A DNA stretch of 64,000 nt from Halorubrum salsamenti (GTDB lineage: Archaea; Halobacteriota; Halobacteria; Halobacteriales; Haloferacaceae). A program made the translations under genes and the position numbers. The stretch lies in contig NZ_VCNL01000006.1 of assembly GCF_007671685.1 (NCBI RefSeq), positions 62,001-126,000 on the forward strand, read 5' to 3'. The notes beneath the pieces are model-generated. The model searched no databases. It was not told where the DNA came from and was given only the letters and a program-made list of their open reading frames with translations. Below, one piece after another: positions 1 through 64,000 of this stretch (position 1 is its first letter; each line of letters begins with the position of its first letter).

Positions 1-19
1 CCCGGTCCCAGACTCACCC

Positions 20-853
20 ATGAGCCGGACTTCGGACCAGTCGGTGCTGCTGTCGGACGACCCCCCGCTCGACCTCCGCCTCTCGGACGCGGAGCTTGAG
101 AACGCCCGCGAGCGCATCGTCTCCTTCATCGCCGATCTCGTCGACGACGCGGGCGCCGAGGGCGCCGTCCTCGGGCTTTCCGGCGGGATCGACTCGACGC
201 TGACCGCCTACCTCGCCGTCGAGGCGCTCGGCGAAGACGGCCTCCACGGGATCACGATGCCCGCCGAGGTGAACGACCCGGACGTGATGAGCGACGCCGA
301 GCGCGTCGCCCACGAACTCGGGATCGAGTACGACGTGATCGAGATCCAGCCGATCGCGGAGTCCTTCTTCGACGCCGTCCCCGAGGCGGCCGACGACCGC
401 ATGGCGGCGGGCAACGTCTACGTCCGGACCCGAGCGGTGCTGAACTACTTCGTCGCCAACGCCGAGAACCGGGTCGTGCTGGGGACCGGGAACCGCGCGG
501 AGGCGATGACGGGCTACTTCACGAAGTACGGCGATCAGGCGGTCGACTGCAACCCCATCGGAAACCTGTACAAACAGCAGGTGCGCCAGCTGGCCGCGCA
601 CGTCGGCGTCCCCCGCGATCTGGTGATGCAGGAACCGACCGCCGGCATGTGGGAGGGCCAGACCGACGCCGACGAGATGGGGCTCGACTACGACACCGTC
701 GACGCGATCCTGGCGGTCCACGTCGACGGCGGGCTCTCGCGGGCGGCCACGGTGCGCGAACTCGACGTGCCGGCAGAGGCGGTCGACCGCGTTGTCGAAC
801 TCCACGAGCGCAGCGCGCACAAGCGCTCGATGCCGTCCGCGCCCGAGCGCTAG
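20..853 (+). CDS. nadE: NH3-dependent NAD+ synthase
   Basis: This 277-residue protein makes NAD+ from deamido-NAD+, ATP and ammonia in the cytoplasm. The ATP-pyrophosphatase P-loop SGGIDST lies near residue 55. Further in are the family motifs GTGNRAEAMTGYFTKYGD (about 155) and PTAGMWEGQTDADE (about 207), the latter from the deamido-NAD binding loop. The length fits the single-domain ammonia-dependent type; there is no glutaminase domain. The ATG at 20 is the first in-frame start and the N-terminus looks normal. It converges on the small zinc-ribbon gene downstream. Confidence 0.95.
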   Translation: MSRTSDQSVLLSDDPPLDLRLSDAELENARERIVSFIADLVDDAGAEGAVLGLSGGIDSTLTAYLAVEALGEDGLHGITMPAEVNDPDVMSDAERVAHELGIEYDVIEIQPIAESFFDAVPEAADDRMAAGNVYVRTRAVLNYFVANAENRVVLGTGNRAEAMTGYFTKYGDQAVDCNPIGNLYKQQVRQLAAHVGVPRDLVMQEPTAGMWEGQTDADEMGLDYDTVDAILAVHVDGGLSRAATVRELDVPAEAVDRVVELHERSAHKRSMPSAPER

Positions 854-907
854 GCGTCGTCGGGGCGATAAAACCGAGAGAAGGGCCGACGGACCGGTCA
901 GCGGGAC

Positions 908-1057
908 TCAGGCGTTTTGCGCCCGTTCTTTTGCGACTTCGGCTATCCCGGCGTTCGCCGAGCAGTTCGGACACGCGTGTATCCGACCGCGGGCGTCCGA
1001 GAACACCCGGGCGAACCGTTCGGAGACGTGCGCCTCACAGTGTTCACACGTCGGCAT
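908..1057 (-). CDS. Small zinc-ribbon protein (49 aa)
   Basis: A 49-residue frame reads MPTCEHCEAHVSERF and continues with a second pair in HACPNCSAN. The two CxxC knuckles, about 27 residues apart, predict a single bound zinc. Proteins of this size and pattern are common in haloarchaea (I recall DUF7563, not checked); their role is unknown, and small zinc proteins of this kind are often regulators or nucleic-acid binders. It ends 55 bases from the convergent NAD synthase stop. Codon third positions are mostly G or C, as expected for a real gene here. Confidence 0.75.
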   Translation of the reverse strand: MPTCEHCEAHVSERFARVFSDARGRIHACPNCSANAGIAEVAKERAQNA

Positions 1058-1252
1058 AGTGTGAAGGGGTATCGTGGGTCATGTTCGGTACGCCTTCGCT
1101 TGGTGCTACACACTGAAGACGGCTTTCCGAATTCCGCCCCAAATTCGGCCCAGATCGGCGGACCGAGAGGGTGAAAACCGGGGGAATCACGCTCGCGAGA
1201 GACAACAGCGCGGTGCGACGAGAGAAAGGACGAACAGACGTGTCAAGCGCGA

Positions 1253-2359
1253 TCAGAAGTGGCGAAGCGCTTCGAGAACCTCGTGTGCGGAGCCGTCGTC
1301 GATGACCTCACGGGCCGCGTCGAGGCCCTCCTCGATCGAGTCGGCGTCTTCGCGAGCGTAGATCCGGAGCGCGGCGTTGACCGCGACCGCGTCGGCGAAC
1401 GGGCCGTCGCGCTCGCCGGTCAGCACCGCCTCGGTGATCTCGGCGGACTCGACCGCCACGTCGTCGACCGCGAGGTCCGCCTCTTCGAGGTCCATCCCGT
1501 ACTCGGCGGTCTCGATCTCGAAGTCGTCGAAGGAGGCGCCCTCGCTGCCGGCGTCGCCGTCCGCGCCGTCGGCCCCGCCGGCCGCGTCCCACTCGGCGAC
1601 CTTGGTGTAGCCGGGCCGCACGTCGTCGTACCCCTCCATCCCCTGGAACATGAGGACGCGGTCGAGGTCGTGGAACTCGCTTTCGACGAACGTGTCGACC
1701 ACCTTCTTCGCGAACGCGAGGTGGTAGAAGGAGCCGAGGTGGACGGAGGCGCCGGCGGGGTTCGCCAGCGTCTCGATCGTGTTGACGAACGTGCGGACCC
1801 CCATCTGGTCGCGCCGGTCGAACAGGTCGTCGACGGCGGGGTTGAAGGCGGGCTGGTAGTAGAAGCCGAAGCCGGTCTCGTCGACCATGTCGGCGGAGTC
1901 GGAGGGCGTCAGCTCGGTGTGGACGCCCAGTTCGTCCAAGACGTGCTTGTACGCGTCCTGCTTCTGGGTGGGGACGCGGTCGCCGGAGTGGACGACGACG
2001 GGGGTGCCCGCGGCGGCCGCGACGACGCCCGCCGCGACGCCGAGGATCGCGGAGCGCCCCTTCCCGTCGTAGTTGGCACCGCAGTCGACGGGGTCGGCGT
2101 CGGGCTCCGCGTACTCGACGCGCTCGCACATCACGTCGACGTACGCGCCGAGCTCCTCGGACGTGTTCCGCTTCCAGCGGTTCGCGAGCCAGAACGCCCC
2201 GAGCGTCGTCGGGTCGGGCTCGTCCGCGAGGATCCGCTCGAACGCCTCGGTCGCCTGCGCGCGCGTGAGGTCGTCGGCCGACTTGTGGCCGGAGCCGCAG
2301 ACCTCGGTCATCAGCCGTTTGAGGGGCCAGTCGCCGAACTCCTGAGTCGCCTGAGCCAT
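1253..2359 (-). CDS. Anthranilate phosphoribosyltransferase-like protein (TrpD2-type)
   Basis: A 368-residue protein of the TrpD/nucleoside phosphorylase class II fold. The helical N-terminal domain is clear (ARVxxAFERILADEPDPTTLGAF-type sequence, residues 30-60), followed by the alpha/beta domain. At about residue 94, where true TrpD has its PRPP-binding glycine loop (GTGGD type), this protein has CGANYDGKGRSAI, and the later KHGNR motif is replaced by VHSGDRVPTQKQD. It is therefore unlikely to be the tryptophan-pathway enzyme and resembles the TrpD2/YbiB branch, some members of which bind nucleic acid. An acidic low-complexity insert lies near residue 265. No trp genes are nearby. Confidence 0.75.
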   Translation of the reverse strand: MAQATQEFGDWPLKRLMTEVCGSGHKSADDLTRAQATEAFERILADEPDPTTLGAFWLANRWKRNTSEELGAYVDVMCERVEYAEPDADPVDCGANYDGKGRSAILGVAAGVVAAAAGTPVVVHSGDRVPTQKQDAYKHVLDELGVHTELTPSDSADMVDETGFGFYYQPAFNPAVDDLFDRRDQMGVRTFVNTIETLANPAGASVHLGSFYHLAFAKKVVDTFVESEFHDLDRVLMFQGMEGYDDVRPGYTKVAEWDAAGGADGADGDAGSEGASFDDFEIETAEYGMDLEEADLAVDDVAVESAEITEAVLTGERDGPFADAVAVNAALRIYAREDADSIEEGLDAAREVIDDGSAHEVLEALRHF

Positions 2360-2668
2360 ACGCCCCGTTCGGGACCTCGGGCGAAAAGTCCCTCGCTCGC
2401 CTCCCGAACGCCGGGAAGGGGGCGAACCGACGGGGGGACGAGAACCGGATCACCGCCTCGCTCGCGGTGCGCGCGAGCGACGAACACGGTGAGCCGGCCG
2501 GCTCGCACCGGTTCCGTGGTACTCGATCGCATAGCATAAACAGACGTTCGTTGTTTTTAAAGCATTATAAAAACAAAAACTGGCAATTCTATCGCTAGTA
2601 GATTCTGTAACACGTTCTAAAAGGCGTTAGAGTTATATGTTCATCCATCTAGTGAACGGTTGTTCCCG
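2360..2668. promoter_or_regulatory. Divergent intergenic region with AT-rich island
   Basis: This gap separates the TrpD-like gene (leftward) from a 52-residue gene (rightward). The half nearest the small gene, about 2530-2660, is strikingly AT-rich against the GC-rich background. It contains TTTTTAAAGC and ATTATAAAAAC stretches that could serve as TATA elements. No open frame with normal codon use is seen in it. The left part, 2360-2525, has ordinary composition and presumably holds the TrpD-like promoter. Confidence 0.5.
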
Positions 2669-2827
2669 ATGACGTCCAAATCCGTCGCCACCGCGCTCAC
2701 GCTGTATCGCGCCCGCACACTGACGCTCGAACAGGCCGCGACCGTCGGCGGCTGCTCGACGGCGCAGTTCGAGGAGAGCGCTCAGGCGTTCGCACCGGCG
2801 CCGGGCGAGGCTTCCGCTGACGACTGA
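2669..2827 (+). CDS. Small HTH-like haloarchaeal protein (52 aa)
   Basis: A short frame starts MTSKSVATALTLYRARTLTL and continues EQAATVGGCSTAQFEE before an Ala/Pro-rich tail. The ATALTLYRARTLTLEQAA segment looks like the first two helices of a helix-turn-helix and resembles a family of tiny haloarchaeal proteins (I recall DUF7317, not verified). It follows the AT-rich island directly, so it should have its own promoter. It ends 140 bases before the siroheme decarboxylase gene on the same strand. Function unknown. Confidence 0.6.
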   Translation: MTSKSVATALTLYRARTLTLEQAATVGGCSTAQFEESAQAFAPAPGEASADD

Positions 2828-2967
2828 CGCACCTCAGACAACGACGGCGAAGGCCCTACCGTCCCCGCTGACAGCCTCGCCCCCGACGACGACCGATCGG
2901 TTCCGACCCCCGACGCCGCCGAACCGGCTCCGAAACCCGTACGTAGGCGCGACCCCTTATCCGGGTA

Positions 2968-4026
2968 ATGAGTCTGGACGCCGACTGGCGGGCCGACATC
3001 GACGCGGTCGACGCGGCCCTCATCGACGAGTACCAGAGCGGCTTTCCCGTCGAGCCGCGCCCCTTCGAGCGGGTCGCCCGCGAGATCGCGGCTGAAACGG
3101 GAAGCGATGTCGACGCCGACGCGATCCTCGATCGCGTCCGCGATCTCCGCGAGCGCGGCGTGTTCCGGCGGTTCGGCGCGGTTCTCAACCCGCCAGTCAT
3201 CGGATCCTCGACGCTCGCGGCCGTGCGAGCGCCCGAGGACCGATTCGACGAGATCGCCGAGGTGATCAACGGCTACCGGCAGGTGAACCACAACTACCGC
3301 CGCGACCACGAGTGGAACCAGTGGTTCGTCGTCACCGCGGGCTCGCGGGAGACGCGCGACGCGATCCTCGAAGAGATCGAGGAGCGGACCGGCTGCGAGG
3401 TGCTGGCCCTCCCGATGCTCACGGACTACTACATCGATCTGGAGTTTCCCGTCGTCAACGGCGATCGCTTCGCGCGTGAATCACTCGAAGAAACCGCGGT
3501 CTCCGCCACCCGCATCTCCGAGAACGCTCGCAGCGACCTCACACCGCTCGGCGCCGACCTCCTCCTGGCGATCCAAGACGGCTTCCCGCTGTCGGCGACT
3601 CCCTACGCCGACGTGGCGAGCGAGATCGACGCCCCCGTCGACGAGGTCCTCGCGGCGGTCGAGCGCCTGCTCGCCGACGGCTGTATCAAGCGGATCGGCT
3701 GCGTCGTCAACCACGTCGTCACCGGGTTCACGAACAACTGCATGGTGGTCTGGGACGTGCCCGACGACGAGCTCGACGAGCGCGGCGAGGCGGTGGGGAG
3801 CCTCCCGTACGTCACGCTGTGTTACCACCGCCCGCGCCGGCCCGAACAGGGGTGGGAGTACAGCCTGTTCACCATGATCCACGGGCGCGAGGCCGAGGCC
3901 GTCGACGCGAAGATCGACGAGCTGGCGGCCGAGCACCTCCCGTTCGCTCACGAGCGGCTCTACTCGACGGAGACGCTGAAACAGACCGGCGCGCGGTACG
4001 AGGACCTCGTCGCGGACGGGGAGTAA
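2968..4026 (+). CDS. Siroheme decarboxylase, fused AhbA-AhbB type
   Basis: A 352-residue protein made of two Lrp/AsnC-like halves. Each half has a winged-helix region (about 5-75 and 185-245) followed by a RAM-like ferredoxin fold. The first half carries HNYRRDHEWNQWFVV, the second CYHRPRRP followed by WEYSLFTMIHG. These are signatures of the NirDLGH/AhbAB siroheme decarboxylases, which turn siroheme into 12,18-didecarboxysiroheme in the alternative haem pathway. In many organisms the subunits are separate. Databases often label such proteins as AsnC regulators, but the RHxxN and CYxRP motifs argue for the enzyme. The ATG follows a TTATCCGG stretch and gives a leaderless-type start. Confidence 0.8.
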   Translation: MSLDADWRADIDAVDAALIDEYQSGFPVEPRPFERVAREIAAETGSDVDADAILDRVRDLRERGVFRRFGAVLNPPVIGSSTLAAVRAPEDRFDEIAEVINGYRQVNHNYRRDHEWNQWFVVTAGSRETRDAILEEIEERTGCEVLALPMLTDYYIDLEFPVVNGDRFARESLEETAVSATRISENARSDLTPLGADLLLAIQDGFPLSATPYADVASEIDAPVDEVLAAVERLLADGCIKRIGCVVNHVVTGFTNNCMVVWDVPDDELDERGEAVGSLPYVTLCYHRPRRPEQGWEYSLFTMIHGREAEAVDAKIDELAAEHLPFAHERLYSTETLKQTGARYEDLVADGE

Positions 4027-4062
4027 CGGAAGAAGCGGCGTGAGAGGGAAACGGAACGCGAC

Positions 4063-4824
4063 TCAGTCGTCGCCGAGCACGGTCGTGTGCTCCTCGGCGC
4101 CCGGGTCCGCGGCGTCGACGGCGGTGAATTCGTCTCGGTCGCCGAGGGAGTCGAGCGCGTCGGCGCCCGCGACCGCGACGACGACGAAGCCGACCTTCGA
4201 GACGACGTCGAGGTAGACGAACACGAGCATCTCCGTCGCCGGCGTCAGCAGGCCGAAACCGGTGGGCGCGAGCAGCCACACGACCGGGTACAGCGTCCAC
4301 AGCACCACCGTGATGTTCCGGAGCGTGCCGAAGACGGCGCGGACTCGGTCGCCCTCCGCCGAGGCCGATCGGGGGAGCGCGACGAGGAGCCCGTAGACGA
4401 GCCCGAGGTACGCGACTCCGGCGACGCCGAAGGCGACCCACGAGACCGTTCCGGCGGTGGCGGCGGCGACGATCCCGCCGGCGATGATCACCACGTCGAT
4501 CCCGATCAGCCCGGCGAGCACGCCCCGCGACGGGCGGGCGAGCAGCCCGAGGTAGAGGAGGAGAAGCGGCGTCGTCACGAGCCAGTCGACGTACCGGACG
4601 ACCTCGATCTCGCCGGCCGCCGTCGACAGCGTGCCGACTCCGAGCGCCATCGCGAGGTACGCGAGCGCCGCGACGCCGGTGACCCCGGCGAGGGTGGCGT
4701 AGTAGACCGCGTGCGACTCGCCCGTCTCCGAGGACCGGGAGTACCACGTCCACAGCGGAGGAATCGTGCCGGCGACCATCGCGAGCGTGCCGATCCACGC
4801 CCAGACGGCGGTGTCGACGAGCAT
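4063..4824 (-). CDS. sop2: Sensory rhodopsin II (phoborhodopsin)
   Basis: A 253-residue seven-helix microbial rhodopsin. Lys210 in DVVSK is the retinal Schiff-base lysine, Asp206 and Asp80 (in RYVDW) are the counter-ion complex, and Tyr91 sits where proton pumps have the donor Asp96, so this is a sensor and not a pump. Tyr179 (LYPVVWLL) is kept. The residue before the retinal lysine is Ser209, where well-studied sensory rhodopsin II has Thr204. It starts one base after the transducer stop, so the two are one operon. By family it should mediate blue-light avoidance through the transducer. Confidence 0.93.
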   Translation of the reverse strand: MLVDTAVWAWIGTLAMVAGTIPPLWTWYSRSSETGESHAVYYATLAGVTGVAALAYLAMALGVGTLSTAAGEIEVVRYVDWLVTTPLLLLYLGLLARPSRGVLAGLIGIDVVIIAGGIVAAATAGTVSWVAFGVAGVAYLGLVYGLLVALPRSASAEGDRVRAVFGTLRNITVVLWTLYPVVWLLAPTGFGLLTPATEMLVFVYLDVVSKVGFVVVAVAGADALDSLGDRDEFTAVDAADPGAEEHTTVLGDD

Positions 4825-4825
4825 C

Positions 4826-6556
4826 TCAGTTCACCCCCTCCCCGTCCGCCCCGTCATCGACGAGGCCGTCGCCGGAGCCATCGTCGACCCCGTTCTCGTG
4901 CGAGAAGTCGAAGGGACTGTCGGCGGCCCCCCCATCGGGCCCCCCGTCTGAGATCGCGGTTGCGGTGCCGTCGGCGCCGCTATCGCGGCGGCCGTCTCCG
5001 TCGCCTACAGCGCCTGACGCGGCGTCGAGACCGTCGGCGGCCGCGAACTCGAAGTCGTCGACCGCGTCGCGCAGCGCGAGCGCGCGGTCCGACAGCGACC
5101 CGGCCGCGGTCTCGACCGCGCCGAGGGTCTGTTCCTGCTCGTCGACCGCGCCGGTCACGTCGCCGGCCGCGCTCGCGGTCTGCGCGCTGATCGCGGAGAC
5201 GTCCTCGACGTGGCCGACCACCGCGTCCACGGAGTCGGCCTGCGTCTCGGTCGCTCGGGTGATCTCGGTCATGCTCGTGTCGGTCCGTTCGGAGGCCTCC
5301 GCGAGGCGTTCGAGCGCGTCGATCGACGTCTCGACGGTGTCGACGCCGGCGGAGATTCGCTGTTCGGTGCGCGCCATCGCGTCGGCGCCCGTCTCCGCGC
5401 GCTCCTGGACGGAATGGATCCGGGCCTCGATCTCGCCCGCCGACTCCTGCGTCTCCTCGGCCAGCGCCTTCACCTCCTCGGCGACGACCGCGAAGCCGGC
5501 GCCGTCGGCGCCGGAGCGGGCCGCCTCGATGGAGGCGTTGAGCGCGAGCAGGTTCGTCTGTTCGGCGATCTCCGAGATGGTGTCGACCACCTCGCCGATC
5601 TCCTCGACCTCCTCGGCGAGCGCCTCGACCTCAGCGGTCGTCTCCGCGGTCGTCTCCTCGACCGCGTCCATCTCCGCGAGCGCCTCCTCGGCGGCCTCGC
5701 GGCCCTCCTCGCCGACGGCGGCGGCGTGCTCGGCGGTCTCCGCCACGTCGGTGACAGTGGACGCGACCTCCTCGGCCGACGACGCGAGGTTCTCGGCCTC
5801 GTCGGTCGCCGCCTGCAGGTCGTCGCGCTGGGTGCGAGCGCCCTCGGCGATCTCCTCGACCGCCTCGCTCACGGTGCCGGTCGTCGCCCGCAGGCTCTCC
5901 GTGCGGTCGTCGACGGTGCCGGCCACGTCGGCGGTGTCCTCGGCGACGGTCGCGACGGAGGCGACCGTCCCCTCCAGCTCGTCGGCCATCTCGTTGAACG
6001 CGGCGCCGACCCGCGCCATCGCCTCGTTGTCGCTCTCGGGGTCGACGCGTCGGGTCAGGTCGCCGTCGGCGAGCGCGCGCATCGCCGACTCGTACTCGGT
6101 CGCCTTGCGCTCGACCGTCTCGGCTCGGTCGGTCGCCTCCCGGCGCGCCCGTTCCGCCTCCTCGCGGGCTCGCTCGGCGTCGTCGATTTCGGACCGAAGC
6201 GAGCCGCGCATGGCGTCGAACGCCCGGAACAGCCGGCCGACCTCGTCGGTTCGTCCCGTCTCCAGCGTCACGTCGAGGTCCCCCTCGGCCATCCGCTCGG
6301 CCTTGGCCGTGAGCTGCCGCAGGGAGATGACCGTGTTCGATCCGACGGTGACGCCGATGAGCGCGAGACCGATCACCGTCAACAGCGTCATCCCCACGAG
6401 CCCGGAGCGGACCTCCGCGCCCGCGGCCCCGGCCTCCTCCGCGCGGAGGTAGACGATGACCCCGTATGAAACTGAGACCCCCGTGACCCCGATCAGCGAC
6501 AGCGCGAGCTTCGCGCCGTAACTGGATCGGACGCCGGAGGACGATCCCTCTTGCAT
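4826..6556 (-). CDS. htrII: Sensory rhodopsin II transducer (methyl-accepting)
   Basis: A 576-residue chemotaxis-type transducer, the signalling partner of the rhodopsin that follows it. Two membrane helices (about 17-37 and 51-72) are joined by only about a dozen residues, so there is no extracellular ligand domain, as in the Natronomonas HtrII and unlike the larger Halobacterium one. HAMP-like regions lie at about 75-125 and 155-200, followed by a long coiled coil. The conserved CheA/CheW-binding tip [18 protein letters not shown] is at about 332-349. It overlaps no other gene upstream, and a TTATTATG box about 35 bases before the start is the likely promoter of the pair. Confidence 0.93.
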
Positions 6557-6726
6557 GATGTGCGAATCTCCACGGATCGGACGGTCATAATAACTGTCTC
6601 CCGAATATTAGGCATGATAACGGCCTTCGCCGCGAAACGTCCGGTCCGCGTACCCGAGCGGTACGGGACCGGGCGACGCCTCACCGAGAGAGCGGGCGAC
6701 GCATCACCAAGAAACCGGACGGCGCC

Positions 6727-7281
6727 TCACCCGAGGAGGTATCGCGTCCACGGGTACCGCTCGACGAGGGGCTGACCGCCGACCTCGTACTGCTCGACGA
6801 TCGAATCGAGTCCGAGGATCCGACCGGCGCCGAAGGCGGCGACCGAGAGGAACACGAGCATGTACGCGAAGTCGCCGTTGATGTAGCCGTGCGAGATGTC
6901 CCAGTTGCCGAGGTAGAACATGAGCATCATGAACGCGCCCCAGAACGCGGCGAGCCGCGTGAGGAGCCCGACGATCACGCCGAGCCCGATGAGGACTTCG
7001 CCCCACGGCACCGCGACGTTCACGAAGTCGAGGAACAGCGCGTTCTCGCCCATCGCGGCGAACAGCCCCGCAGCGGGACTACCGTTCGCGGCGGGCGCGT
7101 TCTGGAGGTATCCCGCGGCGCTGAACTCGCCGCTGAGAACCTTGTCGAGGCCGCTCTGGAAGAACGCGAGTCCGATCATCAGCCGCAGCGCGAGGATGAA
7201 CCAGACGCTGAGCGTGTGGAGCTTTCCTTCCACCGAAACGCCGCCGATCGTGCTTCGCAGCGCAACTTCTTTCGTTGACAT
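6727..7281 (-). CDS. DoxX family membrane protein
   Basis: A 184-residue membrane protein of the DoxX/DoxD-like family. Four hydrophobic segments are visible, roughly 28-48, 88-108, 112-130 and 137-155. The family hallmark RLMIGLAFFQSGLDKVLSG lies at the start of the first helix. DoxX proteins occur as subunits of quinone oxidoreductases and in thiol and oxidative stress systems, but this one has no partner gene nearby, so its role stays open. The next gene on its strand is htrII, 170 bases away; that gap contains three short imperfect copies of a GACGCCTCACC-type unit. Confidence 0.8.
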   Translation of the reverse strand: MSTKEVALRSTIGGVSVEGKLHTLSVWFILALRLMIGLAFFQSGLDKVLSGEFSAAGYLQNAPAANGSPAAGLFAAMGENALFLDFVNVAVPWGEVLIGLGVIVGLLTRLAAFWGAFMMLMFYLGNWDISHGYINGDFAYMLVFLSVAAFGAGRILGLDSIVEQYEVGGQPLVERYPWTRYLLG

Positions 7282-7388
7282 ACGTCCACCGACTCTCGGG
7301 GAGAGCTTAAAAGTGGATCAGCCTTCCCGGGCGGTGCGATCCGCTCGGGACCGGTACGTTGAGGGTGCAACCGCCTGCGTGAGGGAAC

Positions 7389-7793
7389 ATGGTGACCGAC
7401 TCCGACAGGCTCGGGTACGGGACGTACAAGCTGGCCGACGGGGAGGAGTGCGTCTCCGGCGTCGCCCACGCGATCGAGACGGGATACCGGCACATCGACA
7501 CGGCGCAGGGGTACGACAACGAGGCGTCGGTGTCGGCTGGGATCGACCGCACCGGCGTCGACCGCGACGACCTGTTCGTCGCGACGAAGCTCTCGACGGA
7601 CAACCTCTCGTACGACGACGCGACCGCGACCGCGCGGGTGAGCCGGGACCGGCTCGGCGTCGACTCGATCGACCTGCTGTACGTCCACTGGCCGATCGAC
7701 ACCTACGACCCCGAGGAGACGCTGCCCGCGCTCGACGACCTCGTCGACGAGGGAGTCGTCGACTTCGAGGAGGCGCCGTGGAATCGCGTGTGA
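7389..7793 (+). pseudogene. Truncated aldo/keto reductase
   Basis: The 134-residue frame matches the N-terminal half of an aldo/keto reductase. It shows the catalytic Asp and Tyr region HIDTAQGYDNE (about 37-47), the catalytic lysine in FVATKLS (about 63-69) and LLYVHWP with the catalytic histidine. After LVDEGVVD the expected strand leading into the GxSNF motif is replaced by FEEAPWNRV and a stop, so about 130 residues, including the NADPH-binding C-terminal half, are gone. No continuation appears in the other frames. A 12-bp inverted repeat begins a few bases after the stop. I read it as a deletion remnant, although a short protein could still be made. Confidence 0.8.
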
Positions 7794-7797
7794 ACGA

Positions 7798-7860
7798 CTG
7801 CGGTCCGGTCGTCGCACCCGAGCGGAACTGAACGACCGACGACACCGAACCGGACCGCAG
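7798..7860. repeat. 12-bp inverted repeat after the truncated reductase
   Basis: CTGCGGTCCGGT at 7798-7809 is exactly the reverse complement of ACCGGACCGCAG at 7849-7860, with 39 bases between. Partial pairing continues inward. It starts five bases after the stop of the truncated aldo/keto reductase. It could be a hairpin terminator or the remnant of the event that removed the gene's 3' half. Confidence 0.6.
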
Positions 7861-7933
7861 ACGCCGCGTCGGCTCGAGTTTCACTTCCGCTTTCGGGCGC
7901 GTTTTTAAAAGGCGTCGGCACGACGACTCGGGT

Positions 7934-8371
7934 ATGAGCCAGTCCACGTTCGACGACGACGACCTGTTCGGCGAGGCCGCCGAGGAGACCCGTGCCGAGG
8001 TCCGCGAACACCTGCAGGCCGCGCGCGCGGAGCTTCCCGACGCCGACGCGGTGTGGGAGACGGACGCGGACAACGTGCTCGGCGCGCTCAACGGGCTGAA
8101 GTCGGCGCTCGACGTCGGCGACGCGGTCGACAGCGTCCGCTCGGCGAAGAAGGCGTACGTCCTCGGCGAGCGCGCCGACGCCTTCGAGGACGCCGACGAT
8201 TTAAAGGCGGAGATCGAGGAGCTGGAGTCGCTCGTCGGCGACATCGAGGCCGCCGCCGAGGAGGTCGGCTCGCTCACCGGCACCGTCCCCGCGATCCGCG
8301 GTGCGCTGCAGGACGCGGCGGAGGCGGGCGAGGCCGAGGAAGGCGACGAGAGCGAGGGAGACGAGGAGTAA
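7934..8371 (+). CDS. DUF5790 family haloarchaeal protein
   Basis: A 145-residue very acidic protein beginning MSQSTFDDDDLFGEAAEE. It is predicted to be nearly all helical, with a coiled-coil-like stretch at about 80-120, and it ends in a Glu/Gly tail. I recognise the N-terminal pattern as the haloarchaeal DUF5790 family, which has no known function. A TTTTTAAAAGGCG box lies about 28 bases before the start, so it is likely transcribed alone as a leaderless message. It converges on the creatininase-like gene, with 15 bases between the stops. Confidence 0.8.
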   Translation: MSQSTFDDDDLFGEAAEETRAEVREHLQAARAELPDADAVWETDADNVLGALNGLKSALDVGDAVDSVRSAKKAYVLGERADAFEDADDLKAEIEELESLVGDIEAAAEEVGSLTGTVPAIRGALQDAAEAGEAEEGDESEGDEE

Positions 8372-8386
8372 CGACGCCTCTTCCTT

Positions 8387-9142
8387 TTAAATCGACTCCC
8401 GACCGACGACGGCCGCCGCCAGCTCCGCGAGCGCGTCGCTCGCGAGGTCGAGCAGGACTTCGCCGCGCTCGGCGTCGCCGGCGCTCGGGTCGCCCACCAC
8501 GCCGTTGTCGGTGAACTCGTCGGAGTCGTGCGCGAGGTTCACGCCCGAGACCCACTCGCCCCAGCGGTCCGCGGCCTCCTCGCGGGCGGCCTCGATCCGG
8601 TCCTCGCGAACGAGTTCCGGATTCGTCGCGCGCAGCAGCGCCGTCTCCAGCGGGCCGGCGTGACCCATGTCGCCCGCGTGCTCGCCGACCGCCTCGAACC
8701 ACGTGAACGCGACCGCGTATCCGTCGTGGGCGTCGTCGCGCGAGAACCGGCGGGCGACCTCCGCGAGCGCCTCCACGTTGCCGCCGTGCCCGTTGACGAA
8801 CACGACCCGGTCGATCCCGTGGTGCGGCAGCGATTCGGCCGCCTCGCGGACGTACGCCCGGAACGTGCCCGGCGAGACCCACATCGTCCCGTCGAACGCG
8901 CGGTGCTCCTCGGCGACGCCGACGGGGATCGGCGGGGCGACGGCGACTTCGGCGGGCGCTCCGTCTTCGTTCTCCGCCGCCTCGTAGGCCGCCGCGCCCG
9001 CCTCCGCGACCGCGACCGCGTCGAGCGTGTCGGTCCCGAGGGGGGCGTGGGGGCCGTGCTGTTCGGTGCTGCCGACGGGGACGAACGCGACGTCGGCGTC
9101 GGCGTCGCGCACGTCGGTCCAGGTGGCGTCCGCGAGTCGCAT
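8387..9142 (-). CDS. Creatininase / creatinine amidohydrolase family protein
   Basis: A 251-residue metal-dependent amidohydrolase. The metal-binding motifs are all present: STEQHGPHAPLGTD (residues 27-40), a central Glu/His stretch AEEHRAFDG, the NGHGGN loop (about 120) and a final DMGHAGPLETALL. Family members hydrolyse creatinine or formamide intermediates in riboflavin/F420 and other pathways, or mature peptides (MftE), so the substrate cannot be named. I start at the ATG giving MRLADATW because this is where homologues begin; an upstream extension is Arg-rich and unlikely. It is monocistronic here. Confidence 0.85.
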   Translation of the reverse strand: MRLADATWTDVRDADADVAFVPVGSTEQHGPHAPLGTDTLDAVAVAEAGAAAYEAAENEDGAPAEVAVAPPIPVGVAEEHRAFDGTMWVSPGTFRAYVREAAESLPHHGIDRVVFVNGHGGNVEALAEVARRFSRDDAHDGYAVAFTWFEAVGEHAGDMGHAGPLETALLRATNPELVREDRIEAAREEAADRWGEWVSGVNLAHDSDEFTDNGVVGDPSAGDAERGEVLLDLASDALAELAAAVVGRESI

Positions 9143-9258
9143 ACCGTCCCCTCGGCGGGACGTGCCGTATAGGCGACGGTCCGCGCTCGGAACGGGACGA
9201 GTCGAACGCACGCGGGCCAGGCGGGAGTATTAATCCGACGGGCGCTGAGAGATAAGCC

Positions 9259-9618
9259 ATGAGCAGCGACAACGAGAACCAAGCGCGGGCGTACGGGGTC
9301 ACGTTCGGGCCGCTGAAACGGGCGCTCCGCGAGCACCAGTATCCGGTGTCGGTCGCCGAGCTGATCGAGCAGTACGGAGGGTTCGATCTGGAGACCGCGG
9401 CGGGCGAGCAACGGCTTGAATCGGCGCTTCAGGAGTGCGAGGAGACGACGTTCGCCGAGCCGTGGGAGGTTCGGGACGCGATCCTCGACGGGCTCGGTGA
9501 CGAGGCGGTGGTCGGGTATCACGGCGATCCGGCGGAGGGAGAGGACGGCGGAGGGGGAGACGATAACGGCACGCCCGAGATCGACCGGGCGGGCGACTGG
9601 AGTCGACTGACGGAGTAG
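9259..9618 (+). CDS. DUF5789 family haloarchaeal protein
   Basis: A 119-residue acidic protein. The core reads YGVTFGPLKRALREHQYPVS and then VAELIEQYGGFDLE, followed by a loop and a second helical motif ending GDEAVVGYHGDP. I recognise this arrangement as the haloarchaeal DUF5789 family, of unknown function. The C-terminal 30 residues are Gly/Asp-rich and probably disordered. A GTATTAATCC box about 30 bases upstream supports the ATG at 9259. It converges on the ABC exporter gene with 30 bases between. Confidence 0.8.
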   Translation: MSSDNENQARAYGVTFGPLKRALREHQYPVSVAELIEQYGGFDLETAAGEQRLESALQECEETTFAEPWEVRDAILDGLGDEAVVGYHGDPAEGEDGGGGDDNGTPEIDRAGDWSRLTE

Positions 9619-9648
9619 GTCGCGCTCCCGGAGTCGCCCGGCCGTCGC

Positions 9649-11595
9649 TCAGTCGTCGTCGCTCTCGGCGTCCTCCATCAGCCGCGCGGTGCGCTCCTGT
9701 GCGCGGTCGATGAACTCCTGCGGGAGCTCGTCTATCTCGCCGGCCTGCACGCCCCACAGGTGCGCGTAGAGCCCGCCGTTGTCCAACAGCTCGTCGTGGG
9801 TGCCGCGCTCGACGACCTCGCCGCCCTCCAACACGAGGATGGTGTCGGCGTCCTTGATCGTCGAGAGGCGGTGGGCGATGGCGAACGTGGTGCGGTCGGC
9901 GGTGAGCCGGTCGAGCGAGCGCTGGATCAGCATCTCCGTCTCGGTGTCAACGTCGGAGGTCGCCTCGTCGAGGACGAGGAGGTCGGGGTCCTTCAGCACC
10001 GCCCGCGCGATGGTGACGCGCTGGCGCTGCCCGCCGGAGAGCTTCACGCCGCGCTCGCCCACCATCGTGTCGTAGCCGTCCGGGAGGTTCTCGATGAACT
10101 CGTGGGCCTCGGCGGCCCGCGCGGCCTCGCGGACCTCCTCGTCGGTCGCCTCGAAGGTGCCGTAGGTGATGTTCTCGCGGACGGTGCCGTAGAACAGGTA
10201 CGACGACTGCCCGACGTAGCCGATCGACCGGCGGAGCGACTTGAGCGTCACGTCGCGCACGTCCTGCCCGTCGATCCGGATGGCGCCCTCGTCGACGTCG
10301 TACATGCGGAGCAGGAGCTTGAGCACCGTGGACTTCCCGGCGCCCGTCGGGCCGACGAGGGCGAGCGTCTCGCCGCCCTCGACCGCGAAGTCGATGTCGG
10401 AGACGATGGTCTCCTCGTCGTACCCGAAGCTCACGTCGTCGTAGACCACGTCGCCGTCGCCGACGGTCAGCTCCTCGGCGTCCGGGTCCTCGGCGAGCCG
10501 CGAGGGCTCGTCCATCAGCCCGAAGATCCGCGCGGAGGAGGCGCGGGCGCGCTGGTACATGTTGATGATCTGCCCGAACTGGGCCATCGGCCAGATGAAC
10601 CGCTGGGTGTAGAGGATGAAGACGACGAACATCCCGACCGAGAGGTCGCCGGTGAACGGGCTCGGCGGCGCGTCCTGGAACACCCACAGCCCGCCGACGA
10701 CGAAGGTGAACACGAAGCCGATGCCGGCGAGCACGCGGAGCGCGGGGAAGAACTTGATCCGGGTCGTGATCGCGTCCCAGTTGGCGTCGAAGTAGTCCAT
10801 CGACACGTCGTCGACGCGGTCGGACTCGTACGGCTCGGTGTTCGACGACTTGATCACCTGGATGCCGCCGAGGTTGTTCTCCAACCGAGAGTTCATCTTC
10901 CCGACCGAGGAGCGCACCTCGGCGTACTTCGGCTGGATCGTCTTGATGAAGAGGTAGGTGAACCCGCCGATGATCGGGACCGGGAGGAGCGCGACGAGGG
11001 CGAGCTGCCAGTTGATCCAAAAGAGGAGCACGCCGATGCCGACGACCATCACCGACAGCCGGAACAGGGAGTTCATCCCGTCGTTTAAGAACCGTTCGAG
11101 CCGGTTCACGTCGTTCGAGAGGATGGACATCATCTCCCCCGTCTGCTTGTCGGAGAAGAACTCCATGTTGAGCCGCTGCATCTTGTCGTAGGTGTCGGTC
11201 CGCACGTCGTGCTGGATGTTCTGCGCGAAGGCGTTGAACCCCCAGTTGCGGATCCAGTGGAACGCCGCCCCGATACCGAACGCCCCGCCGATGACGGCGA
11301 TGGTGAACCAGAACTGCGCCTCCTGTCCCGTCGGGAGCCACGCGTCCGGGAGGACCACGAGCGGGATCTGCTCGCTGAAGAGCGCGTCCTGGTAGAACAC
11401 GGCGTCGATGGCGATCCCTAACATTAGCGGCGGGAGGAGGTCGAGGAGCCGCGCGAAGACGCTGGCGAAGATGCCGACCGTCACTTGCGGGAGGTAGTCG
11501 CGACCGTACGCGAGGAACAGCCGTTTCATCGGGTTCTCGATCTTGTCCCGCTGTTCCTCGAAGGGGTCGTCTTCCTCCCACTCGGCGCTACTCAT
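9649..11595 (-). CDS. ABC exporter, fused permease/ATPase
   Basis: A 648-residue half-transporter of the MsbA/multidrug type that would act as a homodimer. Six membrane helices span about 40-350. The ATPase domain follows, with Walker A LVGPTGAGKSTVLKLLLR, Q-loop GYVGQSSYLFYGTV, signature LSGGQRQRVTIARA, Walker B LLVLDEATSDVDTE and the switch histidine in AIAHRLS. The start is placed at the ATG giving MSSAEWEEDDPFEEQ; the 28 residues that could precede it are basic and Arg-rich, unlike a haloarchaeal N-terminus. The substrate is unknown. It has its own promoter region of about 165 bases. Confidence 0.92.
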   Translation of the reverse strand: MSSAEWEEDDPFEEQRDKIENPMKRLFLAYGRDYLPQVTVGIFASVFARLLDLLPPLMLGIAIDAVFYQDALFSEQIPLVVLPDAWLPTGQEAQFWFTIAVIGGAFGIGAAFHWIRNWGFNAFAQNIQHDVRTDTYDKMQRLNMEFFSDKQTGEMMSILSNDVNRLERFLNDGMNSLFRLSVMVVGIGVLLFWINWQLALVALLPVPIIGGFTYLFIKTIQPKYAEVRSSVGKMNSRLENNLGGIQVIKSSNTEPYESDRVDDVSMDYFDANWDAITTRIKFFPALRVLAGIGFVFTFVVGGLWVFQDAPPSPFTGDLSVGMFVVFILYTQRFIWPMAQFGQIINMYQRARASSARIFGLMDEPSRLAEDPDAEELTVGDGDVVYDDVSFGYDEETIVSDIDFAVEGGETLALVGPTGAGKSTVLKLLLRMYDVDEGAIRIDGQDVRDVTLKSLRRSIGYVGQSSYLFYGTVRENITYGTFEATDEEVREAARAAEAHEFIENLPDGYDTMVGERGVKLSGGQRQRVTIARAVLKDPDLLVLDEATSDVDTETEMLIQRSLDRLTADRTTFAIAHRLSTIKDADTILVLEGGEVVERGTHDELLDNGGLYAHLWGVQAGEIDELPQEFIDRAQERTARLMEDAESDDD

Positions 11596-11760
11596 TACCG
11601 TTTCATATCGTATCGCGCCGCAAATACGTTTCCTTCGAACCGAAATACATCGGCGGAAATCTCCGGTAATGGCGGCCAAAGCGCGCGATCAGAGGATCGG
11701 AACGGGCAGAAGCGGACGAAACGGAAGGAGACGAGATGGTGTCCGAGAGCGGACGCGAGA

Positions 11761-12087
11761 TCAGATCTCGCGGCGCTCCACGTCCGGGTCGACGCCGGCC
11801 GCGTCGAGGTCCTCGCGGATGCGCCGCCGGAGAGGGTCCGGGATCCGCTCGCGGGGAACGGGTGCGGCCGTGGCGGCGCTCGCGTCCGACTCGGCGACCG
11901 CGTCGGATTCGACAGTCGGGACCGTCCAGTAGAGGACGCGCCCGGCGTCCGCGTAGAACTCCACCGCGAACCGGTCGCCCCCGCCGTCGTAGTGGACGCG
12001 CGCCGCGTCGCCCTCGGCGCGCCATCCCTCCTGTCCGACCAGCGCGGCGATCGAGTCGTGCACGGTCGTCGTCGGGGCGGCGGACAC
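11761..12087 (-). CDS. Conserved haloarchaeal protein, 108 aa
   Basis: A small soluble protein with the conserved-looking core GWRAEGDAARVHYDGGGD and then RFAVEFYADAGRVLYWTV, predicted as a short beta-rich unit, followed by a helix with RERIPDPLRRRIREDLD. I recall a haloarchaea-only family of this shape (possibly DUF7538, unchecked). It is divergent from RNase Z with 78 bases between the starts, so the two promoters share that space. Function unknown. Confidence 0.7.
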   Translation of the reverse strand: MSAAPTTTVHDSIAALVGQEGWRAEGDAARVHYDGGGDRFAVEFYADAGRVLYWTVPTVESDAVAESDASAATAAPVPRERIPDPLRRRIREDLDAAGVDPDVERREI

Positions 12088-12165
12088 ATGTCGGTGTCGC
12101 CGGCGGGGCGCGCCGACGGCGACGTCATCGATACCGGTTTACAAATGCCGCCCCGATAGTTGGAC

Positions 12166-13098
12166 ATGTCCCTTCGCGTCACCTTCCTCGGGACGGGCGG
12201 CGCCGTCCCCACCACCGAGCGCGCGCCGAGCGCACTGTTCGTCAACCGCGAGGGCGACCGCCTGCTGTTCGACTGCGGCGAGGGGACCCAGCGCGGCATG
12301 ATGCGGCACGGCACCGGGTTCGGGATCGACCACCTGTTCGTCTCGCACCTCCACGGCGACCACGTCCTCGGGATCCCGGGGCTGGTCCAGACGCTCGGGT
12401 TCAACGACCGGACCGAACCGCTGACGATCCACTGCCCGCCGGGAACCGCGGACGACCTCCACGACCTCGTGCACGCGGTCGGCCACGACCCCGCGTTCGA
12501 GATTCGGATCGACGAGGTCGCCCCCGGCGAGGTCGCGCTCGACGCCGACGGCTACGAGGTCCGCGCGTTCGAGACGGTCCACCGGACCGTATCGCAGGGG
12601 TACGTCCTCGAAGAGGACGACCGCCCCGGCCGGTTCGACCGACCGAAGGCCGAGGAACTCGGCGTCCCCGTCGGTCCGAAGTTCGGGCGGCTCCACGCGG
12701 GCGAGCCGGTCGAGGCCGAGGACGGCTCGATCGTCGAGCCGGACCAGGTCGTGGGACCGCCGCGGCCCGGCCGGAAGTTCGTCTACACCGCCGACACCCG
12801 CCCGCGAGAGGGGACCGTGGAGGCCGCGGAAGACGCCGACCTGCTCGTCCACGACGCCACCTTCGCCGACGACATGGAGGACCGGGCCCGCGACACGGCC
12901 CACTCGACCGGCCGAGAGGCCGGTTCGATCGCGGACCGGGCCGGCGCGAAGCGGCTCGCGCTGGTGCACATCTCCTCGCGATACGCCGCCGACGCCTCTC
13001 CGATCCGCCGCGAGGCGCGGGAGGCGTTCAGCGGCGAGTGCCTCCTCCCCGGCGACGGCGACCTGGTCGAGGTCCCGTTCCCAGACGCGGACGAGTAG
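12166..13098 (+). CDS. rnz: Ribonuclease Z (tRNA 3' endonuclease)
   Basis: A 310-residue metallo-beta-lactamase nuclease that cuts the 3' trailer from precursor tRNAs. It has the short RNase Z N-terminus LRVTFLGTGGAVPT, the zinc motif FVSHLHGDHVLGIPGL (about 60-75), the family's exosite region, DADLLVHDATF and the final HISSRY. The length matches archaeal and bacterial short RNase Z. The start at MSLRVTF follows a GTTTACAAATG box about 25-30 bases upstream; a TTG two codons earlier is less likely. This enzyme is needed because the tRNA genes in this window do not encode CCA. Confidence 0.95.
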   Translation: MSLRVTFLGTGGAVPTTERAPSALFVNREGDRLLFDCGEGTQRGMMRHGTGFGIDHLFVSHLHGDHVLGIPGLVQTLGFNDRTEPLTIHCPPGTADDLHDLVHAVGHDPAFEIRIDEVAPGEVALDADGYEVRAFETVHRTVSQGYVLEEDDRPGRFDRPKAEELGVPVGPKFGRLHAGEPVEAEDGSIVEPDQVVGPPRPGRKFVYTADTRPREGTVEAAEDADLLVHDATFADDMEDRARDTAHSTGREAGSIADRAGAKRLALVHISSRYAADASPIRREAREAFSGECLLPGDGDLVEVPFPDADE

Positions 13099-13178
13099 AA
13101 GGAGTCACCGCGTCCCGCGGCCGGCGTTCCGGTTACCTCCGGGAAACCTTGATGGGCCGCCGCGACGACTCCTCGCGT

Positions 13179-13610
13179 ATGTCCGCAGACTGCGTCTTCT
13201 GTTCGATCGTCGACGGCGACATCCCGGCCCGAACCGTCCACGAGACCGACGACGTGCTGGCGTTCCTCGACGCCAACCCGCTCGCACGCGGGCACACGCT
13301 CGTGATCCCGAAGTCGCACGCCCAACACGTCAAAGACCTCGACGACGGCCTCGCGAGCGACCTCTTCGCGGTCGTGACGGAGCTCACGCCGCGCGTCCAG
13401 TCGACCGTCGGCGCCGACGGCGCGAACGTCGGGATCAACGACGGCGAGGCGGCCGGACAGGAGGTCCCGCACGTCCACGTCCACATCATCCCGCGGTTCG
13501 AGGGCGACGGCGGCGCGCCCCTCCACGCGGTCGGCGGCGAGCGGCCCGACCTCTCCGACGACGAGCTCGACGCCGTCGCAGAGGACGTGACCGCCGCGAT
13601 CGACGGCTGA
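13179..13610 (+). CDS. HIT family nucleotide-binding hydrolase
   Basis: A 143-residue histidine-triad protein. CVFCSIVDGDIPA near the N-terminus carries the CxxC pair of zinc-binding HIT proteins, and GQEVPHVHVHIIPR near residue 100 holds the catalytic triad. Such enzymes cleave nucleoside phosphoramidates or dinucleotides. I start at MSADCVFC, where the family begins; an in-frame ATG nine codons earlier lies in an untypical basic stretch. It follows RNase Z by 80 bases on the same strand and may be cotranscribed with it. Confidence 0.92.
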   Translation: MSADCVFCSIVDGDIPARTVHETDDVLAFLDANPLARGHTLVIPKSHAQHVKDLDDGLASDLFAVVTELTPRVQSTVGADGANVGINDGEAAGQEVPHVHVHIIPRFEGDGGAPLHAVGGERPDLSDDELDAVAEDVTAAIDG

Positions 13611-13669
13611 GCGGCTGACTCGGACGACCGCTCGCGACACCGACCCGCGGTCGAACGCCCGCCGACCCG

Positions 13670-14887
13670 TCACCCCCGTCCCCCGGCCAGCCGGTCGGCC
13701 TCCGGGAGAGTGCGGAGCCACAGCATCGCGCCGGTGCCCACGAGCGGGCCGACGACGAGCGGGGCGAAGGCCCACCGCCAGCCGGCGGCGTCCCGCACGA
13801 GGGGGACCAGCTGGATCGAAGCGATGGTGATGAGGAAGCCGACGGCGGTCTGCAGGGTCAGCGCGGAGCCGACGTAGCTCTCGTCGGCGAGTTCGGAGAC
13901 GGCAGCGGAGAACTGCGCGGAGTCGGCCACGATGAAGAATCCCCAGACGAGGACGAACGGGACGACCACGAGCGGCGGCGAACCGAAGACGACGCCCGCG
14001 AGCAGACAGGCGGTCCCCGAGACGCCCATGGACAGGCTGGTGACGGCGGACCGACCCCAGCGGTCGGCCGCGGATCCGGCCAGCCACGCGCCGACGCCGC
14101 CGACGGCGATAGTCGCGAACGCCAGCAGCGCGGCGCGGCCGTCGGCGTCGGCCATCCCGCCGACCTCGAAGCTCGCGGCGATATAGAACGGGATCCACGT
14201 CCAGACCGCGTACAGCTCCCACATGTGACCGAAGTAGCCGGTGTTCGCGAGGACGACGCCGCGGTCGGTGACGATCCGCCGGACCGCGCCGGGATCGAAC
14301 GGCGCAGTCTCCGGCTGGTGTGGCCCGTCCTCGTACGCGAGGACGAGCGCGCCGCCGAGCGCCGCCAGCGCGGCCGTGCCGTACAGGACCGCGTCGGGGC
14401 GACCGATCCCGCCGACCGCCCGGAGGAGGTGCGGCGAGGCCGATCCGACCGTCAGCGCGCCGACCAGAACGCCGATGGCGAGCCCTCGTCCCCCGTCGAA
14501 CCACGACGCCATCATCTTCATGCCGGTGGGATACACCCCCGCGAGCGCGACGCCCGTCAGGAATCGCAGGGCGATCGCGGGCGGGCCGCTGGCGACGAGC
14601 GCCGCGATGGCCGCCGTCCCCGCCGCGCCGAGCAGGGCGGAGCCGGCGAACAGGTACCGCGGCGGGACGACGTCGGCGATCGTCAGCGACGCCGACGCGA
14701 GGGCCCCCACGACGAAGCCGAGCTGGACCGCGTTGGTCAGCCAGGCCGTCTCGGCCGCGGAGAGTCCCCACGCCGCGGCCAACTCCGGCCCGACGGCCGT
14801 GCCGCTGAACCAGAGCGTCATCGCGAACAGCTCCGCGACGCCGACGAGCGCGAGCGCGCGCCACTTTCCGTCTGCGATAGCGGCCAT
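13670..14887 (-). CDS. Major facilitator superfamily transporter
   Basis: A 405-residue membrane protein with about 12 hydrophobic segments. The first-helix sequence ELFAMTLWFSGTAVGPEL and the loop GVYPTGMKMMASWFDGGRG are typical of the CynX/NimT-like and related anion or small-molecule MFS carriers. The second half shows GSAADRWGRSAV, the duplicate of the MFS loop motif. Substrate unknown. It is transcribed from an AT-rich promoter with a strong TATA-like box. The ATG is preceded by no obvious ribosome binding site. Confidence 0.85.
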   Translation of the reverse strand: MAAIADGKWRALALVGVAELFAMTLWFSGTAVGPELAAAWGLSAAETAWLTNAVQLGFVVGALASASLTIADVVPPRYLFAGSALLGAAGTAAIAALVASGPPAIALRFLTGVALAGVYPTGMKMMASWFDGGRGLAIGVLVGALTVGSASPHLLRAVGGIGRPDAVLYGTAALAALGGALVLAYEDGPHQPETAPFDPGAVRRIVTDRGVVLANTGYFGHMWELYAVWTWIPFYIAASFEVGGMADADGRAALLAFATIAVGGVGAWLAGSAADRWGRSAVTSLSMGVSGTACLLAGVVFGSPPLVVVPFVLVWGFFIVADSAQFSAAVSELADESYVGSALTLQTAVGFLITIASIQLVPLVRDAAGWRWAFAPLVVGPLVGTGAMLWLRTLPEADRLAGGRG

Positions 14888-14910
14888 GTATCAGCACCAT
14901 TAGTAATAAA

Positions 14911-14924
14911 AATTATATAAATAT
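14911..14924 (-). promoter_or_regulatory. TATA element of the MFS gene
   Basis: Read on the minus strand, this is ATATTTATATAATT, lying about 24-37 bases before the MFS start codon at 14887 in an otherwise GC-rich stretch. Position and sequence fit an archaeal TATA/BRE unit for a nearly leaderless transcript. Confidence 0.6.
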
Positions 14925-14982
14925 TGTGTCGGGCACTGAAGCGATCCGCGACGCTTAACAATCGACTCCAGTGAGCGGAGCC

Positions 14983-15801
14983 ATGCACACCAGAACGCTC
15001 GCGCTCGTCGGGGCGACCGGCGGCGCTGGGACGACGCGAACCGCGGTCGAACTGGCGGCGCTCGGCGCGCGCGACGGTCGCGACGTGGCGGTCGTCGACG
15101 CCGCGTTCACGACGCAGGGACTCTCCGAGCACGTGTCCGGGCGGATCGGGACGGACCTCACGACGCTCGTCACCGACGAGACCGGCGCGTCGCTGTCGGC
15201 GGCGACGTACCCGATCGCTGTGGGAGGCGGGAACGTCGGAGGCGCCGGGAGCGCCGGCACCGGCGACGGAGCCGACGCCCCGGATCTCCCGGGCCGTGCC
15301 GACGCGATCCCGGCCCGCGCGCCCTTCGAGCGCGTCGCGCGGGCGAAGACCGCGGAGGCGGCCCGGAAGCTGGAGCGGCGGATCGACGAGGCCGCGACGA
15401 GCTACGACGCCGTGATCGTCGACGCCGCGCCGGTCGGCTCGAACGAGGCGGTCGCGGGGGTCACCGCCGCGGACCGGACGGCGGCGGTGTTCCCGGCGAC
15501 GACGCACGGCCGCGACGCCCGCCAGCGGCTCCGCGGTCGGATCGCCGACGTGGGCGCCGGAATGGATCGGTCGATCGCGGTGGCGCGAGGCGGCGACGGG
15601 GAGGGCGACGAAGAGGGAGCCGAGAGCGGCGCGGACGTTCGCCTCCCACCGACCGAGTCCGCGGTCGCGAGCGCGCCGACGGCGGCGACGGGAGACGGGG
15701 AATACGTTCGCGCCGTCGCGGCGGCGTTCGAGGACGCCTTCGACGCGACGGTCGGGATCGAGTTCGAGGACCCCGGGCTGGTCGATCGGCTGACGCCCTG
15801 A
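14983..15801 (+). CDS. ParA/MinD-like protein with degenerate Walker A
   Basis: A 272-residue protein with the SIMIBI fold. The P-loop reads GATGGAGTTRTAVELA (about 8-23), so both the signature lysine and the Walker A lysine of MinD proteins (KGGxGKT) are replaced by threonine. Switch-like VAVVDAAFTTQGLSEHV and the later YDAVIVDAAPVGSNE are kept. It probably does not hydrolyse ATP as MinD does. A Gly/Ala-rich insert lies near residues 75-95. It sits directly before a convergent unknown gene and close to TFB, an arrangement I believe recurs in haloarchaea. I prefer the ATG at 14983 over an upstream GTG because a TTAACA element lies about 27 bases before it. Confidence 0.7.
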   Translation: MHTRTLALVGATGGAGTTRTAVELAALGARDGRDVAVVDAAFTTQGLSEHVSGRIGTDLTTLVTDETGASLSAATYPIAVGGGNVGGAGSAGTGDGADAPDLPGRADAIPARAPFERVARAKTAEAARKLERRIDEAATSYDAVIVDAAPVGSNEAVAGVTAADRTAAVFPATTHGRDARQRLRGRIADVGAGMDRSIAVARGGDGEGDEEGAESGADVRLPPTESAVASAPTAATGDGEYVRAVAAAFEDAFDATVGIEFEDPGLVDRLTP

Positions 15802-15850
15802 GCGAAAGCGAAGAAAAGCGGGGCGAAGCGAGCGGAGGTGAGCGCGGCGC

Positions 15851-16405
15851 TCAGCGGAGCCCGTCGGGCGATCCGAGCGCGCCGCCGAGCGCGTCGCCGT
15901 CGCTTCCGGCGGAACCGGCAGAAACGGAGGACCCGTCGGATCCGGCGCCGAGCGGGGCGGAGCCGGCGACGTGGGCGTCGACCGCCTCGACGAGTTCCGA
16001 CGGCGGGTCGTGGGTCTCGACGTACGTCGCCAGCGCGAAGTCCGCCTCGTCGCCGCCGGCGAGCGCGACCGCCTCGCTCCGCGGGATCCGACCGTCCAGC
16101 CAGTCGCGGACCACGTCTCGGCGGGTCGGCGCGAGCGGGCAGACGCCCTCGACGCCGCAGCGGTGGAGGGCCTTCGCGCCCGTCATCGGCGTCACGCCGG
16201 CCTCGCGGGCGGCGTCGCCGACGCTCCGCCCGGCGGTGTAGGCGTCGACGAGCGTCGCCGTCGCCTCGGGCGTGCACGGGAGGTCGTCCGCGTGCTCCGC
16301 GAGCCGATCGACGAGCGGGGTCTCCGTGTCGTCCGCGACGGCGACACCCCGGTCGCGCTGGCTCGCGGTCACTTCGAGGCCGTCCGCGATCTCCGACAGC
16401 GTCAT
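15851..16405 (-). CDS. Conserved haloarchaeal protein with HTH-like motif
   Basis: A 184-residue protein starting MTLSEIADGLEVTASQRDRG. The middle reads LVDAYTAGRSVGDAAREAGV followed by TPMTGAKALHRCGV, which looks like a helix-turn-helix. Next come a helical stretch with RRDVVRDWLDGRIPRSEA and FALATYVETHDPPSELVE, and a Gly/Ser-rich tail. I recall a haloarchaea-only family of this kind (possibly DUF7858). It is divergent from the TFB gene with 163 bases between, which together with the HTH suggests a regulatory role, but that is inference. The longer frame upstream would run through the promoter, so I use the internal ATG. Confidence 0.7.
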   Translation of the reverse strand: MTLSEIADGLEVTASQRDRGVAVADDTETPLVDRLAEHADDLPCTPEATATLVDAYTAGRSVGDAAREAGVTPMTGAKALHRCGVEGVCPLAPTRRDVVRDWLDGRIPRSEAVALAGGDEADFALATYVETHDPPSELVEAVDAHVAGSAPLGAGSDGSSVSAGSAGSDGDALGGALGSPDGLR

Positions 16406-16532
16406 GCGAACCGATGGCTCTCTCGGAGGGTTAAAACCACCGTACTGCGGCGGGTCGAACCCGTCAAACACCGATCGGTTACCGGTCGGTTCGAGCGCGC
16501 CGGTCCGGCCGATCGGCCCCGAATTCTCCCGG

Positions 16533-16540
16533 GTTTAAGT
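16533..16540 (+). promoter_or_regulatory. TATA element of tfb
   Basis: GTTTAAGT lies 29-36 bases before the TFB start codon, preceded by a CCGG-rich BRE-like stretch. This spacing is usual for leaderless haloarchaeal transcripts. Confidence 0.55.
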
Positions 16541-16568
16541 AAGGGATCGGGCCCGAGTTCGACGTGTG

Positions 16569-17561
16569 ATGAGTGAGGCACGCTCGACCCAGACCCGTTC
16601 GCCCCGCACCGAAACCGACGACGCCGCGACCGCGGACCGCGCCGCAACCGCGGGCCGCGCCGCGACGGTCGACGCCGGTGAGACCGCGACCGACGACGAG
16701 ACCGCCGCCCGCGAGACGTGTCCGGAGTGCGGCGGCCGCACGCGCGTCGACGCCTCGGAGCGCGTCTGTACCGACTGCGGGCTCGTCGTCGAGGCCGACC
16801 GGATCGACCACGGCCCCGAGTGGCGGTCGTTCGCCGACGACGACACGAACCCCAAGCGCACCGGCGCACCCCTGACGCGCTCGCGCCACGACCGCGGGCT
16901 CTCGACGGAGATCGGCCGCTCGACGAAGGTCAAGGGACGCAAGCGGCGGCGGCTCGCTCGGATGCGGACCCAGCACAACCGCGCGCAGATCTCGACGAAG
17001 CGCGACCGGAACAAGGTGTACGCGTACACCGAGATCCGGCGGCTGACCGGCGCCTTGGAGCTCCCCGACAGCGTCCGCGACGCGGCCTGCACGCTGTTCG
17101 ACTCCGCGCAGGACGAGAGCCTGCTCCGCGGCCGGTCGCTGGAGGGGTTCGCGGCCGCCTGTCTGTACGTCGCCTGTCGCACCGCCGACGTGGCTCGTAC
17201 CGTCGGCGAGATCTGCGCCGAGGCGAAGGCGACGGAGGACGAGCACCGGGCCGCCTTCGACGCGATGAACCGCGAGCTCGGCCTGCCGATTGCGCCGACC
17301 GGCCCCGCCGAGTACCTCCCGCGGTTCGCGAGCGACCTCGATTGCGACGCCGACGTGGAGCGCCGCGCCGGCGAACTGGCCGAGCGCGCCGTCGAGGAGG
17401 GAATCGCGAACGGCCGCAACCCGGTCGGCGTCGCCGCCGCCTGCCTGTACACCGCGGCCCGCGAGCTGGACGCCGAGTGCACCCAGCGGGAGGCCGCCGA
17501 CGCCGCCGACGTGACGCCCGTGACCGTCCGCCGGACGTACGTCGACTTGACCGAGGAGTGA
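16569..17561 (+). CDS. tfb: Transcription initiation factor TFB
   Basis: A 330-residue archaeal TFIIB homologue that bridges TBP-DNA and RNA polymerase. After an acidic tail of about 45 residues comes the zinc ribbon CPECGG...CTDCG (about 53-72). The B-reader/linker follows with HGPEWRSF and LTRSRHDRGLSTEIG, then two cyclin repeats (about 130-215 and 225-320), each with a GFAAACLYVACR or VAAACLYTAARE core. The ribbon's inner loop is 12 residues between the cysteine pairs, shorter than usual. Haloarchaea have several TFBs with different promoter sets; which one this is cannot be told. GTG or ATG starts are adjacent; the ATG is chosen. Confidence 0.93.
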   Translation: MSEARSTQTRSPRTETDDAATADRAATAGRAATVDAGETATDDETAARETCPECGGRTRVDASERVCTDCGLVVEADRIDHGPEWRSFADDDTNPKRTGAPLTRSRHDRGLSTEIGRSTKVKGRKRRRLARMRTQHNRAQISTKRDRNKVYAYTEIRRLTGALELPDSVRDAACTLFDSAQDESLLRGRSLEGFAAACLYVACRTADVARTVGEICAEAKATEDEHRAAFDAMNRELGLPIAPTGPAEYLPRFASDLDCDADVERRAGELAERAVEEGIANGRNPVGVAAACLYTAARELDAECTQREAADAADVTPVTVRRTYVDLTEE

Positions 17562-17602
17562 GCCGGGAGGGAGACGCGACCGTGGAGTGATCGGAGCGAT
17601 CG

Positions 17603-17887
17603 TCATCTTCTGCGCCGCGAGTCGAAACCCGTCGAGAGCGTGAGCGCGAGCAGCGGGCTCCACACGAAGTTGACCAGCAGGCTCGACCCCGCGACCCGGC
17701 GGTTCCCGAACGCCTCCCGCAGGCTGGACAGCGGAACGCCCACGAACGCGGCGAACAGCATGACCATCAGGAACGGGAGAATGATCCGGTCGGCGACCGG
17801 CGCGACGCCGTCGATCTGCCCGGCTGCGAGGCCGACGGCGACGGCGACGAGGACGAGCGTCGACTGGTACTCCTCGACGACATCCAT
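17603..17887 (-). pseudogene. Truncated arsenite/bile-acid-type transporter (ACR3-like)
   Basis: A 94-residue frame matches the first two to three helices of a BASS/ACR3-type arsenical efflux protein: VAVGLAAGQIDGVAP, then RIILPFLMVMLFAAFVGVPL and SSLLVNFVWSPLLALTL. Full-length members have about 300-400 residues. The frame ends in STGFDSRRRR and stops, and no later helices follow in any frame before TFB. I read it as a 5' fragment of a deleted gene. The start codon region looks intact, so it could still be transcribed. Confidence 0.7.
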
Positions 17888-18265
17888 CGTCTCCGTCCCG
17901 CGGCGGCGTGCTAAGGCTGTGGGTTCGCGTCGGGATGGAACGGGTGAGCGGTTAAAAAGGGGAGACGGCGGCGAGGCCGCCGTTTCGTGACGGTCCGCGG
18001 GGCGGGCGCGGCGGCGTCAGCGGGGACCGCCGCCGATGGGGAAGCCGGCGACGACCGGCCGTCGCCGAGAGGGAGGGGCGACGACGGCCGGCGGCCGACG
18101 GCGGGTGGGAGGGGGAAAGCGGAGGGCGGGAGGGCACCGCGACCGCCCGGCGGGCGTCACGCATCTGAATCGATGGCCGGTTCCCAATTCTACGTTAGCC
18201 GTGTATAGTCCGGATGAAGCGTACAGCCCGTATCGGTCGGACGAACCGCGTCGTTCGTACCGCGC
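17888..18265. other. Gene-free region between pseudogene and regulator
   Basis: No convincing gene is visible. A GTTAAAAAGG box near 17950 could be a promoter. A perfect 8-bp stem with a 3-base loop, ACGGCGGC-GAG-GCCGCCGT, lies at 17965-17983. From about 18050 to 18150 the plus strand is markedly G and purine rich, with runs such as GGGAGGGGGAAAGCGGAGGG. The last 100 bases before the regulator's stop are of ordinary composition. Confidence 0.5.
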
Positions 18266-19114
18266 TCACTCCTCGCCGAGCTTGTGCTGGAACGCGAAGA
18301 AGACGCGGCGGCCGGTCTCGGTGAGGCGGACGGTGTCAGACCGCCCCACGTCCTCTAATTCGACGTAGCCGCGGTCGCGGAGCGGCGAGAGCACGTGCGT
18401 CTCCAAGGCGCGGTACTTCGCCGTCCGGCTCGCGCCCGCCTCGCGGAGGAAGGCGAGGCCGCGTTCGCCCGCCCACTCGATCAGGTTCCACTTGTCGGTC
18501 GTCACGTTGGCGTCGGCGCGCTCGTGGAGCCGACCGAGCACCGCGACCTGATCGGTCGTCGGCGCGTCCATCGGGTACAAGGGGAGGTCGACGGTGCGCT
18601 CGACGCCCTCGGTGAGCGGCTCCTCGCGCACGTCGTGGCGGTGGCGCTCGGGCTCGACGCTGTAGGGCCGAGCGCCGACGATCATACACGCCATCGCGAC
18701 GCCGACCGCGGCGATCCGCGGGCCGGTCGAGACGTTGGCGAACAGCCGGTCGCCGTCGTCCTCGCCGGCGCCGTGCCGGGCGGCGACCGTCGTCGTCACG
18801 CCGAGCACGTCGTACACGTCGGCGAGTTCGACGGGGAGCGCGCGGACCGACGCGAACTCGGCGGCCGCGCCCCACGCGTCGCGCTGGTAGTCGGTGAGCC
18901 GGTCGGAGTCGACGCGGGTGTCCGCCGGGTCCGAGGCCCCGGCCGACTCGAAGTCGACGGCGCCGCGAGGGGCCTCGCGGTCCGGGGCGTCCGCGAGTAG
19001 ATACACTACGTCCGCGCCGTGGCGGCGGAGGGGCTCGACGATCCGGTCGCGCTCGTGGCCGAGCGGCGCGACGTGAACGCGCCGTTCGGCGACGCTGGGG
19101 ACCGATGTGTCCAT
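18266..19114 (-). CDS. HFX_2341-type regulator: CARF-like domain plus winged helix (DUF6293)
   Basis: A 282-residue protein. The N-terminal half has a Rossmann-like CARF/HFX_2341_N fold: RRVHVAPLGHERDRIVEPLR at the start, VVYLLAD, and LFANVSTGPRIAAVGVAMAC (about 128-147), the glycine-rich nucleotide-binding strand-loop. The C-terminal part (about 190-282) is a winged helix ending RGYVELEDVGRSDTVRLTETGR. By family it should sense a nucleotide and control transcription. In CRISPR systems CARF domains bind cyclic oligoadenylate, but no cas gene is near. It is divergent from the GTPase gene; a CCTTTAAGCG box about 25 bases before the start is its promoter. Confidence 0.8.
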   Translation of the reverse strand: MDTSVPSVAERRVHVAPLGHERDRIVEPLRRHGADVVYLLADAPDREAPRGAVDFESAGASDPADTRVDSDRLTDYQRDAWGAAAEFASVRALPVELADVYDVLGVTTTVAARHGAGEDDGDRLFANVSTGPRIAAVGVAMACMIVGARPYSVEPERHRHDVREEPLTEGVERTVDLPLYPMDAPTTDQVAVLGRLHERADANVTTDKWNLIEWAGERGLAFLREAGASRTAKYRALETHVLSPLRDRGYVELEDVGRSDTVRLTETGRRVFFAFQHKLGEE

Positions 19115-19242
19115 ACACTCGTTCCCTCCGGCGGTCGCTTAAAGGGTGCGTCGAGGGTCGTCGTCGGGGAGCGGCGACGGCTCCCCGCCGCTCCCGATCG
19201 CTCGGTTCCGATCGCGTGACGTGGGGACTCATAGCACGAAAA

Positions 19243-19250
19243 CCGTTAAG
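19243..19250 (+). promoter_or_regulatory. TATA element of the GTPase gene
   Basis: CCGTTAAG lies 25-32 bases before the ATG of the GTPBP1-like gene, preceded by CGAAAA. The position fits a leaderless start. Confidence 0.5.
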
Positions 19251-19274
19251 CCCGACTGTCGCCTACGAACGGAC

Positions 19275-20918
19275 ATGAGCGCTGACCGGTCCGCCCTCCG
19301 GCGGGCCATCGAGCGCGGCGAACGGGACGGCGGCGAAATCGAGTTCAAGGAGCGGCTGACACGCGAGGTTCATCTGGCGGAGGGCCGGATGGAGTCGCTC
19401 GTGGCGCAGCTCCGACATCGGGTGCTCTCCGGCGACGGCGAGGCCACCTACGTCCTCGGCGTCACCGACGACGGCGGGTTGGCCGGGATCACGCCCGACG
19501 CCTTCTCCGAGACGATGGACGTGCTCTCGCTTCTGGCCGACGAGGCGGACGCTCACATCGCCGACGTGGAGACGTGGAGCGCCGGCTCCGCGGGCAACGG
19601 AAGCGCGGAGGGGCTCGTCGGCCTCGCCACCCTCCGCGACGGCGGGATGTTCGAGACGGACGACGACCACCTCGTGATCGGGACGGCGGGCCACGTCGAC
19701 CACGGGAAGTCGACGCTCGTCGGCACCCTCGTCACCGGCCGCGCCGACGACGGCCAGGGCGGCACGCGCGGCTTCCTCGACGTTCAGCCCCACGAGATCG
19801 AGCGCGGGCTCTCCGCCGACCTGTCGTACGCAGTCTACGGCTTCGAGGACGACGGCGACGAGCCGGTTCGGATGGACAACCCGCACCGCAAGTCCGACCG
19901 GGCCCGAATCGTCGAGGAGGCGGACCGGCTGGTCTCGTTCGTCGACACCGTCGGCCACGAGCCGTGGCTCCGGACGACGATCCGCGGGCTCGTCGGCCAG
20001 AAGCTCGACTACGGGCTCCTCGTCGTCGCCGCCGACGACGGCCCGACGAAGACGACCCGCGAACACCTCGGGATCCTGCTGGCGACGGAGCTGCCGACGA
20101 TCGTCGCGATCACGAAGGCGGACGCCGTGAGCGACGATCGGCTCGCCGCGGTCGAGCGCGAGGTGGAGTCGACGCTCCGGGACGCCGGCCAGACCCCCCT
20201 CCTCGTCGACCGACACGGGATCGACACGGCGGTCGCGGAGGTGGGCGACGGCGTCGTCCCCCTGCTCCGCACCAGCGCGGTGACGAAGGAGGGGATCGGA
20301 ACGCTCGACCGGCTGTTCGAGACGCTCCCGAAGCGGGCGACCCCGGAGCGCGCGGAGTTCCGGATGTACGTCGACCGGAGCTACAAGGTGACCGGCGTCG
20401 GCGCGGTGGCGTCCGGCACGGTCAACTCCGGCACCGTCGAGGCCGGCGACGAACTCCTCTTGGGACCGATGGCCGACGGCTCGTTCCGCGAGGTCGAAGT
20501 CAGGTCGATCGAGATGCATTACCACCGAGTCGACAAGGCGACCGCCGGCCGGATCGTCGGGATCGCCTTAAAAGGCGTCGACGAGGAGGAGATCGAGCGC
20601 GGAATGGCCTTGGTGCCCCGCGGGAGCGACCCCGAGCCGGTCCGCGAGTTCGAGGCCGAGGTGATGGTGTTGAACCACCCGACGCGGATACAGGAGGGGT
20701 ACGAACCGGTGGTCCACGTCGAGACGGTCTCGGAGGCGGCCGTCTTCGCCCCCGAGGGCGGTCGGCTCCTCCCCGGCGACACCGGGCGAACGACGGTCCG
20801 GTTCAAGTTCCGTCCGTACCTGATCGAGGAGGGTCAGCGGTTCGTCTTCCGGGAGGGGTCGAGCAAGGGAGTCGGAACCGTACGAGACATCGAGGAAACC
20901 GACGAACGCGAGGAGTGA
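19275..20918 (+). CDS. GTPBP1-like translational GTPase
   Basis: A 547-residue GTPase related to eukaryotic GTPBP1/GP-1. Residues 1-115 form the family's own N-terminal domain (GGEIEFKERL ... ATYVLGVTDDGGLAGI), which resembles the AlbA_2/Schlafen motif. The G domain then has GTAGHVDHGKSTLVGTLV (G1), RGFLDVQPHEIERGLSADL (switch I), DTVGHEPW (G3) and ITKAD (G4). Two EF-Tu-like beta barrels complete it (about 350-547). GTPBP1 acts in tRNA delivery, ribosome rescue and mRNA decay in animals; the archaeal role is not established. The start is at MSADRSAL. Confidence 0.88.
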   Translation: MSADRSALRRAIERGERDGGEIEFKERLTREVHLAEGRMESLVAQLRHRVLSGDGEATYVLGVTDDGGLAGITPDAFSETMDVLSLLADEADAHIADVETWSAGSAGNGSAEGLVGLATLRDGGMFETDDDHLVIGTAGHVDHGKSTLVGTLVTGRADDGQGGTRGFLDVQPHEIERGLSADLSYAVYGFEDDGDEPVRMDNPHRKSDRARIVEEADRLVSFVDTVGHEPWLRTTIRGLVGQKLDYGLLVVAADDGPTKTTREHLGILLATELPTIVAITKADAVSDDRLAAVEREVESTLRDAGQTPLLVDRHGIDTAVAEVGDGVVPLLRTSAVTKEGIGTLDRLFETLPKRATPERAEFRMYVDRSYKVTGVGAVASGTVNSGTVEAGDELLLGPMADGSFREVEVRSIEMHYHRVDKATAGRIVGIALKGVDEEEIERGMALVPRGSDPEPVREFEAEVMVLNHPTRIQEGYEPVVHVETVSEAAVFAPEGGRLLPGDTGRTTVRFKFRPYLIEEGQRFVFREGSSKGVGTVRDIEETDEREE

Positions 20919-20931
20919 GCTGGGGACCGCG

Positions 20932-21498
20932 TCAGGCGTCGCCGTTGTCGGTCACGTCGCCGACGGTAGCCGTGCTCGTGGCGCTGTCCTTGTTCGGGGG
21001 CGCGACGAGGGGCTGGAACTCCTCGTACCGGAAGCGGCCGAGGGTCTCCCCGGAGATGGTCTTGAAGTGGCTGTACAGCGCGCCCTCGTCGATGGCGGAC
21101 TGCGTCATCCCCTCCGCCATCGTCATGTCGTACTTACACGGGACGAAGATCGACCGCTTCTCGTCCGGGTCGATGAGCTCGATGGCGACGTACATCACCC
21201 CGTCGATGGCGTCCCCGTACACGAGGTACTCGGTGTACGCCTCCTCGTCGTACGCCTCGACGAACGCGTCGGCGTAGTTGTTCGGGACCACGTGCATCAG
21301 CCCGAACCGGTCGTGGTCCTTCATGTCCTTACTGACCGTGTCGGTGTGAGGGACCATTACGACGGTCGTCTCCCACCCGTCCTCGCGGCGGTCCTCGGCG
21401 AGCATGTCGGTCTCTTCGAGCGTCTGCTCCCACGCGGTGATGTGCTCCTCGCCGAACCGCTCTCGGTGACGGACGAAGGCCTCCTCCTCGGGGTCCAT
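20932..21498 (-). CDS. Conserved haloarchaeal protein, 188 aa
   Basis: A soluble acidic protein with no recognisable enzyme motif. The N-terminal third is helical (DPEEEAFVRHRERFGEEHIT); the middle is an alpha/beta unit with VVMVPHTDTVSKDMKDHDRF, HVVPNNYADAFVEAY and VMYVAIELIDPDEKRSIFVP; the tail is variable. I believe this is a haloarchaea-only DUF but cannot name it with confidence. It may close the ABC importer operon on the minus strand, 50 bases after the preceding small membrane protein, or be separate. Confidence 0.7.
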   Translation of the reverse strand: MDPEEEAFVRHRERFGEEHITAWEQTLEETDMLAEDRREDGWETTVVMVPHTDTVSKDMKDHDRFGLMHVVPNNYADAFVEAYDEEAYTEYLVYGDAIDGVMYVAIELIDPDEKRSIFVPCKYDMTMAEGMTQSAIDEGALYSHFKTISGETLGRFRYEEFQPLVAPPNKDSATSTATVGDVTDNGDA

Positions 21499-21547
21499 TG
21501 CTGTGTGCGACTGGTCACGGGAGGGAGATAACTCTTTTCGAGCCCGT

Positions 21548-21952
21548 TCAGGCGACGCCGAACGCGGTCTCCATCAGCAGCGACCCCGCGAGCGTCACGA
21601 CGCCGGCGAGGAACACCTTGCCGGCGACGCGGACCCGCTCCGGCGGCGCCGGGAGCCGGATCCACCGGAGCGGCGGGAGTCGCCGAACGAACCCTTCGAG
21701 ACGTGTCCCGCGCGCGCTCACCGACGGCCCGTCGAGGTCGTCGACGGAGGTGGGCCACAGCCGCACCGTGGCGTAGCCGACGAGGAGCCAGCCGGCGACG
21801 AACGCCAGGATCTTCCCCCGGACGAACCCCCCGCCGGTCGCGAGGCCGAGCGCCAGCGCACTGAGCGTCACGGCGCCAGCCACCGCAAGCGCGTACGCGA
21901 ACGCGTCGATCCACGCACGGGCGCGAACCGAGAGCGGCCGGGGGACGCCCAT
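21548..21952 (-). CDS. Small haloarchaeal membrane protein, 134 aa
   Basis: It has four predicted hydrophobic segments: about 14-38 (FAYALAVAGAVTLSALALG), 45-66, 105-118 and 119-132, with a basic Arg/Pro-rich loop at 80-103. It starts two bases after the ATPase stop of the importer operon, so it is very likely translated from the same message. Nothing in the sequence points to transport or enzymatic function. Confidence 0.65.
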   Translation of the reverse strand: MGVPRPLSVRARAWIDAFAYALAVAGAVTLSALALGLATGGGFVRGKILAFVAGWLLVGYATVRLWPTSVDDLDGPSVSARGTRLEGFVRRLPPLRWIRLPAPPERVRVAGKVFLAGVVTLAGSLLMETAFGVA

Positions 21953-21954
21953 GG

Positions 21955-23319
21955 TCAGCTGCGGTCGTCGATCACGGTCGCCGTCTCCCGATGCTCGTCG
22001 TCGTGGCGGTGACAGTAGCTCAGGCGGCCACTATCGCTCACCTCGTAGTAGGCGGGTTCGATGGGGTCGGCGCCGCCGTCCGGGTCGACGCCGTCACAGA
22101 CGCTCCCGAACTCGGCGTTGAGTCGATCTATCGCCTCGCTCTCGTCGTGCGTACGGGCCGCGTCAGCGACGGATCTGAGGACCCGTTCGACCTCGCCGGG
22201 GATCGAGAGGTCGCCGAACAGCTCGTCGTACGTCTCGTCGATCGTCGCGAACCGCGTCTCCATCCCGAGGCGTTCGCGGATCCGTTCCCGGATCGACCGG
22301 TCCGCACGCATCCGCTCTCGGAGGATCTCGCGGAACGAGTTGATCGATTCCCAGACGTCGTCGTCCAGCTCCTCGTGCTCGTCGGGGCGGATGCGGACCG
22401 GACACCGCGTGCTGAACGGACAGCCCGTCGGCGGGTACCGCGGGTTCGGCGGCGTCCCGTGGAGCGTGATCCGGTCGCGGCTCGCGGTGGGATCCGGCTT
22501 CGGAATCGCCGAGAGGAGCGCGTGGGTGTACGGGTTCGCGGGATCGGTGAACAGCTCCTCGGTCGGACCGATCTCCATGATGTTGCCGAGGTACATCACC
22601 GCGACCCGGTCGCAGATGTGCCGGACGACCGAGAGGTCGTGGGCGATGAACAGGTACGTCAGGTCGAACTCGTCTTGGAGGTCCTCGAGGAGGTTGATGA
22701 TCTCGGCCTGCACCGAGACGTCGAGCGCGCTCACCGGCTCGTCGAGCACGATGAACTCGGGGTTCAACGCGAGCGTCCGCGCGATGCCGATCCGCTGGCG
22801 CTGCCCGCCCGAGAACTGGTGCGGGTACCGGTAGTAGTGCTCGGGCGAGAGTCCGACCTCGTCCAGCAGGGACTTGACGCGCTTCCGGCGGTCGGCCGGC
22901 GTCTTCCAGTCGTGAACGTCGAGCGGCTCCCGGATGATCTCGCCGATCGTCATCCGGTCGTTCAGGCTGGAGTCGGGGTCCTGGAACACCATCTGCGCGT
23001 TCTGGCGCCACTCGTAGAGCTGATCGCCGCGCAGCGACGTGATGTCGGTGCCGTCGAACAGGACCTCGCCGGCGGTCGCCTCTTCGAGCTGGATGAGCGT
23101 CCGACCGAGGGTGGTCTTCCCGCAGCCGGACTCGCCGACGAGCCCGAGCGTCTCGCCCCGCTGGATGTCGAAGCTAACGCCGTCGACCGCCTTGACGGGC
23201 CGAGAGTCGAACAGGCCGCCGCTGTCGTAGTACGTCTTCAGGTCCCGCACCTTCACCATCGTGTCGGGCGCGGTCTCCGCCTCGTCGTCGGGCGTCGTCG
23301 GAGCTGTGGTCTGGCTCAT
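21955..23319 (-). CDS. Peptide/nickel-type ABC importer ATPase (OppF/DppF-like)
   Basis: A 454-residue ATPase that powers the importer with its OppD-like partner. Walker A is [20 protein letters not shown] (about 60-79), Q-loop [16 protein letters not shown], signature [19 protein letters not shown], Walker [15 protein letters not shown], and switch His AHDLSVV. The usual C-terminal oligopeptide region starts ([14 protein letters not shown]), but it is then split by about 100 extra helical residues before the last YCHRH. The gene overlaps the upstream ATPase by four bases (ATGA). Confidence 0.92.
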
Positions 23320-24677
23320 TCTCGATCACCTCGTCTGTCCCGCGCCCGATGACGCGCGACGGCCTCCTCGGTCGGAACGTCGTCGGGATACAGCAGACAC
23401 GCGGCCGTGTGGTCGTCGGTCTCCTCGTCGACCGGCGTCGGGACCGGGTGGACCGACTCGCACTCGTCGAACGCCTTCGGGCACCGCGGCGCGAACCGGC
23501 AGTACGTCGCCGGCTCGTTCGGCGTCGGGACGCTGCCGTCGATCGTCGACAGCTTGTCGCCGACCTGCCCGCCCGGGATCGAGTCGAGGAGCCCGTTGGT
23601 GTACGGGTGTTTCGGGTCCGCGAACAGCGGCTTCACGTCGGCCGACTCGACGATCTCGCCGGCGTACATCACGTTGACCCGGTCGGAGACGTCGGCGATC
23701 ACGCCCATGTCGTGGGTGATGAACATCACCGCCACGTCACGCGTCTCCTGAATCTCCGCGATCAGGTCCAGGATCTGCGCCTGGATCGTCACGTCGAGCG
23801 CGGTGGTCGGCTCGTCGCAGATCAGCATGTCGGGCTCGCACGCGAGCGCCATCGCGATGACGGCGCGCTGACGCATCCCGCCGGAGAACTGGTGCGGGTA
23901 CTCGTTGACCCGGCGGCGGGCGTCCGGGATGCCGACCGCCTCGAGCAGCTCCGCGGCCTCCTGCGTGGCCTCCTTCCCGGAGAGCCCCCGGTGGAGTTCC
24001 AGCGCCTCCACGATCTGGTTGCCGACCGTGTAGACCGGGTTGAGGCTGGTCAGCGGGTCCTGGAACACCATCGCGATCCGGCCGCCGCGCATCTTGCGCT
24101 GGGCCTCGCCGGAGAGGCGGGTGATCTCGATGAACCCGTCGCGGATCGACTCGGGAGAGCCGGCGTCGCCGTCGAGGACGAAGACGCACTCGTCGCCGTC
24201 CGTGATCCCGACCTCGTCGGTGTAGCCGGCCGCGGCCACGTCGACCACCGGCACGTCGGCGGGGTCGGTGTAGCCGAACTCCGTCGGGGTGGCGTCGGTC
24301 TCTCCGAACACCTCGGCGGGGTCGTACCTCGCGTCGATCTCCTCGACGGCGACGGTCCGCTTCGAGAACGTCCGGGCGAACTCGCGGACCGCGTCGAGGT
24401 CGCGGTAGCGGACGCTGCTCCCGCGGAGCACGCGTCCGGGCGACTCGATCAGCCCCATCAGCGAACGGGCCGTGACGCTCTTTCCGCTCCCGCTCTCGCC
24501 GACGATACCGACCGTCTGGCCGGAGTCGATCTGGAAGTCGATCCCGTCGACGGCGCGGATCGTCTCCTTGTCGGTGAAGAAGGCGGTCTGGAGGTTCCGG
24601 ACGTCGATGAGCGGGTCGTCGTTCCGAGCCGCGTCGGTCGCCGCGACCGCGGACACGGACTCCTCCTCGGCGGCCAT
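23316..24677 (-). CDS. Peptide/nickel-type ABC importer ATPase (OppD/DppD-like)
   Basis: A 453-residue ATPase. Walker [19 protein letters not shown] is at about 54-71. The normal short segment between Walker A and the Q-loop ([17 protein letters not shown], about 205-221) is enlarged by some 95 residues that read [20 protein letters not shown] and then [19 protein letters not shown], an acidic alpha/beta-like stretch. Signature [19 protein letters not shown], Walker [15 protein letters not shown] and the oligopeptide C-terminal cysteine motif [15 protein letters not shown] follow. I start at the ATG, which shares its A with the permease stop; a GTG one codon earlier also exists. Confidence 0.92.
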
Positions 24678-26419
24678 CACGCACCACCTCCGGTGGCGGC
24701 CGCCTCGCTCTCGTCCACGTCCGCCTCCGGATCGATCGCGTCGCGGATCGCGTCACCGAGCGCGTTGAACGCGATGACGACTAAGACGATCGCGATCCCG
24801 GGAATGGTCGCGACGTGCCAGGAATCGGTCGAGACGTACGACTGCCCGCCGTCGATAAGCCGTCCCCACTCGGGGGTCGGCGGGTTGATGCCGAGTCCGA
24901 GGAAGGTCAGCGCGGCGGTCGAGATGATCACGCCGCCGATCAGAAGCGATCCGTAGATCAGGATGTAGCCGGCGATGTAGGGTGCCATGTGTTTGCGCAT
25001 CGTCTGGAAGGGCGTCTGGCCGTAGCTCTTCGCGGCGTCGACCCACTCCTGTTCGGACACCTGCAGCGAGGGGCCACGTATCGCTCGCCACATCCCCGGC
25101 CAGTAGGCGAACGCGAAGATCAGCGCCAACAACAGCCCGCCGTCGAGTGGTTGCGCGATCGGGTGGTCCGCCTCTTGGAAGACGACGGAGACGAGCATGA
25201 TGAGGAGCAACGCCGGAACGGCCTGGACGGTGTCGCTCGCCATCACCGTCACGATGTCGGTTATGCCCTTGTAATACGACGACAGGAGCGAGAGGACGAC
25301 CGCGATGAGCCCCCCGAGTCCGATCGCCGTCACTCCGATGACGAGCGAGGTCCGGGCGCCGTACGAGAGGTGCGTCATCATGTCTTGACCTCTGTTCGTC
25401 GTCCCCAACGGTGCCCACCTCCCGTAGTCGTCGTAGCTCATCGGTCCGATCGTGTTCTGACCGTCGGAGCGGCTCTGGAGGTTCGCGAACACGTGCGTGG
25501 TCGAGGTGACCTCGCCGTCCTCGGAGAGGTACTCGAACTCGTGGGCGTTCGGCTCGTAGATGTTGTGCTGGGCCTCGACCGGGCTCACCGCCGGCGCCCA
25601 CAGCGCCAACACGACGAACAGGAAGACGATCGCGAAGCCGAACAGCCCCCAGTAGTTGTTCCGGAACCGCCGGACCGTGTCGTCTCTCGGTGTCCAATCG
25701 GCGAGACGGTAGTGCGTCCGGTAGACGTTGAAGCCGCGCCACAGCCAGACGAGGAACGCGACAGCGTACGCGAACACGAGACCGGTCCGGATCGTCCACG
25801 CGACCGCCGGCGAGAGGCCGAGGAACGTCCCCTCCCAGCCGCCTTCCGGCAGCCGGTGTCCCGCGTTCGGGATCAGGTCCCGGCTGGTGATCGCGGGGAG
25901 CGACGAAGCGAGCGCGTCGACGCCGCCCGTGATCGCGCCGATGAGCGCGGAGAACGCGCCGCCGAACGGCGTGTACGCGATGAGCCCGGCGACAGCGACG
26001 AGGACGAACGTCAGCTCGGCGCGCTTCGCCCAGCGGTGGCCCCGCCGCGAGAGGTCGAGCCCGAGGACGTCGACGGCGGCGTCGGGCACGCTCGGAGAGA
26101 CGGGGATCGTGACGGCGAACGCCATCAGGGTGGCCGTGATGGCGGTCGCGACGAACCCGGCCGCAGATCCGAGCGTGCCCACCACGTTGCCGCCGACGGA
26201 AGCCGGGACGCTCGCGAGGAGGTCGACGGTGAACCCGACGATCCCGAACAGCTGGCCGACCGCGGCGAACACGCGACCGATTTCGAGCAGGAGCAGGAGC
26301 GCGATCCCGGCGGTCCACACCATCGCCGGTCGCGGGTTCTCCCGGACGCGGTCTCGGAACAGCTTGTCGTCGTCCGGTTCCTCGAATCCGTCCGTGGAAT
26401 CGCTCTGTCTCGTGCTCAT
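24677..26419 (-). CDS. Peptide/nickel-type ABC importer permease (DppC-like) with N-terminal extension
   Basis: A 580-residue permease; ordinary DppC proteins are about 300. The C-terminal part (about 320-570) carries the normal domain with LGTTNRGQDMMTHLSYGART, the EAA loop EWVDAAKSYGQTPFQTMRKH and LTFLGLGINPPTPEWG. The first half adds about five extra membrane helices (35-60, 63-80, 85-108, 140-165, 215-235). The extension may stabilise the transporter or contact a partner; its function is unknown. It overlaps the DppB-like gene by four bases and the ATPase gene by one. Confidence 0.9.
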   Translation of the reverse strand: MSTRQSDSTDGFEEPDDDKLFRDRVRENPRPAMVWTAGIALLLLLEIGRVFAAVGQLFGIVGFTVDLLASVPASVGGNVVGTLGSAAGFVATAITATLMAFAVTIPVSPSVPDAAVDVLGLDLSRRGHRWAKRAELTFVLVAVAGLIAYTPFGGAFSALIGAITGGVDALASSLPAITSRDLIPNAGHRLPEGGWEGTFLGLSPAVAWTIRTGLVFAYAVAFLVWLWRGFNVYRTHYRLADWTPRDDTVRRFRNNYWGLFGFAIVFLFVVLALWAPAVSPVEAQHNIYEPNAHEFEYLSEDGEVTSTTHVFANLQSRSDGQNTIGPMSYDDYGRWAPLGTTNRGQDMMTHLSYGARTSLVIGVTAIGLGGLIAVVLSLLSSYYKGITDIVTVMASDTVQAVPALLLIMLVSVVFQEADHPIAQPLDGGLLLALIFAFAYWPGMWRAIRGPSLQVSEQEWVDAAKSYGQTPFQTMRKHMAPYIAGYILIYGSLLIGGVIISTAALTFLGLGINPPTPEWGRLIDGGQSYVSTDSWHVATIPGIAIVLVVIAFNALGDAIRDAIDPEADVDESEAAATGGGA

Positions 26420-27486
26420 TGGTCGTACCCCACGCGGGGATCGATAACGGTGTACAGGAAGTCCTGGAGGATGTTGAGTCCCAAGATGATCACCGTGAAG
26501 AGGAACAGCAAGGCCCCGGCCATCGGCAGGTCACCCTGCGTGAGCGCCTGGAAGAATATCCGCCCGAGCCCGTTGATGTTGAAGATCTGTTCGACGATCA
26601 CGGAGCCGCCGATGAGGAGGAACGCCTCGCTCGTGATGACCGGCAGCAGCGGAATCAGGGCGTTCCGGAAGATATGCTTCCAGACGATCACCCGGCTGGA
26701 GAGCCCCTTCGCCTTCGCGGTCTCGACGAACTTCGAGTTGACCGTCTCCAGCATCGCCGTCCGCCCGATCCGCAGCTCCGCCGCCATCGACGCCGAGCCG
26801 AGGATGATCGCCGGCGGCAGGATGAGCTTGATGTCGATCGCCAGCGCCGTCCAGTCGTTGATGTACGGCACCGGGAGCATGAGAACGTCAGTGGTCGAGA
26901 TCCACTCGAGCCTCGGCGTCCCGGTGATGCTGATGTCTCGGGCCGCGAAGTCCGGGCCGAGGGTGTACCAGTCGAATCCGAAGAGACCGCCATCGTTGCG
27001 GGTACGGCGGAGCACCGCCAGCGCGATCACGCACAGCCAGAAGTTCGGCAGCGCCTGCCAGATGATGCCGCCGAGGGAGGCCGTGTAGTCACCGAGCGTG
27101 TTGGGGTTGAGCCCGGCGTAGAAGCCGAGGGGAATCCCGATGAAAAGCGGCAGCAGGATCGCCCAGAACCCGAGCCAGAGCGTCGCCGGCGCGGCACCGA
27201 CAGCGATGTCGAGGATGTCCCGCTCGGCCTGAACCACCCACGACTGGCCGAAGTTGAACGTGAGGAAGTCGGTGATGAAGTCGACGTACTGTTCCCACAG
27301 CGGGTCGTTGAGCCCTAACCGTTCCCGGAGCTGTGCCCTGTCCGCTGCGCCCGCTTGGGGGCCGAGCCGTGCGGCTACCGGATCGATCGGTCCCGCGCGG
27401 AGCATGATGAACAGGAAGGTCAACACGGAGAACAACACCGGGACGGTGAGCAGTAGCCGCTTGACGAAGTACTCCCAGCGGCTCAT
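26416..27486 (-). CDS. Peptide/nickel-type ABC importer permease (DppB-like)
   Basis: A 356-residue permease with the standard DppB start SRWEYFVKRLLLTVPVLFSV and TFLFIMLRAGPIDPVAARLG. The C-terminal half holds the EAA motif (FVETAKAKGLSSRVIVWKHI) and GSVIVEQIFNINGLGRIFFQ, and it ends LQDFLYTVIDPRVGYDQ. About six membrane helices are visible. Its stop overlaps the next permease start by four bases (ATGA), so the two are translationally coupled. It follows the binding protein gene by 105 bases. Confidence 0.93.
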   Translation of the reverse strand: MSRWEYFVKRLLLTVPVLFSVLTFLFIMLRAGPIDPVAARLGPQAGAADRAQLRERLGLNDPLWEQYVDFITDFLTFNFGQSWVVQAERDILDIAVGAAPATLWLGFWAILLPLFIGIPLGFYAGLNPNTLGDYTASLGGIIWQALPNFWLCVIALAVLRRTRNDGGLFGFDWYTLGPDFAARDISITGTPRLEWISTTDVLMLPVPYINDWTALAIDIKLILPPAIILGSASMAAELRIGRTAMLETVNSKFVETAKAKGLSSRVIVWKHIFRNALIPLLPVITSEAFLLIGGSVIVEQIFNINGLGRIFFQALTQGDLPMAGALLFLFTVIILGLNILQDFLYTVIDPRVGYDQ

Positions 27487-27591
27487 GGTACCTTACGGTC
27501 TCTTGGGGTCGTGGTGGGCATGGATCGGCTCAATATTGGAGGGTGACTCGTGCAGTAACTAAATCCATCGATAACGGGGGGTCGAGGGCGT

Positions 27592-29466
27592 CTACTCGGC
27601 CTCTTCGTTGAGTTCGGTCTGCCAGTCGAGGTAGAACCCGTTGGTCTCGGTGGGCATCGTCGACGTGTCGGTGTTGAGCGGTTCGAGCTGGAACATCCCG
27701 TACGGAACGGCGGGCCAGCTCCAGATCCACCCGAGGCTGTACATCTGGAGGTCGCCGTCCTCACCGCGGCTCTGCAGGACGGAGAACTGCGACGTCTCCA
27801 GCGACAGGTTGACGCCGGTCCCGGAGATCAGGTCGCGAATGAGCTCACCGGCCGTCTGGAACACCTCGGCCTCGTAGGTGGTGAGCGTCATCTCGACCGG
27901 GTCGTCGGGCGTGATGCCGGCCTCTTGGAGGACCGACTGGGCGCCCTCGATGTCGCTCTCGCCGAGGCTGTACGGGTACTCGTCGAGGAAGCTGTTGTAG
28001 CCGTCGTTCCCGGTGGGCCAGATCGCCGGCGGGAGGAAGCTGTACGCCGCCGTGCCGCGGCCCGCGAACACCTCTTGGATGATCTGCTCTTTGTTCATCA
28101 CGTACGCGATCGCCTGGCGGGCCGCCTGCTGCGTGTTCGAGACGTTGAACCCGAAGTAGTAGGTGCTGATCTCGGAGATCCCGAGGTAGTTGACCTCCTC
28201 GTTCAGCTCGCCCGCCGGGCCGTACGTCCCGACCTGTCGGCCGCGGTCGTCGGACTCGGCGTCGATGGCGTCCGCCTCGTACGCGAACGTCGGCATCTCG
28301 AACCGATCGGCGTTCTGTTCGAGGGCGTAGGTCCACGCCGCCTGAGAGTCCTCGATGATCTCCCAGTTGACGGCGTCGACGCTCGCGACCTCGCCGTAGT
28401 AGTCGTCATTGCGGACGACCGTGACGTCCTCGTCGACGTTGAACTCGCCGAGCTCGAACGGCCCGGTGCCGTTGGCGACCTCGGTCGAGAACTCCTGGTG
28501 GGTGACCTCGCCGTCGTACCCCTCGATGTCGCCGACGTATCCCTCCGGAATCACGGAGAAGCTGGAGTACGCGATGACGTCGAGCACGTCGGGGTTCGGA
28601 CCGACGAGCTGGATCTCGATGGTCTGGTCGTCGACGACTTCGACGGCCAGCGAGTCGGGGACGACGTTACCCTCGTCGTCCGTCTCGGCGTCGATACCGA
28701 GGCCGACGGGCTGGTTGAGGGTGAAGCCCGCGCGCTCGGAGTTCTCCGACTCGACGGTGCGGCGCCAGGAGTACTTCACGTCCTGGGCCGTCATCTCGGT
28801 CCCGTCGTGGAACTGGACGTCGTCGCGGAGCGTGAACGTCCACGTGGTGCCGTCCTCGGAGACCTCGTACTCCTCCAAGAGCTGGTTTTCGATCTCCGGG
28901 ACGCCGTTGGGGAACGCCGTCAGGTTCTCGTAGAGCTGCGTGATGACGATCGACGACGCCGTGTCGGTGGACATGATCGGGTCCAGCTCGTCGAAGGTGC
29001 TGTTGATCAGGTTGAGCTCGCTCTGTCCCTCGACGGTCGTCGTGTTGAGCTGCTGCCAGTGTTTGCCGAGCGCACCGGTCAGCGGCACGTCGACGTAGTC
29101 GTACCAGAACAGCTCGGTGAGGCCGTGATACAGCGGGATGAGCACGGCGTCGTCGCGGGCCGCCTCCTCCATCTCGATGTACGCCTCCTGACGGAGCTCT
29201 TCGTCCTCCGGAAGGGGGTTGTCGACGGCGCTCTCCCATGCAGCCTGCGCCTTGTCGGCGTTGGTGCGCTGGGGCTCGTCTTCGCCGTCTTCGCCGTCCA
29301 TTCCATCGCTACCGTCTTCGCCGTCGGTGTCGTTACCGTCGCTACCGTCGGAGGGCTCCTGATCGGAACAGCCGGCGAGGCTTACCGCCGCCCCGCCGCC
29401 GAGGAGGCCGAGTAGCCGTCGTCGCTTCGTGCTCTCAACTGCCTCTCCATTTGTTGGATCGGGCAT
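27592..29466 (-). CDS. ABC importer solute-binding lipoprotein (family 5), apparently permuted
   Basis: A 624-residue exported binding protein. The Tat motif KRRRLLG is followed by a hydrophobic stretch and the lipobox SLAGC (Cys33), then an acidic Gly/Asp linker. The family 5 core begins late, with FDELDPIMSTDTASSIVITQ near residue 170, and continues through TWTFTLRDDVQFHDGTEMTA and ISTYYFGFNVSN. The segment at about 72-150 (EELRQEAYIEMEEAARDD, VLIPLYH, WYDYVDVPLTGALG) looks like what normally ends such proteins, while this protein stops at DWQTELNEEAE, just where that segment is expected. The substrate, peptide or nickel chelate, is not deducible. Confidence 0.88.
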   Translation of the reverse strand: MPDPTNGEAVESTKRRRLLGLLGGGAAVSLAGCSDQEPSDGSDGNDTDGEDGSDGMDGEDGEDEPQRTNADKAQAAWESAVDNPLPEDEELRQEAYIEMEEAARDDAVLIPLYHGLTELFWYDYVDVPLTGALGKHWQQLNTTTVEGQSELNLINSTFDELDPIMSTDTASSIVITQLYENLTAFPNGVPEIENQLLEEYEVSEDGTTWTFTLRDDVQFHDGTEMTAQDVKYSWRRTVESENSERAGFTLNQPVGLGIDAETDDEGNVVPDSLAVEVVDDQTIEIQLVGPNPDVLDVIAYSSFSVIPEGYVGDIEGYDGEVTHQEFSTEVANGTGPFELGEFNVDEDVTVVRNDDYYGEVASVDAVNWEIIEDSQAAWTYALEQNADRFEMPTFAYEADAIDAESDDRGRQVGTYGPAGELNEEVNYLGISEISTYYFGFNVSNTQQAARQAIAYVMNKEQIIQEVFAGRGTAAYSFLPPAIWPTGNDGYNSFLDEYPYSLGESDIEGAQSVLQEAGITPDDPVEMTLTTYEAEVFQTAGELIRDLISGTGVNLSLETSQFSVLQSRGEDGDLQMYSLGWIWSWPAVPYGMFQLEPLNTDTSTMPTETNGFYLDWQTELNEEAE

Positions 29467-29487
29467 ATAACACCGGTTTTGTTAGGT

Positions 29488-29497
29488 TATACTAAAG
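29488..29497 (-). promoter_or_regulatory. TATA element of the importer operon
   Basis: On the minus strand this is CTTTAGTATA, 22-31 bases before the binding protein start codon, within an AT-rich stretch (29465-29520). It is the only good promoter found for the whole minus-strand importer operon. Confidence 0.5.
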
Positions 29498-29592
29498 TCT
29501 TCCTCAAAGATCCTTATAGTCTATCGGAGAACTCGGGTGGGGTGAACGCTCAGTTGATCGCGTCACGCTTGACGGACCCGTCCGTCTCGCTG

Positions 29593-29982
29593 TCACCCGT
29601 TTCGCGCGTCTTCATCCGCCTCGTCCGTCTCACCGCTCGCATCGTCGTCGACTGAGACCAGCTCCATCAGCGGGTAGCCGTCTTGCATCGCCATCCGCGT
29701 GCGGACCGCGACGCCCTCGTAGGCGATCCGCATCTCGACGTCCATCAGCGAGCCGGTCAGCTCCGTGTAGCCGTTCTCGTGGTCGATCGCGTCCGCGACG
29801 CGGTCGTCGTGTATCTCCACGCTCACCGACTCGCAGAACGGCTGGTTCTCGATCGCCTCCGTCATCGCCGCCTCCAAGCTGCGCGTGCTCGACGGGCTGA
29901 TCGGCGTTCCCGCGAACTGGTGGTACAGCGAGCCGAACTTGATCCCGGCCTCGAAACACGCCTGCTGGGCGTCAGTTGCCAT
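29593..29982 (-). CDS. mptD: Dihydroneopterin aldolase, archaeal MptD type
   Basis: A 129-residue protein of the archaeal DHNA family (PF04038 type). It catalyses the aldol cleavage of 7,8-dihydroneopterin to 6-hydroxymethyl-dihydropterin on the way to tetrahydrofolate or methanopterin-like cofactors. The family pattern ACFEAGIKFGSLYHQFAGTP spans residues 8-27, followed by SLEAAMTEAIENQPFCESVS (about 35-54), and the core ends near EMRIAYEGVAVRTRMAM. The last 15 residues are acidic and variable. It is divergent from the amidohydrolase gene, 124 bases apart. Confidence 0.85.
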   Translation of the reverse strand: MATDAQQACFEAGIKFGSLYHQFAGTPISPSSTRSLEAAMTEAIENQPFCESVSVEIHDDRVADAIDHENGYTELTGSLMDVEMRIAYEGVAVRTRMAMQDGYPLMELVSVDDDASGETDEADEDARNG

Positions 29983-30106
29983 AGAGGAACTCCGGGAGCA
30001 GCGGGGAAAGAACGTTCGGCGGCGGAGTCGACGAGGGTGACCGCGCTACCCGCCCGCGCCACCGCCGAACGGAAGGCGTTAGGTCCGCCGGGCGGAACCG
30101 GGAGGC

Positions 30107-31435
30107 ATGAACACGCTTCGCGTGACGGGCGGACGGGTACTCCGCGCTGACGGCCGCGTGACCGAGTCGGACGTGACGATCGATCGCGACGCCGGAACGA
30201 TCGTCGCGGTGGGTGACGAGGCCGTAGAGAGCGGAGAGAGGGCTGAAAGCGGCGAAACAGCCGACGAGACCCTCGACGCCGACGGCGGGCTCGTGATCCC
30301 GGGACTCGTCAACGCCCACACGCACGTCGCGATGACGCTTCTCCGGGGATACGCCGACGACAAGCCGCTCGACCCGTGGCTGCGCGAAGATATCTGGCCC
30401 GCCGAGGCCGAACTCACGCCGGACGACATCGAGGCGGGCGCCGAGCTCGGCGTCCTAGAGATGATCCGGTCGGGGACGACCGCGTTCGCGGACATGTACT
30501 TCGCGATGGACCGCGTCGCGGACGTGGTCGATCGCGCTGGACTGCGAGCCCGCCTCGGTCACGGCGTGGTCACAGTCGGAAAGGACGACGCGGACGCCCG
30601 CGCCGACGTCGAGGAGAGTCTGGCGGTCGCGACGGAGCTCGACGGCGCCGCGGACGGTCGGATCCGGACCGCGTTCATGCCGCATTCGCTGACGACGGTC
30701 GGAGAGGAATTCCTCCGCGAGGGCGTCGCTGCGGCGCGCGAGGCGGACGTCCCGGTCCACCTCCACGCGAACGAGACGACGGACGAGGTCGACCCGATCG
30801 TCGGCGAGCGCGGGGAGCGACCGATCGCGTACGCGGACGACCTCGACGCGCTCGGCCCGGACGACTTCTTCGCGCACGGCGTCCACCTCGACGGCTCGGA
30901 GATCGATCGGCTCGCCGAGGCGGGGACCGCGATCGTCCACTGCCCGGCCTCGAACATGAAGCTCGCCAGCGGGATGGCCCCGATCCAGCGCCTCCGCGAG
31001 GCGGGCGTCACGGTCGCGCTCGGCACGGACGGGGCGGCCTCGAACAACGATCTGGACGTGTTCGACGAGATGCGCGACGCCGCGATGCTCGGGAAGCTCG
31101 CCGCGGACGACGCGAGCGCGGTGCCCGCCGCGGCGGTCGTGGAGATGGCGACCGCCGGCGGGGCCGACGCCCTCGACCTCCCCGGCGGTCGGATCGAGCC
31201 GGGTGCGGCCGCCGACCTCGCGGTCGTCGACCTCGACGCCCCGCACCTCACGCCGGTCCACGACCCCGTCTCGCACCTCGCGTACGCGGCGCGCGGGAGC
31301 GACGTGCGCCACACCGTCTGCGACGGCGAGGTCCTAATGTGTGACCGCAAGGTACTGACGCTCGACGCCGACGCGGTTCAAGAGCGGGCGGCGGCGGCCG
31401 CGAGCGACCTCGTCGATCGGGTCGGCGAACAGTAA
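30107..31435 (+). CDS. Amidohydrolase, S-adenosylhomocysteine / 5'-deoxyadenosine deaminase type
   Basis: A 442-residue TRZ/ATZ-type deaminase with a metal-dependent TIM barrel. The metal ligands appear as NAHTHVAMTLLRGYADD (about 66-82), the later HLHANET (about 221), HGVHL and GTDGAASNNDLDVFDEMR (about 308-325). This set matches DadD/MtaD enzymes that deaminate SAH, methylthioadenosine or 5'-deoxyadenosine. S-adenosylhomocysteine hydrolase is encoded 2.2 kb downstream on the same strand, which supports a role in clearing SAM by-products. Exact substrate not determinable. The start ATG follows the motif AAGGCGTTAGG by 22 bases. Confidence 0.88.
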   Translation: MNTLRVTGGRVLRADGRVTESDVTIDRDAGTIVAVGDEAVESGERAESGETADETLDADGGLVIPGLVNAHTHVAMTLLRGYADDKPLDPWLREDIWPAEAELTPDDIEAGAELGVLEMIRSGTTAFADMYFAMDRVADVVDRAGLRARLGHGVVTVGKDDADARADVEESLAVATELDGAADGRIRTAFMPHSLTTVGEEFLREGVAAAREADVPVHLHANETTDEVDPIVGERGERPIAYADDLDALGPDDFFAHGVHLDGSEIDRLAEAGTAIVHCPASNMKLASGMAPIQRLREAGVTVALGTDGAASNNDLDVFDEMRDAAMLGKLAADDASAVPAAAVVEMATAGGADALDLPGGRIEPGAAADLAVVDLDAPHLTPVHDPVSHLAYAARGSDVRHTVCDGEVLMCDRKVLTLDADAVQERAAAAASDLVDRVGEQ

Positions 31436-31529
31436 TTTCGGGTCTTGGCTGCTCGATAGCGGGAGTAGGTATATCGGTGCGGTTGATTGGTCGTTTATAA
31501 GTCGGATCGCGGTGTTGCTGTCGGCTGTT

Positions 31530-31830
31530 TATAAGCGATCGACGGCTTTGCGGTGAGGATCTCCAAAGCCCCAGCCGCGAGGGCTCGCGCGCCTTGTTGT
31601 GCTCCTCGCTCAGTCGCTAGCGCTCCCTCGCTGCGGTGCTTACTGCGGCGTGCTTCACCCTCGCGACTGCCCCTTTGAGTCCTCCCGCACCGCAACCGCA
31701 GCCTCACGCCTCCCCAGCCTCGTCGGCCGGCACTTATAAGTGCCGGCCGACTCCCTCGCGCGGCGCCGTTCGCGGCCTGTCGGCCGCTCACGGGCGCGCG
31801 CCACCGCAGACCCATTTATAAGCGATTGTC
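31530..31830 (-). repeat. Structured ~300-bp repeat, left copy
   Basis: This segment is the reverse complement of the right copy at 34952-35265 in block order and hairpins. Shared blocks, read in element orientation, are GAGGCTGGGGAGGCGTGAGG, GACTCAAAGGGGCAGTCG (31663-31680) and GGCTGGGGCTTTGGAG (31561-31576). Both ends carry TTATAA boxes. Between blocks the two copies diverge in sequence and length. A 30-bp perfect palindrome (31722-31751) and a second hairpin (31772-31787) are kept with compensatory changes. It has no transposase and no credible coding frame. Confidence 0.8.
31722..31751. repeat. 30-bp perfect palindrome, left repeat copy
   Basis: The half-site GTCGGCCGGCACTTA meets its reverse complement at a central TATA-like CTTATAAG. 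The right copy (35022-35051) has the same palindrome except that the A/T pair next to the centre is G/C, so symmetry is preserved. Confidence 0.85.
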
Positions 31831-32050
31831 GCTGTCGCTCACAGTCGTTTAAATACGTCATCACCGCCACCGATCTGCAACACTCACTCCCGCCCTGATT
31901 CGCCACCGACACTCGATCGATGATCGAGGCGCGTCCGAGCCGCGGACCGGCCCTATCTAAGCCCGAATCGACGTCGATCAGGAGCGATTAACCGTCCGAT
32001 CTCGCTAAATCGCCGATCCGTCGAGACAGCGCCGTAAACCCGAATACAAT

Positions 32051-32064
32051 CCGGTTTAAACCGG
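32051..32064. promoter_or_regulatory. Palindromic operator candidate
   Basis: CCGGTTTAAACCGG is a perfect 14-bp palindrome 15 bases before the TATA box of the secreted repeat protein. A dimeric regulator site or a BRE-adjacent element would fit this place. Confidence 0.45.
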
Positions 32065-32078
32065 CTTAACGGAGTTCA

Positions 32079-32086
32079 CTTTTTAT
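32079..32086 (+). promoter_or_regulatory. TATA element of the secreted repeat protein
   Basis: CTTTTTAT lies 30-37 bases before the start codon at 32116 and is the best TATA match in this intergenic region. Confidence 0.55.
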
Positions 32087-32115
32087 GGGATAACGGCGTC
32101 ACGGACCGGACGCAC

Positions 32116-33546
32116 ATGAGAGAACGCACGATTGGCCTGCTGTTGATCGCGGTCGTCGCGCTCGGCGCGATGACCGGCGTCGCGGCCGCCGAGGGCGACC
32201 TCGGCGTGGCCGTCGACAAAGACGCGGACGGGACATCGACGGTCACGGTGACCGAGAACGACACCGCGGTCGAGAACGCCTCGGTGACCGTCACCGCCGC
32301 CGGCGAGAACGACACCTACGTCGGCGCGGGCGACTACGAGACGGACGCGAACGGTACCGTCGACCTCGAAGCCCCCGAGGAGGACGTGACGGTCGAAGTC
32401 ACGGCCGCCTCCGGGAACGAGACCGCCTCGACGACGGCCGACCTCGAGGCCCCTGACGGCCTCGAACTCGACGTCGGGAACGCCGACGGCGAACCGGTCG
32501 TGACGGTGACGGACAACGACACCGCGGTCGAGAACGCCTCGGTGAACGTCACCGCGGCCGACAGCCAGAACGCCACCTACGTCGGCGCGGGCGACTACGA
32601 GACCGACGAGAACGGCACCGTCACCCTCCCCGCCGCCGCAGAGGACGTGACGATCGAGGTGACCGCCGAGTACGAGAACGACTCCGTCACGGAGACGGTC
32701 GAGCTCGAGGCCCCCGAAGGACTCGCGCTCGAGGTCGAGAACGCCGACGGTGAGCCCGTCGTCACGGTCACCGACGACGGCGAGGCCGCGGAGAACGCCT
32801 CTGTGAACGTCACCGCGGCTGACGACCAGAACGCCACCTACGCCGGCGAGGGCAGCTACGAGACCGACGCGAACGGCACGGTGACGCTGCCGGCCGCCGA
32901 GGAAGAGGTCACAGTCGACGTGACGGCCGAGTACGGGAACGACTCCGTCTCGACGACGGTCGAGCTGGGCGTCGAGGGCGGCGAGGACCAGCCCTTCGGC
33001 CAGCTCGTGCAGGACTTCGTCGACCGCCTGGAGGACCGCGAGGGCGGCATCGGCGCCGCAGTCTCGGACTTCGTGACGGAGAACAACCCGGGGAACGCCC
33101 CTGACCACGCGGGCGGCCCCGGCGGTCCGGACGACGCGGGTAACGGAAGCGACGCGGGCAACGCGAGCGACGGCCCCGGTAACGCGCCCGACCACGCCGG
33201 TCAGGGCAACGGGAACGGAAACGGCAGCGAGCAGGGGCCGCCGGCCCACGCCGGCCCGAACGGTGACGACGGCGACGACGCGAACGAGAGCGACGACGAC
33301 AACCGGGGACCGCCGAGCGACGCCGGTCCGGACGGTGACGACGCCGACGACACCGAGGAAGACGACGCCGACGACACCGAGGAAGACGACGCCGACGACA
33401 CCGACGAGAGCGACGAAGAAGACGAGAGCGACGAAGAAGACGAGAGCGATGGGGACGACGCTGACGCGGAAGACGACGAAGACGACGGCGACGCCGGGAA
33501 CGGGCCGGGTAACGGCAACGGACAGGGCAACGGCCCGCAGAACTGA
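32116..33546 (+). CDS. Secreted repeat protein with acidic tail
   Basis: A 476-residue protein with a Sec-type signal peptide (MRERTIGLLLIAVVALGAMT, cleavage near AAAEG). Three tandem beta-rich, Ig-like repeats of about 85 residues follow (roughly 27-113, 114-200, 201-288), each with VTVT, ENASVNVTAADxQNATY, GxYETDxNGTV and DVTxEVTAEYxNDSV. Many NxT/S sequons suggest N-glycosylation. After residue 310 the sequence becomes low-complexity: Gly/Asn/Pro-rich, then Asp/Glu-rich. No membrane anchor or PGF-CTERM is seen, so it may be released or held by charge. Role unknown; cell-surface or matrix is a guess. Confidence 0.8.
   Translation: MRERTIGLLLIAVVALGAMTGVAAAEGDLGVAVDKDADGTSTVTVTENDTAVENASVTVTAAGENDTYVGAGDYETDANGTVDLEAPEEDVTVEVTAASGNETASTTADLEAPDGLELDVGNADGEPVVTVTDNDTAVENASVNVTAADSQNATYVGAGDYETDENGTVTLPAAAEDVTIEVTAEYENDSVTETVELEAPEGLALEVENADGEPVVTVTDDGEAAENASVNVTAADDQNATYAGEGSYETDANGTVTLPAAEEEVTVDVTAEYGNDSVSTTVELGVEGGEDQPFGQLVQDFVDRLEDREGGIGAAVSDFVTENNPGNAPDHAGGPGGPDDAGNGSDAGNASDGPGNAPDHAGQGNGNGNGSEQGPPAHAGPNGDDGDDANESDDDNRGPPSDAGPDGDDADDTEEDDADDTEEDDADDTDESDEEDESDEEDESDGDDADAEDDEDDGDAGNGPGNGNGQGNGPQN
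33340..33441 (+). repeat. In-gene tandem repeats (24-bp and 18-bp units)
   Basis: Two perfect 24-bp units and an 18-bp partial one (33340-33405) encode DADDTEED repeats. Two identical 18-bp units (33406-33441) encode ESDEED. All units are multiples of three, so copy-number change keeps the frame. Such short tandem units are prone to replication slippage. Confidence 0.85.
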
Positions 33547-33648
33547 CGGCGCGTCGCGCGCCGGTTCGGTTCCGAATCGCTGACGGTTCTTTTTCCGGAC
33601 TCGCTCGGTGTCGGCAGGGTTTAGTGCGCCGTGAGCGAACCGAGAGGC

Positions 33649-34938
33649 ATGAGCGAGACTTCGTATCCGCCGGTGTCACAGCACCTCTCGGACCTCGAGA
33701 CGGCCCGCGAGGAGGGGCGCCGGAAGATGGACTGGGCGCTCCAGCACATGCCGATTCTCAACGCCCTCCGCGAGGAGTTCGTCGACGAGCAGCCGCTCGC
33801 CGGCGAGACGATCGCGATGGCGATGCACGTCGAGGCGAAGACGGCGAATCTCGTCGAGCTGCTCGCCGACGGCGGCGCCGAGGTCGCGATCACCGGGTGT
33901 AACCCGCTCTCGACGCACAACGACGTGTCGGCCGCGCTCGACACCCACGAGTCGATCACCTCCTACGCGGTCCGGGGCGTCGACGACGAGGAGTACTACG
34001 ACGCGATGCACGCCTGCATCGCCCACGAGCCCACCATCACCGTCGACGACGGGATGGACATGGTGAAGCTCGTCCACGAGGAGTACCCCGACCTGATCGA
34101 CTCCATCGTCGGCGGCGCCGAGGAGACGACCACCGGCGTCGACCGCCTGCGCGCGATGGACGCCGACGGCGAGCTCCACTACCCCGTCTTCGCCGTGAAC
34201 GACACGCCGATGAAACAGCTGTTCGACAACGTCCACGGGACGGGCGAGTCGTCGCTCGCGACCATCGCGATGACGACGAACCTCTCGTGGGCCGGTAAGA
34301 ACGTCGTCGTCGGCGGGTACGGCCAGTGCGGGAAGGGCGTCGCCAAGAAGGCGTCCGGCCAGAACGCGAACGTCATCGTCTGCGAGGTCGACCCGCGGAA
34401 AGCCTTGGAAGCCCACATGGAGGGGTACGAGGTCATGCCGATGCGGGAGGCCGCGAAGAAGGGCGACGTGTTCATCACGACGACGGGCAACCGCGACGTG
34501 ATCACCCGCGAGCACTTCGAGGAGATGGGGGACGGCGTCCTCCTCGCGAACGCCGGCCACTTCGACGTGGAGGTGAACCTCGATCACCTCGACGACCTCG
34601 CCGTGGACCGCTACGAGGTCCGCGACGGCGTCGAGGGGTTCGAGATGGCCGACGGTCGCGTCCTGAACGTGATCGCCGAGGGCCGGCTCGTCAACCTCGC
34701 CGCGCCCATCTCGCTGGGCCACCCGGTCGAAGTGATGGACCAGAGCTTCGGCGTGCAGGCGGTCGTCGTCCGCGAACTCGCCGAGAACGGCGAGCGCTAC
34801 GAGCCCGGCGTCCACGACGTGCCCGACGAGCTCGACCGCGAGGTCGCGGACATCAAGCTCGCCGCCGAGGGCGTCGAGTACGACGCGCTCAGCGACGAGC
34901 AGCGCGAGTACATGGACAGCTGGGAGCACGGGACGTAA
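33649..34938 (+). CDS. ahcY: S-adenosylhomocysteine hydrolase
   Basis: A 429-residue enzyme that splits SAH to adenosine and homocysteine and so keeps methylation going. The substrate domain shows EAKTANLVELLADGGAEVAI and TGCNPLSTHNDVSAAL. The NAD-binding fold begins VVVGGYGQCGKGVAKKASGQ (about 223-242), and the signature GNRDVITREHFEEM follows. Length and motifs are those of the archaeal short form. The start is at MSETSYPP; six upstream codons are possible but sit over the promoter. The gene lies between the two inverted structured repeats, and the SAH-deaminase-like gene is upstream. Confidence 0.95.
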   Translation: MSETSYPPVSQHLSDLETAREEGRRKMDWALQHMPILNALREEFVDEQPLAGETIAMAMHVEAKTANLVELLADGGAEVAITGCNPLSTHNDVSAALDTHESITSYAVRGVDDEEYYDAMHACIAHEPTITVDDGMDMVKLVHEEYPDLIDSIVGGAEETTTGVDRLRAMDADGELHYPVFAVNDTPMKQLFDNVHGTGESSLATIAMTTNLSWAGKNVVVGGYGQCGKGVAKKASGQNANVIVCEVDPRKALEAHMEGYEVMPMREAAKKGDVFITTTGNRDVITREHFEEMGDGVLLANAGHFDVEVNLDHLDDLAVDRYEVRDGVEGFEMADGRVLNVIAEGRLVNLAAPISLGHPVEVMDQSFGVQAVVVRELAENGERYEPGVHDVPDELDREVADIKLAAEGVEYDALSDEQREYMDSWEHGT

Positions 34939-34951
34939 GCGGTCAGAGTCG

Positions 34952-35265
34952 TTTATAAGCAGAAGTGCGGTCGGCGCGTGCCGACGAGCGCCCGCAGGGC
35001 GCGAGTCGCACGCGCGAGGGAGTCGGCCGGCGCTTATAAGCGCCGGCCGACGAGGCTGGGGAGGCGTGAGGTGCGGTCACGGTGCGGTCGGGTGGGACTC
35101 AAAGGGGCAGTCGGCGAGGCGGGCGCAGGCGACACCAAGGACCGCAAGGAGGGAGCGAACGAAGTGAGCGAGCGACTGAGGACCGCAGCGAGCGTGCGCC
35201 CGCCTCGCCGGCTGGGCTTTGGAGGGGTTCACCGAGCCGTCGGCAGGAGCGATTTATAAATAATC
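34952..35265 (+). repeat. Structured ~300-bp repeat, right copy
   Basis: Opposite in orientation to the left copy. It starts GTTTATAAGC and ends GATTTATAAAT. It holds the hairpin GCGCCC-GCA-GGGCGC (34988-35002), the 30-bp palindrome (35022-35051), the GAGGCTGGGGAGGCGTGAGG block next to it, GACTCAAAGGGGCAGTCG (35096-35113) and GGCTGGGCTTTGGAG (35210-35224). The variable middle contains GAGCGAACGAAGTGAGCGAG, a repeat-like motif. I believe similar elements are common in Halorubrum, where they give rise to many spurious protein calls. Confidence 0.8.
35022..35051. repeat. 30-bp perfect palindrome, right repeat copy
   Basis: GTCGGCCGGCGCTTA and its reverse complement meet at CTTATAAG. Compared with the left copy, both flanking positions changed together (A/T to G/C), which keeps pairing intact. 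Confidence 0.85.
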
Positions 35266-35382
35266 GGCAGAGAGGGCGATCTCGTACAGCCAACCACCAT
35301 CAACAACGGCGGTGGATACACATCCACATACACCGACCTCGCCCTCACGCCCTTTTTGAGCGACAACCCCCTACACGTATCA

Positions 35383-36150
35383 GTGACAGTCACGAGCGTC
35401 CACGACCCGAGCCACCGCGAGGCCCTCTGGGAGCTGGAGGACGCCTTCGAGCGCGGCGATCTGATCAGCGTCTTCGGCCGCTGCACGGTCAGCTACGAGG
35501 GCCGCGCCGCGTCCGACCTCGGCGCCGGCGACCGCCTGCTCGTGTTGAAGCCCGACGGCGCCGCCCTGGTCCACACCGACGAGGGGCGCCAGCCGGTCAA
35601 CTGGCAGCCGCCGGGCTCCGAACACCGCGCCGCGGTCCGCGAGGGGCGGCTTCGCGTGCGTTCCACGCGAACGAACCCCGACGAGACGCTGACGGTCCGC
35701 TTCGAGCGCGTCCACCACCTCTCCGCGATGGCCGTCACGGGCGGGCGCGACCTCACGCTCCACGGGAGCGAGGAGGACCTCCGGACCCGGATCTTGGAGC
35801 GCCCGGAACTCGTCGAGCCGGGGTTCGAACCCCGCGAGACCGAGCGCCCCTCCAGCGCCGGGCCGATGGACGTGTTCGGCGTCGACGCCGACGGCAACCC
35901 GGTCGTCGTCGAGCTGAAACGCCGACGGGTCGGCCCGGACGCCGTCGGGCAGCTCGCCCGGTACGTGCGGGCGCTTCGGGAGGAGCTGGGGATCGAGGAA
36001 AGAGGCGACGACGAGTCCGACGTCGACCGCGGCGACGATGACCCCGTCGTCCGCGGAATGCTCGTCGCTCCTTCGGTTACCGATCGGGCCGCCGAGCGAC
36101 TCGCGGAGCGCGGGTTCCGCCACGTCGCGCTCGACCCGACGCCGGAGTGA
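35383..36150 (+). CDS. nucS: Endonuclease NucS (mismatch-type nuclease)
   Basis: A 255-residue NucS/EndoMS nuclease. The N-terminal domain shows FGRCTVSYEGRAASDLGAGD and VNWQPPGSEH (DNA-binding). The catalytic RecB-like domain has MDVFGVDADGNPVVVELKRR, supplying Asp, Glu and Lys, then GPDAVGQLARYV. In archaea NucS cuts mismatched or flapped DNA. I use the GTG at 35383; an upstream TTG would add nine residues with no clear promoter. The C-terminal part carries a charged insert (about 208-222). It stands alone on its strand between the repeat and L10e. Confidence 0.9.
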   Translation: MTVTSVHDPSHREALWELEDAFERGDLISVFGRCTVSYEGRAASDLGAGDRLLVLKPDGAALVHTDEGRQPVNWQPPGSEHRAAVREGRLRVRSTRTNPDETLTVRFERVHHLSAMAVTGGRDLTLHGSEEDLRTRILERPELVEPGFEPRETERPSSAGPMDVFGVDADGNPVVVELKRRRVGPDAVGQLARYVRALREELGIEERGDDESDVDRGDDDPVVRGMLVAPSVTDRAAERLAERGFRHVALDPTPE

Positions 36151-36268
36151 TCGGGCGGCGTGACGCGGTCGAGTGACGTGGCCCAGTGGCGTGCCAACAC
36201 CCATCGCGATCCGTCGGAGAACCGTCGCTACCCTCCGACGAGCCGACGACGGCGGCGTGGTATCGAAG

Positions 36269-36276
36269 GCTTTATC
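36269..36276 (+). promoter_or_regulatory. TATA element of rpl10e
   Basis: GCTTTATC lies 33-40 bases before the L10e ATG, preceded by a purine-rich BRE-like GAAG. Confidence 0.5.
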
Positions 36277-36308
36277 GCCGCAGCGCGGGCTACATCGGAC
36301 AAGTAGCC

Positions 36309-36839
36309 ATGTCTGACAAACCCGCCTCTATGTATCGGACGATCGACAAGCCGTCGTACACCCGCCGCGAATACATCACGGGCATTCCCGGCTCGAAGAT
36401 CGCGCAGCACAACATGGGCGACCTCTCCGCGGAGCCGGACGACTACCCCGTCCAGATCAGCCTCCGCGTCGAGGAGGAGCTCCAGATCCGACACGGCTCG
36501 CTCGAGAGCTCCCGGCTCTCGGCGAACCGCCACCTCATCAAGGAGCTCGGCGAGGGGAACTACAAGATGACCCTCCGCAAGTTCCCCCATCAGGTCATTC
36601 GGGAGAACAAGCAGGCGACCGGCGCCGGCGCGGACCGCGTCTCCGACGGGATGCGGCAGGCGTTCGGCAAGCCGGTCGGGACCGCGGCGCGGCTCAACAA
36701 GGACGACATCGTCTTCACGGCGTACTGCGACGTCGAGCAGGCGTCCGTCGTGAAGGAGGCGTTCCGCCGCGCGTACAACAAGCTCTCCCCGCCGTGCCGG
36801 ATCACGGTCGACCGCGGCGAAGAGCTGCTCGTCTCGTAG
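36309..36839 (+). CDS. rpl10e: Ribosomal protein L10e (uL16 family)
   Basis: A 176-residue large-subunit protein, the archaeal homologue of eukaryotic RPL10. The family start [20 protein letters not shown] is intact, with [18 protein letters not shown] and [16 protein letters not shown] near the end. The tail is much less acidic than other proteins here, as expected for rRNA binding. Standing alone rather than in a ribosomal operon is normal for this gene in archaea. The ATG is confirmed by the promoter spacing. Confidence 0.95.
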
Positions 36840-36981
36840 CGACCGCCGACGATTCCCGTCGTTCGAGGCGGCCCCCTTTTCCGTGCGATCGCTTCGCGTA
36901 GCTCTGGGCACGGCGCGCACGACGCCGGCGCCGATCCCCGAGCCGAACACCTGAAATACCTCGCTCGCGTACCGAACGGCA

Positions 36982-39036
36982 GTGTCACAGCAGCTGGCCG
37001 AGGTCGAGACGCTGTTCCTCCACGAGGCGCGGAGCGACTACACCGTCGTCGCGAACCGGGACGGTAACCGGGTGCTCCGCGGGCGGCTCGAACTCAAGGA
37101 GACCTCCGCGGGCCCGCGGCCGGGCAAGTTCCGGGTGATCCGCGACGGCGAGGACCACCCGCGTCAGCCCGACGAGTTCGTCGACCTCGCCCGCGCGGCC
37201 GGTCGGATCCGGATCTCCGAGCAGACATCTCCCGAGAACCGGAAGCGGCTGAAGGAGATGCTCGACGGCTACCAGCTGGAGGCGACGGCGGTCCGGACTT
37301 GCCGACGCTGCGCGAGCGACGGTCGGTACGGCCCAATCACGAGCGAGGGCGCGATCGAGCACAACGGCGAGCTTATCTGCCGGGACTGCGCCCGCCGGGA
37401 GCTGGAACGGGAGCTGTCGTACAAAGGCGAGTTCACGGGCGCCGCCGAGGAGCGCCTCGAAGAGCTCCTCTACGAGTCGGGGGACTTAGACCGGATCGTC
37501 AACCTCCTGCAGGGCGGACTCGACCCCGACCTCACGAAGTACGACGAGGTGTCCGCCAACGTCGACGACATCTCGCCGGTCCGGACCGAGGACCTGGACC
37601 TGCACCCGGATCTCTCCGCGCACCTCCAAGGGCGCTTCGAGGAGCTGCTGCCGGTCCAGAGCCTCGCCGTGCGGAACGGCCTGCTCGACGGCGACGATCA
37701 GCTCGTCGTGAGCGCGACCGCGACCGGGAAGACCCTCGTCGGCGAACTGACGGGGATCGACCGAGCGCTGAAAGGCGACGGGAAGCTCCTCTTTCTGGTC
37801 CCGCTCGTCGCGCTCGCCAACCAGAAGCACGAGGACTTCGAGGACCGCTACGGCGACCTGCTGAACGTCTCGATCCGGGTCGGCTCCTCGCGGGTGAACG
37901 ACGACGGCAACCGCTTCGACCCGAACGCCGACGTGATCGTCGGCACCTACGAGGGGATCGACCACGCGCTCCGGACCGGGAAGGACCTGGGCGACGTCGG
38001 CACCGTCGTCATCGACGAGGTCCACACGCTGAAGGAGGGCGAGCGCGGTCACCGGCTCGACGGACTCATCTCGCGGCTGAAGTACTACAGCGAGAACCGG
38101 ATGGAGACGCATTCGGGGTACGACGGAACCCAGTTCGTCTACCTCTCCGCGACCGTCGGCAACCCCGAGTGGCTCGCCGAGAGGCTCCGGGCGACGCTGA
38201 TCGAGTTCGAGGAGCGCCCCGTCCCCATCGAGCGCCACGTCACCTTCGCGGACAGCCGCGAGAAGGCCGACATCGCGGACAAGCTCGTGAAACGCGAGTT
38301 CGACACGAAGTCGTCGAAGGGGTACCGGGGGCAGACGATCATCTTCACGAACTCCCGGCGGCGCTGCCACGAGATCAGCCGGAAGCTCCGGTACGACTCC
38401 GCGCCGTACCACGCCGGGCTCGACTACAAGCGCCGGAAGAAGGTCGAGCGCCAGTTCGGCAATCAGGACCTCTCGGCGGTCGTCACCACCGCGGCGCTGG
38501 CCGCCGGCGTCGACTTCCCCGCCTCGCAGGTGATATTCGACTCGCTGGCGATGGGGATCGAGTGGCTCTCCGTTCAGGAGTTCTCCCAGATGCTCGGCCG
38601 GGCCGGCCGACCGGACTACCACGATCGTGGCCGCGTCTACCTCCTCGTCGAGCCCGACGGCGTCTACCACAACTCCATGGACCGCACCGAAGACGAAGTG
38701 GCGTTCACCCTCCTCAAAGGCGAGATGGAGGACGTGGCGACCCACTACGACGAGACCGCCGCCGTCGAGGAGACGCTGGCGAACGTCGTCGTCGCGGGCA
38801 AGAAGGCCAAGCGGCTCAACGACCGCATGATCGGCGACGTGCCGACGAAACACGCGATCGGCAAGCTACTGGAGTGGGAGTTCATCGACGGCTTCGAGCC
38901 GACGCCGCTCGGTCGCGGGATCACGCGGCACTTCCTCGCGCCCGACGAGGCGTTCTTCATGCTCGATGCGATCCGGACGGGGACCGACCCCTACCAGATC
39001 GTCGCCGACCTCGAACTGCGCGACGACGAGGAGTGA
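36982..39036 (+). CDS. Superfamily 2 DEAD/DEAH-box helicase with zinc-finger insert
   Basis: A 684-residue helicase. The N-terminal 110 residues are a haloarchaeal-style domain; a CxxC...CxxC zinc finger (CRRCASDG and CRDCARREL, about 108-139) follows. The core then has VSATATGKTLVGELTGIDR (motif I), DEVHTL (motif II), YLSATVGNPEWLA (motif III), FTNSRRRCHEISRKL (IV), AALAAGVDFPASQVIFDSLA (V) and FSQMLGRAGRPDYHDRG (VI). It resembles the Ski2/Hel308-like archaeal helicases, but the Hel308 C-terminal domains are absent, so it is a different branch. A GTG start is used. It is followed by tRNA-Pro. Confidence 0.9.
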   Translation: MSQQLAEVETLFLHEARSDYTVVANRDGNRVLRGRLELKETSAGPRPGKFRVIRDGEDHPRQPDEFVDLARAAGRIRISEQTSPENRKRLKEMLDGYQLEATAVRTCRRCASDGRYGPITSEGAIEHNGELICRDCARRELERELSYKGEFTGAAEERLEELLYESGDLDRIVNLLQGGLDPDLTKYDEVSANVDDISPVRTEDLDLHPDLSAHLQGRFEELLPVQSLAVRNGLLDGDDQLVVSATATGKTLVGELTGIDRALKGDGKLLFLVPLVALANQKHEDFEDRYGDLLNVSIRVGSSRVNDDGNRFDPNADVIVGTYEGIDHALRTGKDLGDVGTVVIDEVHTLKEGERGHRLDGLISRLKYYSENRMETHSGYDGTQFVYLSATVGNPEWLAERLRATLIEFEERPVPIERHVTFADSREKADIADKLVKREFDTKSSKGYRGQTIIFTNSRRRCHEISRKLRYDSAPYHAGLDYKRRKKVERQFGNQDLSAVVTTAALAAGVDFPASQVIFDSLAMGIEWLSVQEFSQMLGRAGRPDYHDRGRVYLLVEPDGVYHNSMDRTEDEVAFTLLKGEMEDVATHYDETAAVEETLANVVVAGKKAKRLNDRMIGDVPTKHAIGKLLEWEFIDGFEPTPLGRGITRHFLAPDEAFFMLDAIRTGTDPYQIVADLELRDDEE

Positions 39037-39090
39037 GAATCCGCCGCGCAACGAAACGCTTTACCGGCCCATGCGGGTACGTATGGGTGC

Positions 39091-39161
39091 GGGACCGTGG
39101 GTTAGTGGTATACTCCGGGCCTTGGGTGCCCGTGACCCCGGTTCGAATCCGGGCGGTCCCA
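39091..39161 (+). tRNA. tRNA-Pro (TGG anticodon)
   Basis: A 71-base cloverleaf. Acceptor stem GGGACCG pairs with CGGTCCC and the discriminator is A. The anticodon arm is CGGGC-CTTGGGT-GCCCG, giving anticodon TGG, and the T arm is CCCGG-TTCGAAT-CCGGG. CCA is not encoded. The 3' end is repeated exactly 82 bases downstream. Confidence 0.93.
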
Positions 39162-39163
39162 TC

Positions 39164-39197
39164 CTGCTGCTGCGAGCGATACCGCGAGCAGCAGCAG
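39164..39197 (+). terminator. Hairpin after tRNA-Pro
   Basis: CTGCTGCTGC at 39164-39173 pairs with GCAGCAGCAG at 39188-39197 around a 14-base loop, just after the tRNA 3' end. It could terminate the tRNA transcript, although no U-run follows, or be a scar of the insertion that duplicated the tRNA end. Confidence 0.35.
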
Positions 39198-39242
39198 CGG
39201 AGAGGATCCGAAGCAGGGAGCGAAACGGAGTGGAGCGACCGA

Positions 39243-39263
39243 GGTTCGAATCCGGGCGGTCCC
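39243..39263 (+). repeat. Exact copy of the tRNA-Pro 3' end (attachment-site-like)
   Basis: These 21 bases are identical to 39140-39160, the T arm and 3' acceptor strand of tRNA-Pro, beginning GGTTCGAATCC and ending CGGTCCC. An 82-base spacer lies between. Integrases of the SSV and pNOB8 types use tRNA 3' ends as attachment sites and leave exactly such direct repeats. No integrase gene is seen here. Confidence 0.75.
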
Positions 39264-39280
39264 GTTTTCGCTGTTTCTCG

Positions 39281-40240
39281 TTACCGCTCCAGCACCGTCC
39301 CGCTCGCGCCGACGGCGTAGTCGCGGTCGCCGTCGAACGCCGCGACGGCGCGGAGGTTCTGGCCGGAGGGCGTGTCGACGACGCTCCAGACGCCGTCCTC
39401 GCGCTCGGCGACGGTGCCGCTCCCGCCGACCGCGACTCCGCCGGCGTCGCCGGTGATCACGTCTTTCAGGCCGGCCTCGGCGATACGGTCCGACCGCCAC
39501 TCGACGCCGTCGTAGACGTAGAGCGAGCCGCTGCCGCCGACCACGGTCGCGTCGTCGGGGGCGTCGGCGTCGAGTCCGGCGAAGGTCGTGTCGGCGTCCT
39601 CGATGCCGAACGGCTCCCACGTGGTGCCGTCGTCGGTGCCGAACACCTTCCCGTTCGTGTCGATCAGCGTTCCCGCGCGGGCGCCGTAGAAGTCGACGGC
39701 GGGGATACCGGAGCCGGACCCCGGCGTGAGGTAGTTCCACGTGCCCTCCTCGCCGTTCTCGAAGCTGTAGTAGACCAGCCCAGAGTCGTCGACCACGTAC
39801 ACGTCCGCGTCGCCCGCGGGGCCGGTGACCGCGACGGAGTTGAACTGGTTGGAGGCCCCCGTCGGCTTCGATCGGTCGGCCAGGTTCCCGGTCGCCACGT
39901 CGTACTCGCCGACGGCGCCGCTGTTGCCGACCATCCAGAGCCGCTCGCCGTCGTCGGTGACCGCGGCCCCGTAGAGGCCGTTTCCGTTACCGGAGACGCC
40001 GCCGCGGAACACGGTCTCCCAGCCGGCCGCCGTCCGCTCGATCAGCACGCCGCCCGCGCCGACCGCGTGCGGGTTCGTTGCGGTGTACCGGACGTCGTGG
40101 AGAGTCCCGTCGACCGGGGTCTTCGCGGCGGTCCAGTCGGAGGCCGACTCCTCGTCCGCCGACACGACGCCGGGGACCGCGGCGGCCGCGACCGATGCGC
40201 CTGCGAGCTTCACGACCGAACGTCGAGTGTGTCGGGTCAT
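39281..40240 (-). CDS. Tat-exported beta-propeller-like protein
   Basis: A 319-residue secreted protein. The twin-arginine signal TRRSVVKLAG followed by a hydrophobic stretch ends near GVVSA. The mature part has several repeating blade-like units with conserved GxxGxVxE/GxG patterns (for example GAGGVLIERTAAGWETVF, GGSGSLYVYDGVEW, GGSGTVAEREDG and VGASGTVLER), suggesting a WD40/photosystem stability HCF136-like propeller. No catalytic residues are evident. It lies directly next to the tRNA-Pro scar and might be a remnant of an integrated element or simply a neighbour. Confidence 0.75.
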   Translation of the reverse strand: MTRHTRRSVVKLAGASVAAAAVPGVVSADEESASDWTAAKTPVDGTLHDVRYTATNPHAVGAGGVLIERTAAGWETVFRGGVSGNGNGLYGAAVTDDGERLWMVGNSGAVGEYDVATGNLADRSKPTGASNQFNSVAVTGPAGDADVYVVDDSGLVYYSFENGEEGTWNYLTPGSGSGIPAVDFYGARAGTLIDTNGKVFGTDDGTTWEPFGIEDADTTFAGLDADAPDDATVVGGSGSLYVYDGVEWRSDRIAEAGLKDVITGDAGGVAVGGSGTVAEREDGVWSVVDTPSGQNLRAVAAFDGDRDYAVGASGTVLER

Positions 40241-40544
40241 CGCATCTGGGCGTTGGCCGGGAAGGGTAGTAAAAACCGGAAACCGTGGCGCTGAATTGAA
40301 CTGATTTCAGGCGACTTGATCGGATTTTATCGGATCAACGGACGGTGTTTTCAAGTAAGCGATCGAAACGGCCGGTGCTTTGAAGTAGAGAAACGAATTG
40401 CGCCGGGATGACCGTCTCGCACGGGGGCGGACCGGACCCGATCGATATCGGCGCGCGGTCGTCGACGACGGCGACGCGACTCGCCGATCCGGCCGCGGCC
40501 TTTCGAAATCCTTTTGTCTCGAATCGACGTTGGTCCGAGTGCGA
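40241..40544. other. Gene-free region with a 21-bp repeat pair
   Basis: About 300 bases between the exported protein and tRNA-Phe. Two related 21-base units, starting AACGGACGGTGTTTTC at 40337 and AACGGCCGGTGCTTTG at 40367, lie exactly 30 bases apart and agree at 18 of 21 positions. The rest is unremarkable. The last 40 bases before tRNA-Phe hold CCTTTTGTCTCG, its probable promoter. Confidence 0.5.
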
Positions 40545-40618
40545 GCCGCCTTAGCTCAGATTGGGAGAGCACTCGACTGAAGATCGAGCTGTCCCCCGTT
40601 CAAATCGGGGAGGCGGCA
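40545..40618 (+). tRNA. tRNA-Phe (GAA anticodon)
   Basis: A 74-base cloverleaf. Acceptor GCCGCCT pairs with AGGCGGC and the discriminator is A. The anticodon arm CTCGA-CTGAAGA-TCGAG gives GAA. The T arm is CCCCG-TTCAAAT-CGGGG. CCA is not encoded. No intron is seen. Confidence 0.93.
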
Positions 40619-40656
40619 TTTTCCTGCTGATCTGCTTCACGAGGCGCAGCTGAACG

Positions 40657-40683
40657 TCGAGCCGCCCCGTCCCAATCGGGAGG
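40657..40683 (+). repeat. Degenerate copy of the tRNA-Phe 3' half
   Basis: TCGAGCCGCCCCGTCCCAAT and the following CGGGAGG resemble the anticodon 3' strand through T arm of tRNA-Phe (TCGAGCTGTCCCCCGTTCAA, then ATCGGGGAGG) with a few changes and one-base gaps. It is likely an old duplication, possibly from integration, though chance similarity is not excluded. Confidence 0.4.
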
Positions 40684-40717
40684 AACGCTCATTAGCCGTC
40701 CGTCGCTATCCACGCGG

Positions 40718-41206
40718 GTGAGCGACGACGGACGCGCCCTCGACGATCCCGACGACGGACCGCTCGTCAGCCGGAAGCGCCCGCTTCGCTACGCGATGAG
40801 CGCGGCGTACGTCATCGCGGGGATCGCGCACTTCCTCGCGCCGAAAGCGTTCGCGCGGGTCGTCCCGCCCGGGCTCCCGAAGGCCCGCGTCCTCGTCTAC
40901 CTCTCCGGGATCGCGGAGATCGGGTTGGGGCTCGGGGTCGCGTGCGATCGGACGCGACGCGGGTCGGCGTGGGGGATCATGGCGCTACTCGGCGCCGTCT
41001 TCCCCGCGAACGTCTACATGGCGACCGACGACGTGGCGGCCGAGTTCGCTCCCGACCGCCTCTCGGGGGTCGCCCGCGCGGCGGCGTGGGCGCGGCTCCC
41101 GTTGCAGGGCGTGTTGCTGCTGTGGGCGTGGTGGTACACGCGGCCCGATTCGGTCGACGACGGTCAGCCACCGGGACGGAGCGGCGACGCGCAGCGGCGA
41201 CAGTAG
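40718..41206 (+). CDS. DoxX-like membrane protein
   Basis: A 162-residue membrane protein starting with an acidic 20-residue N-terminus. Helices are predicted at about 27-45, 55-75, 80-100 and 118-135. The pattern YVIAGIAHFLAPKAFARVVP and LVYLSGIAEIGLGLGV is the one found in DoxX-type small membrane proteins. A GTG start is used. Its 3' end overlaps the convergent zinc-ribbon gene by 43 bases, which may point to a slightly too long tail. Function unknown. Confidence 0.7.
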   Translation: MSDDGRALDDPDDGPLVSRKRPLRYAMSAAYVIAGIAHFLAPKAFARVVPPGLPKARVLVYLSGIAEIGLGLGVACDRTRRGSAWGIMALLGAVFPANVYMATDDVAAEFAPDRLSGVARAAAWARLPLQGVLLLWAWWYTRPDSVDDGQPPGRSGDAQRRQ

Positions 41207-41466
41207 TCGAACGCGCCGTCGTTTTCGGCCCCGCACTGCGGACACGTCGTCGAGGCTTCACCGTCCCCTCCGACCTCGTCCGGATCGCGGAGCACCCGAT
41301 CGTACTCCTCGTCCTCCGCGTACGGCTCCAGTTCCCCGGACCGACGCTTGTGGCGGATCTCGCGCGCGTCGCCGACGATGCCCCAGAGAACGCGGACGCC
41401 GAGCCCCAACGCGACGAGCAAGAGCGCGCCCGTGATCGCGGCGTAGAGGAGTCCGAGATCGATCAT
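41164..41466 (-). CDS. Membrane-anchored zinc-ribbon protein, 100 aa
   Basis: One N-terminal hydrophobic helix (about 5-27: LYAAITGALLLVALGLG) is followed by a charged stretch and a C-terminal zinc knuckle, CPQCGAENDGAFDYCRRC. A cytoplasmic ribbon on a membrane tether fits a regulatory or assembly role, but none is known. I start at the ATG giving MIDLGLLY; an earlier in-frame start is upstream of the promoter. Its tail overlaps the convergent gene's tail by 43 bases. Confidence 0.7.
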   Translation of the reverse strand: MIDLGLLYAAITGALLLVALGLGVRVLWGIVGDAREIRHKRRSGELEPYAEDEEYDRVLRDPDEVGGDGEASTTCPQCGAENDGAFDYCRRCASPLRPGG

Positions 41467-41538
41467 GCGGGGGAGTACGAGCCGCAACGGGAGATACTGT
41501 GGGGTGATCGCACAGCACACGGGCTCGGTCGAGAGCGC

Positions 41539-42054
41539 TCAGTACCGGAGCGTCGCGTCGAAGATGCCGGCCGTCTGCCCGGCGCCGACGACCGCGAGCG
41601 CGACCGCGGTCCACGTCGCCGAGGGCGCCAGCGCGACGCCGACCGCCCCGGCGACACAGCAGACGGCGCCGAGGTCGTAGATCCGCGCGCCCGCCGCAAC
41701 GCAGTCCCGAGTGCGTGCGAACCCGGCCGCCGGGAGGAGCGCCCAGCCGTACAGCGAGACCGCAAGCAACGCGTCCGGCAGGACACCGAGGGAGTCACCG
41801 AGCGCGAGGAACCCTGCGACCCCCGCGAGCGTGACGGGCGTGCCCGCGAGGATCACGAGCTTCCACGTGAGGAGCACACCGCTCGACATGTCGCGCCACG
41901 AGGCGGCGACGAACGCGACGATCAGGGCGCTCATGACGACGTGCGCGACGAACAGCGCGCGCGGCGAGACGACGCCGAGCACCGTCGCGGCGGCGACGAG
42001 CCAGGCCGCGGGCACGAGCAGCGCCGGACCGTTCTCGCGGAGGGGTCGGAACAC
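41539..42054 (-). CDS. Haloarchaeal membrane protein, 171 aa
   Basis: Five to six hydrophobic helices are visible: about 12-30, 32-50, 62-82, 90-108, 125-142 and 145-163. No family motif is recognised. Two Cys in the fourth loop region (VCCVAG) might be notable. It lies 72 bases upstream of the zinc-ribbon gene on the same strand and could be cotranscribed with it. The next 270 bases upstream hold its promoter and that of cspA. Confidence 0.6.
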   Translation of the reverse strand: MFRPLRENGPALLVPAAWLVAAATVLGVVSPRALFVAHVVMSALIVAFVAASWRDMSSGVLLTWKLVILAGTPVTLAGVAGFLALGDSLGVLPDALLAVSLYGWALLPAAGFARTRDCVAAGARIYDLGAVCCVAGAVGVALAPSATWTAVALAVVGAGQTAGIFDATLRY

Positions 42055-42325
42055 GGCGGTGCGGTTCGGCGCGGTCGGGCATAAGCGTCGGGGCGATCGC
42101 TCGGGAGCGCCAACGGCCGCAGATGTATCCCGATGCGGTCCAATCGCGGCTCTGGAGCTTTTTTGACGCTGAATCGCCGGATCAGTCGGAGTTACGCACC
42201 GAGTCCGCGTGTACGGTCACCGATTGTCTCGACAACCGGATAGATCGAGACGTATGTTCGCCGACACCCGTGGTAACTGTACACTCGCAATCCTTATCTC
42301 CTGACGAGACGTCCGTGAGGATGCA

Positions 42326-42520
42326 ATGGCGACCGGAAAGGTTGATTTCTTCAACGACACTGGCGGCTACGGATTTATTGAGACTGACGACGCTGACGAC
42401 GACGTGTTCTTCCACATGGAAGACGTCGAAGGGCCGGACCTCGAAGAGGGCCAGGAGCTCGAGTTCGACATCGAGTCCTCGCCCAAGGGGCCGCGCGCGT
42501 CCAACGTCGTTCGGCAGTAA
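42326..42520 (+). CDS. cspA: Cold shock protein (CspA family)
   Basis: A 64-residue OB-fold RNA chaperone. RNP1 appears as GGYGFIET (about 12-19) and RNP2 as DVFFHMED (about 25-32). MATGKVDFFNDTGGYGFI is the standard start. In haloarchaea such proteins bind RNA or DNA and may prevent unwanted structure. The upstream AATCCTTATCTCC box is about 28-35 bases from the ATG, so its transcript is nearly leaderless, unlike bacterial cspA with its long 5' UTR. Confidence 0.95.
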   Translation: MATGKVDFFNDTGGYGFIETDDADDDVFFHMEDVEGPDLEEGQELEFDIESSPKGPRASNVVRQ

Positions 42521-42749
42521 GCCGATCCGATACGGTGGGTCGGTCCGGCTGACGCCGAACGCGACTCTGACACGCGACAACGAGACTTCTGCCCGCCCCG
42601 GATTCACGTCCGACGCGGGCCCTTATTACGACACTGAGCGTCGCTGCCGCCGATCGAGGCGCCACGGGAGAGGCAGGTGGGCCGCGACGACGAGCGACGG
42701 CGGCGGGCGTGGTTCGGTATAGAAAACGTAGCGCAGCGTGACCACTGAA

Positions 42750-43064
42750 TCAGATGTGCTGCCCGAAGAGTCCGCGACCCTTCGTCACCTCGACGTCGCC
42801 CTCGACTTTCGTCTGACACGCGAGGCGAACGTCGTGACTCGGGTGGTGTGGCGGGAACCAGAGGCGAGCCTTCTCTTTTTTACCGGGATCGCTCACCTCG
42901 CCGTCGACCTGGACCGCACAGGATCCACATGATCCCGCACCGCGGCAGTTGAGCTGCTTCATTTTGCCGTTGTACACGGAGAGGCCGGCCTCCGCCAGCA
43001 CGTCGCGTAGCACGGCGCCTTTCTCGCACTCGATCTCCTCTCCTTGGTAGGATACGGTCGGCAT
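42750..43064 (-). CDS. 2Fe-2S ferredoxin, soluble
   Basis: A 104-residue electron carrier. The cluster ligands are CRGAGSCGSC (C-x5-C-x2-C, about 42-51) plus a fourth cysteine in RLACQT (about 82). The x5 spacing matches adrenodoxin-like rather than plant-type ferredoxin. The protein starts MPTVSYQGEEIECEKGAVLR and lacks the acidic N-terminal extension typical of the main halophilic ferredoxin. Redox partners unknown. The ATG is chosen at the family start. Confidence 0.85.
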   Translation of the reverse strand: MPTVSYQGEEIECEKGAVLRDVLAEAGLSVYNGKMKQLNCRGAGSCGSCAVQVDGEVSDPGKKEKARLWFPPHHPSHDVRLACQTKVEGDVEVTKGRGLFGQHI

Positions 43065-43252
43065 GGACGATCGAGTGGTACGTGAGCGAGCCACAAAGAG
43101 TCGTCGGGGACGGCAACCCGATCGTCGGACGGCGCGACCGGACTGTCCCGCGGGAGGCAATAGAGTGCTCTCGCTCCGGCGCGAATCCCGTCTGCCGGGC
43201 GTCGGACGACGGACGGGGCGTTTTTTACCCTCGGAACCGCAGGTGAAGCGTA

Positions 43253-44422
43253 ATGGGACTCAGGTGTCTGCTCGGGCACGATTTCGACGAGCCCGAACTA
43301 CGGCGCGAGCGCGAGGAGGACGGGAACGAGGTCGTCACCACCGTCACCGAGGTGAAGACCTGCGCTCGCTGCGGCGAGACGCAGGTGGTCAGCGAGAACA
43401 CCGAGGTCACGACGATGGAACAACTGACCGACGAGGCCACCGCCGCGGGCGACGAGCTAACGGGGCGCGACGCCGGACCGGGGCGCGAAACGCCCGGAAC
43501 CGGCGTCGAGGAGGGCGGCTCCGACGGCACCGAATTCGGAACCGACGCGGGGACTGCGGCCGCGGTCGGGCTCGATGACGGCGGCGACATCGGCGGCGAC
43601 GACGCCGTGATCATCGACGACGGGTCAGAGACCGACGACGCGGCCGACGGCCCCGCGGAGCCCGGGGCGATGGATGCCGGGCCCGCGGAAGCGGAACCGG
43701 GCGATCCGGATACGCCGGTCGCGGGCACGGAGGCGGACGTGGATCCGGACGCGGCCGCCGAGGATGACGACGCAGAGCTGATCGATGACGGGCCGTCGGG
43801 CGCGGGCCACACCGGGGACCGCGAGAGCGATCTCGACGGCGGGAACGGCCTCGAACGCGACGACGGCGAGTACGCGGCGTACCCGGAGGCCGAGACGACG
43901 GACGCGCCCGCCGACGAGGAGCGCGCCGAGACCGACGACGGCGTGATCCTCGACGAGGAGGACGAATCCGCGGACGACCGCGAGCGCGGCGCGTGGCCCG
44001 ACGTGGACGAGTCGGACGAGGGCGAGGGAGAGACGACGCCGTGGCCCGAACACGGCGGCGAGGACGAGGGGTTCAGCGCCGAGGTCGGCGACGGCGACGC
44101 GGGCGACGTGGAGTTCGGCGGCGGGCTCACGCCCGAGACCGCCGATTCACCGGCCGGCGACGAGGACGCGGAGTACGTCGAGGCGCCGGCGCAGACGCCG
44201 GGCGAGGCGGACGGAGCGGCCGGGGCCGGCGGCGCGGTCGACGAGGGCGCCGGGATCACCCGCGGCGACAGTCCCGACCTCGAGACGTCGACCTCCGAGG
44301 TGACGACGGAGTACTACTGCCCTGAGTGCGAGATGACCCGCGCCGCCGACGGTAACTCCATGCGCGCGGGCGACATCTGTCCCGAGTGTAAGCGCGGGTA
44401 CGTCGACGAGAGACCGATCTGA
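43253..44422 (+). CDS. Haloarchaeal protein with two zinc knuckles and long acidic linker
   Basis: A 389-residue protein. The first 50 residues hold MGLRCLLGHDFDEPELRRER and CARCGETQV. About 270 residues of Asp/Glu/Gly/Ala-rich, probably disordered sequence follow. The C-terminal 50 residues hold YYCPECEMTRAADGNSMRAG and DICPECKRGYVDERPI, a double zinc ribbon. I recall a DUF7093-type family in haloarchaea with this structure. Such proteins are candidates for RNA or protein tethering, but there is no evidence here. The linker is the most acidic region of the window. Confidence 0.75.
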   Translation: MGLRCLLGHDFDEPELRREREEDGNEVVTTVTEVKTCARCGETQVVSENTEVTTMEQLTDEATAAGDELTGRDAGPGRETPGTGVEEGGSDGTEFGTDAGTAAAVGLDDGGDIGGDDAVIIDDGSETDDAADGPAEPGAMDAGPAEAEPGDPDTPVAGTEADVDPDAAAEDDDAELIDDGPSGAGHTGDRESDLDGGNGLERDDGEYAAYPEAETTDAPADEERAETDDGVILDEEDESADDRERGAWPDVDESDEGEGETTPWPEHGGEDEGFSAEVGDGDAGDVEFGGGLTPETADSPAGDEDAEYVEAPAQTPGEADGAAGAGGAVDEGAGITRGDSPDLETSTSEVTTEYYCPECEMTRAADGNSMRAGDICPECKRGYVDERPI

Positions 44423-44549
44423 GCGCGGACCCGTCGCGAGCGCCTCCACCCCCGAACGCTCGGCCGCGCGCCGGTCTCGATCCGGCGGCGAACCGGACGA
44501 AGACCCCGTGACGAAACTGGTTTACGGCCCCCTGACGAACGAACGCGGC

Positions 44550-44933
44550 ATGAAGGAGTATAAGATGCGCCGCGGCGAGCATCTGGACGATCGCATGCCC
44601 GACCTGAAAGGCTCCGTCGAGGAGTACTTCGGCGAGATTACCGATACGGAGGAGTGGCAGGGTCACGAACTGTACGTCGTCGAGGACCCCGAAAACCCCG
44701 TTTTCGACCGCATTGTGGCCGGTGCGGCCGAGTACGGTGGCAAAAAGGACAAGCTCGCTGTGCACTTCGAGGAGCGTCCCGCCGAGGATGTCATCGCGGA
44801 GGGGAACGCCGACGCCGCCGCCGACGCGGTCGACGCGAAAAACGAGTTCCTGCTGGAGGCGACCGGACGCGACGCGAAGTCTCGGCGCGACTCGCTGAAG
44901 CGCGAAGTCGAGGACGACGCGCCCGACTACTGA
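44550..44933 (+). CDS. DUF5611 family haloarchaeal protein
   Basis: A 127-residue soluble protein: MKEYKMRRGEHLDDRMPDLK, EYFGEITDTEEWQGHELYVV, VFDRIVAGAAEYGGKKDKLA and a helical C-terminus with RRDSLKREVEDDAPDY. The compact alpha/beta core (about 1-75) resembles the DUF5611 family, function unknown. The ATG used is the first that gives the family start; a GTG 42 bases earlier would add residues upstream of the TTTACG promoter-like box. Confidence 0.75.
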   Translation: MKEYKMRRGEHLDDRMPDLKGSVEEYFGEITDTEEWQGHELYVVEDPENPVFDRIVAGAAEYGGKKDKLAVHFEERPAEDVIAEGNADAAADAVDAKNEFLLEATGRDAKSRRDSLKREVEDDAPDY

Positions 44934-45066
44934 ACGGAGAGTTCGCTCTCGGCGATCCCGGTTTTCGACGGTTTCGGCGCGTCGCGAGCGGCGGCGCCGT
45001 CGGTCCAGCGAGTGTCAGGATCGATCGGTAGAAAAGTTTATTCAGAATCGAGTTAATTATTCGGAG

Positions 45067-45074
45067 GTTTTAAG
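45067..45074 (+). promoter_or_regulatory. TATA element of the usp gene
   Basis: GTTTTAAG lies 24-31 bases before the ATG of the universal stress protein. The 35 bases before it (45030-45066) are AT-rich, unusual here. Confidence 0.55.
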
Positions 45075-45097
45075 CCGCCGGGGAGCGAAGGGGAAGT

Positions 45098-45553
45098 ATG
45101 AGCATCGAGACAGTCATGCTAGCGGTCGGAACAGAAGACGAGAAACGAACCGAGCAGCTCGCGAAGGAGGCCATCGCGGTGGCTGAGCCCGCGGGCGCGG
45201 AGGTCGTGTTGACCCACGTGTTCACCGACGAGGAGTTCGATGCGGTCAGATCGCGGCTGGGCGTCGACGAGACGAGCGAGGGGTCGACCCCCGACGCCGT
45301 CGCCGAGCGACACACGACTACGCGGGCGCTTTCGGAGACGCTCACCGAGGCCGGCGTGTCGCACTCGGTCCGCGGCGCGGTCGGCGACCACGCCGACGAA
45401 GTCGTCGAGGCGGCGTCGGCGGTCGGCGCCGACCGCGTCGTCGTCGGCGGGCGCCGCCGGTCGCCGACCGGGAAGGCCGTCTTCGGGAGCGTCGCCCAAG
45501 AGGTCATCCTCTCGTCGCCGTGCCCGGTGACGTTCGTGCGCTCGGCGTCGTAA
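45098..45553 (+). CDS. Universal stress protein (UspA family)
   Basis: A 151-residue protein with the UspA alpha/beta fold. The N-terminal strand TVMLAVGTEDEKRTEQLAKE is followed by AGAEVVLTHVF, and the phosphate-binding signature GGRRRSPTGKAVFGSVAQEV (about 117-136) ends with CPVTFVR. This Gx2Gx9G(S/T) pattern is typical of ATP-binding UspA proteins. Haloarchaea have many paralogues, so the exact role is open. It has a clear single-gene promoter. Confidence 0.9.
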   Translation: MSIETVMLAVGTEDEKRTEQLAKEAIAVAEPAGAEVVLTHVFTDEEFDAVRSRLGVDETSEGSTPDAVAERHTTTRALSETLTEAGVSHSVRGAVGDHADEVVEAASAVGADRVVVGGRRRSPTGKAVFGSVAQEVILSSPCPVTFVRSAS

Positions 45554-45674
45554 TCGCGCGTTCTTCTTTTAACCCCCCGAATCGCCGGATATTTGCGAGA
45601 CAGAGAGGGTGCACCCCGGCGAGTGTCCTCCTGAAGCGTCCCGCTTAAGTGATACCGGTTCGCGGGTTTACCCG

Positions 45675-46655
45675 ATGTACTACGTGGGCGTCGACCTCGG
45701 CGCGACCAACGTCCGGGCGGTCGTCGGCGACGAGACCGCGACCATTCTCGGATCCGACTCGCGGGGGACCCCGCGCGGGCCGAACGGGATCGCGGTCACC
45801 GAGGCCGTCCTCGGCGTGATCCGCGGCGCGTGCGATACCGCCGGAATCGACCCGACCGCGGCCGTCGCGGCCGGGATCGGCTCGATCGGTCCCCTCGATC
45901 TGGCGGCCGGCGTCGTGCAGGGGCCGGCGAACCTCCCGGACACCGTCGAACGGATCCCCCTCGTCGGCCCGGTCTCGCAGCTGTTGGAGACCGACGAGGT
46001 CCACCTCCACAACGACACCATCGCCGGCGTCATCGGCGAGCGGTTCCACTCCGAGCGCAACCCCGACGACATGGTGTATCTCACCATCTCCTCGGGGATC
46101 GGCGCGGGCGTCGCCGTCGACGGCAACGTGCTCTCCGGGTGGGACGGCAACGCCGGCGAGGTGGGCCACATGACCGTCGATCCGCACGGCTTCATGACCT
46201 GCGGGTGCGGGCTCGACGGCCACTGGGAGGGGTACTGCTCGGGCAACAACATCCCGAAGTACGCCCGCGAACTCCACGCAGAGGACCCGGTCGAAACCGT
46301 TCTCCCGATCGAGGACCCCGACTTCTCCGCGATCGACGTGTTCGAGGCGGCCGGCGAGGACACCTTCGCCGACCACGTGATCGATCAGGTCGCCCACTGG
46401 AACGCCATGGGAGTTGCCAACGTCATCCACGCGTACGCCCCGCTGGTCGTGAGCGTCGGCGGCGCGGTCGCGCTCAACAACCCCGAACTGGTGCTCGACC
46501 CGATCCGAGAGAAGCTCGCCGACATGGTGTTCATCAACGTCCCCGAGGTGCGGATCACCGATCTCGGCGACGAGGTGGTCGTGAAAGGCGCGCTCGCGAG
46601 CGCGCTCACCGGCGGCACGGGCGACCGATCGCGAGTGGAGTCGCCGCCAGGATAA
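45675..46655 (+). CDS. ROK family glucokinase
   Basis: A 326-residue sugar kinase. The N-terminal phosphate-binding motif YYVGVDLGATNVRAVVGD is present, and the glycine motif reads VYLTISSGIGAGVAVDGNVL (about 137). The ROK zinc motif is GEVGHMTVDP plus CGCGLDGHWEGYCSG (about 163-192). The family phosphorylates glucose or another hexose with ATP. Haloarchaea feed glucose mainly through the semi-phosphorylated Entner-Doudoroff path, so glucose is not certain. I start at MYYVGVDL; an upstream in-frame codon has no promoter. It stands alone. Confidence 0.88.
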   Translation: MYYVGVDLGATNVRAVVGDETATILGSDSRGTPRGPNGIAVTEAVLGVIRGACDTAGIDPTAAVAAGIGSIGPLDLAAGVVQGPANLPDTVERIPLVGPVSQLLETDEVHLHNDTIAGVIGERFHSERNPDDMVYLTISSGIGAGVAVDGNVLSGWDGNAGEVGHMTVDPHGFMTCGCGLDGHWEGYCSGNNIPKYARELHAEDPVETVLPIEDPDFSAIDVFEAAGEDTFADHVIDQVAHWNAMGVANVIHAYAPLVVSVGGAVALNNPELVLDPIREKLADMVFINVPEVRITDLGDEVVVKGALASALTGGTGDRSRVESPPG

Positions 46656-46717
46656 GGGGTGAGTCGAGGGGAAACGGACCGGCGGGGAGCGGGTCGTCGA
46701 GTCGGCGGCGGAGCCGT

Positions 46718-47728
46718 TCAGTCCTCGAACTCGGTCATTTCGGGCTCGATACCCGGATCGACCGCGTCCCGCGTCTCGAGGTACGCGTCCCGGTACCGGC
46801 GGAGCTTCCGCAGGAGGACGTACCCGAACGCCCCCTGAAACAGGATCACGAAGACGAACAGCGCGGCGACCTGCGGGAGCCCGGTCGCCAGCGAGAGCAC
46901 GGTCGTGACCGGCCCGACCAGCGAGTTGTACAGCGCGTGGATCACGGCGGCGATGACGAGCCCCTTCACGACGATCGGGCCGCGGTTCTCGGGGTTGAAC
47001 TTCGCGAGCCCGAGGTAGTACCCGGCGAACGCGGAGTAGATGACGTGTCCGGGGCCGGCCAGCGCGCGCAGCGCGGCGATCCCGTCGCCCGCGCCGAGCG
47101 CGGCGAGGCCGAGCGACAGCTCGGCGATCTCGACGGTCTGCGCGATGTACACCAGGTTCTCGATGACGGCGAACCCGAGTCCGGCGATCGCGCCGTACAC
47201 CGCGCCGTCGATGACCGCGTCGAACCGGTCGTCGGTGTACGCGTACAGCCGGACCGCGAGCAGCTTCACCGACTCCTCGATCGGGCCGACGATCACGAAG
47301 AAGAAGAGGACGAGCCCGGGGAACCCGAACGGGTCGAAGTACGGCTGCGCGACGCTGTTGAGGAGCGCCGCGAACGTCGCGGTCAGGATCGACAGGAGGA
47401 ACGTCGCCACCAGTAGGGAGAGCGGTTCTCCGGTGGTCACGTCGGAGACGTATACGTACGCCGCGAGGCCGAGCGCCGGGATCGCCGAGAGCCCGACGAG
47501 CATCGCGACCGCCGGGTCGAAGACCAGTCCGAGCCCGAAAGAGCCGAGAATCGCGAGGAGCCCGAGGAGCGCGACGAAGACGACGAGCGCCTTCGCCGAC
47601 CGGGTGATGAGCCAGTGTAACGCGACGGAGAGACCGTCGAGGGAGGTGCGCTCCTCCCACGTGGCGATGTCGTAGAGGTCTCGGTCGCCGTCGGAGCGCG
47701 ATTCGACCGGGTCCGACCGTGATGACAT
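46718..47728 (-). CDS. PrsW-type intramembrane protease (putative)
   Basis: A 336-residue protein with about nine membrane helices. The active-site motifs of the PrsW/ABI family are in view: GPIEESVKLLAVRLYAY (about 170-186), AVIENLVYIAQ (about 210), GHVIYSAFAGYYLGLAKF (about 250) and AVIHALYNSLVG (about 284). In bacteria PrsW cleaves an anti-sigma factor; archaeal substrates are unknown. The N-terminal 50 residues are soluble and acidic. The start is at MSSRSDPVE, which follows a CTTAAGTCAC-type promoter. Confidence 0.8.
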   Translation of the reverse strand: MSSRSDPVESRSDGDRDLYDIATWEERTSLDGLSVALHWLITRSAKALVVFVALLGLLAILGSFGLGLVFDPAVAMLVGLSAIPALGLAAYVYVSDVTTGEPLSLLVATFLLSILTATFAALLNSVAQPYFDPFGFPGLVLFFFVIVGPIEESVKLLAVRLYAYTDDRFDAVIDGAVYGAIAGLGFAVIENLVYIAQTVEIAELSLGLAALGAGDGIAALRALAGPGHVIYSAFAGYYLGLAKFNPENRGPIVVKGLVIAAVIHALYNSLVGPVTTVLSLATGLPQVAALFVFVILFQGAFGYVLLRKLRRYRDAYLETRDAVDPGIEPEMTEFED

Positions 47729-47857
47729 GTCGCCCGGTTCGGACCGAAGTGACTTAAGCCGTGGCGGGATTTCGGGTGGGAGCAAGCGCGACTAATCCGG
47801 TCACGTCGGCTCGACGGAGGCCGACAGGATTGAAACCGCGGCGTCCGAAGGGTCGGT

Positions 47858-48310
47858 ATGCACTTCGACGCACGGACCCAGCGAGCCCTCCGCGAGGCGG
47901 GGCTCGACACGGACGCGATCGCGACGGCGTCCGATCGAGTCGCCGAACTCGTCGACGAGGACGCCGACCGCCTCCGGGAGTTCTTCGCGCCGGCGGGGTC
48001 CTACTACTCCGACATGGAGATGGCCCACAGCGCGGCGGATACACAGGAGCACGCGACGGCCGACGTGGATCTGTTCACCCACGGGAGCGACCTCCGCGGC
48101 TACCTCTCGCTCGACGGCTGGGGGGTCCCGGTCGAGGGCGGGCGGGTGTTGCGGACGGCGGAGACGGGATCCGACGGCGAAGCGAGAGACGACGGCGAAG
48201 CGGGATCCGACGGCGAGAACGACGACGAGACGCCCGTCCTCGTCGAGCTCTCGCTCGGCGCGACCGTCCACGACCGCGTCCGGTTCGCGCGCGACCCCGA
48301 CGAGCTATGA
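47858..48310 (+). CDS. Conserved haloarchaeal protein, 150 aa
   Basis: The N-terminal half is a helical unit (MHFDARTQRALREAGLDTD, FFAPAGSYYSDMEMAHSAAD); the middle has TADVDLFTHGSDLRGYLSLDGW, and after a low-complexity Gly/Glu/Asp insert it ends VLVELSLGATVHDRVRFARD. I believe it is a haloarchaea-only family (possibly DUF7532). Its stop overlaps the FAU-1-like start (ATGA), so the two are translated together and probably function together in RNA handling. Confidence 0.65.
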   Translation: MHFDARTQRALREAGLDTDAIATASDRVAELVDEDADRLREFFAPAGSYYSDMEMAHSAADTQEHATADVDLFTHGSDLRGYLSLDGWGVPVEGGRVLRTAETGSDGEARDDGEAGSDGENDDETPVLVELSLGATVHDRVRFARDPDEL

Positions 48311-49776
48311 AGGCCCGGGTGCGCGGCATCTACGCGACGGCGCTCACGCGGGCCCTGCTCGACGCGAGCCACGAGGTCGTCGACGCCTCGCCGCCGATCA
48401 GGCGACGCTTCGAGGCCGAGTTCGGAAGCGGGGCTCCCGACGCGCGGATCGCGACGACCGAAGACCGGCAGGGCGTCGGCGCGCACGGCGAGCCGGACGC
48501 GGTGGCCTCCCTCCGCGACCTCCTGACCGAGGCCGGGCTCGACGCGCTGGCGTGGAGCGACCCGACGCCGCCCGGAACCGTCCTCGACGGCGAAGTGACC
48601 GAGACGCTCGGCGGGGGGGCGGTGGTACGGCTTCGGGTCGGCGACGGTGAGGAGGCTGGCGCCGGAGGCTCCGCGGGGACCGCCGAGGGATACCTCCCGT
48701 ACGGAAGCGTCGACGACCGAATCGAGACGGGCGACCCGGTCCGGGTGCAGGTCCGCGAGTCCGCGGCGCCGTGGACGGACCGCCGCCCCGAGCTAGACGG
48801 GTCGCTGCGGGCGGACGGCGGGCTCGTCGCGCTCGAACCGGGCTCGGGAACCCGCGTCGACGTGCGGAACGACGAGGCCGCCCGAGAGCTGTCGGGGATG
48901 CTCGACCTGCTCGGGTTGGAGCCGCCGGAGGGCTGGCGCGCCGTCTGGAAACCCCCCGCAGTCGACGCGGGCACCGAGGAGCTTCGGGCCGGACTCGACC
49001 GGGGAGTCGCGGCCGCGGAGGGGCTCGACGACGCCGTCGATGCGGCCGGGGGTACCGGCGTCCTCGACGGGTCGGATCTCGTCCGCGAGGAACCGCTGGC
49101 GACCCCGAACGCGGGCGTCTGGGTGTGGTTCGGGCGCGCGAGCCGGTTCGCGCTCGACGACCGTCGCCGCGAGGCGACCGCGACGATGCCGGGCCACCAC
49201 CGCGTGAAGGCGGGGTCGGCGGACGCGTCCGCGGGCGTCGACCTCGCGGAGGCGCTCTGCGAGCCCGACGCCGACGCTCAGTTCCCGTTCGGAGTCGTGA
49301 CGGACGCGTTCGGCCCGGCCGAGGGCGACGCGCTCCGGCTCGAACACGGGAAGCCCGACGGCCGGCTGATCACGCTGGGAGAGGCGACGGTGACCGCGGT
49401 CGACGCCGACGGCTCGGTCGCGGTCGAGCGCGAGATGACCGGCGGCGGCACCTACGACGGGCTGGACGTGTCGCGCGAGGCCGGCGACGTGGCGGAGACG
49501 AGCCTGAAGGAGGGCCGGTGGTGGTACCCGACGACGTACCGCGGGCGCGACGGGACGGTGCGCGGGACCTACGTCAACGTCTGTACCCCGGTCGAGGTGT
49601 TCCCTGACGCCGCGCGCTACGTGGACCTCCACGTCGACGTGGTGAAGCTCCCCGACGGGACCGTCGAGCGCGTCGACGACGACGAACTCCGGGAGGCGGA
49701 GGCGGCCGGCGAGGTGCCGAAGCCGCTGGCGGAGAAGGCGCGGAGCGTGGCGTCGGCGCTGGAGAACGCGCTCTGA
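48307..49776 (+). CDS. FAU-1-like ribonuclease / AU-binding protein
   Basis: A 489-residue protein related to archaeal FAU-1 and to the N-terminal half of RNase E/G. It starts MKARVRGIYATALTRALLDA. An S1-like barrel lies at about 90-160 (PGTVLDGEVTETLGGGAVVR, YLPYGSVDDRIETGDPVRVQ). The DUF402-like C-terminal domain has GRWWYPTTYRGRDGTVRGTY and VEVFPDAARYVDLHVDVVKL. Acidic inserts are present. FAU-1 processes 5S rRNA precursors in Pyrococcus. It overlaps the preceding gene by four bases. Confidence 0.85.
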   Translation: MKARVRGIYATALTRALLDASHEVVDASPPIRRRFEAEFGSGAPDARIATTEDRQGVGAHGEPDAVASLRDLLTEAGLDALAWSDPTPPGTVLDGEVTETLGGGAVVRLRVGDGEEAGAGGSAGTAEGYLPYGSVDDRIETGDPVRVQVRESAAPWTDRRPELDGSLRADGGLVALEPGSGTRVDVRNDEAARELSGMLDLLGLEPPEGWRAVWKPPAVDAGTEELRAGLDRGVAAAEGLDDAVDAAGGTGVLDGSDLVREEPLATPNAGVWVWFGRASRFALDDRRREATATMPGHHRVKAGSADASAGVDLAEALCEPDADAQFPFGVVTDAFGPAEGDALRLEHGKPDGRLITLGEATVTAVDADGSVAVEREMTGGGTYDGLDVSREAGDVAETSLKEGRWWYPTTYRGRDGTVRGTYVNVCTPVEVFPDAARYVDLHVDVVKLPDGTVERVDDDELREAEAAGEVPKPLAEKARSVASALENAL

Positions 49777-49879
49777 AAGAGGGGACCGACGAGGGGGAGG
49801 CCGGCGACGACCGCGGCCCGCTCGCGGCGCTCCCGTTCACGCCGCTGTGAGGGTCGACGCGAGCGTCCGGCGGGGTGCT

Positions 49880-50206
49880 TTAAAAGTGGTTCGCGGACTC
49901 GGTCTCGTGTTTCAGCTCGCCGCCGCGGCCGCCCTCGACGGTGGAGGCGCCCTGATCGCCGGAGGAGGCGCTTCGGACCGTCACGTTCTCCACCTCGTCG
50001 AAGTCCATGATCAGGTCGCGGCGGATGTTGTCGGCGGTGATGTTCGAGATGCCGCAGCCGGAGCAGGTGCCGCCGAGCTCGACGACGACCTCGCCGGTCT
50101 CGGCGTCCGCCTCGCGCACGACGCTCGTACCGCCGTGCATCTGGATGATCGGCATCTGTCCGACCATCCACTCCTCGACCCGGTCCGCGAGGCTCTCGTC
50201 GCTCAT
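49880..50206 (-). CDS. NifU-type iron-sulfur scaffold (C-terminal domain)
   Basis: A 108-residue protein of the NifU C-terminal family. The CxxC that carries a transient Fe-S cluster is in [20 protein letters not shown] (about 43-62), followed by [17 protein letters not shown]. The length includes a C-terminal 35-residue variable acidic tail. It should pass clusters to target proteins such as the ferredoxins encoded nearby. It is transcribed alone on the minus strand. Confidence 0.85.
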
Positions 50207-50334
50207 TACTGTACCTTCGCGGCCGAGCCTATGGAAGCTTGCGGTTTGCGAGCACGGAAAATCCGAGAAAGGAACTGTGTCATCGTCGATCCCCCGGGAG
50301 CGGGTGTTCGGAACGGGTTTCGATTACCCGCCGG

Positions 50335-50661
50335 CTACTCGTCCGGGCGGTCCGCATCTTCCCCGTCGCTCGGAAGCCGCGTCGGGTCCGCCGGGCCGTC
50401 GCCGTGCATCGAGTCGTCGCGTTCGAGGAGGTACAGAAGCGGCCCCAGCGCCGCGACCACGAGCACGCCGGGGATCGGCGCGTCGGGGACGAGGAGGGCG
50501 GTGGTCACGGCGACGCCGGACGTGACGAGCACGAAGGCGGTCCACAGGAGCGGCGATCCGAGGTCGACGCCGACGCGGTCGGCGTCCCGGTAGACGAGCG
50601 CGGCCGCGACCGCGGCGAGGAAGGTGGCGATCCCGACGCCGAGGACCGTGGTGACGGACAT
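50335..50661 (-). CDS. Small haloarchaeal membrane protein, 108 aa
   Basis: Three hydrophobic helices are predicted: about 4-24 (TVLGVGIATFLAAVAAALVY), 38-58 and 64-80. A polar acidic tail (DDSMHGDGPADPTRLPSDGE) follows. No family recognised. Nothing around it suggests a partner, though ferredoxin and NifU-type genes flank it. Confidence 0.6.
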   Translation of the reverse strand: MSVTTVLGVGIATFLAAVAAALVYRDADRVGVDLGSPLLWTAFVLVTSGVAVTTALLVPDAPIPGVLVVAALGPLLYLLERDDSMHGDGPADPTRLPSDGEDADRPDE

Positions 50662-50766
50662 ACCGATCGTTCGGTCGAGAGGAGAAAAAGGGTGTCGCGA
50701 GCGGGCGAGGGACGAAACGGGGGGTGAAACAGAGAGCAGCGAGATACCAGCCGGAGAGCGCGACGC

Positions 50767-51369
50767 CTACGGCGCCTCGCCGGTCTCGATGCTGAAGGAG
50801 TCGCGGGGGTACGCGACGCAGGTCAGGGTGTAGCCGTCGTCGATTTCGGCCTCTTCGAGCATCTGCTGGTTGTCGTGCTCGACGAAGTCCTCGGAGGGAC
50901 CGTCGGCGATCCGCCCGGCGCAGGAGACGCACTGGCCCTGGCGACAGGCGTACGGGAGGTCCCACCCCTCGTCTTCGCCCTGTTCGAGGATGGGCTCGTT
51001 GTTGGAGAGTTCGACGGTCTCGCCCTGCTTGACGAACTCGACCTCGAAGTACTCGACCTCGTCTTCGGGGATGTCGCCGGGACCGGAGCCGCCGGCGTCA
51101 CCGTCCTCCAGCTCGCCCTCCTCGCCGTCGCCGCCGGCGGGAATCGCCCCGCCGCCGCCACCGCCGCCGATCGAGCGGTTCCCCGGCTCGGGGAACTCGG
51201 TCTCGGGCACGGCGGCGGCTCGCTTTTGGAGTACCTCATCCGAGATGTCCGTCGTCGGCTCCCAACCCGTCCCCTTCAGCGACCCGACGAGGACGACGAG
51301 CAGCGTCGCGACCACCGCGAGGACGATCGCCGGCGGGTTCGCGATCGTCGTGATAAGCGGATTGAGCAT
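50767..51369 (-). CDS. Membrane-anchored 2Fe-2S ferredoxin
   Basis: A 200-residue protein with an N-terminal membrane helix (PAIVLAVVATLLVVLVGSL, about 12-31), an acidic Gly-rich linker (about 65-100), and a plant-type ferredoxin domain with YACRQGQCVSCAGRIADGPS (C-x4-C-x2-C, about 145) and a fourth Cys in TLTCVAYP. The cluster domain is preceded by EFVKQGETVELSNNEPILEQ, as in haloarchaeal ferredoxins. It presumably passes electrons at the membrane. I start at the ATG giving MLNPLITT, the first that places the helix at the N-terminus. Confidence 0.85.
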   Translation of the reverse strand: MLNPLITTIANPPAIVLAVVATLLVVLVGSLKGTGWEPTTDISDEVLQKRAAAVPETEFPEPGNRSIGGGGGGGAIPAGGDGEEGELEDGDAGGSGPGDIPEDEVEYFEVEFVKQGETVELSNNEPILEQGEDEGWDLPYACRQGQCVSCAGRIADGPSEDFVEHDNQQMLEEAEIDDGYTLTCVAYPRDSFSIETGEAP

Positions 51370-51516
51370 ACAAACGGATATGAAGAGGTGGTTTAAGGCC
51401 GTTTTGATCGGTCCAACTGCGTGAGAGGGCCTCGACACCGGGGTGCCGGGGCGCTAATCTCCGACGACTGCCAACGGAGCGGTCCATTTATCGGCCGAGC
51501 GGCCGACTGGGCGGGC

Positions 51517-51999
51517 ATGGAAGTGAAATCGCGGCACCACCTCCGGAGCGACGACATCACGGCGATCCGCGAGGCGGTCGCCGACCACCTCGGCGTCGAC
51601 ATCGACGGGGACACCTTCGAGTTCGTCGAGTTCGTGGACGCGAACTACGAGCTCGTGTTGGTCGACGGCGACCCGGCCGTCTTCTACGTCGACGACGACG
51701 AGCCGTTCCTCACCGTGCGGGGCGCGAACGACTACGAGCCGGAGACGGGGATCGTCACGGTCGACGCGGGCGCCATCTCGTTCGTCTCCGACGGCGCCGA
51801 CGTGATGCGACCCGGTATCGTCGAGGCCGACCCGGAGATCCGCGAGGGGGACCTCGTCGTGGTCGCCGAGGAGACGCACGAGAAGGTGCTCGCCGTCGGC
51901 CGCGCGATGGTCGACGGCGACGACATGGCCGGCGACAGCGGGAAGGTCGTCGAGTCGATCCACCACGTCGGCGACGAGCTGTACGAGTTCTCGGCGTAA
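51517..51999 (+). CDS. PUA-domain RNA-binding protein
   Basis: A 160-residue protein. An N-terminal alpha/beta domain (MEVKSRHHLRSDDITAIREA, DTFEFVEFVDANYELVLVDG) is followed by a PUA domain at about 73-150 (GIVTVDAGAISFVSDGADVM, RPGIVEADPEIREGDLVVVA). This order is that of the MCT-1/Tma20-like archaeal proteins. They are thought to bind tRNA or ribosomes and act in translation re-initiation or recycling. The ATG is placed just after a CATTTATCGG promoter-like stretch. Confidence 0.85.
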   Translation: MEVKSRHHLRSDDITAIREAVADHLGVDIDGDTFEFVEFVDANYELVLVDGDPAVFYVDDDEPFLTVRGANDYEPETGIVTVDAGAISFVSDGADVMRPGIVEADPEIREGDLVVVAEETHEKVLAVGRAMVDGDDMAGDSGKVVESIHHVGDELYEFSA

Positions 52000-52050
52000 G
52001 CGGGCGCGATCAGGATTTACTTATAAACGGCACGAGCGATCGCTCCGCGC

Positions 52051-52060
52051 CTTTTAATCG
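52051..52060 (+). promoter_or_regulatory. TATA element of the EEP-family gene
   Basis: CTTTTAATCG lies 23-32 bases before the ATG at 52083. An additional ACTTATAAACGG box about 30 bases further upstream may be a second, weaker promoter. Confidence 0.5.
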
Positions 52061-52082
52061 CCTCGCCTGTGACACCACGACA

Positions 52083-52922
52083 ATGACCGCGATCCGGGTG
52101 CTGAGCTACAACGTCCGCTACGCCAACGGCGGGGACCACCACGACGCGTGGCACGATCGCCGGGACGCCGTCGGGCGGGTCGTCCGCTTCCACCGACCGG
52201 ACGTCGCCGCCTTTCAGGAGCCGCTGCCCGATCAGCGCGAAGACCTCCGCGAGCGACTCCCGAGCTACGAGTTCGTCGGGCGCGGGCGCGAGGCCGACGG
52301 CGAGGGAGAGGGGTGTCCGATCGGGATCCGAGCCGACCGCTGGGAGATCGCCGACAGCGACACGTTCTGGCTCTCCGAGACGCCGGACGAGCAGTCGACC
52401 GACTGGGGCGCGGACTACCCGCGGATCGCGACGTGGGCTCGGGTCCGAGCGGTCGGCGACGACACCGCGCTCCTCGTCGTCAACACGCACTTCGACCACG
52501 TCAGCGCCCACGCGCGCCGCGAATCGGCGCGACTGCTCCGTGAGCGACTCCCGGAAATCGCGGGGGCGGACACGAGCGACCCCGTCTCGACGCCCCCGGT
52601 CGTGCTCGTCGGCGACCTCAACTGCACGCCGGGGTCGGATCCGCACCGGGCCCTCGTCGGCGACGGTTCGGAGGCGGGCTCGAACGCCGCGACGGACGGT
52701 CCCGGGATCGCGCTCCGCGACGCGGCCGCGGCCGCCGACCTCCGGCACGGCCCGGAGACGAGTCTCACCGACTTCGCCCGACTGATCGACGGGCGCCGGA
52801 TCGACCACGCCCTCGTGTCGCCCGAGGTGGACGTCGGGGCGTTCGCGACCCTCGCGGACCGCGACGACCGGGGGCGGTACCCCTCGGATCACCTGCCGAT
52901 CCTCGCGCGGCTGGACGTGTGA
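52083..52922 (+). CDS. Endonuclease/exonuclease/phosphatase family hydrolase
   Basis: A 279-residue protein of the EEP (DNase I-like) fold. Motifs in order: LSYNVRYANG (metal Asn), AAFQEPLPDQ (Glu), VVNTHFDHVSAHAR (catalytic His/Asn), VLVGDLNCTPGSDPH (Asp/Asn), RRIDHALV and YPSDHLPI (final Asp-His). All catalytic residues are intact. The substrate may be a phosphodiester in DNA, RNA, inositol or nucleotide; the sequence does not say. A low-complexity insert lies near residues 195-215. It converges on the DUF1028 gene. Confidence 0.88.
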   Translation: MTAIRVLSYNVRYANGGDHHDAWHDRRDAVGRVVRFHRPDVAAFQEPLPDQREDLRERLPSYEFVGRGREADGEGEGCPIGIRADRWEIADSDTFWLSETPDEQSTDWGADYPRIATWARVRAVGDDTALLVVNTHFDHVSAHARRESARLLRERLPEIAGADTSDPVSTPPVVLVGDLNCTPGSDPHRALVGDGSEAGSNAATDGPGIALRDAAAAADLRHGPETSLTDFARLIDGRRIDHALVSPEVDVGAFATLADRDDRGRYPSDHLPILARLDV

Positions 52923-52939
52923 CGAGCCGGCGCCGATCG

Positions 52940-53623
52940 CTACTCCCCGTCCGCGTACTTCTCTAACACGGTCTCGTAGCCGCGCTTGGCGGTCTCGTAC
53001 GTCTCTCGGAGATCTGCGATCGGCGTCTCGCTCGCGTCGACGCGGAGGTCGTTGTAGTACGGGTCGTCGGTCTCCGTCTCCGTGTTCGTCACCTGTAGCG
53101 CCGCGGACTGCACTTCCAGGTCCTCCCGCTTGTCGCCGCCAGTCTCGTGGCCCGCCGCGAGCGCGTCGATCAGCCGCTCGGCCAGCGGGGCGTCGCCGTG
53201 GGCGTCCGACTCGTAGGCGGCCGCGGCGTCGTCGATCACGTCCCCCCCCGTCAGGAGGTTGCCCGCGACGGTGTAGTTCTCGCCGACGACGTGGCCGTAC
53301 CAGTCGTTGCACTCGTCGCCGGAGAACGCGAACGTCCCGTCGGCGTCGACGCCGTGGAGCTGGCGCTGGGGCTTCCCCTCGTCGGCGTTCAGGAGGGCCT
53401 CCAAGGCGTCGTCGACCGCGAGCCCGTCGCCGAGGTACTCGATCCCCTTCCGCCCCAGTTCGACGTTGACGAGCGACTGGGTCGCCACCGCGCCGTCCGC
53501 CGACGCGAACGGACACAGCGTCCCGACTCCGGGCAGGCGCGTGGTCACCGCCACGCCGTACCGGATCTGGTCGCCGCCGTCGTCGTCCGTGTACCGCTCG
53601 CGAACGCAGATGCTGAACGTCAC
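52940..53623 (-). CDS. DUF1028 / Ntn-hydrolase-like protein
   Basis: A 227-residue protein. The first 200 residues show TFSICVRERY, VATQSLVNVELGRKGIEYLG, QLHGVDADGTFAFSGDECND and VVGENYTVAGNLLTG, the DUF1028 pattern. This family has an Ntn-hydrolase-like fold and is sometimes linked to uric acid or amide metabolism, but the activity is uncharacterised. A GTG start is used because no ATG precedes TFSIC. The C-terminal 25 residues form a helix. Confidence 0.8.
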   Translation of the reverse strand: MTFSICVRERYTDDDGGDQIRYGVAVTTRLPGVGTLCPFASADGAVATQSLVNVELGRKGIEYLGDGLAVDDALEALLNADEGKPQRQLHGVDADGTFAFSGDECNDWYGHVVGENYTVAGNLLTGGDVIDDAAAAYESDAHGDAPLAERLIDALAAGHETGGDKREDLEVQSAALQVTNTETETDDPYYNDLRVDASETPIADLRETYETAKRGYETVLEKYADGE

Positions 53624-54044
53624 ACCGGTCGTGGGGCGGGGACCGGCAAAAGACTGCGCTCCGGGGGCGGCGTTTCCGGTTCCGACCGGTCACGAGATCG
53701 ATCTGCGATCACACACCTCCGTTTTATGCCCGCTGCGTGCCGATTACGCCCGGATCTGGAGACAAAACCGCATGGCGCAGACGGATTCGCGGATATGTGT
53801 CGTGTGTGAACTACCGACACACTTATGAGTGAGAATCCCTCCCATACATATAGCCTCGGTTACGGGCGAAACGGCGACCCGCGTCGGGTCCCTCTCGACG
53901 ACAGCGGCGTTCGCGGCTTCATGAGCCGTCGTTCCGGCACGGAGAGCCGCGCCGCTCTCCAGCGCGGGGCGACAGCGACGCCGGGCCGCTGATCGACCGC
54001 GGTGCGGGCGCGAGGCCGCTCGCCCGTCCGAGCGACGTGATACA
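53624..54044. promoter_or_regulatory. Regulatory region upstream of the PrkA operon
   Basis: A 421-base gap divides the DUF1028 gene from the first PrkA kinase. 53710-53880 is less GC-rich and contains TACATATAGCC and ACACTTATGAGT, both usable TATA-like motifs, on the plus strand. The distance to the PrkA start, about 180-220 bases, would give an unusually long leader for this genome. No credible gene is found. Confidence 0.4.
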
Positions 54045-56120
54045 ATGCCAAACCGACACACGCTCGAACGGCTCAGCGAGGAGTACCGGACGAACGTCCC
54101 GGACGACCTCCGGGAACCCCGCTCGTTCGACTGGTACCTCGACGCGCTGTACGAGGAGCCGCGGATCGCGCGGAACGCTCACCAGCGCGTCGCGGACATG
54201 TTCGATCACTACGGCACCCGATACGACGAGGAGCGCGGCGTCGTCGAGTACGGGCTCGCCGCGGACGACCCGCTTCACGACGGCGAGAACGTCTTCTACG
54301 GCCGGGAAGTCCACGAGGCGATCCACGAGTTCGTCAACAAGGTGAAGTCCGGTGCCCGCGGGCTCGGTCCGGAAAAGCGGATCAAGCTCCTCTTGGGCCC
54401 CGTCGGGTCCGGCAAGTCGCACTTCGACTGGCTGGTCCGCCGGTACTTCGAGGCGTACACCCGCGAGGAGGCCGGCCGGATGTACACCTTCCGCTGGGTG
54501 GACCTCTGTTCCGTGATCGACGACCAAGACCCCGGCGACGACGTGGTGCGGTCGCCGATGAACCAGGACCCGCTCGTGCTCATCCCGCGCCCCCAGCGTG
54601 AAGACGTGATCGCCGAGATCAACGAGCGGCTCGACGCCCCGTACACCCTCCGGAACGACCAACACCCGGACCCGGCCTCGGAGTTCTACCTGAACGAGCT
54701 GCTCGCGCACTACGACGACGACTTGGAGCGCGTCCTCGACGAACACGTCGAGGTCGTCCGGCTCGTCGCCGACGAGAACCGCCGGGAGTGCATCGAGACG
54801 TTCGAACCGAAGGACAAGAAGAACCAGGACGAGACGGAGCTCACCGGCGACGTCAACTACGCGAAGCTCGCCGTCTACGGCGAGTCCGACCCGCGCGCGT
54901 TCGACTACGCCGGCGCGTTCTGTAACGCCAACCGCGGGCTGTTCTCCGGCGAGGAACTGCTCAAACTCCAGCGGGAGTTCCTCTACGACTTCCTCCACGC
55001 CTCCCAGGAGTCGACGATCAAGCCGAAGAACAACCCGCGGATCGACATCGACCAGGTGATCGTCGGTCGGACGAACATGCCGGAGTACCGCGAGAAGACG
55101 GGCGACGAGAAGATGGAGGCGTTCAACGACCGCACCAAGCGGATCGACTACCCCTACGTGTTGGAGTACGAGAGCGAGTCGGAGATCTACCGCAAGATGC
55201 TCGACAACGCCGACGTGCCCAACGTCCACGTCGAGCCGCACGCCTTAGAGATGGCCGGGCTCTTCGGCGTGCTCACCCGGCTGGAGGAGCCGACGGACGA
55301 GACGGTGAGTCTCCTCGACAAGGCGAAGGTGTACAACGGCGAGTTAGAGGACGAGGAGATCGACCGCCGGAAGCTCCGCGAGGACGCCGCCGAGTCCGCC
55401 GACGTGGGCGAGGGGATGGACGGCATCTCCGCGCGGTTCGTCGGCGACGAGATCGCCGAGGCGATCATGGACGCCACTCACCGCGACCGCAACTACCTCT
55501 CGCCGCTGTCCGTCTTCGACCACTTCGAGGCGAACCTCGGCGGTCACGGCTCGATCGACGAGTCGGAACTCGACCGCTACGAACGGCTCTTAGAGACCGT
55601 CCGCGAGGAGTACCGCGAGCGCGCAATCGAAGACGTGCGTCACGCGTTGGCGTACGACGTGGACGAGCTCCGTCGACAGGGCGAGAAGTACATGGACCAC
55701 GTGATGGCGTACATCGACGACGCCACCGTCGACGACGAGCTCACCGGCCGCGAGACCGAGCCGGACGAGACGTTCCTGCGCGCGGTCGAGGAACAGCTCG
55801 ACGTGCCCTCCGACCGCAAGGACGACTTCCGGCAGGAGGTGTCGAACTGGGTCTCGCGGCGCGCCCGCGAGGGACGCGGCTTCGACCCGCGGGAGAACGA
55901 CCGGCTCCGGCGCGCCTTAGAGCGCAAGCTCTGGGAGGACAAAAAGCACAACATCAACTTCTCGGCGCTGGTCTCTGCGACCGACCTCGACGACGAGGAG
56001 CGGAGCGCGTGGGTCGACGCCCTCGTCGACCGCGGCTACTCCGAGGACGGCGCCGCCGAGGTGTTGGAGTACGCTGGCGCGGCCGTCGCCCGCTCCGAGA
56101 TCGAAGACGGTGGGGGCTGA
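54045..56120 (+). CDS. prkA1: PrkA-type serine protein kinase, first copy
   Basis: A 691-residue protein of the PrkA/YeaG family, an AAA+-like ATPase with a kinase-like C-terminal domain. The Walker A motif is LLLGPVGSGKSHFDWLVRRY (about 112-131). YAGAFCNANRGLFSGEELLK and DIDQVIVGRTNMPEYREKTG match the PrkA AAA+ sensor regions. The helical C-terminal region (about 470-690) includes DFRQEVSNWVSRRAREGRGF. In E. coli YeaG acts in nitrogen starvation and persistence. It starts a four-gene operon. Confidence 0.9.
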   Translation: MPNRHTLERLSEEYRTNVPDDLREPRSFDWYLDALYEEPRIARNAHQRVADMFDHYGTRYDEERGVVEYGLAADDPLHDGENVFYGREVHEAIHEFVNKVKSGARGLGPEKRIKLLLGPVGSGKSHFDWLVRRYFEAYTREEAGRMYTFRWVDLCSVIDDQDPGDDVVRSPMNQDPLVLIPRPQREDVIAEINERLDAPYTLRNDQHPDPASEFYLNELLAHYDDDLERVLDEHVEVVRLVADENRRECIETFEPKDKKNQDETELTGDVNYAKLAVYGESDPRAFDYAGAFCNANRGLFSGEELLKLQREFLYDFLHASQESTIKPKNNPRIDIDQVIVGRTNMPEYREKTGDEKMEAFNDRTKRIDYPYVLEYESESEIYRKMLDNADVPNVHVEPHALEMAGLFGVLTRLEEPTDETVSLLDKAKVYNGELEDEEIDRRKLREDAAESADVGEGMDGISARFVGDEIAEAIMDATHRDRNYLSPLSVFDHFEANLGGHGSIDESELDRYERLLETVREEYRERAIEDVRHALAYDVDELRRQGEKYMDHVMAYIDDATVDDELTGRETEPDETFLRAVEEQLDVPSDRKDDFRQEVSNWVSRRAREGRGFDPRENDRLRRALERKLWEDKKHNINFSALVSATDLDDEERSAWVDALVDRGYSEDGAAEVLEYAGAAVARSEIEDGGG

Positions 56121-56121
56121 A

Positions 56122-58590
56122 ATGAGCGAGCGCGAGACGCCGGACGGGGACGCGTTCGTCCGCGACGCCGACGAGGCGCTTCGGGGGGCGTACGACCCGC
56201 CGATGAGCCTCGACGAGTACGTCGATCGGGTGTTGGACGACCCGACCGCGGCCGCCTCCGGCGCGCGGTACCTCCTCGCGGCCGTCGAGTCGCAGGGGAC
56301 CCGAGAGGTCCGCGAGCGCGGCGAGCGGCTGGAGCGGTACCGCTTCTTCGACGACCCGTTCAACGACGGGGAACACGCGGTGTTGGGCAACACCGCGGCG
56401 CTCAACTCGTTCGTCGACGACCTCCGGGCCGCCGCCGCGGGGCGCGGCAACGACGAGACGATCGTCTGGATCGACGGCCCCACGGCCACCGGGAAGTCGG
56501 AGTTCAAGCGGTGTCTGGTGAACGGCCTCCGGGAGTTCTCGAAGACCGAGGCCGGCCGGCGCTACACCGTGGAGTGGAACGTCACCGGAGCCGGGACCGG
56601 CGTCGGGGGCGGGGGCGGAGCGGGCGCCGCGTCGCTCTCGTACGGGGACGGCGGAGACGCCGGGGCGTGGTACCGGAGCCCCGTCCAAACGCATCCCCTC
56701 TCGGTGTTCCCCGAGCCGGTCCGGGAGTCGATCGCCGAGGCCGTCGACGACGACGCCTACCCGATCGCGGCCGACGTGGACCTCGACCCGTTCAGCCGCG
56801 AGGCGTACGACCACCTCGAATCGGTGTACCGCGACGAGGGACGACGGGACCTGTTCTCGGCGATCACCGACCGCGACCACCTGCGGGTGACGAGCTACGT
56901 CGTCGACGTGGGCGAGGGGATCGGCGTGCTCCACGCCGAGGACGACGGGAGCCCGAAGGAGCGGCTCGTCGGTTCGTGGATGGGCGGCATGCTCCGCGAG
57001 CTCGACTCGCGCGGCCGGAAGAACCCGCAGGCGTTCAGCTACGACGGCGTGCTCTCGCAGGGGAACGGCGTGGCGACGGTCGTCGAGGACGCCAGCCAGC
57101 ACGCCGACCTCCTCCGCCGGCTCCTCAACGTCCCCGACGAGCGGCGCGTGAAGCTCGACAAGGGGATCGGGATGGACCTGGACACGCAGCTGATCGTCAT
57201 CTCGAACCCCGACCTCGACGCCGAGCTCGACCGCCACGCCGAGCGCGAGGGGGCGGACCCGCTGAAGGCGCTGAAGCGACGGCTCACACGCCACGAGTTC
57301 CGCTACCTCACGAACCGGCGGTTGGAGGCGGAGCTGCTGCGCCGCGAGGTCGGCGGGCCGCGAGGCGTGCCGACGGTCGACGGGGTCGAAGGCGACGGGG
57401 AGACCGACGTCTCAACCGCCCCGGACGAGCGCGACGACGACCCGGCCCGTGACCCCGCGAGCGAGCCCGGCGCCGCGGCCCTCACGATCGGGGTCCGCGA
57501 CGGCGGCGGCGGCGTCACGGAGCGCGAGCTCGCCCCCCACGCGGTCGGGGCGGCCGCGCTGTACGCGGTCGTCACGCGGCTCGACACCGACGACCTCCCG
57601 GCGGGGATCGACCTCGTCGAGAAGGCCGACCTGTACGAGAGCGGCGAGATCCGGCGCGAGCGAAGCGACGAAGAGCAGCGGATCACCGTCGACGACATCG
57701 AGTTCGGCGACGGGGACGGCCGGAACGGGGTCCCGGTCACCTACGTCCGCGACGTCGTCGCGGAGCTGCTCGGGTCGGACGCCGACCGCAGCCACCCGGA
57801 ACTGCCGGTCGAGAGGGTGGTTACCCCGACGGACGTGCTCGACGCGATGGCCGAGGGGCTCTCCGACGCGCCGGTGTTCTCGCGGTCGGAGGTAGCGGAG
57901 TTCGAGAGCCGGAAGACGCCCGTCGCCGAGCGCGTGCGCGAGCGCCAGCGGGCGGACGTGGTCGACGCGATCCTCGCGACTGAGACTGTCTCGGAGGCCA
58001 CCGTGGCCGAGTACGTCGAGCACGTGTACGCGTGGGACGCCGACGAGCCGGTCGAGACCGAGCGCGGCCCGGAGGAGCCGGACGCGCTCGCGATGAAGGT
58101 GTTCGAGACGGAGACGCTCGGCCGGTTCGACGAGAGCGACTACCGCGGGAACGACCCCAGCGAGTCGGTCGCAACGTTCCGACGCGAGCGGGTGATCCGC
58201 GCGCTCACCCGATACGCGTGGCGGAACCGCGGCGACGCGTTCAGCGTCGACGACGTCGATCTCGGCGAGATCCCGGAGCTGAAGGCGGTGCTGGAGTCGA
58301 ACGACCTCGCGGACGTGAAGCGGCGGTTCCCGGACCTCGACCCCGCCGAGTGGGCCGACCCGCCGGCCGACACCGAGACGGAGCGCGCGAAGGCGGCCGC
58401 GATCGACCGGCTCGTCGACCGAGGATACAGCCCCGCGTCGGCCGAGCTGACGAGCCGCGCCGTGATGCGGAGCGTCCGCGACGAGTGGGCGAGCCTGACC
58501 GCCGACGGCGACGTACCCGACGCGGACGCCTCGGACCGCCCCGGAGGCGACCGCGGCGGCCGGAACGGAGGTGGTCGGACGTGGGACTGA
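56122..58590 (+). CDS. prkA2: PrkA-type serine protein kinase, second copy
   Basis: An 822-residue PrkA relative, more diverged than the first. An intact P-loop [20 protein letters not shown] (about 115) and [20 protein letters not shown] resemble the AAA+ core. [20 protein letters not shown] is its linker. An acidic Gly-rich insert is at about 420-455, and the C-terminal kinase-like domain is helical. It starts one base after the first kinase's stop. Paired PrkA copies suggest a hetero-oligomer. The start is at MSERETPDG. Confidence 0.85.
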
Positions 58591-59966
58591 CCGAGGACCG
58601 CGAGCGGTTCCGCGAGGTGGGCGAGGAGCGCCGCGAGGACCTCGCGGAGTTCATTAGCCACGGCGATCTGGGCGGCTCCGGCCCCGATCGGGTCCGGATT
58701 CCCGTCAAGATCGTCGACCTCCCCGAGTTCGAGTACGATCAGCGGGAGGCCGGCGGCGTCGGGCAGGGACAGGGCGGCCAGCCCCAGCCCGGCCAGCCGG
58801 TCGAGCCCGACCCCGACGACGGCGACGAGGAGGGCGATCCGGGCGAGGAGGGCGGCGAGCACGAGTACTACGAGATGGACCCGGAGGAGTTCGCGCGCGA
58901 ACTCGACGAGGAGCTGGGGCTCGACCTCGAACCGAAGGGGAAGCGCGTGGTCGAGGAGGTGGAGGGCGACTTCACCGACACCGCCCGCGCCGGGCCCCGC
59001 GGCACCCTCGACGTCGACGAGTTCTTCAAGCGCGGGCTGAAGCGCTACCTCGCGACCGACTTCGACGAGGCGTACGTCCGCGAGGGACTCCACGTCGCCG
59101 GCGCCGACGTGGACGACGTGTTCGCGTGGGCGCGCGGCCAGGGGGTCCCCGTCTCGCGGGCGTGGATCGCCGACGCGGCCGCCACCGCGGCCGACGATCA
59201 CGGCGAGCCGGTGGAAGCGCTCGACCGCTGGGAGAGCTTCGAGGCGCTCGACGACGAGGTCGACCGCGAGCCCGTCACCCACCGGATCCGCCGGGAGGGA
59301 CTCGACAGCGTCCCCTTCCGCCGGGAGGACGAGCGGTTCCGGCACCCCGAGGTGATCGAGAAGCGCGAGCGCAACGTCGTCGTCGTCAACGTCCGAGACG
59401 CGTCGGGCTCGATGCGCGAGACGAAACGCGAGCTGGTCGAGCGCGTGTTCACCCCGATGGACTGGTACCTGACCGGGAAGTACGACGCCGCGGAGTTCCG
59501 CTACGTCGTCCACGACGCGGAGGCGTGGGAGGTCGACCGCGAGGAGTTCTTCGGGATCCAGTCGGGCGGAGGGACCCGAATCTCCAGCGCCTACGAGCTG
59601 GTCGCGGAGATCTTAGAGGAGTACCCCTACAGCGAGTGGAACCGCTACGTGTTCGCCGCCGGCGACTCCGAGAACGCCGGCAGCGACACGACCGACGCGG
59701 TGATCCCGATGATGGAGTCGATCGACGCCAACCTCCACGCGTACGTGGAGACCCAGCCGGGCGGCGCCTCACCGAACGCCCGCCACGCCGACGAGGTGGA
59801 GGACGCGCTCGGCGACGCCGACAACGTCGCCGTCGCGCGCGTCTCGGAGCCCGACGACGTGACCGACGCGATCTACGAGATCCTCAGCACCGAAGCCGGG
59901 GGCGACGGCGACGCGACCGCCGGTGAGACGGCGAGCGGCCGGACCGACGGGGGTGGCCGCCGATGA
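58581..59966 (+). CDS. DUF444/YeaH-family vWA protein
   Basis: A 461-residue protein. A von Willebrand A-like domain in the C-terminal half carries the metal-binding MIDAS motif [20 protein letters not shown] (about 269-288) and [20 protein letters not shown]. The N-terminal 150 residues are charged and Gly/Gln-rich with [20 protein letters not shown]. It is the partner of PrkA kinases in bacteria (YeaH next to YeaG). It begins with GTG and overlaps the second kinase by ten bases; the next gene overlaps it by four. Confidence 0.88.
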
Positions 59967-62044
59967 GAGACGAGCGCGTCGAGGCGAAACGCGAGGCGGA
60001 GTCACTCGACGAATCCGCGGAGGCGGCCCGCGAACTCGCCGAACGGCTCGGGTTGGAGCCGTACCCGGTCCGGTACTGGGTCGTCGACCACGACGAGATG
60101 AACGAGCTGATCGCGTACGGCGGCTTCCAGCGACGATATCCGCACTGGCGGTGGGGGATGAACTACGAGCGCCAGCGGAAGAAGGACCGCCACGGGCTCG
60201 GAAAGGCGTTCGAGATCGTCAACAACGACGACCCGAGCCACGCGTTCCTCCAAGAGTCGAACTCGCCAGCCGATCAGAAGGCGGTGATCACCCACGTCGA
60301 GGCGCACGCGGACTTCTTCGCGAACAACCGGTGGTTCGGGCTGTACGCCGACCGCGGCGAGGGCGGCCCGAACGCCGCGGCGCGGCTGGAGCGCAACGCC
60401 GACCGGATCGCCGCGATCGCCGACCGCCCGGCGGTCGACCGCGACGAGGTCGAGCGCCTGATCGACGCCGTGAGCGCGTTGGAGGACACGATCGACCAGC
60501 ACAGCCCCGTCGACGCCGCGCGCTCGGTCGACGAGCCGGGGATAGCCGAGGACGTGAACGACCCCGACGACGACCAGCTCGCGGCGATCGAAGACCGAAT
60601 CGCGGAGCTGGACCTCTCCGAGGAGGTGCGCCGCGACGTGTTCGACGACGAGTGGCTCGAAGCCAGGGGCGAGGGCGTCGAGCCGGAGGAGCCGCGCCCG
60701 GACGTGCTCGCGTTCCTGCGCGACTACGGGAAGCGCTACGACCCCGAGAGCGGGAAGGCGGTCGACCGCGAGCCGTGGGAGACGACCGTCATCGACGCGC
60801 TCCGCGAGGAGGCGTACTACTTCGCGGGTCAGAAGCAGACGAAGGTACTCAACGAGGGGTGGGCCACGTATTGGGAATCGGTCATGATGGGCGGCGAGGG
60901 GTTCGCCGGTCCCGACGAGTTCCTCACGTACGCCGACCACATGTCCCGGGTGCTCGGCTCGCCCGGACTCAACCCCTACAAGCTCGGCTTCGAGCTGTGG
61001 ACCCACGTGGAGCTGCGGGCCGCCCGCCGCGACGTGATCGACAGGCTGCTCCGCGTCGAGGGAGTGACGCCCGAGAACTTCCACTCGCGGATCGACCTCG
61101 ATCGGGTCGCCGACGCGCTCGAACCGCATCCCGCGATCGCCGGGGCGGGACCGGCGACGCTCGACGAACTCGCCGACCTCGCCGCCGACGGCGACCCGCG
61201 CGTCGACAGCGAGGCGGTCGACCGGGCGCTGTCGGCCCGGAGCGAGGGGGAGACGACCGGCGACGACGGCGAGAGCGATCCCAGCGCCGGCCCGGACATC
61301 GAGCGGTACCCGTGGAAGCTGCTCACGCGCGAGGGGCTCGCCGAGCGACACTACGTCCTCTCGCGGCCGGAACACCGGGACGCCCTCCGGAACGTCTCGC
61401 GGGAGACGCTGGCCGAGCGGGCGCGATACATGTTCGACATCGATCGGTACCCGACCGTCGACGAGGCGCTCGCCGACGTGGACCGGACCGCCGGCTGGGA
61501 CCGAATGCTGGAGGTGCGCGAGAGCCACAACGACGTGACGTTCATCGACGCGTTTCTCACCGACGAGTTCGTGCGCGAGGGGAACTACTTCACCTACGAG
61601 TACAGCCGGTCGACCGAACAGCACCGCGTCGCCAGCGTCGACGCCGACGACGTGCGGAAGAAGCTCCTGTTGCGCTTCACGAACTTCGGGAAGCCGACGA
61701 TCGTCGTGCTCGACGGCAACTTCCGAAACCGGGGAGAACTCCTCTTAGGCCACCGGTACAACGGAGTCCCCCTCGACGAGGAATCGGCGACAGACGCCTT
61801 AGAGCGCGTCTTCGAGCTGTGGGGACGGCCGGTGAACCTCGCGACGATCCGCGTCGAGTACTCCGACGAGGCCATCCGCCGCGCCAAGCGGCGAGGCACC
61901 GAGCCGGACGGGAAGGAGGTCGGCGTGCGGTTCCAGTACGACGGCGGCGAGGTGACCGAACACGATCTCGACCCGGAGATCAGAGAGCGGATCGCGGCGG
62001 ACGAGGTCGACTACGACACGAAACCCGACGACTGGCTGGCGTGA
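59963..62044 (+). CDS. spoVR: SpoVR family protein
   Basis: A 693-residue member of the SpoVR/YcgB family. Conserved markers: [20 protein letters not shown] (about 45-64), [20 protein letters not shown] (about 108-127), [14 protein letters not shown] and [20 protein letters not shown]. The fold is unknown but the His/Glu set suggests a metal site. SpoVR is linked to Bacillus cortex formation, and YcgB in E. coli to stationary-phase control. In this operon it would work downstream of the PrkA kinases. It overlaps the DUF444 stop by four bases. Confidence 0.9.
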
Positions 62045-62079
62045 CGATCGGAGCGAGAAACAGCGCGGCCAGTCGCGGT

Positions 62080-62829
62080 CTACGCCAGATCCGCGACCAT
62101 CTCGGAGACGTATGCGGTCTCCTCCTCGTTGATCCCGTGACCCATCCCCTCGTAGATCCGGGTCTCGACGTCGCCGCCGAGCGCCGATAACACGTCGGCG
62201 GTCTCGTGGACCCGCTCCTCGGGGACGTGCGGGTCGACGTCGCTACACCCGAGGAACGCCGGCGTCCCCGCGAGTGCGTCGGCGGCGTCCCCGTCGACCG
62301 CGGCTGCCGCGCGAGAGACGTAGTCGTCGACGGCGACGGACTCGCCGATCAGCCCGCCGCTCAGAACCGCGAGCCCGCCGTATCGGGTCGGATTTTGCGC
62401 GACGAACTCGCTCGCGAGGCAGGCGCCCTGCGAGAAGCCGACGACGAGGACGCGCTCGGCGGGAATCCCAGCGTCCGTCGCGGTCTCGACCGCGCGACCG
62501 ACCGCCCGCAGCCCGGAGCTTCGGCCGGGCTCGTTGTCCGCGACGGGCGCGAGGAAGGAGTTCGGATACCACGTGTTCGCCGCCGCCTGCGGCGCGAGTA
62601 GTGAGAGACCGAAGGTCTCTCTGACAGCCGGCGGCTTCGCCGCCGGCGAGAGCGCGACATCGCGGTCGCCCGCGATCTCCTCCCCGAACTCGACGATACC
62701 GCGCGCGGTCGCGCCGCGACCGTGAACGAGGACGACGGCGGCGTCCGCCGACTCGACGTCGGTCCCGGCGGTCACCAGCGGTTCGTCCGCGTGCGGGTCG
62801 TCGCCCGAGTGCTTCGATCCCCGGCTCAT
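62080..62829 (-). CDS. Phospholipase/carboxylesterase-like alpha/beta hydrolase
   Basis: A 249-residue hydrolase with nucleophile GFSQGACLA (about 128-136), Asp in CSDVDPH (about 199-205) and His in EGMGHGI (about 229-235). The N-terminal strand AAVVLVHGRGATARGIVEFG is normal. Residues 61-77, SPAAKPPAVRETFGLSL, form an insertion where homologues go straight from VAL to LAPQ; the DNA there is a 51-bp palindromic segment (separate entry). The stop is 35 bases from SpoVR's. It overlaps the VOC gene by four bases, a pair resembling MhqD-MhqO. The substrate may be a small ester. Confidence 0.88.
   Translation of the reverse strand: MSRGSKHSGDDPHADEPLVTAGTDVESADAAVVLVHGRGATARGIVEFGEEIAGDRDVALSPAAKPPAVRETFGLSLLAPQAAANTWYPNSFLAPVADNEPGRSSGLRAVGRAVETATDAGIPAERVLVVGFSQGACLASEFVAQNPTRYGGLAVLSGGLIGESVAVDDYVSRAAAAVDGDAADALAGTPAFLGCSDVDPHVPEERVHETADVLSALGGDVETRIYEGMGHGINEEETAYVSEMVADLA
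62599..62649. mobile_element. 51-bp palindromic insertion inside the esterase
   Basis: Two perfect hairpins make up the segment: GAGAGACC-GAA-GGTCTCTC (62603-62621) and GCCGGCGGC-TTC-GCCGCCGGC (62627-62647). It is flanked by GAG on both sides (62596-62598 and 62650-62652), which could be a 3-bp target duplication. Removing it would restore the normal homologue sequence ALLAPQ in frame. The length is a multiple of three, so the gene remains open. It looks like a tiny non-autonomous repeat. Confidence 0.7.
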
Positions 62830-63440
62830 ACGCCGACGCCCGCGTCGGCGTCGGGCAGATCGTACTTGTTCACCGGAAGTCCGAGCTCCTCCAAGGCGGC
62901 CTCCATGTGACGGTCCTGCGCGAAGTCGGCGCCGTCCTCCTCGCGGATGCGCTGGGCGGTCGCGAGCACCTCGCCCTTGCGGTCGTCCGGGATCTCGTAC
63001 TTGTCCGAGGAGAGCTCGATGACGAGCCCGTTGTTGTCCTGCGTGTAGATCGAGTGGAAGATCCCTCGGTCGAACACGTTGTATCCCTTCCCGGCCTCTT
63101 CGAGCGCCGCCATGATGTCCTCGTACTCGTCGGGGTCGACGCTGAAACAGAGGTGGTGAACGGCACCGGTGCCGGCGCGCTGGCCGCGCGCGGACGGCCG
63201 ATCATCGCTCACGAAGAACGTCAGGATCCGCCCGTCGCCGGTGTCGAAGAACAGGTGCGTCTGCGAGGGGTCGTCGAGGTTCGGCTGACGGAGGACGAGC
63301 GGCATGCCGAGCAGGTCGCGGTAGAACGCGATCGTGTCGGCCTCGTTGCTCCCCCAAACGGTGATGTGATCGGTACCGGTGGTGTGGAACGGTGCGTCCG
63401 GACGCTCCGGAGTGACCGGAGCCGGGATGTCGTCGCTCAT
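62826..63440 (-). CDS. VOC-family glyoxalase/dioxygenase
   Basis: A 204-residue metalloenzyme of the vicinal oxygen chelate superfamily with two paired modules. The first metal ligand is in TTGTDHITVWG (His24), a second in TGAVHHLCFSV (His about 99), and the final Glu in DNNGLVIELSSD. The RFYRDLLGM-like motif AFYRDLLGMPLVLRQPNLDD fits ring-cleaving dioxygenases. With the following esterase, whose start it overlaps, it resembles the MhqO-MhqD pair that handles hydroquinones. Promoter: a TTTATACG-like box before the start, read on the minus strand. Confidence 0.88.
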   Translation of the reverse strand: MSDDIPAPVTPERPDAPFHTTGTDHITVWGSNEADTIAFYRDLLGMPLVLRQPNLDDPSQTHLFFDTGDGRILTFFVSDDRPSARGQRAGTGAVHHLCFSVDPDEYEDIMAALEEAGKGYNVFDRGIFHSIYTQDNNGLVIELSSDKYEIPDDRKGEVLATAQRIREEDGADFAQDRHMEAALEELGLPVNKYDLPDADAGVGV

Positions 63441-63624
63441 ACCACCGATACGAGGCCGATACGTATAAAATCGAAAGGGACCGCCGAGCCACCGGCTGAC
63501 ATCGGTGTTATCCGGTCGAGCGTCCAGCCCGTCACAAAGCGGCGGAAACGGGAGCGAACACCGACCCGAAGCGGCGCCGACGCCGAAACGGATCTCTTAA
63601 TTCGGACAGAGCGAACCGAAAGGC

Positions 63625-63771
63625 ATGGAGATACTGCTACACTCCGGACTCGAACACCCGAACACCCTGTGGATCGCAGCCGCCGCGATCGTCTCGTTCG
63701 TTCTCGGCGTCGTTTCGGCCACCTACGGCCAACGGGTTGCGGCCCCGTTCCGAGACTCCACCGAGGAGTGA
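63625..63771 (+). CDS. Small single-helix membrane protein (48 aa)
   Basis: MEILLHSGLEHPNTLWIAAA begins a 48-residue frame with one hydrophobic helix (about 15-33: LWIAAAAIVSFVLGVVSATY) and a short polar tail. A TCTTAATTCG box lies about 28 bases before the ATG, giving a leaderless start. Codon use is typical. It converges on the partial membrane gene. Too short to assign. Confidence 0.65.
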   Translation: MEILLHSGLEHPNTLWIAAAAIVSFVLGVVSATYGQRVAAPFRDSTEE

Positions 63772-63814
63772 CCGCGAGAAGCCGGACCGGAACGCAGTCC
63801 GTCGGACCGAGGGG

Positions 63815-64000
63815 CTAGGACCGCTTCCAGACCGGCGGGGCAACGCCGAGGGCCCGGACGACTGCCGGATAGCCGAACGCGACGACGAACACGAGAAGCA
63901 TCGACGGGAGAAACGAGAGCGATCCGACGACGCGCTCGACGAGCGCCAACACCACGAACATCACGACGAACATCACGCCCCAGTGGGGGGCGAGCTGACG
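63815..64000 (-). CDS. Partial membrane protein, 5' end outside window
   Basis: Only the last 61 residues are seen; the start lies beyond the window. They read MFVVMFVVLALVERVVGSLS, FLPSMLLVFVVAFGYP and VVRALGVAPPVWKRS then stop, predicting two hydrophobic helices and a short cytoplasmic end. No family can be given from this piece. It converges on the 48-residue membrane gene. Confidence 0.65.
   Translation of the reverse strand, partial: RQLAPHWGVMFVVMFVVLALVERVVGSLSFLPSMLLVFVVAFGYPAVVRALGVAPPVWKRS

Follow-up and report, generated by a model that had tools for sequence, protein, structure and literature searches.

The esterase gene and its insert

The minus strand of the window, by which we mean the whole 64,000-nucleotide stretch analysed, carries a phospholipase/carboxylesterase-family gene that contains a two-hairpin insert. 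The features at this locus are as follows.

62080-62829, minus strand: phospholipase/carboxylesterase-family gene, a 249-residue open reading frame (Abhydrolase_2, PF02230), of which the insert makes up residues 61-77, SPAAKPPAVRETFGLSL
62581-62594, plus strand: native short palindrome CGCCGCCTGCGGCG, directly 5' of the insertion point, from sequence
62596-62598, plus strand: left flank GAG, native to the esterase gene (target), found in empty sites
62599-62649, plus strand: 51-nt double-hairpin module (YAG...GGCGA), antisense to the esterase gene, matching the covariance model over its full length at 77.4 bits
62603-62621, plus strand: hairpin 1, GAGAGACC-GAA-GGTCTCTC, 8 bp, from sequence and folding
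62627-62647, plus strand: hairpin 2, GCCGGCGGC-TTC-GCCGCCGGC, 9 bp, from sequence and folding
62650-62652, plus strand: right flank GAG, native to the esterase gene (target), found in empty sites

On the plus strand the module reads TAGT-GAGAGACC-GAA-GGTCTCTC-TGACA-GCCGGCGGC-TTC-GCCGCCGGC-GA. An earlier note on this DNA had described two perfect palindromes in tandem, with GAG on either side, in an insert divisible by three and free of stops. This description holds throughout: both stems are perfect, each GAG is in place, and the 51 nt amount to 17 codons with no stop in the reading frame. Compared with shuffled sequences the module folds strongly (z of -5.0 as RNA and -5.8 as DNA), none of the 200 shuffles equalling it.

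In the protein, the peptide spanning the insert reads, for example, ETFGLSLLAPQAAANTWYPNSF..., and the blocks that match 4h0c, the closest solved relative, are separated by 25 residues as against 7 in that structure. This alignment suggests that the insert would sit in a loop of the esterase fold; an AlphaFold model computed from three sequences had a mean pLDDT of 43, too low to be of use. The esterase start codon overlaps the stop codon of an upstream glyoxalase-like gene (62826-63440, minus strand) by four bases (62826-62829), and because of this overlap the two genes are probably co-transcribed.

The earlier note had also stated that removing the insert restores the family sequence. Excision of the 51 nt gives GATGTCGCGCTC|CTCGCGCCGCAGGCG, which is the empty site of the relative G031 save for two upstream flank bases, and the claim is thus upheld to within those two bases. 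Both GAG flanks are already present in the empty site (GAG|GAG), so the esterase insertion produced no target duplication. Alignment of 36 species of the genus shows the insert in 11, always at one and the same codon boundary, and an empty site, GCG CTC|CTC GCG or a near variant, in the other 25, so the insert is not a universally conserved loop. H. saccharovorum DSM 1137 (locus L246) is one species whose esterase has the insert. Its length is not fixed among carriers either, with a 48-nt version in G026 and an additional 12-nt in-frame deletion within hairpin 2 in G005.

On an esterase tree built without the insert columns, presence of the insert is patchy, requiring 8 changes, of which at least 4 are forced by well-supported branches. 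In one clade with 100/100 support, G026 is filled and the ten other members are empty. Haloarchaea exchange genes freely, and part of this patchiness may therefore reflect exchange of alleles. Judged on the tree alone, the pattern may fit repeated gain, loss or allele exchange alike.

Modules between genes and within them

That further copies of the insert exist, as the earlier note had anticipated, is confirmed. Searching with the element plus flanking sequence gave copies scattered over this genome, and 34 of 59 genomes had matches; a covariance model built from 41 modules finds about 56 in this genome. Under a stricter cut-off the same model gives 0-73 modules per sampled species of the genus; the highest counts overall were 79 in G026 and 77 in G005 (range 0-79). 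The family comprises modules of 45-51 nt with two hairpins and usual ends of YAG at the 5' side and GGYGA at the 3' side, and these ends are constant in both orientations. Stem sequences of hairpin 1 vary among copies with pairing kept, five of its eight pairs being altered on both sides across the 41 copies. Over the whole structure 97.3% of cells are paired and 32 are changed on both sides, a level that none of 500 shuffles attained.

When 85,000 species genomes were scanned for an exact pattern, at least 80 loci matched, and those listed were all from Halorubrum except two from Halobellus salinus. Of 391 genomes of the class, 42 contain the 45-nt pattern; they come from 12 of 86 genera, and the reversed control gave zero. 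The first module pattern had no exact match in IMG/VR, and on this result spread by viruses was set aside; a plasmid search returned only esterase homologues.

Nearly all modules in this genome are intergenic. A codon-usage test of 56 copies scored only the esterase copy as coding, a test that misses the copy in a zf-CHY gene, which lies near the gene end and was found by reading. The intergenic modules mostly occupy set positions, in either orientation, within a larger hairpin-rich host repeat that starts GCGGTGGCGCGYGCC, some 20 nt past a TATA-like TTATAA, and often ends GGGGCTTTGGAGGTGTTCACCG. This host repeat was present in 35 of 35 genus genomes searched, module-poor ones included, as well as in some other genera. 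Orthologous host repeats differ in the modules they hold (L244 compared with G000:C12:98326; L238 compared with L135). The intergenic copies share subfamilies according to site, which argues that many spread with the host repeat and not singly. Copies at site 1 read GAGTAG at their 5' foot, and most others read CAG.

The empty esterase site, GGCGCGAG|GAGCGCG, is closely similar to host-repeat site 1. An empty host-repeat copy (G000:C12:58766) matches the esterase target at all but one or two of 15 bases, and the 464 kb scanned contained no exact copy of the esterase-target 15-mer. Site 1 likewise follows a hairpin, just as the esterase target follows the native palindrome.

The host repeat itself spans about 100-330 nt, is full of hairpins and has TATA-like boxes on both sides (G000:C12:58766-59021), and contig C12 has about 19 matches to its end motif over 400 kb (loci L102-L121). 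It might represent a non-coding RNA present in many copies, or an array of repeats. An Rfam search of the window and five host-repeat loci found two tRNAs and no family match to the repeat, and a known structured RNA was rejected on this ground. Tandem 16-bp repeats of TTATGAGCGGATCGTC stand immediately upstream of the host repeat in L016 (around 1350-1500; G000:C1 near 7400). At three loci a stretch of host repeat is tandemly duplicated beside a single N (L043, 1390-1570; L244, around 6330-6440; L263, around 6239-6392), and these duplications are probably assembly errors at hairpin-rich DNA.

The earlier note's suggestion that such a repeat can colonise coding DNA is strengthened by the 45-nt form, AGCGAGGGACNNNGTCCCTC..., which 25 of 44 genus genomes contain and which lies in frame in at least seven gene families besides the esterase, though most copies of the module are intergenic. 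By Pfam, its hosts are PurD, zf-CHY, DUF7095, a histidine kinase, 5-formyl-THF cyclo-ligase, a MerA-like reductase and a DEAD/Lhr-like helicase, the last at two sites. About two thirds of the 30 loci read for this form fall in open frames of recognisable genes, and G026 has additional copies in kinase-, cyclo-ligase- and DUF7095-type genes. Inserts were divisible by three at 9 of 9 ORF sites compared with 20 of 54 intergenic copies (37%) in this genome; the ORF sites had been picked because they read through, and the statistical contrast is therefore indicative only. The 45-nt form has five open frames out of six, and the copies in ORFs use the most acidic of them, DSEGxSPSGNRASPGD. The target GA|C lies inside an Asp codon and may also set the phase of this form; a target duplication of 2-3 bp is possible at such GA|C sites.

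Filled and empty homologues were compared for three of the eight gene families, namely the esterase, PurD and zf-CHY. The PurD insert is present in 2 of 43 genomes, as 45 nt in G031 (L374) and 90 nt in G023 (L370/L373), thirteen of the empty sites having been read base by base and the remainder assessed by where the protein match is interrupted; the insertion in purD is probably recent. In zf-CHY (PF05495; L155, at G000:C12:613087-613509, with relatives L174-L203) two conserved blocks lie 3 or 6 nt apart in fourteen species, whereas sixteen others have a spacer of 48-54, 90-93 or 135-138 nt. These spacers correspond to 0-3 modules in steps of 45 nt. Some of these modules sit inside an older module, separating its two hairpins. 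Modules also abut head to tail in G005 (C1:10046-10143, C25:39328-39423 and C12:148358-148451), as they do in the zf-CHY gene.

How the modules may spread

From comparison of sequences, we consider it likely, with a probability of roughly 0.8, that the esterase insert belongs to a family of mobile palindromes that are very short and non-autonomous. The miniature mobile repeat proposed in the earlier note is supported by many dispersed copies and a majority of homologues that lack the insert. Modules land preferentially beside the feet of hairpins or at GA(G) sequences, and both tandem and nested insertions occur. Taken together, the constant ends, the precise insertion in either orientation, and the stacking and nesting suggest a process in which hairpins and their feet are recognised. 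One way to view this process is as copying of a single strand by a trans-acting enzyme for which the hairpins and fixed ends serve as signals, as they do for REP or IS200-type elements, a proposal we hold tentatively, at a little under even odds. The copying step would probably be a reaction on single-stranded DNA. Copies would occasionally land in genes, and those in frame that encode a harmless, mostly hydrophilic loop peptide would survive selection.

No transposition event was observed, and neither an autonomous parent element nor a mobilising enzyme turned up. Across 35 genomes, counts of Y1_Tnp matches, which pool RAYT and IS200 TnpA, did not correlate with module counts (rho -0.03), and two module-rich genomes, G005 and G027, lack any Y1_Tnp match. 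None of the 12 Y1 loci tested had a module nearby. A Y1_Tnp transposase was rejected as the mobiliser on both counts, correlation and proximity.

Alternatively, replication or repair could have carried modules out of the host repeat and into genes by template switching or ectopic gene conversion, a route that uses short shared flanks and hairpin-stalled forks and needs no transposase. The close likeness of the empty esterase site to host-repeat site 1 favours such a route, as do the lack of target duplication in the esterase and the failure to find a mobiliser. However, the PurD and zf-CHY targets share no more than about GA|C with the donor flanks, and the module ends are identical everywhere despite these dissimilar flanks, which suggests defined termini; we regard this route as possible but rather unlikely. 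Less probable still is that the module is a remnant resembling the PATEs of Haloquadratum, a terminal-only IS200/IS605 derivative in which left and right end hairpins have fused and which is moved by TnpA. Two hairpins, a length of about 50 bp and no target duplication would all suit such an origin, the terminal-only PATEs being 52 bp (PMC3119063), but no longer element bearing the module ends was met, and the Y1_Tnp results just given, on both proximity and correlation, speak against it.

Two further explanations concern the gene product, and both seem to us highly improbable. The ribosome might skip the transcribed hairpin by translational bypassing, as with elements in yeast mitochondrial genes; palindromic elements within genes are reportedly bypassed in Magnusiomyces mitochondria (as cited in PMC6649704). 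Bypassing would, however, require neither a preserved frame nor freedom from stops, and every ORF insert found is a multiple of three and stop-free, the 12-nt deletion in G005 also keeping the frame; these constraints count against it. The idea that this esterase subfamily has simply conserved a structural loop, palindromic by chance, can be virtually dismissed: eleven species do have the insert at one site, but several of the 25 species without it are nested among the carriers, and sequences of this type are scattered through intergenic DNA.

Relation to known palindromic repeats

Stable palindromes in coding DNA are rare, the clear precedent being Rickettsia (PMC6649704). A mobile palindrome family, as we prefer to read the modules, would have its nearest parallel in the Rickettsia palindromic elements (RPEs), likened here by behaviour and description and not by sequence. 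Like the modules, RPEs are small palindromes found between genes and in frame in unrelated genes, whose hosts keep an open frame and whose presence varies by species (PMC10969869, PMC6649704). Two features of an RPE-type element are found here too, in that one repeat family occupies intergenic DNA and also lies in frame in unrelated genes, and homologues of the esterase, PurD and zf-CHY differ only by the insert. RPEs are about 150 bp and bacterial, whereas the modules are 45-51 nt, have two separate hairpins and are archaeal; the modules also, unlike RPEs, stack in tandem, nest and hold fixed positions in a larger repeat.

REP and BIME sequences resemble the modules in being short hairpins with a conserved foot tag, mostly intergenic and arranged in arrays, and some REPs are intragenic (PMC3733652). 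REPs, however, are hairpins of 20-40 bp tagged GTAG or CGTC, whereas the module is a hairpin pair ending GGYGA, and REPs have RAYT transposases, whereas the modules showed no association with Y1-type transposases at the 12 loci or across the 35 genomes. The GAGTAG foot of the site-1 copies may answer to the GTAG tag, but the CAG of most other copies does not. The PATEs and small mobile repeats of Haloquadratum walsbyi are, like the modules, haloarchaeal, palindromic, transposase-free and without target duplication (PMC3119063). PATE palindromes resemble IS605 ends and the small mobile repeats have terminal inverted repeats, neither of which was seen in the modules on the tests made, which for IS605-type ends covered the 12 Y1 loci. 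The marks of a MITE were absent as well, the termini not being inverted (YAG and GGYGA) and the esterase site having no target duplication.

In the literature on Halorubrum, haloarchaeal repeats and coding palindromes, most subscription journals and preprints lying outside its scope, we found no report of the module family and no archaeal precedent. More speculatively, active, enzyme-driven palindromes in haloarchaea might continually insert peptides of 15 to 17 residues into housekeeping proteins, with the 45-nt form tuned for an acidic, salt-tolerant and stop-free loop. Such a system would generate protein loops naturally and would give Archaea their first protein-coding palindromic element, a view that we think is rather less likely to be right than wrong. 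A counterpart of RPEs in free-living archaea, with species grown in the laboratory and many filled and empty pairs, makes movement, protein tolerance and the usefulness of the loops testable. The zf-CHY site, which holds 0, 1, 2 or 3 modules in 45-nt steps, provides a ready record of the stepwise lengthening of a protein.
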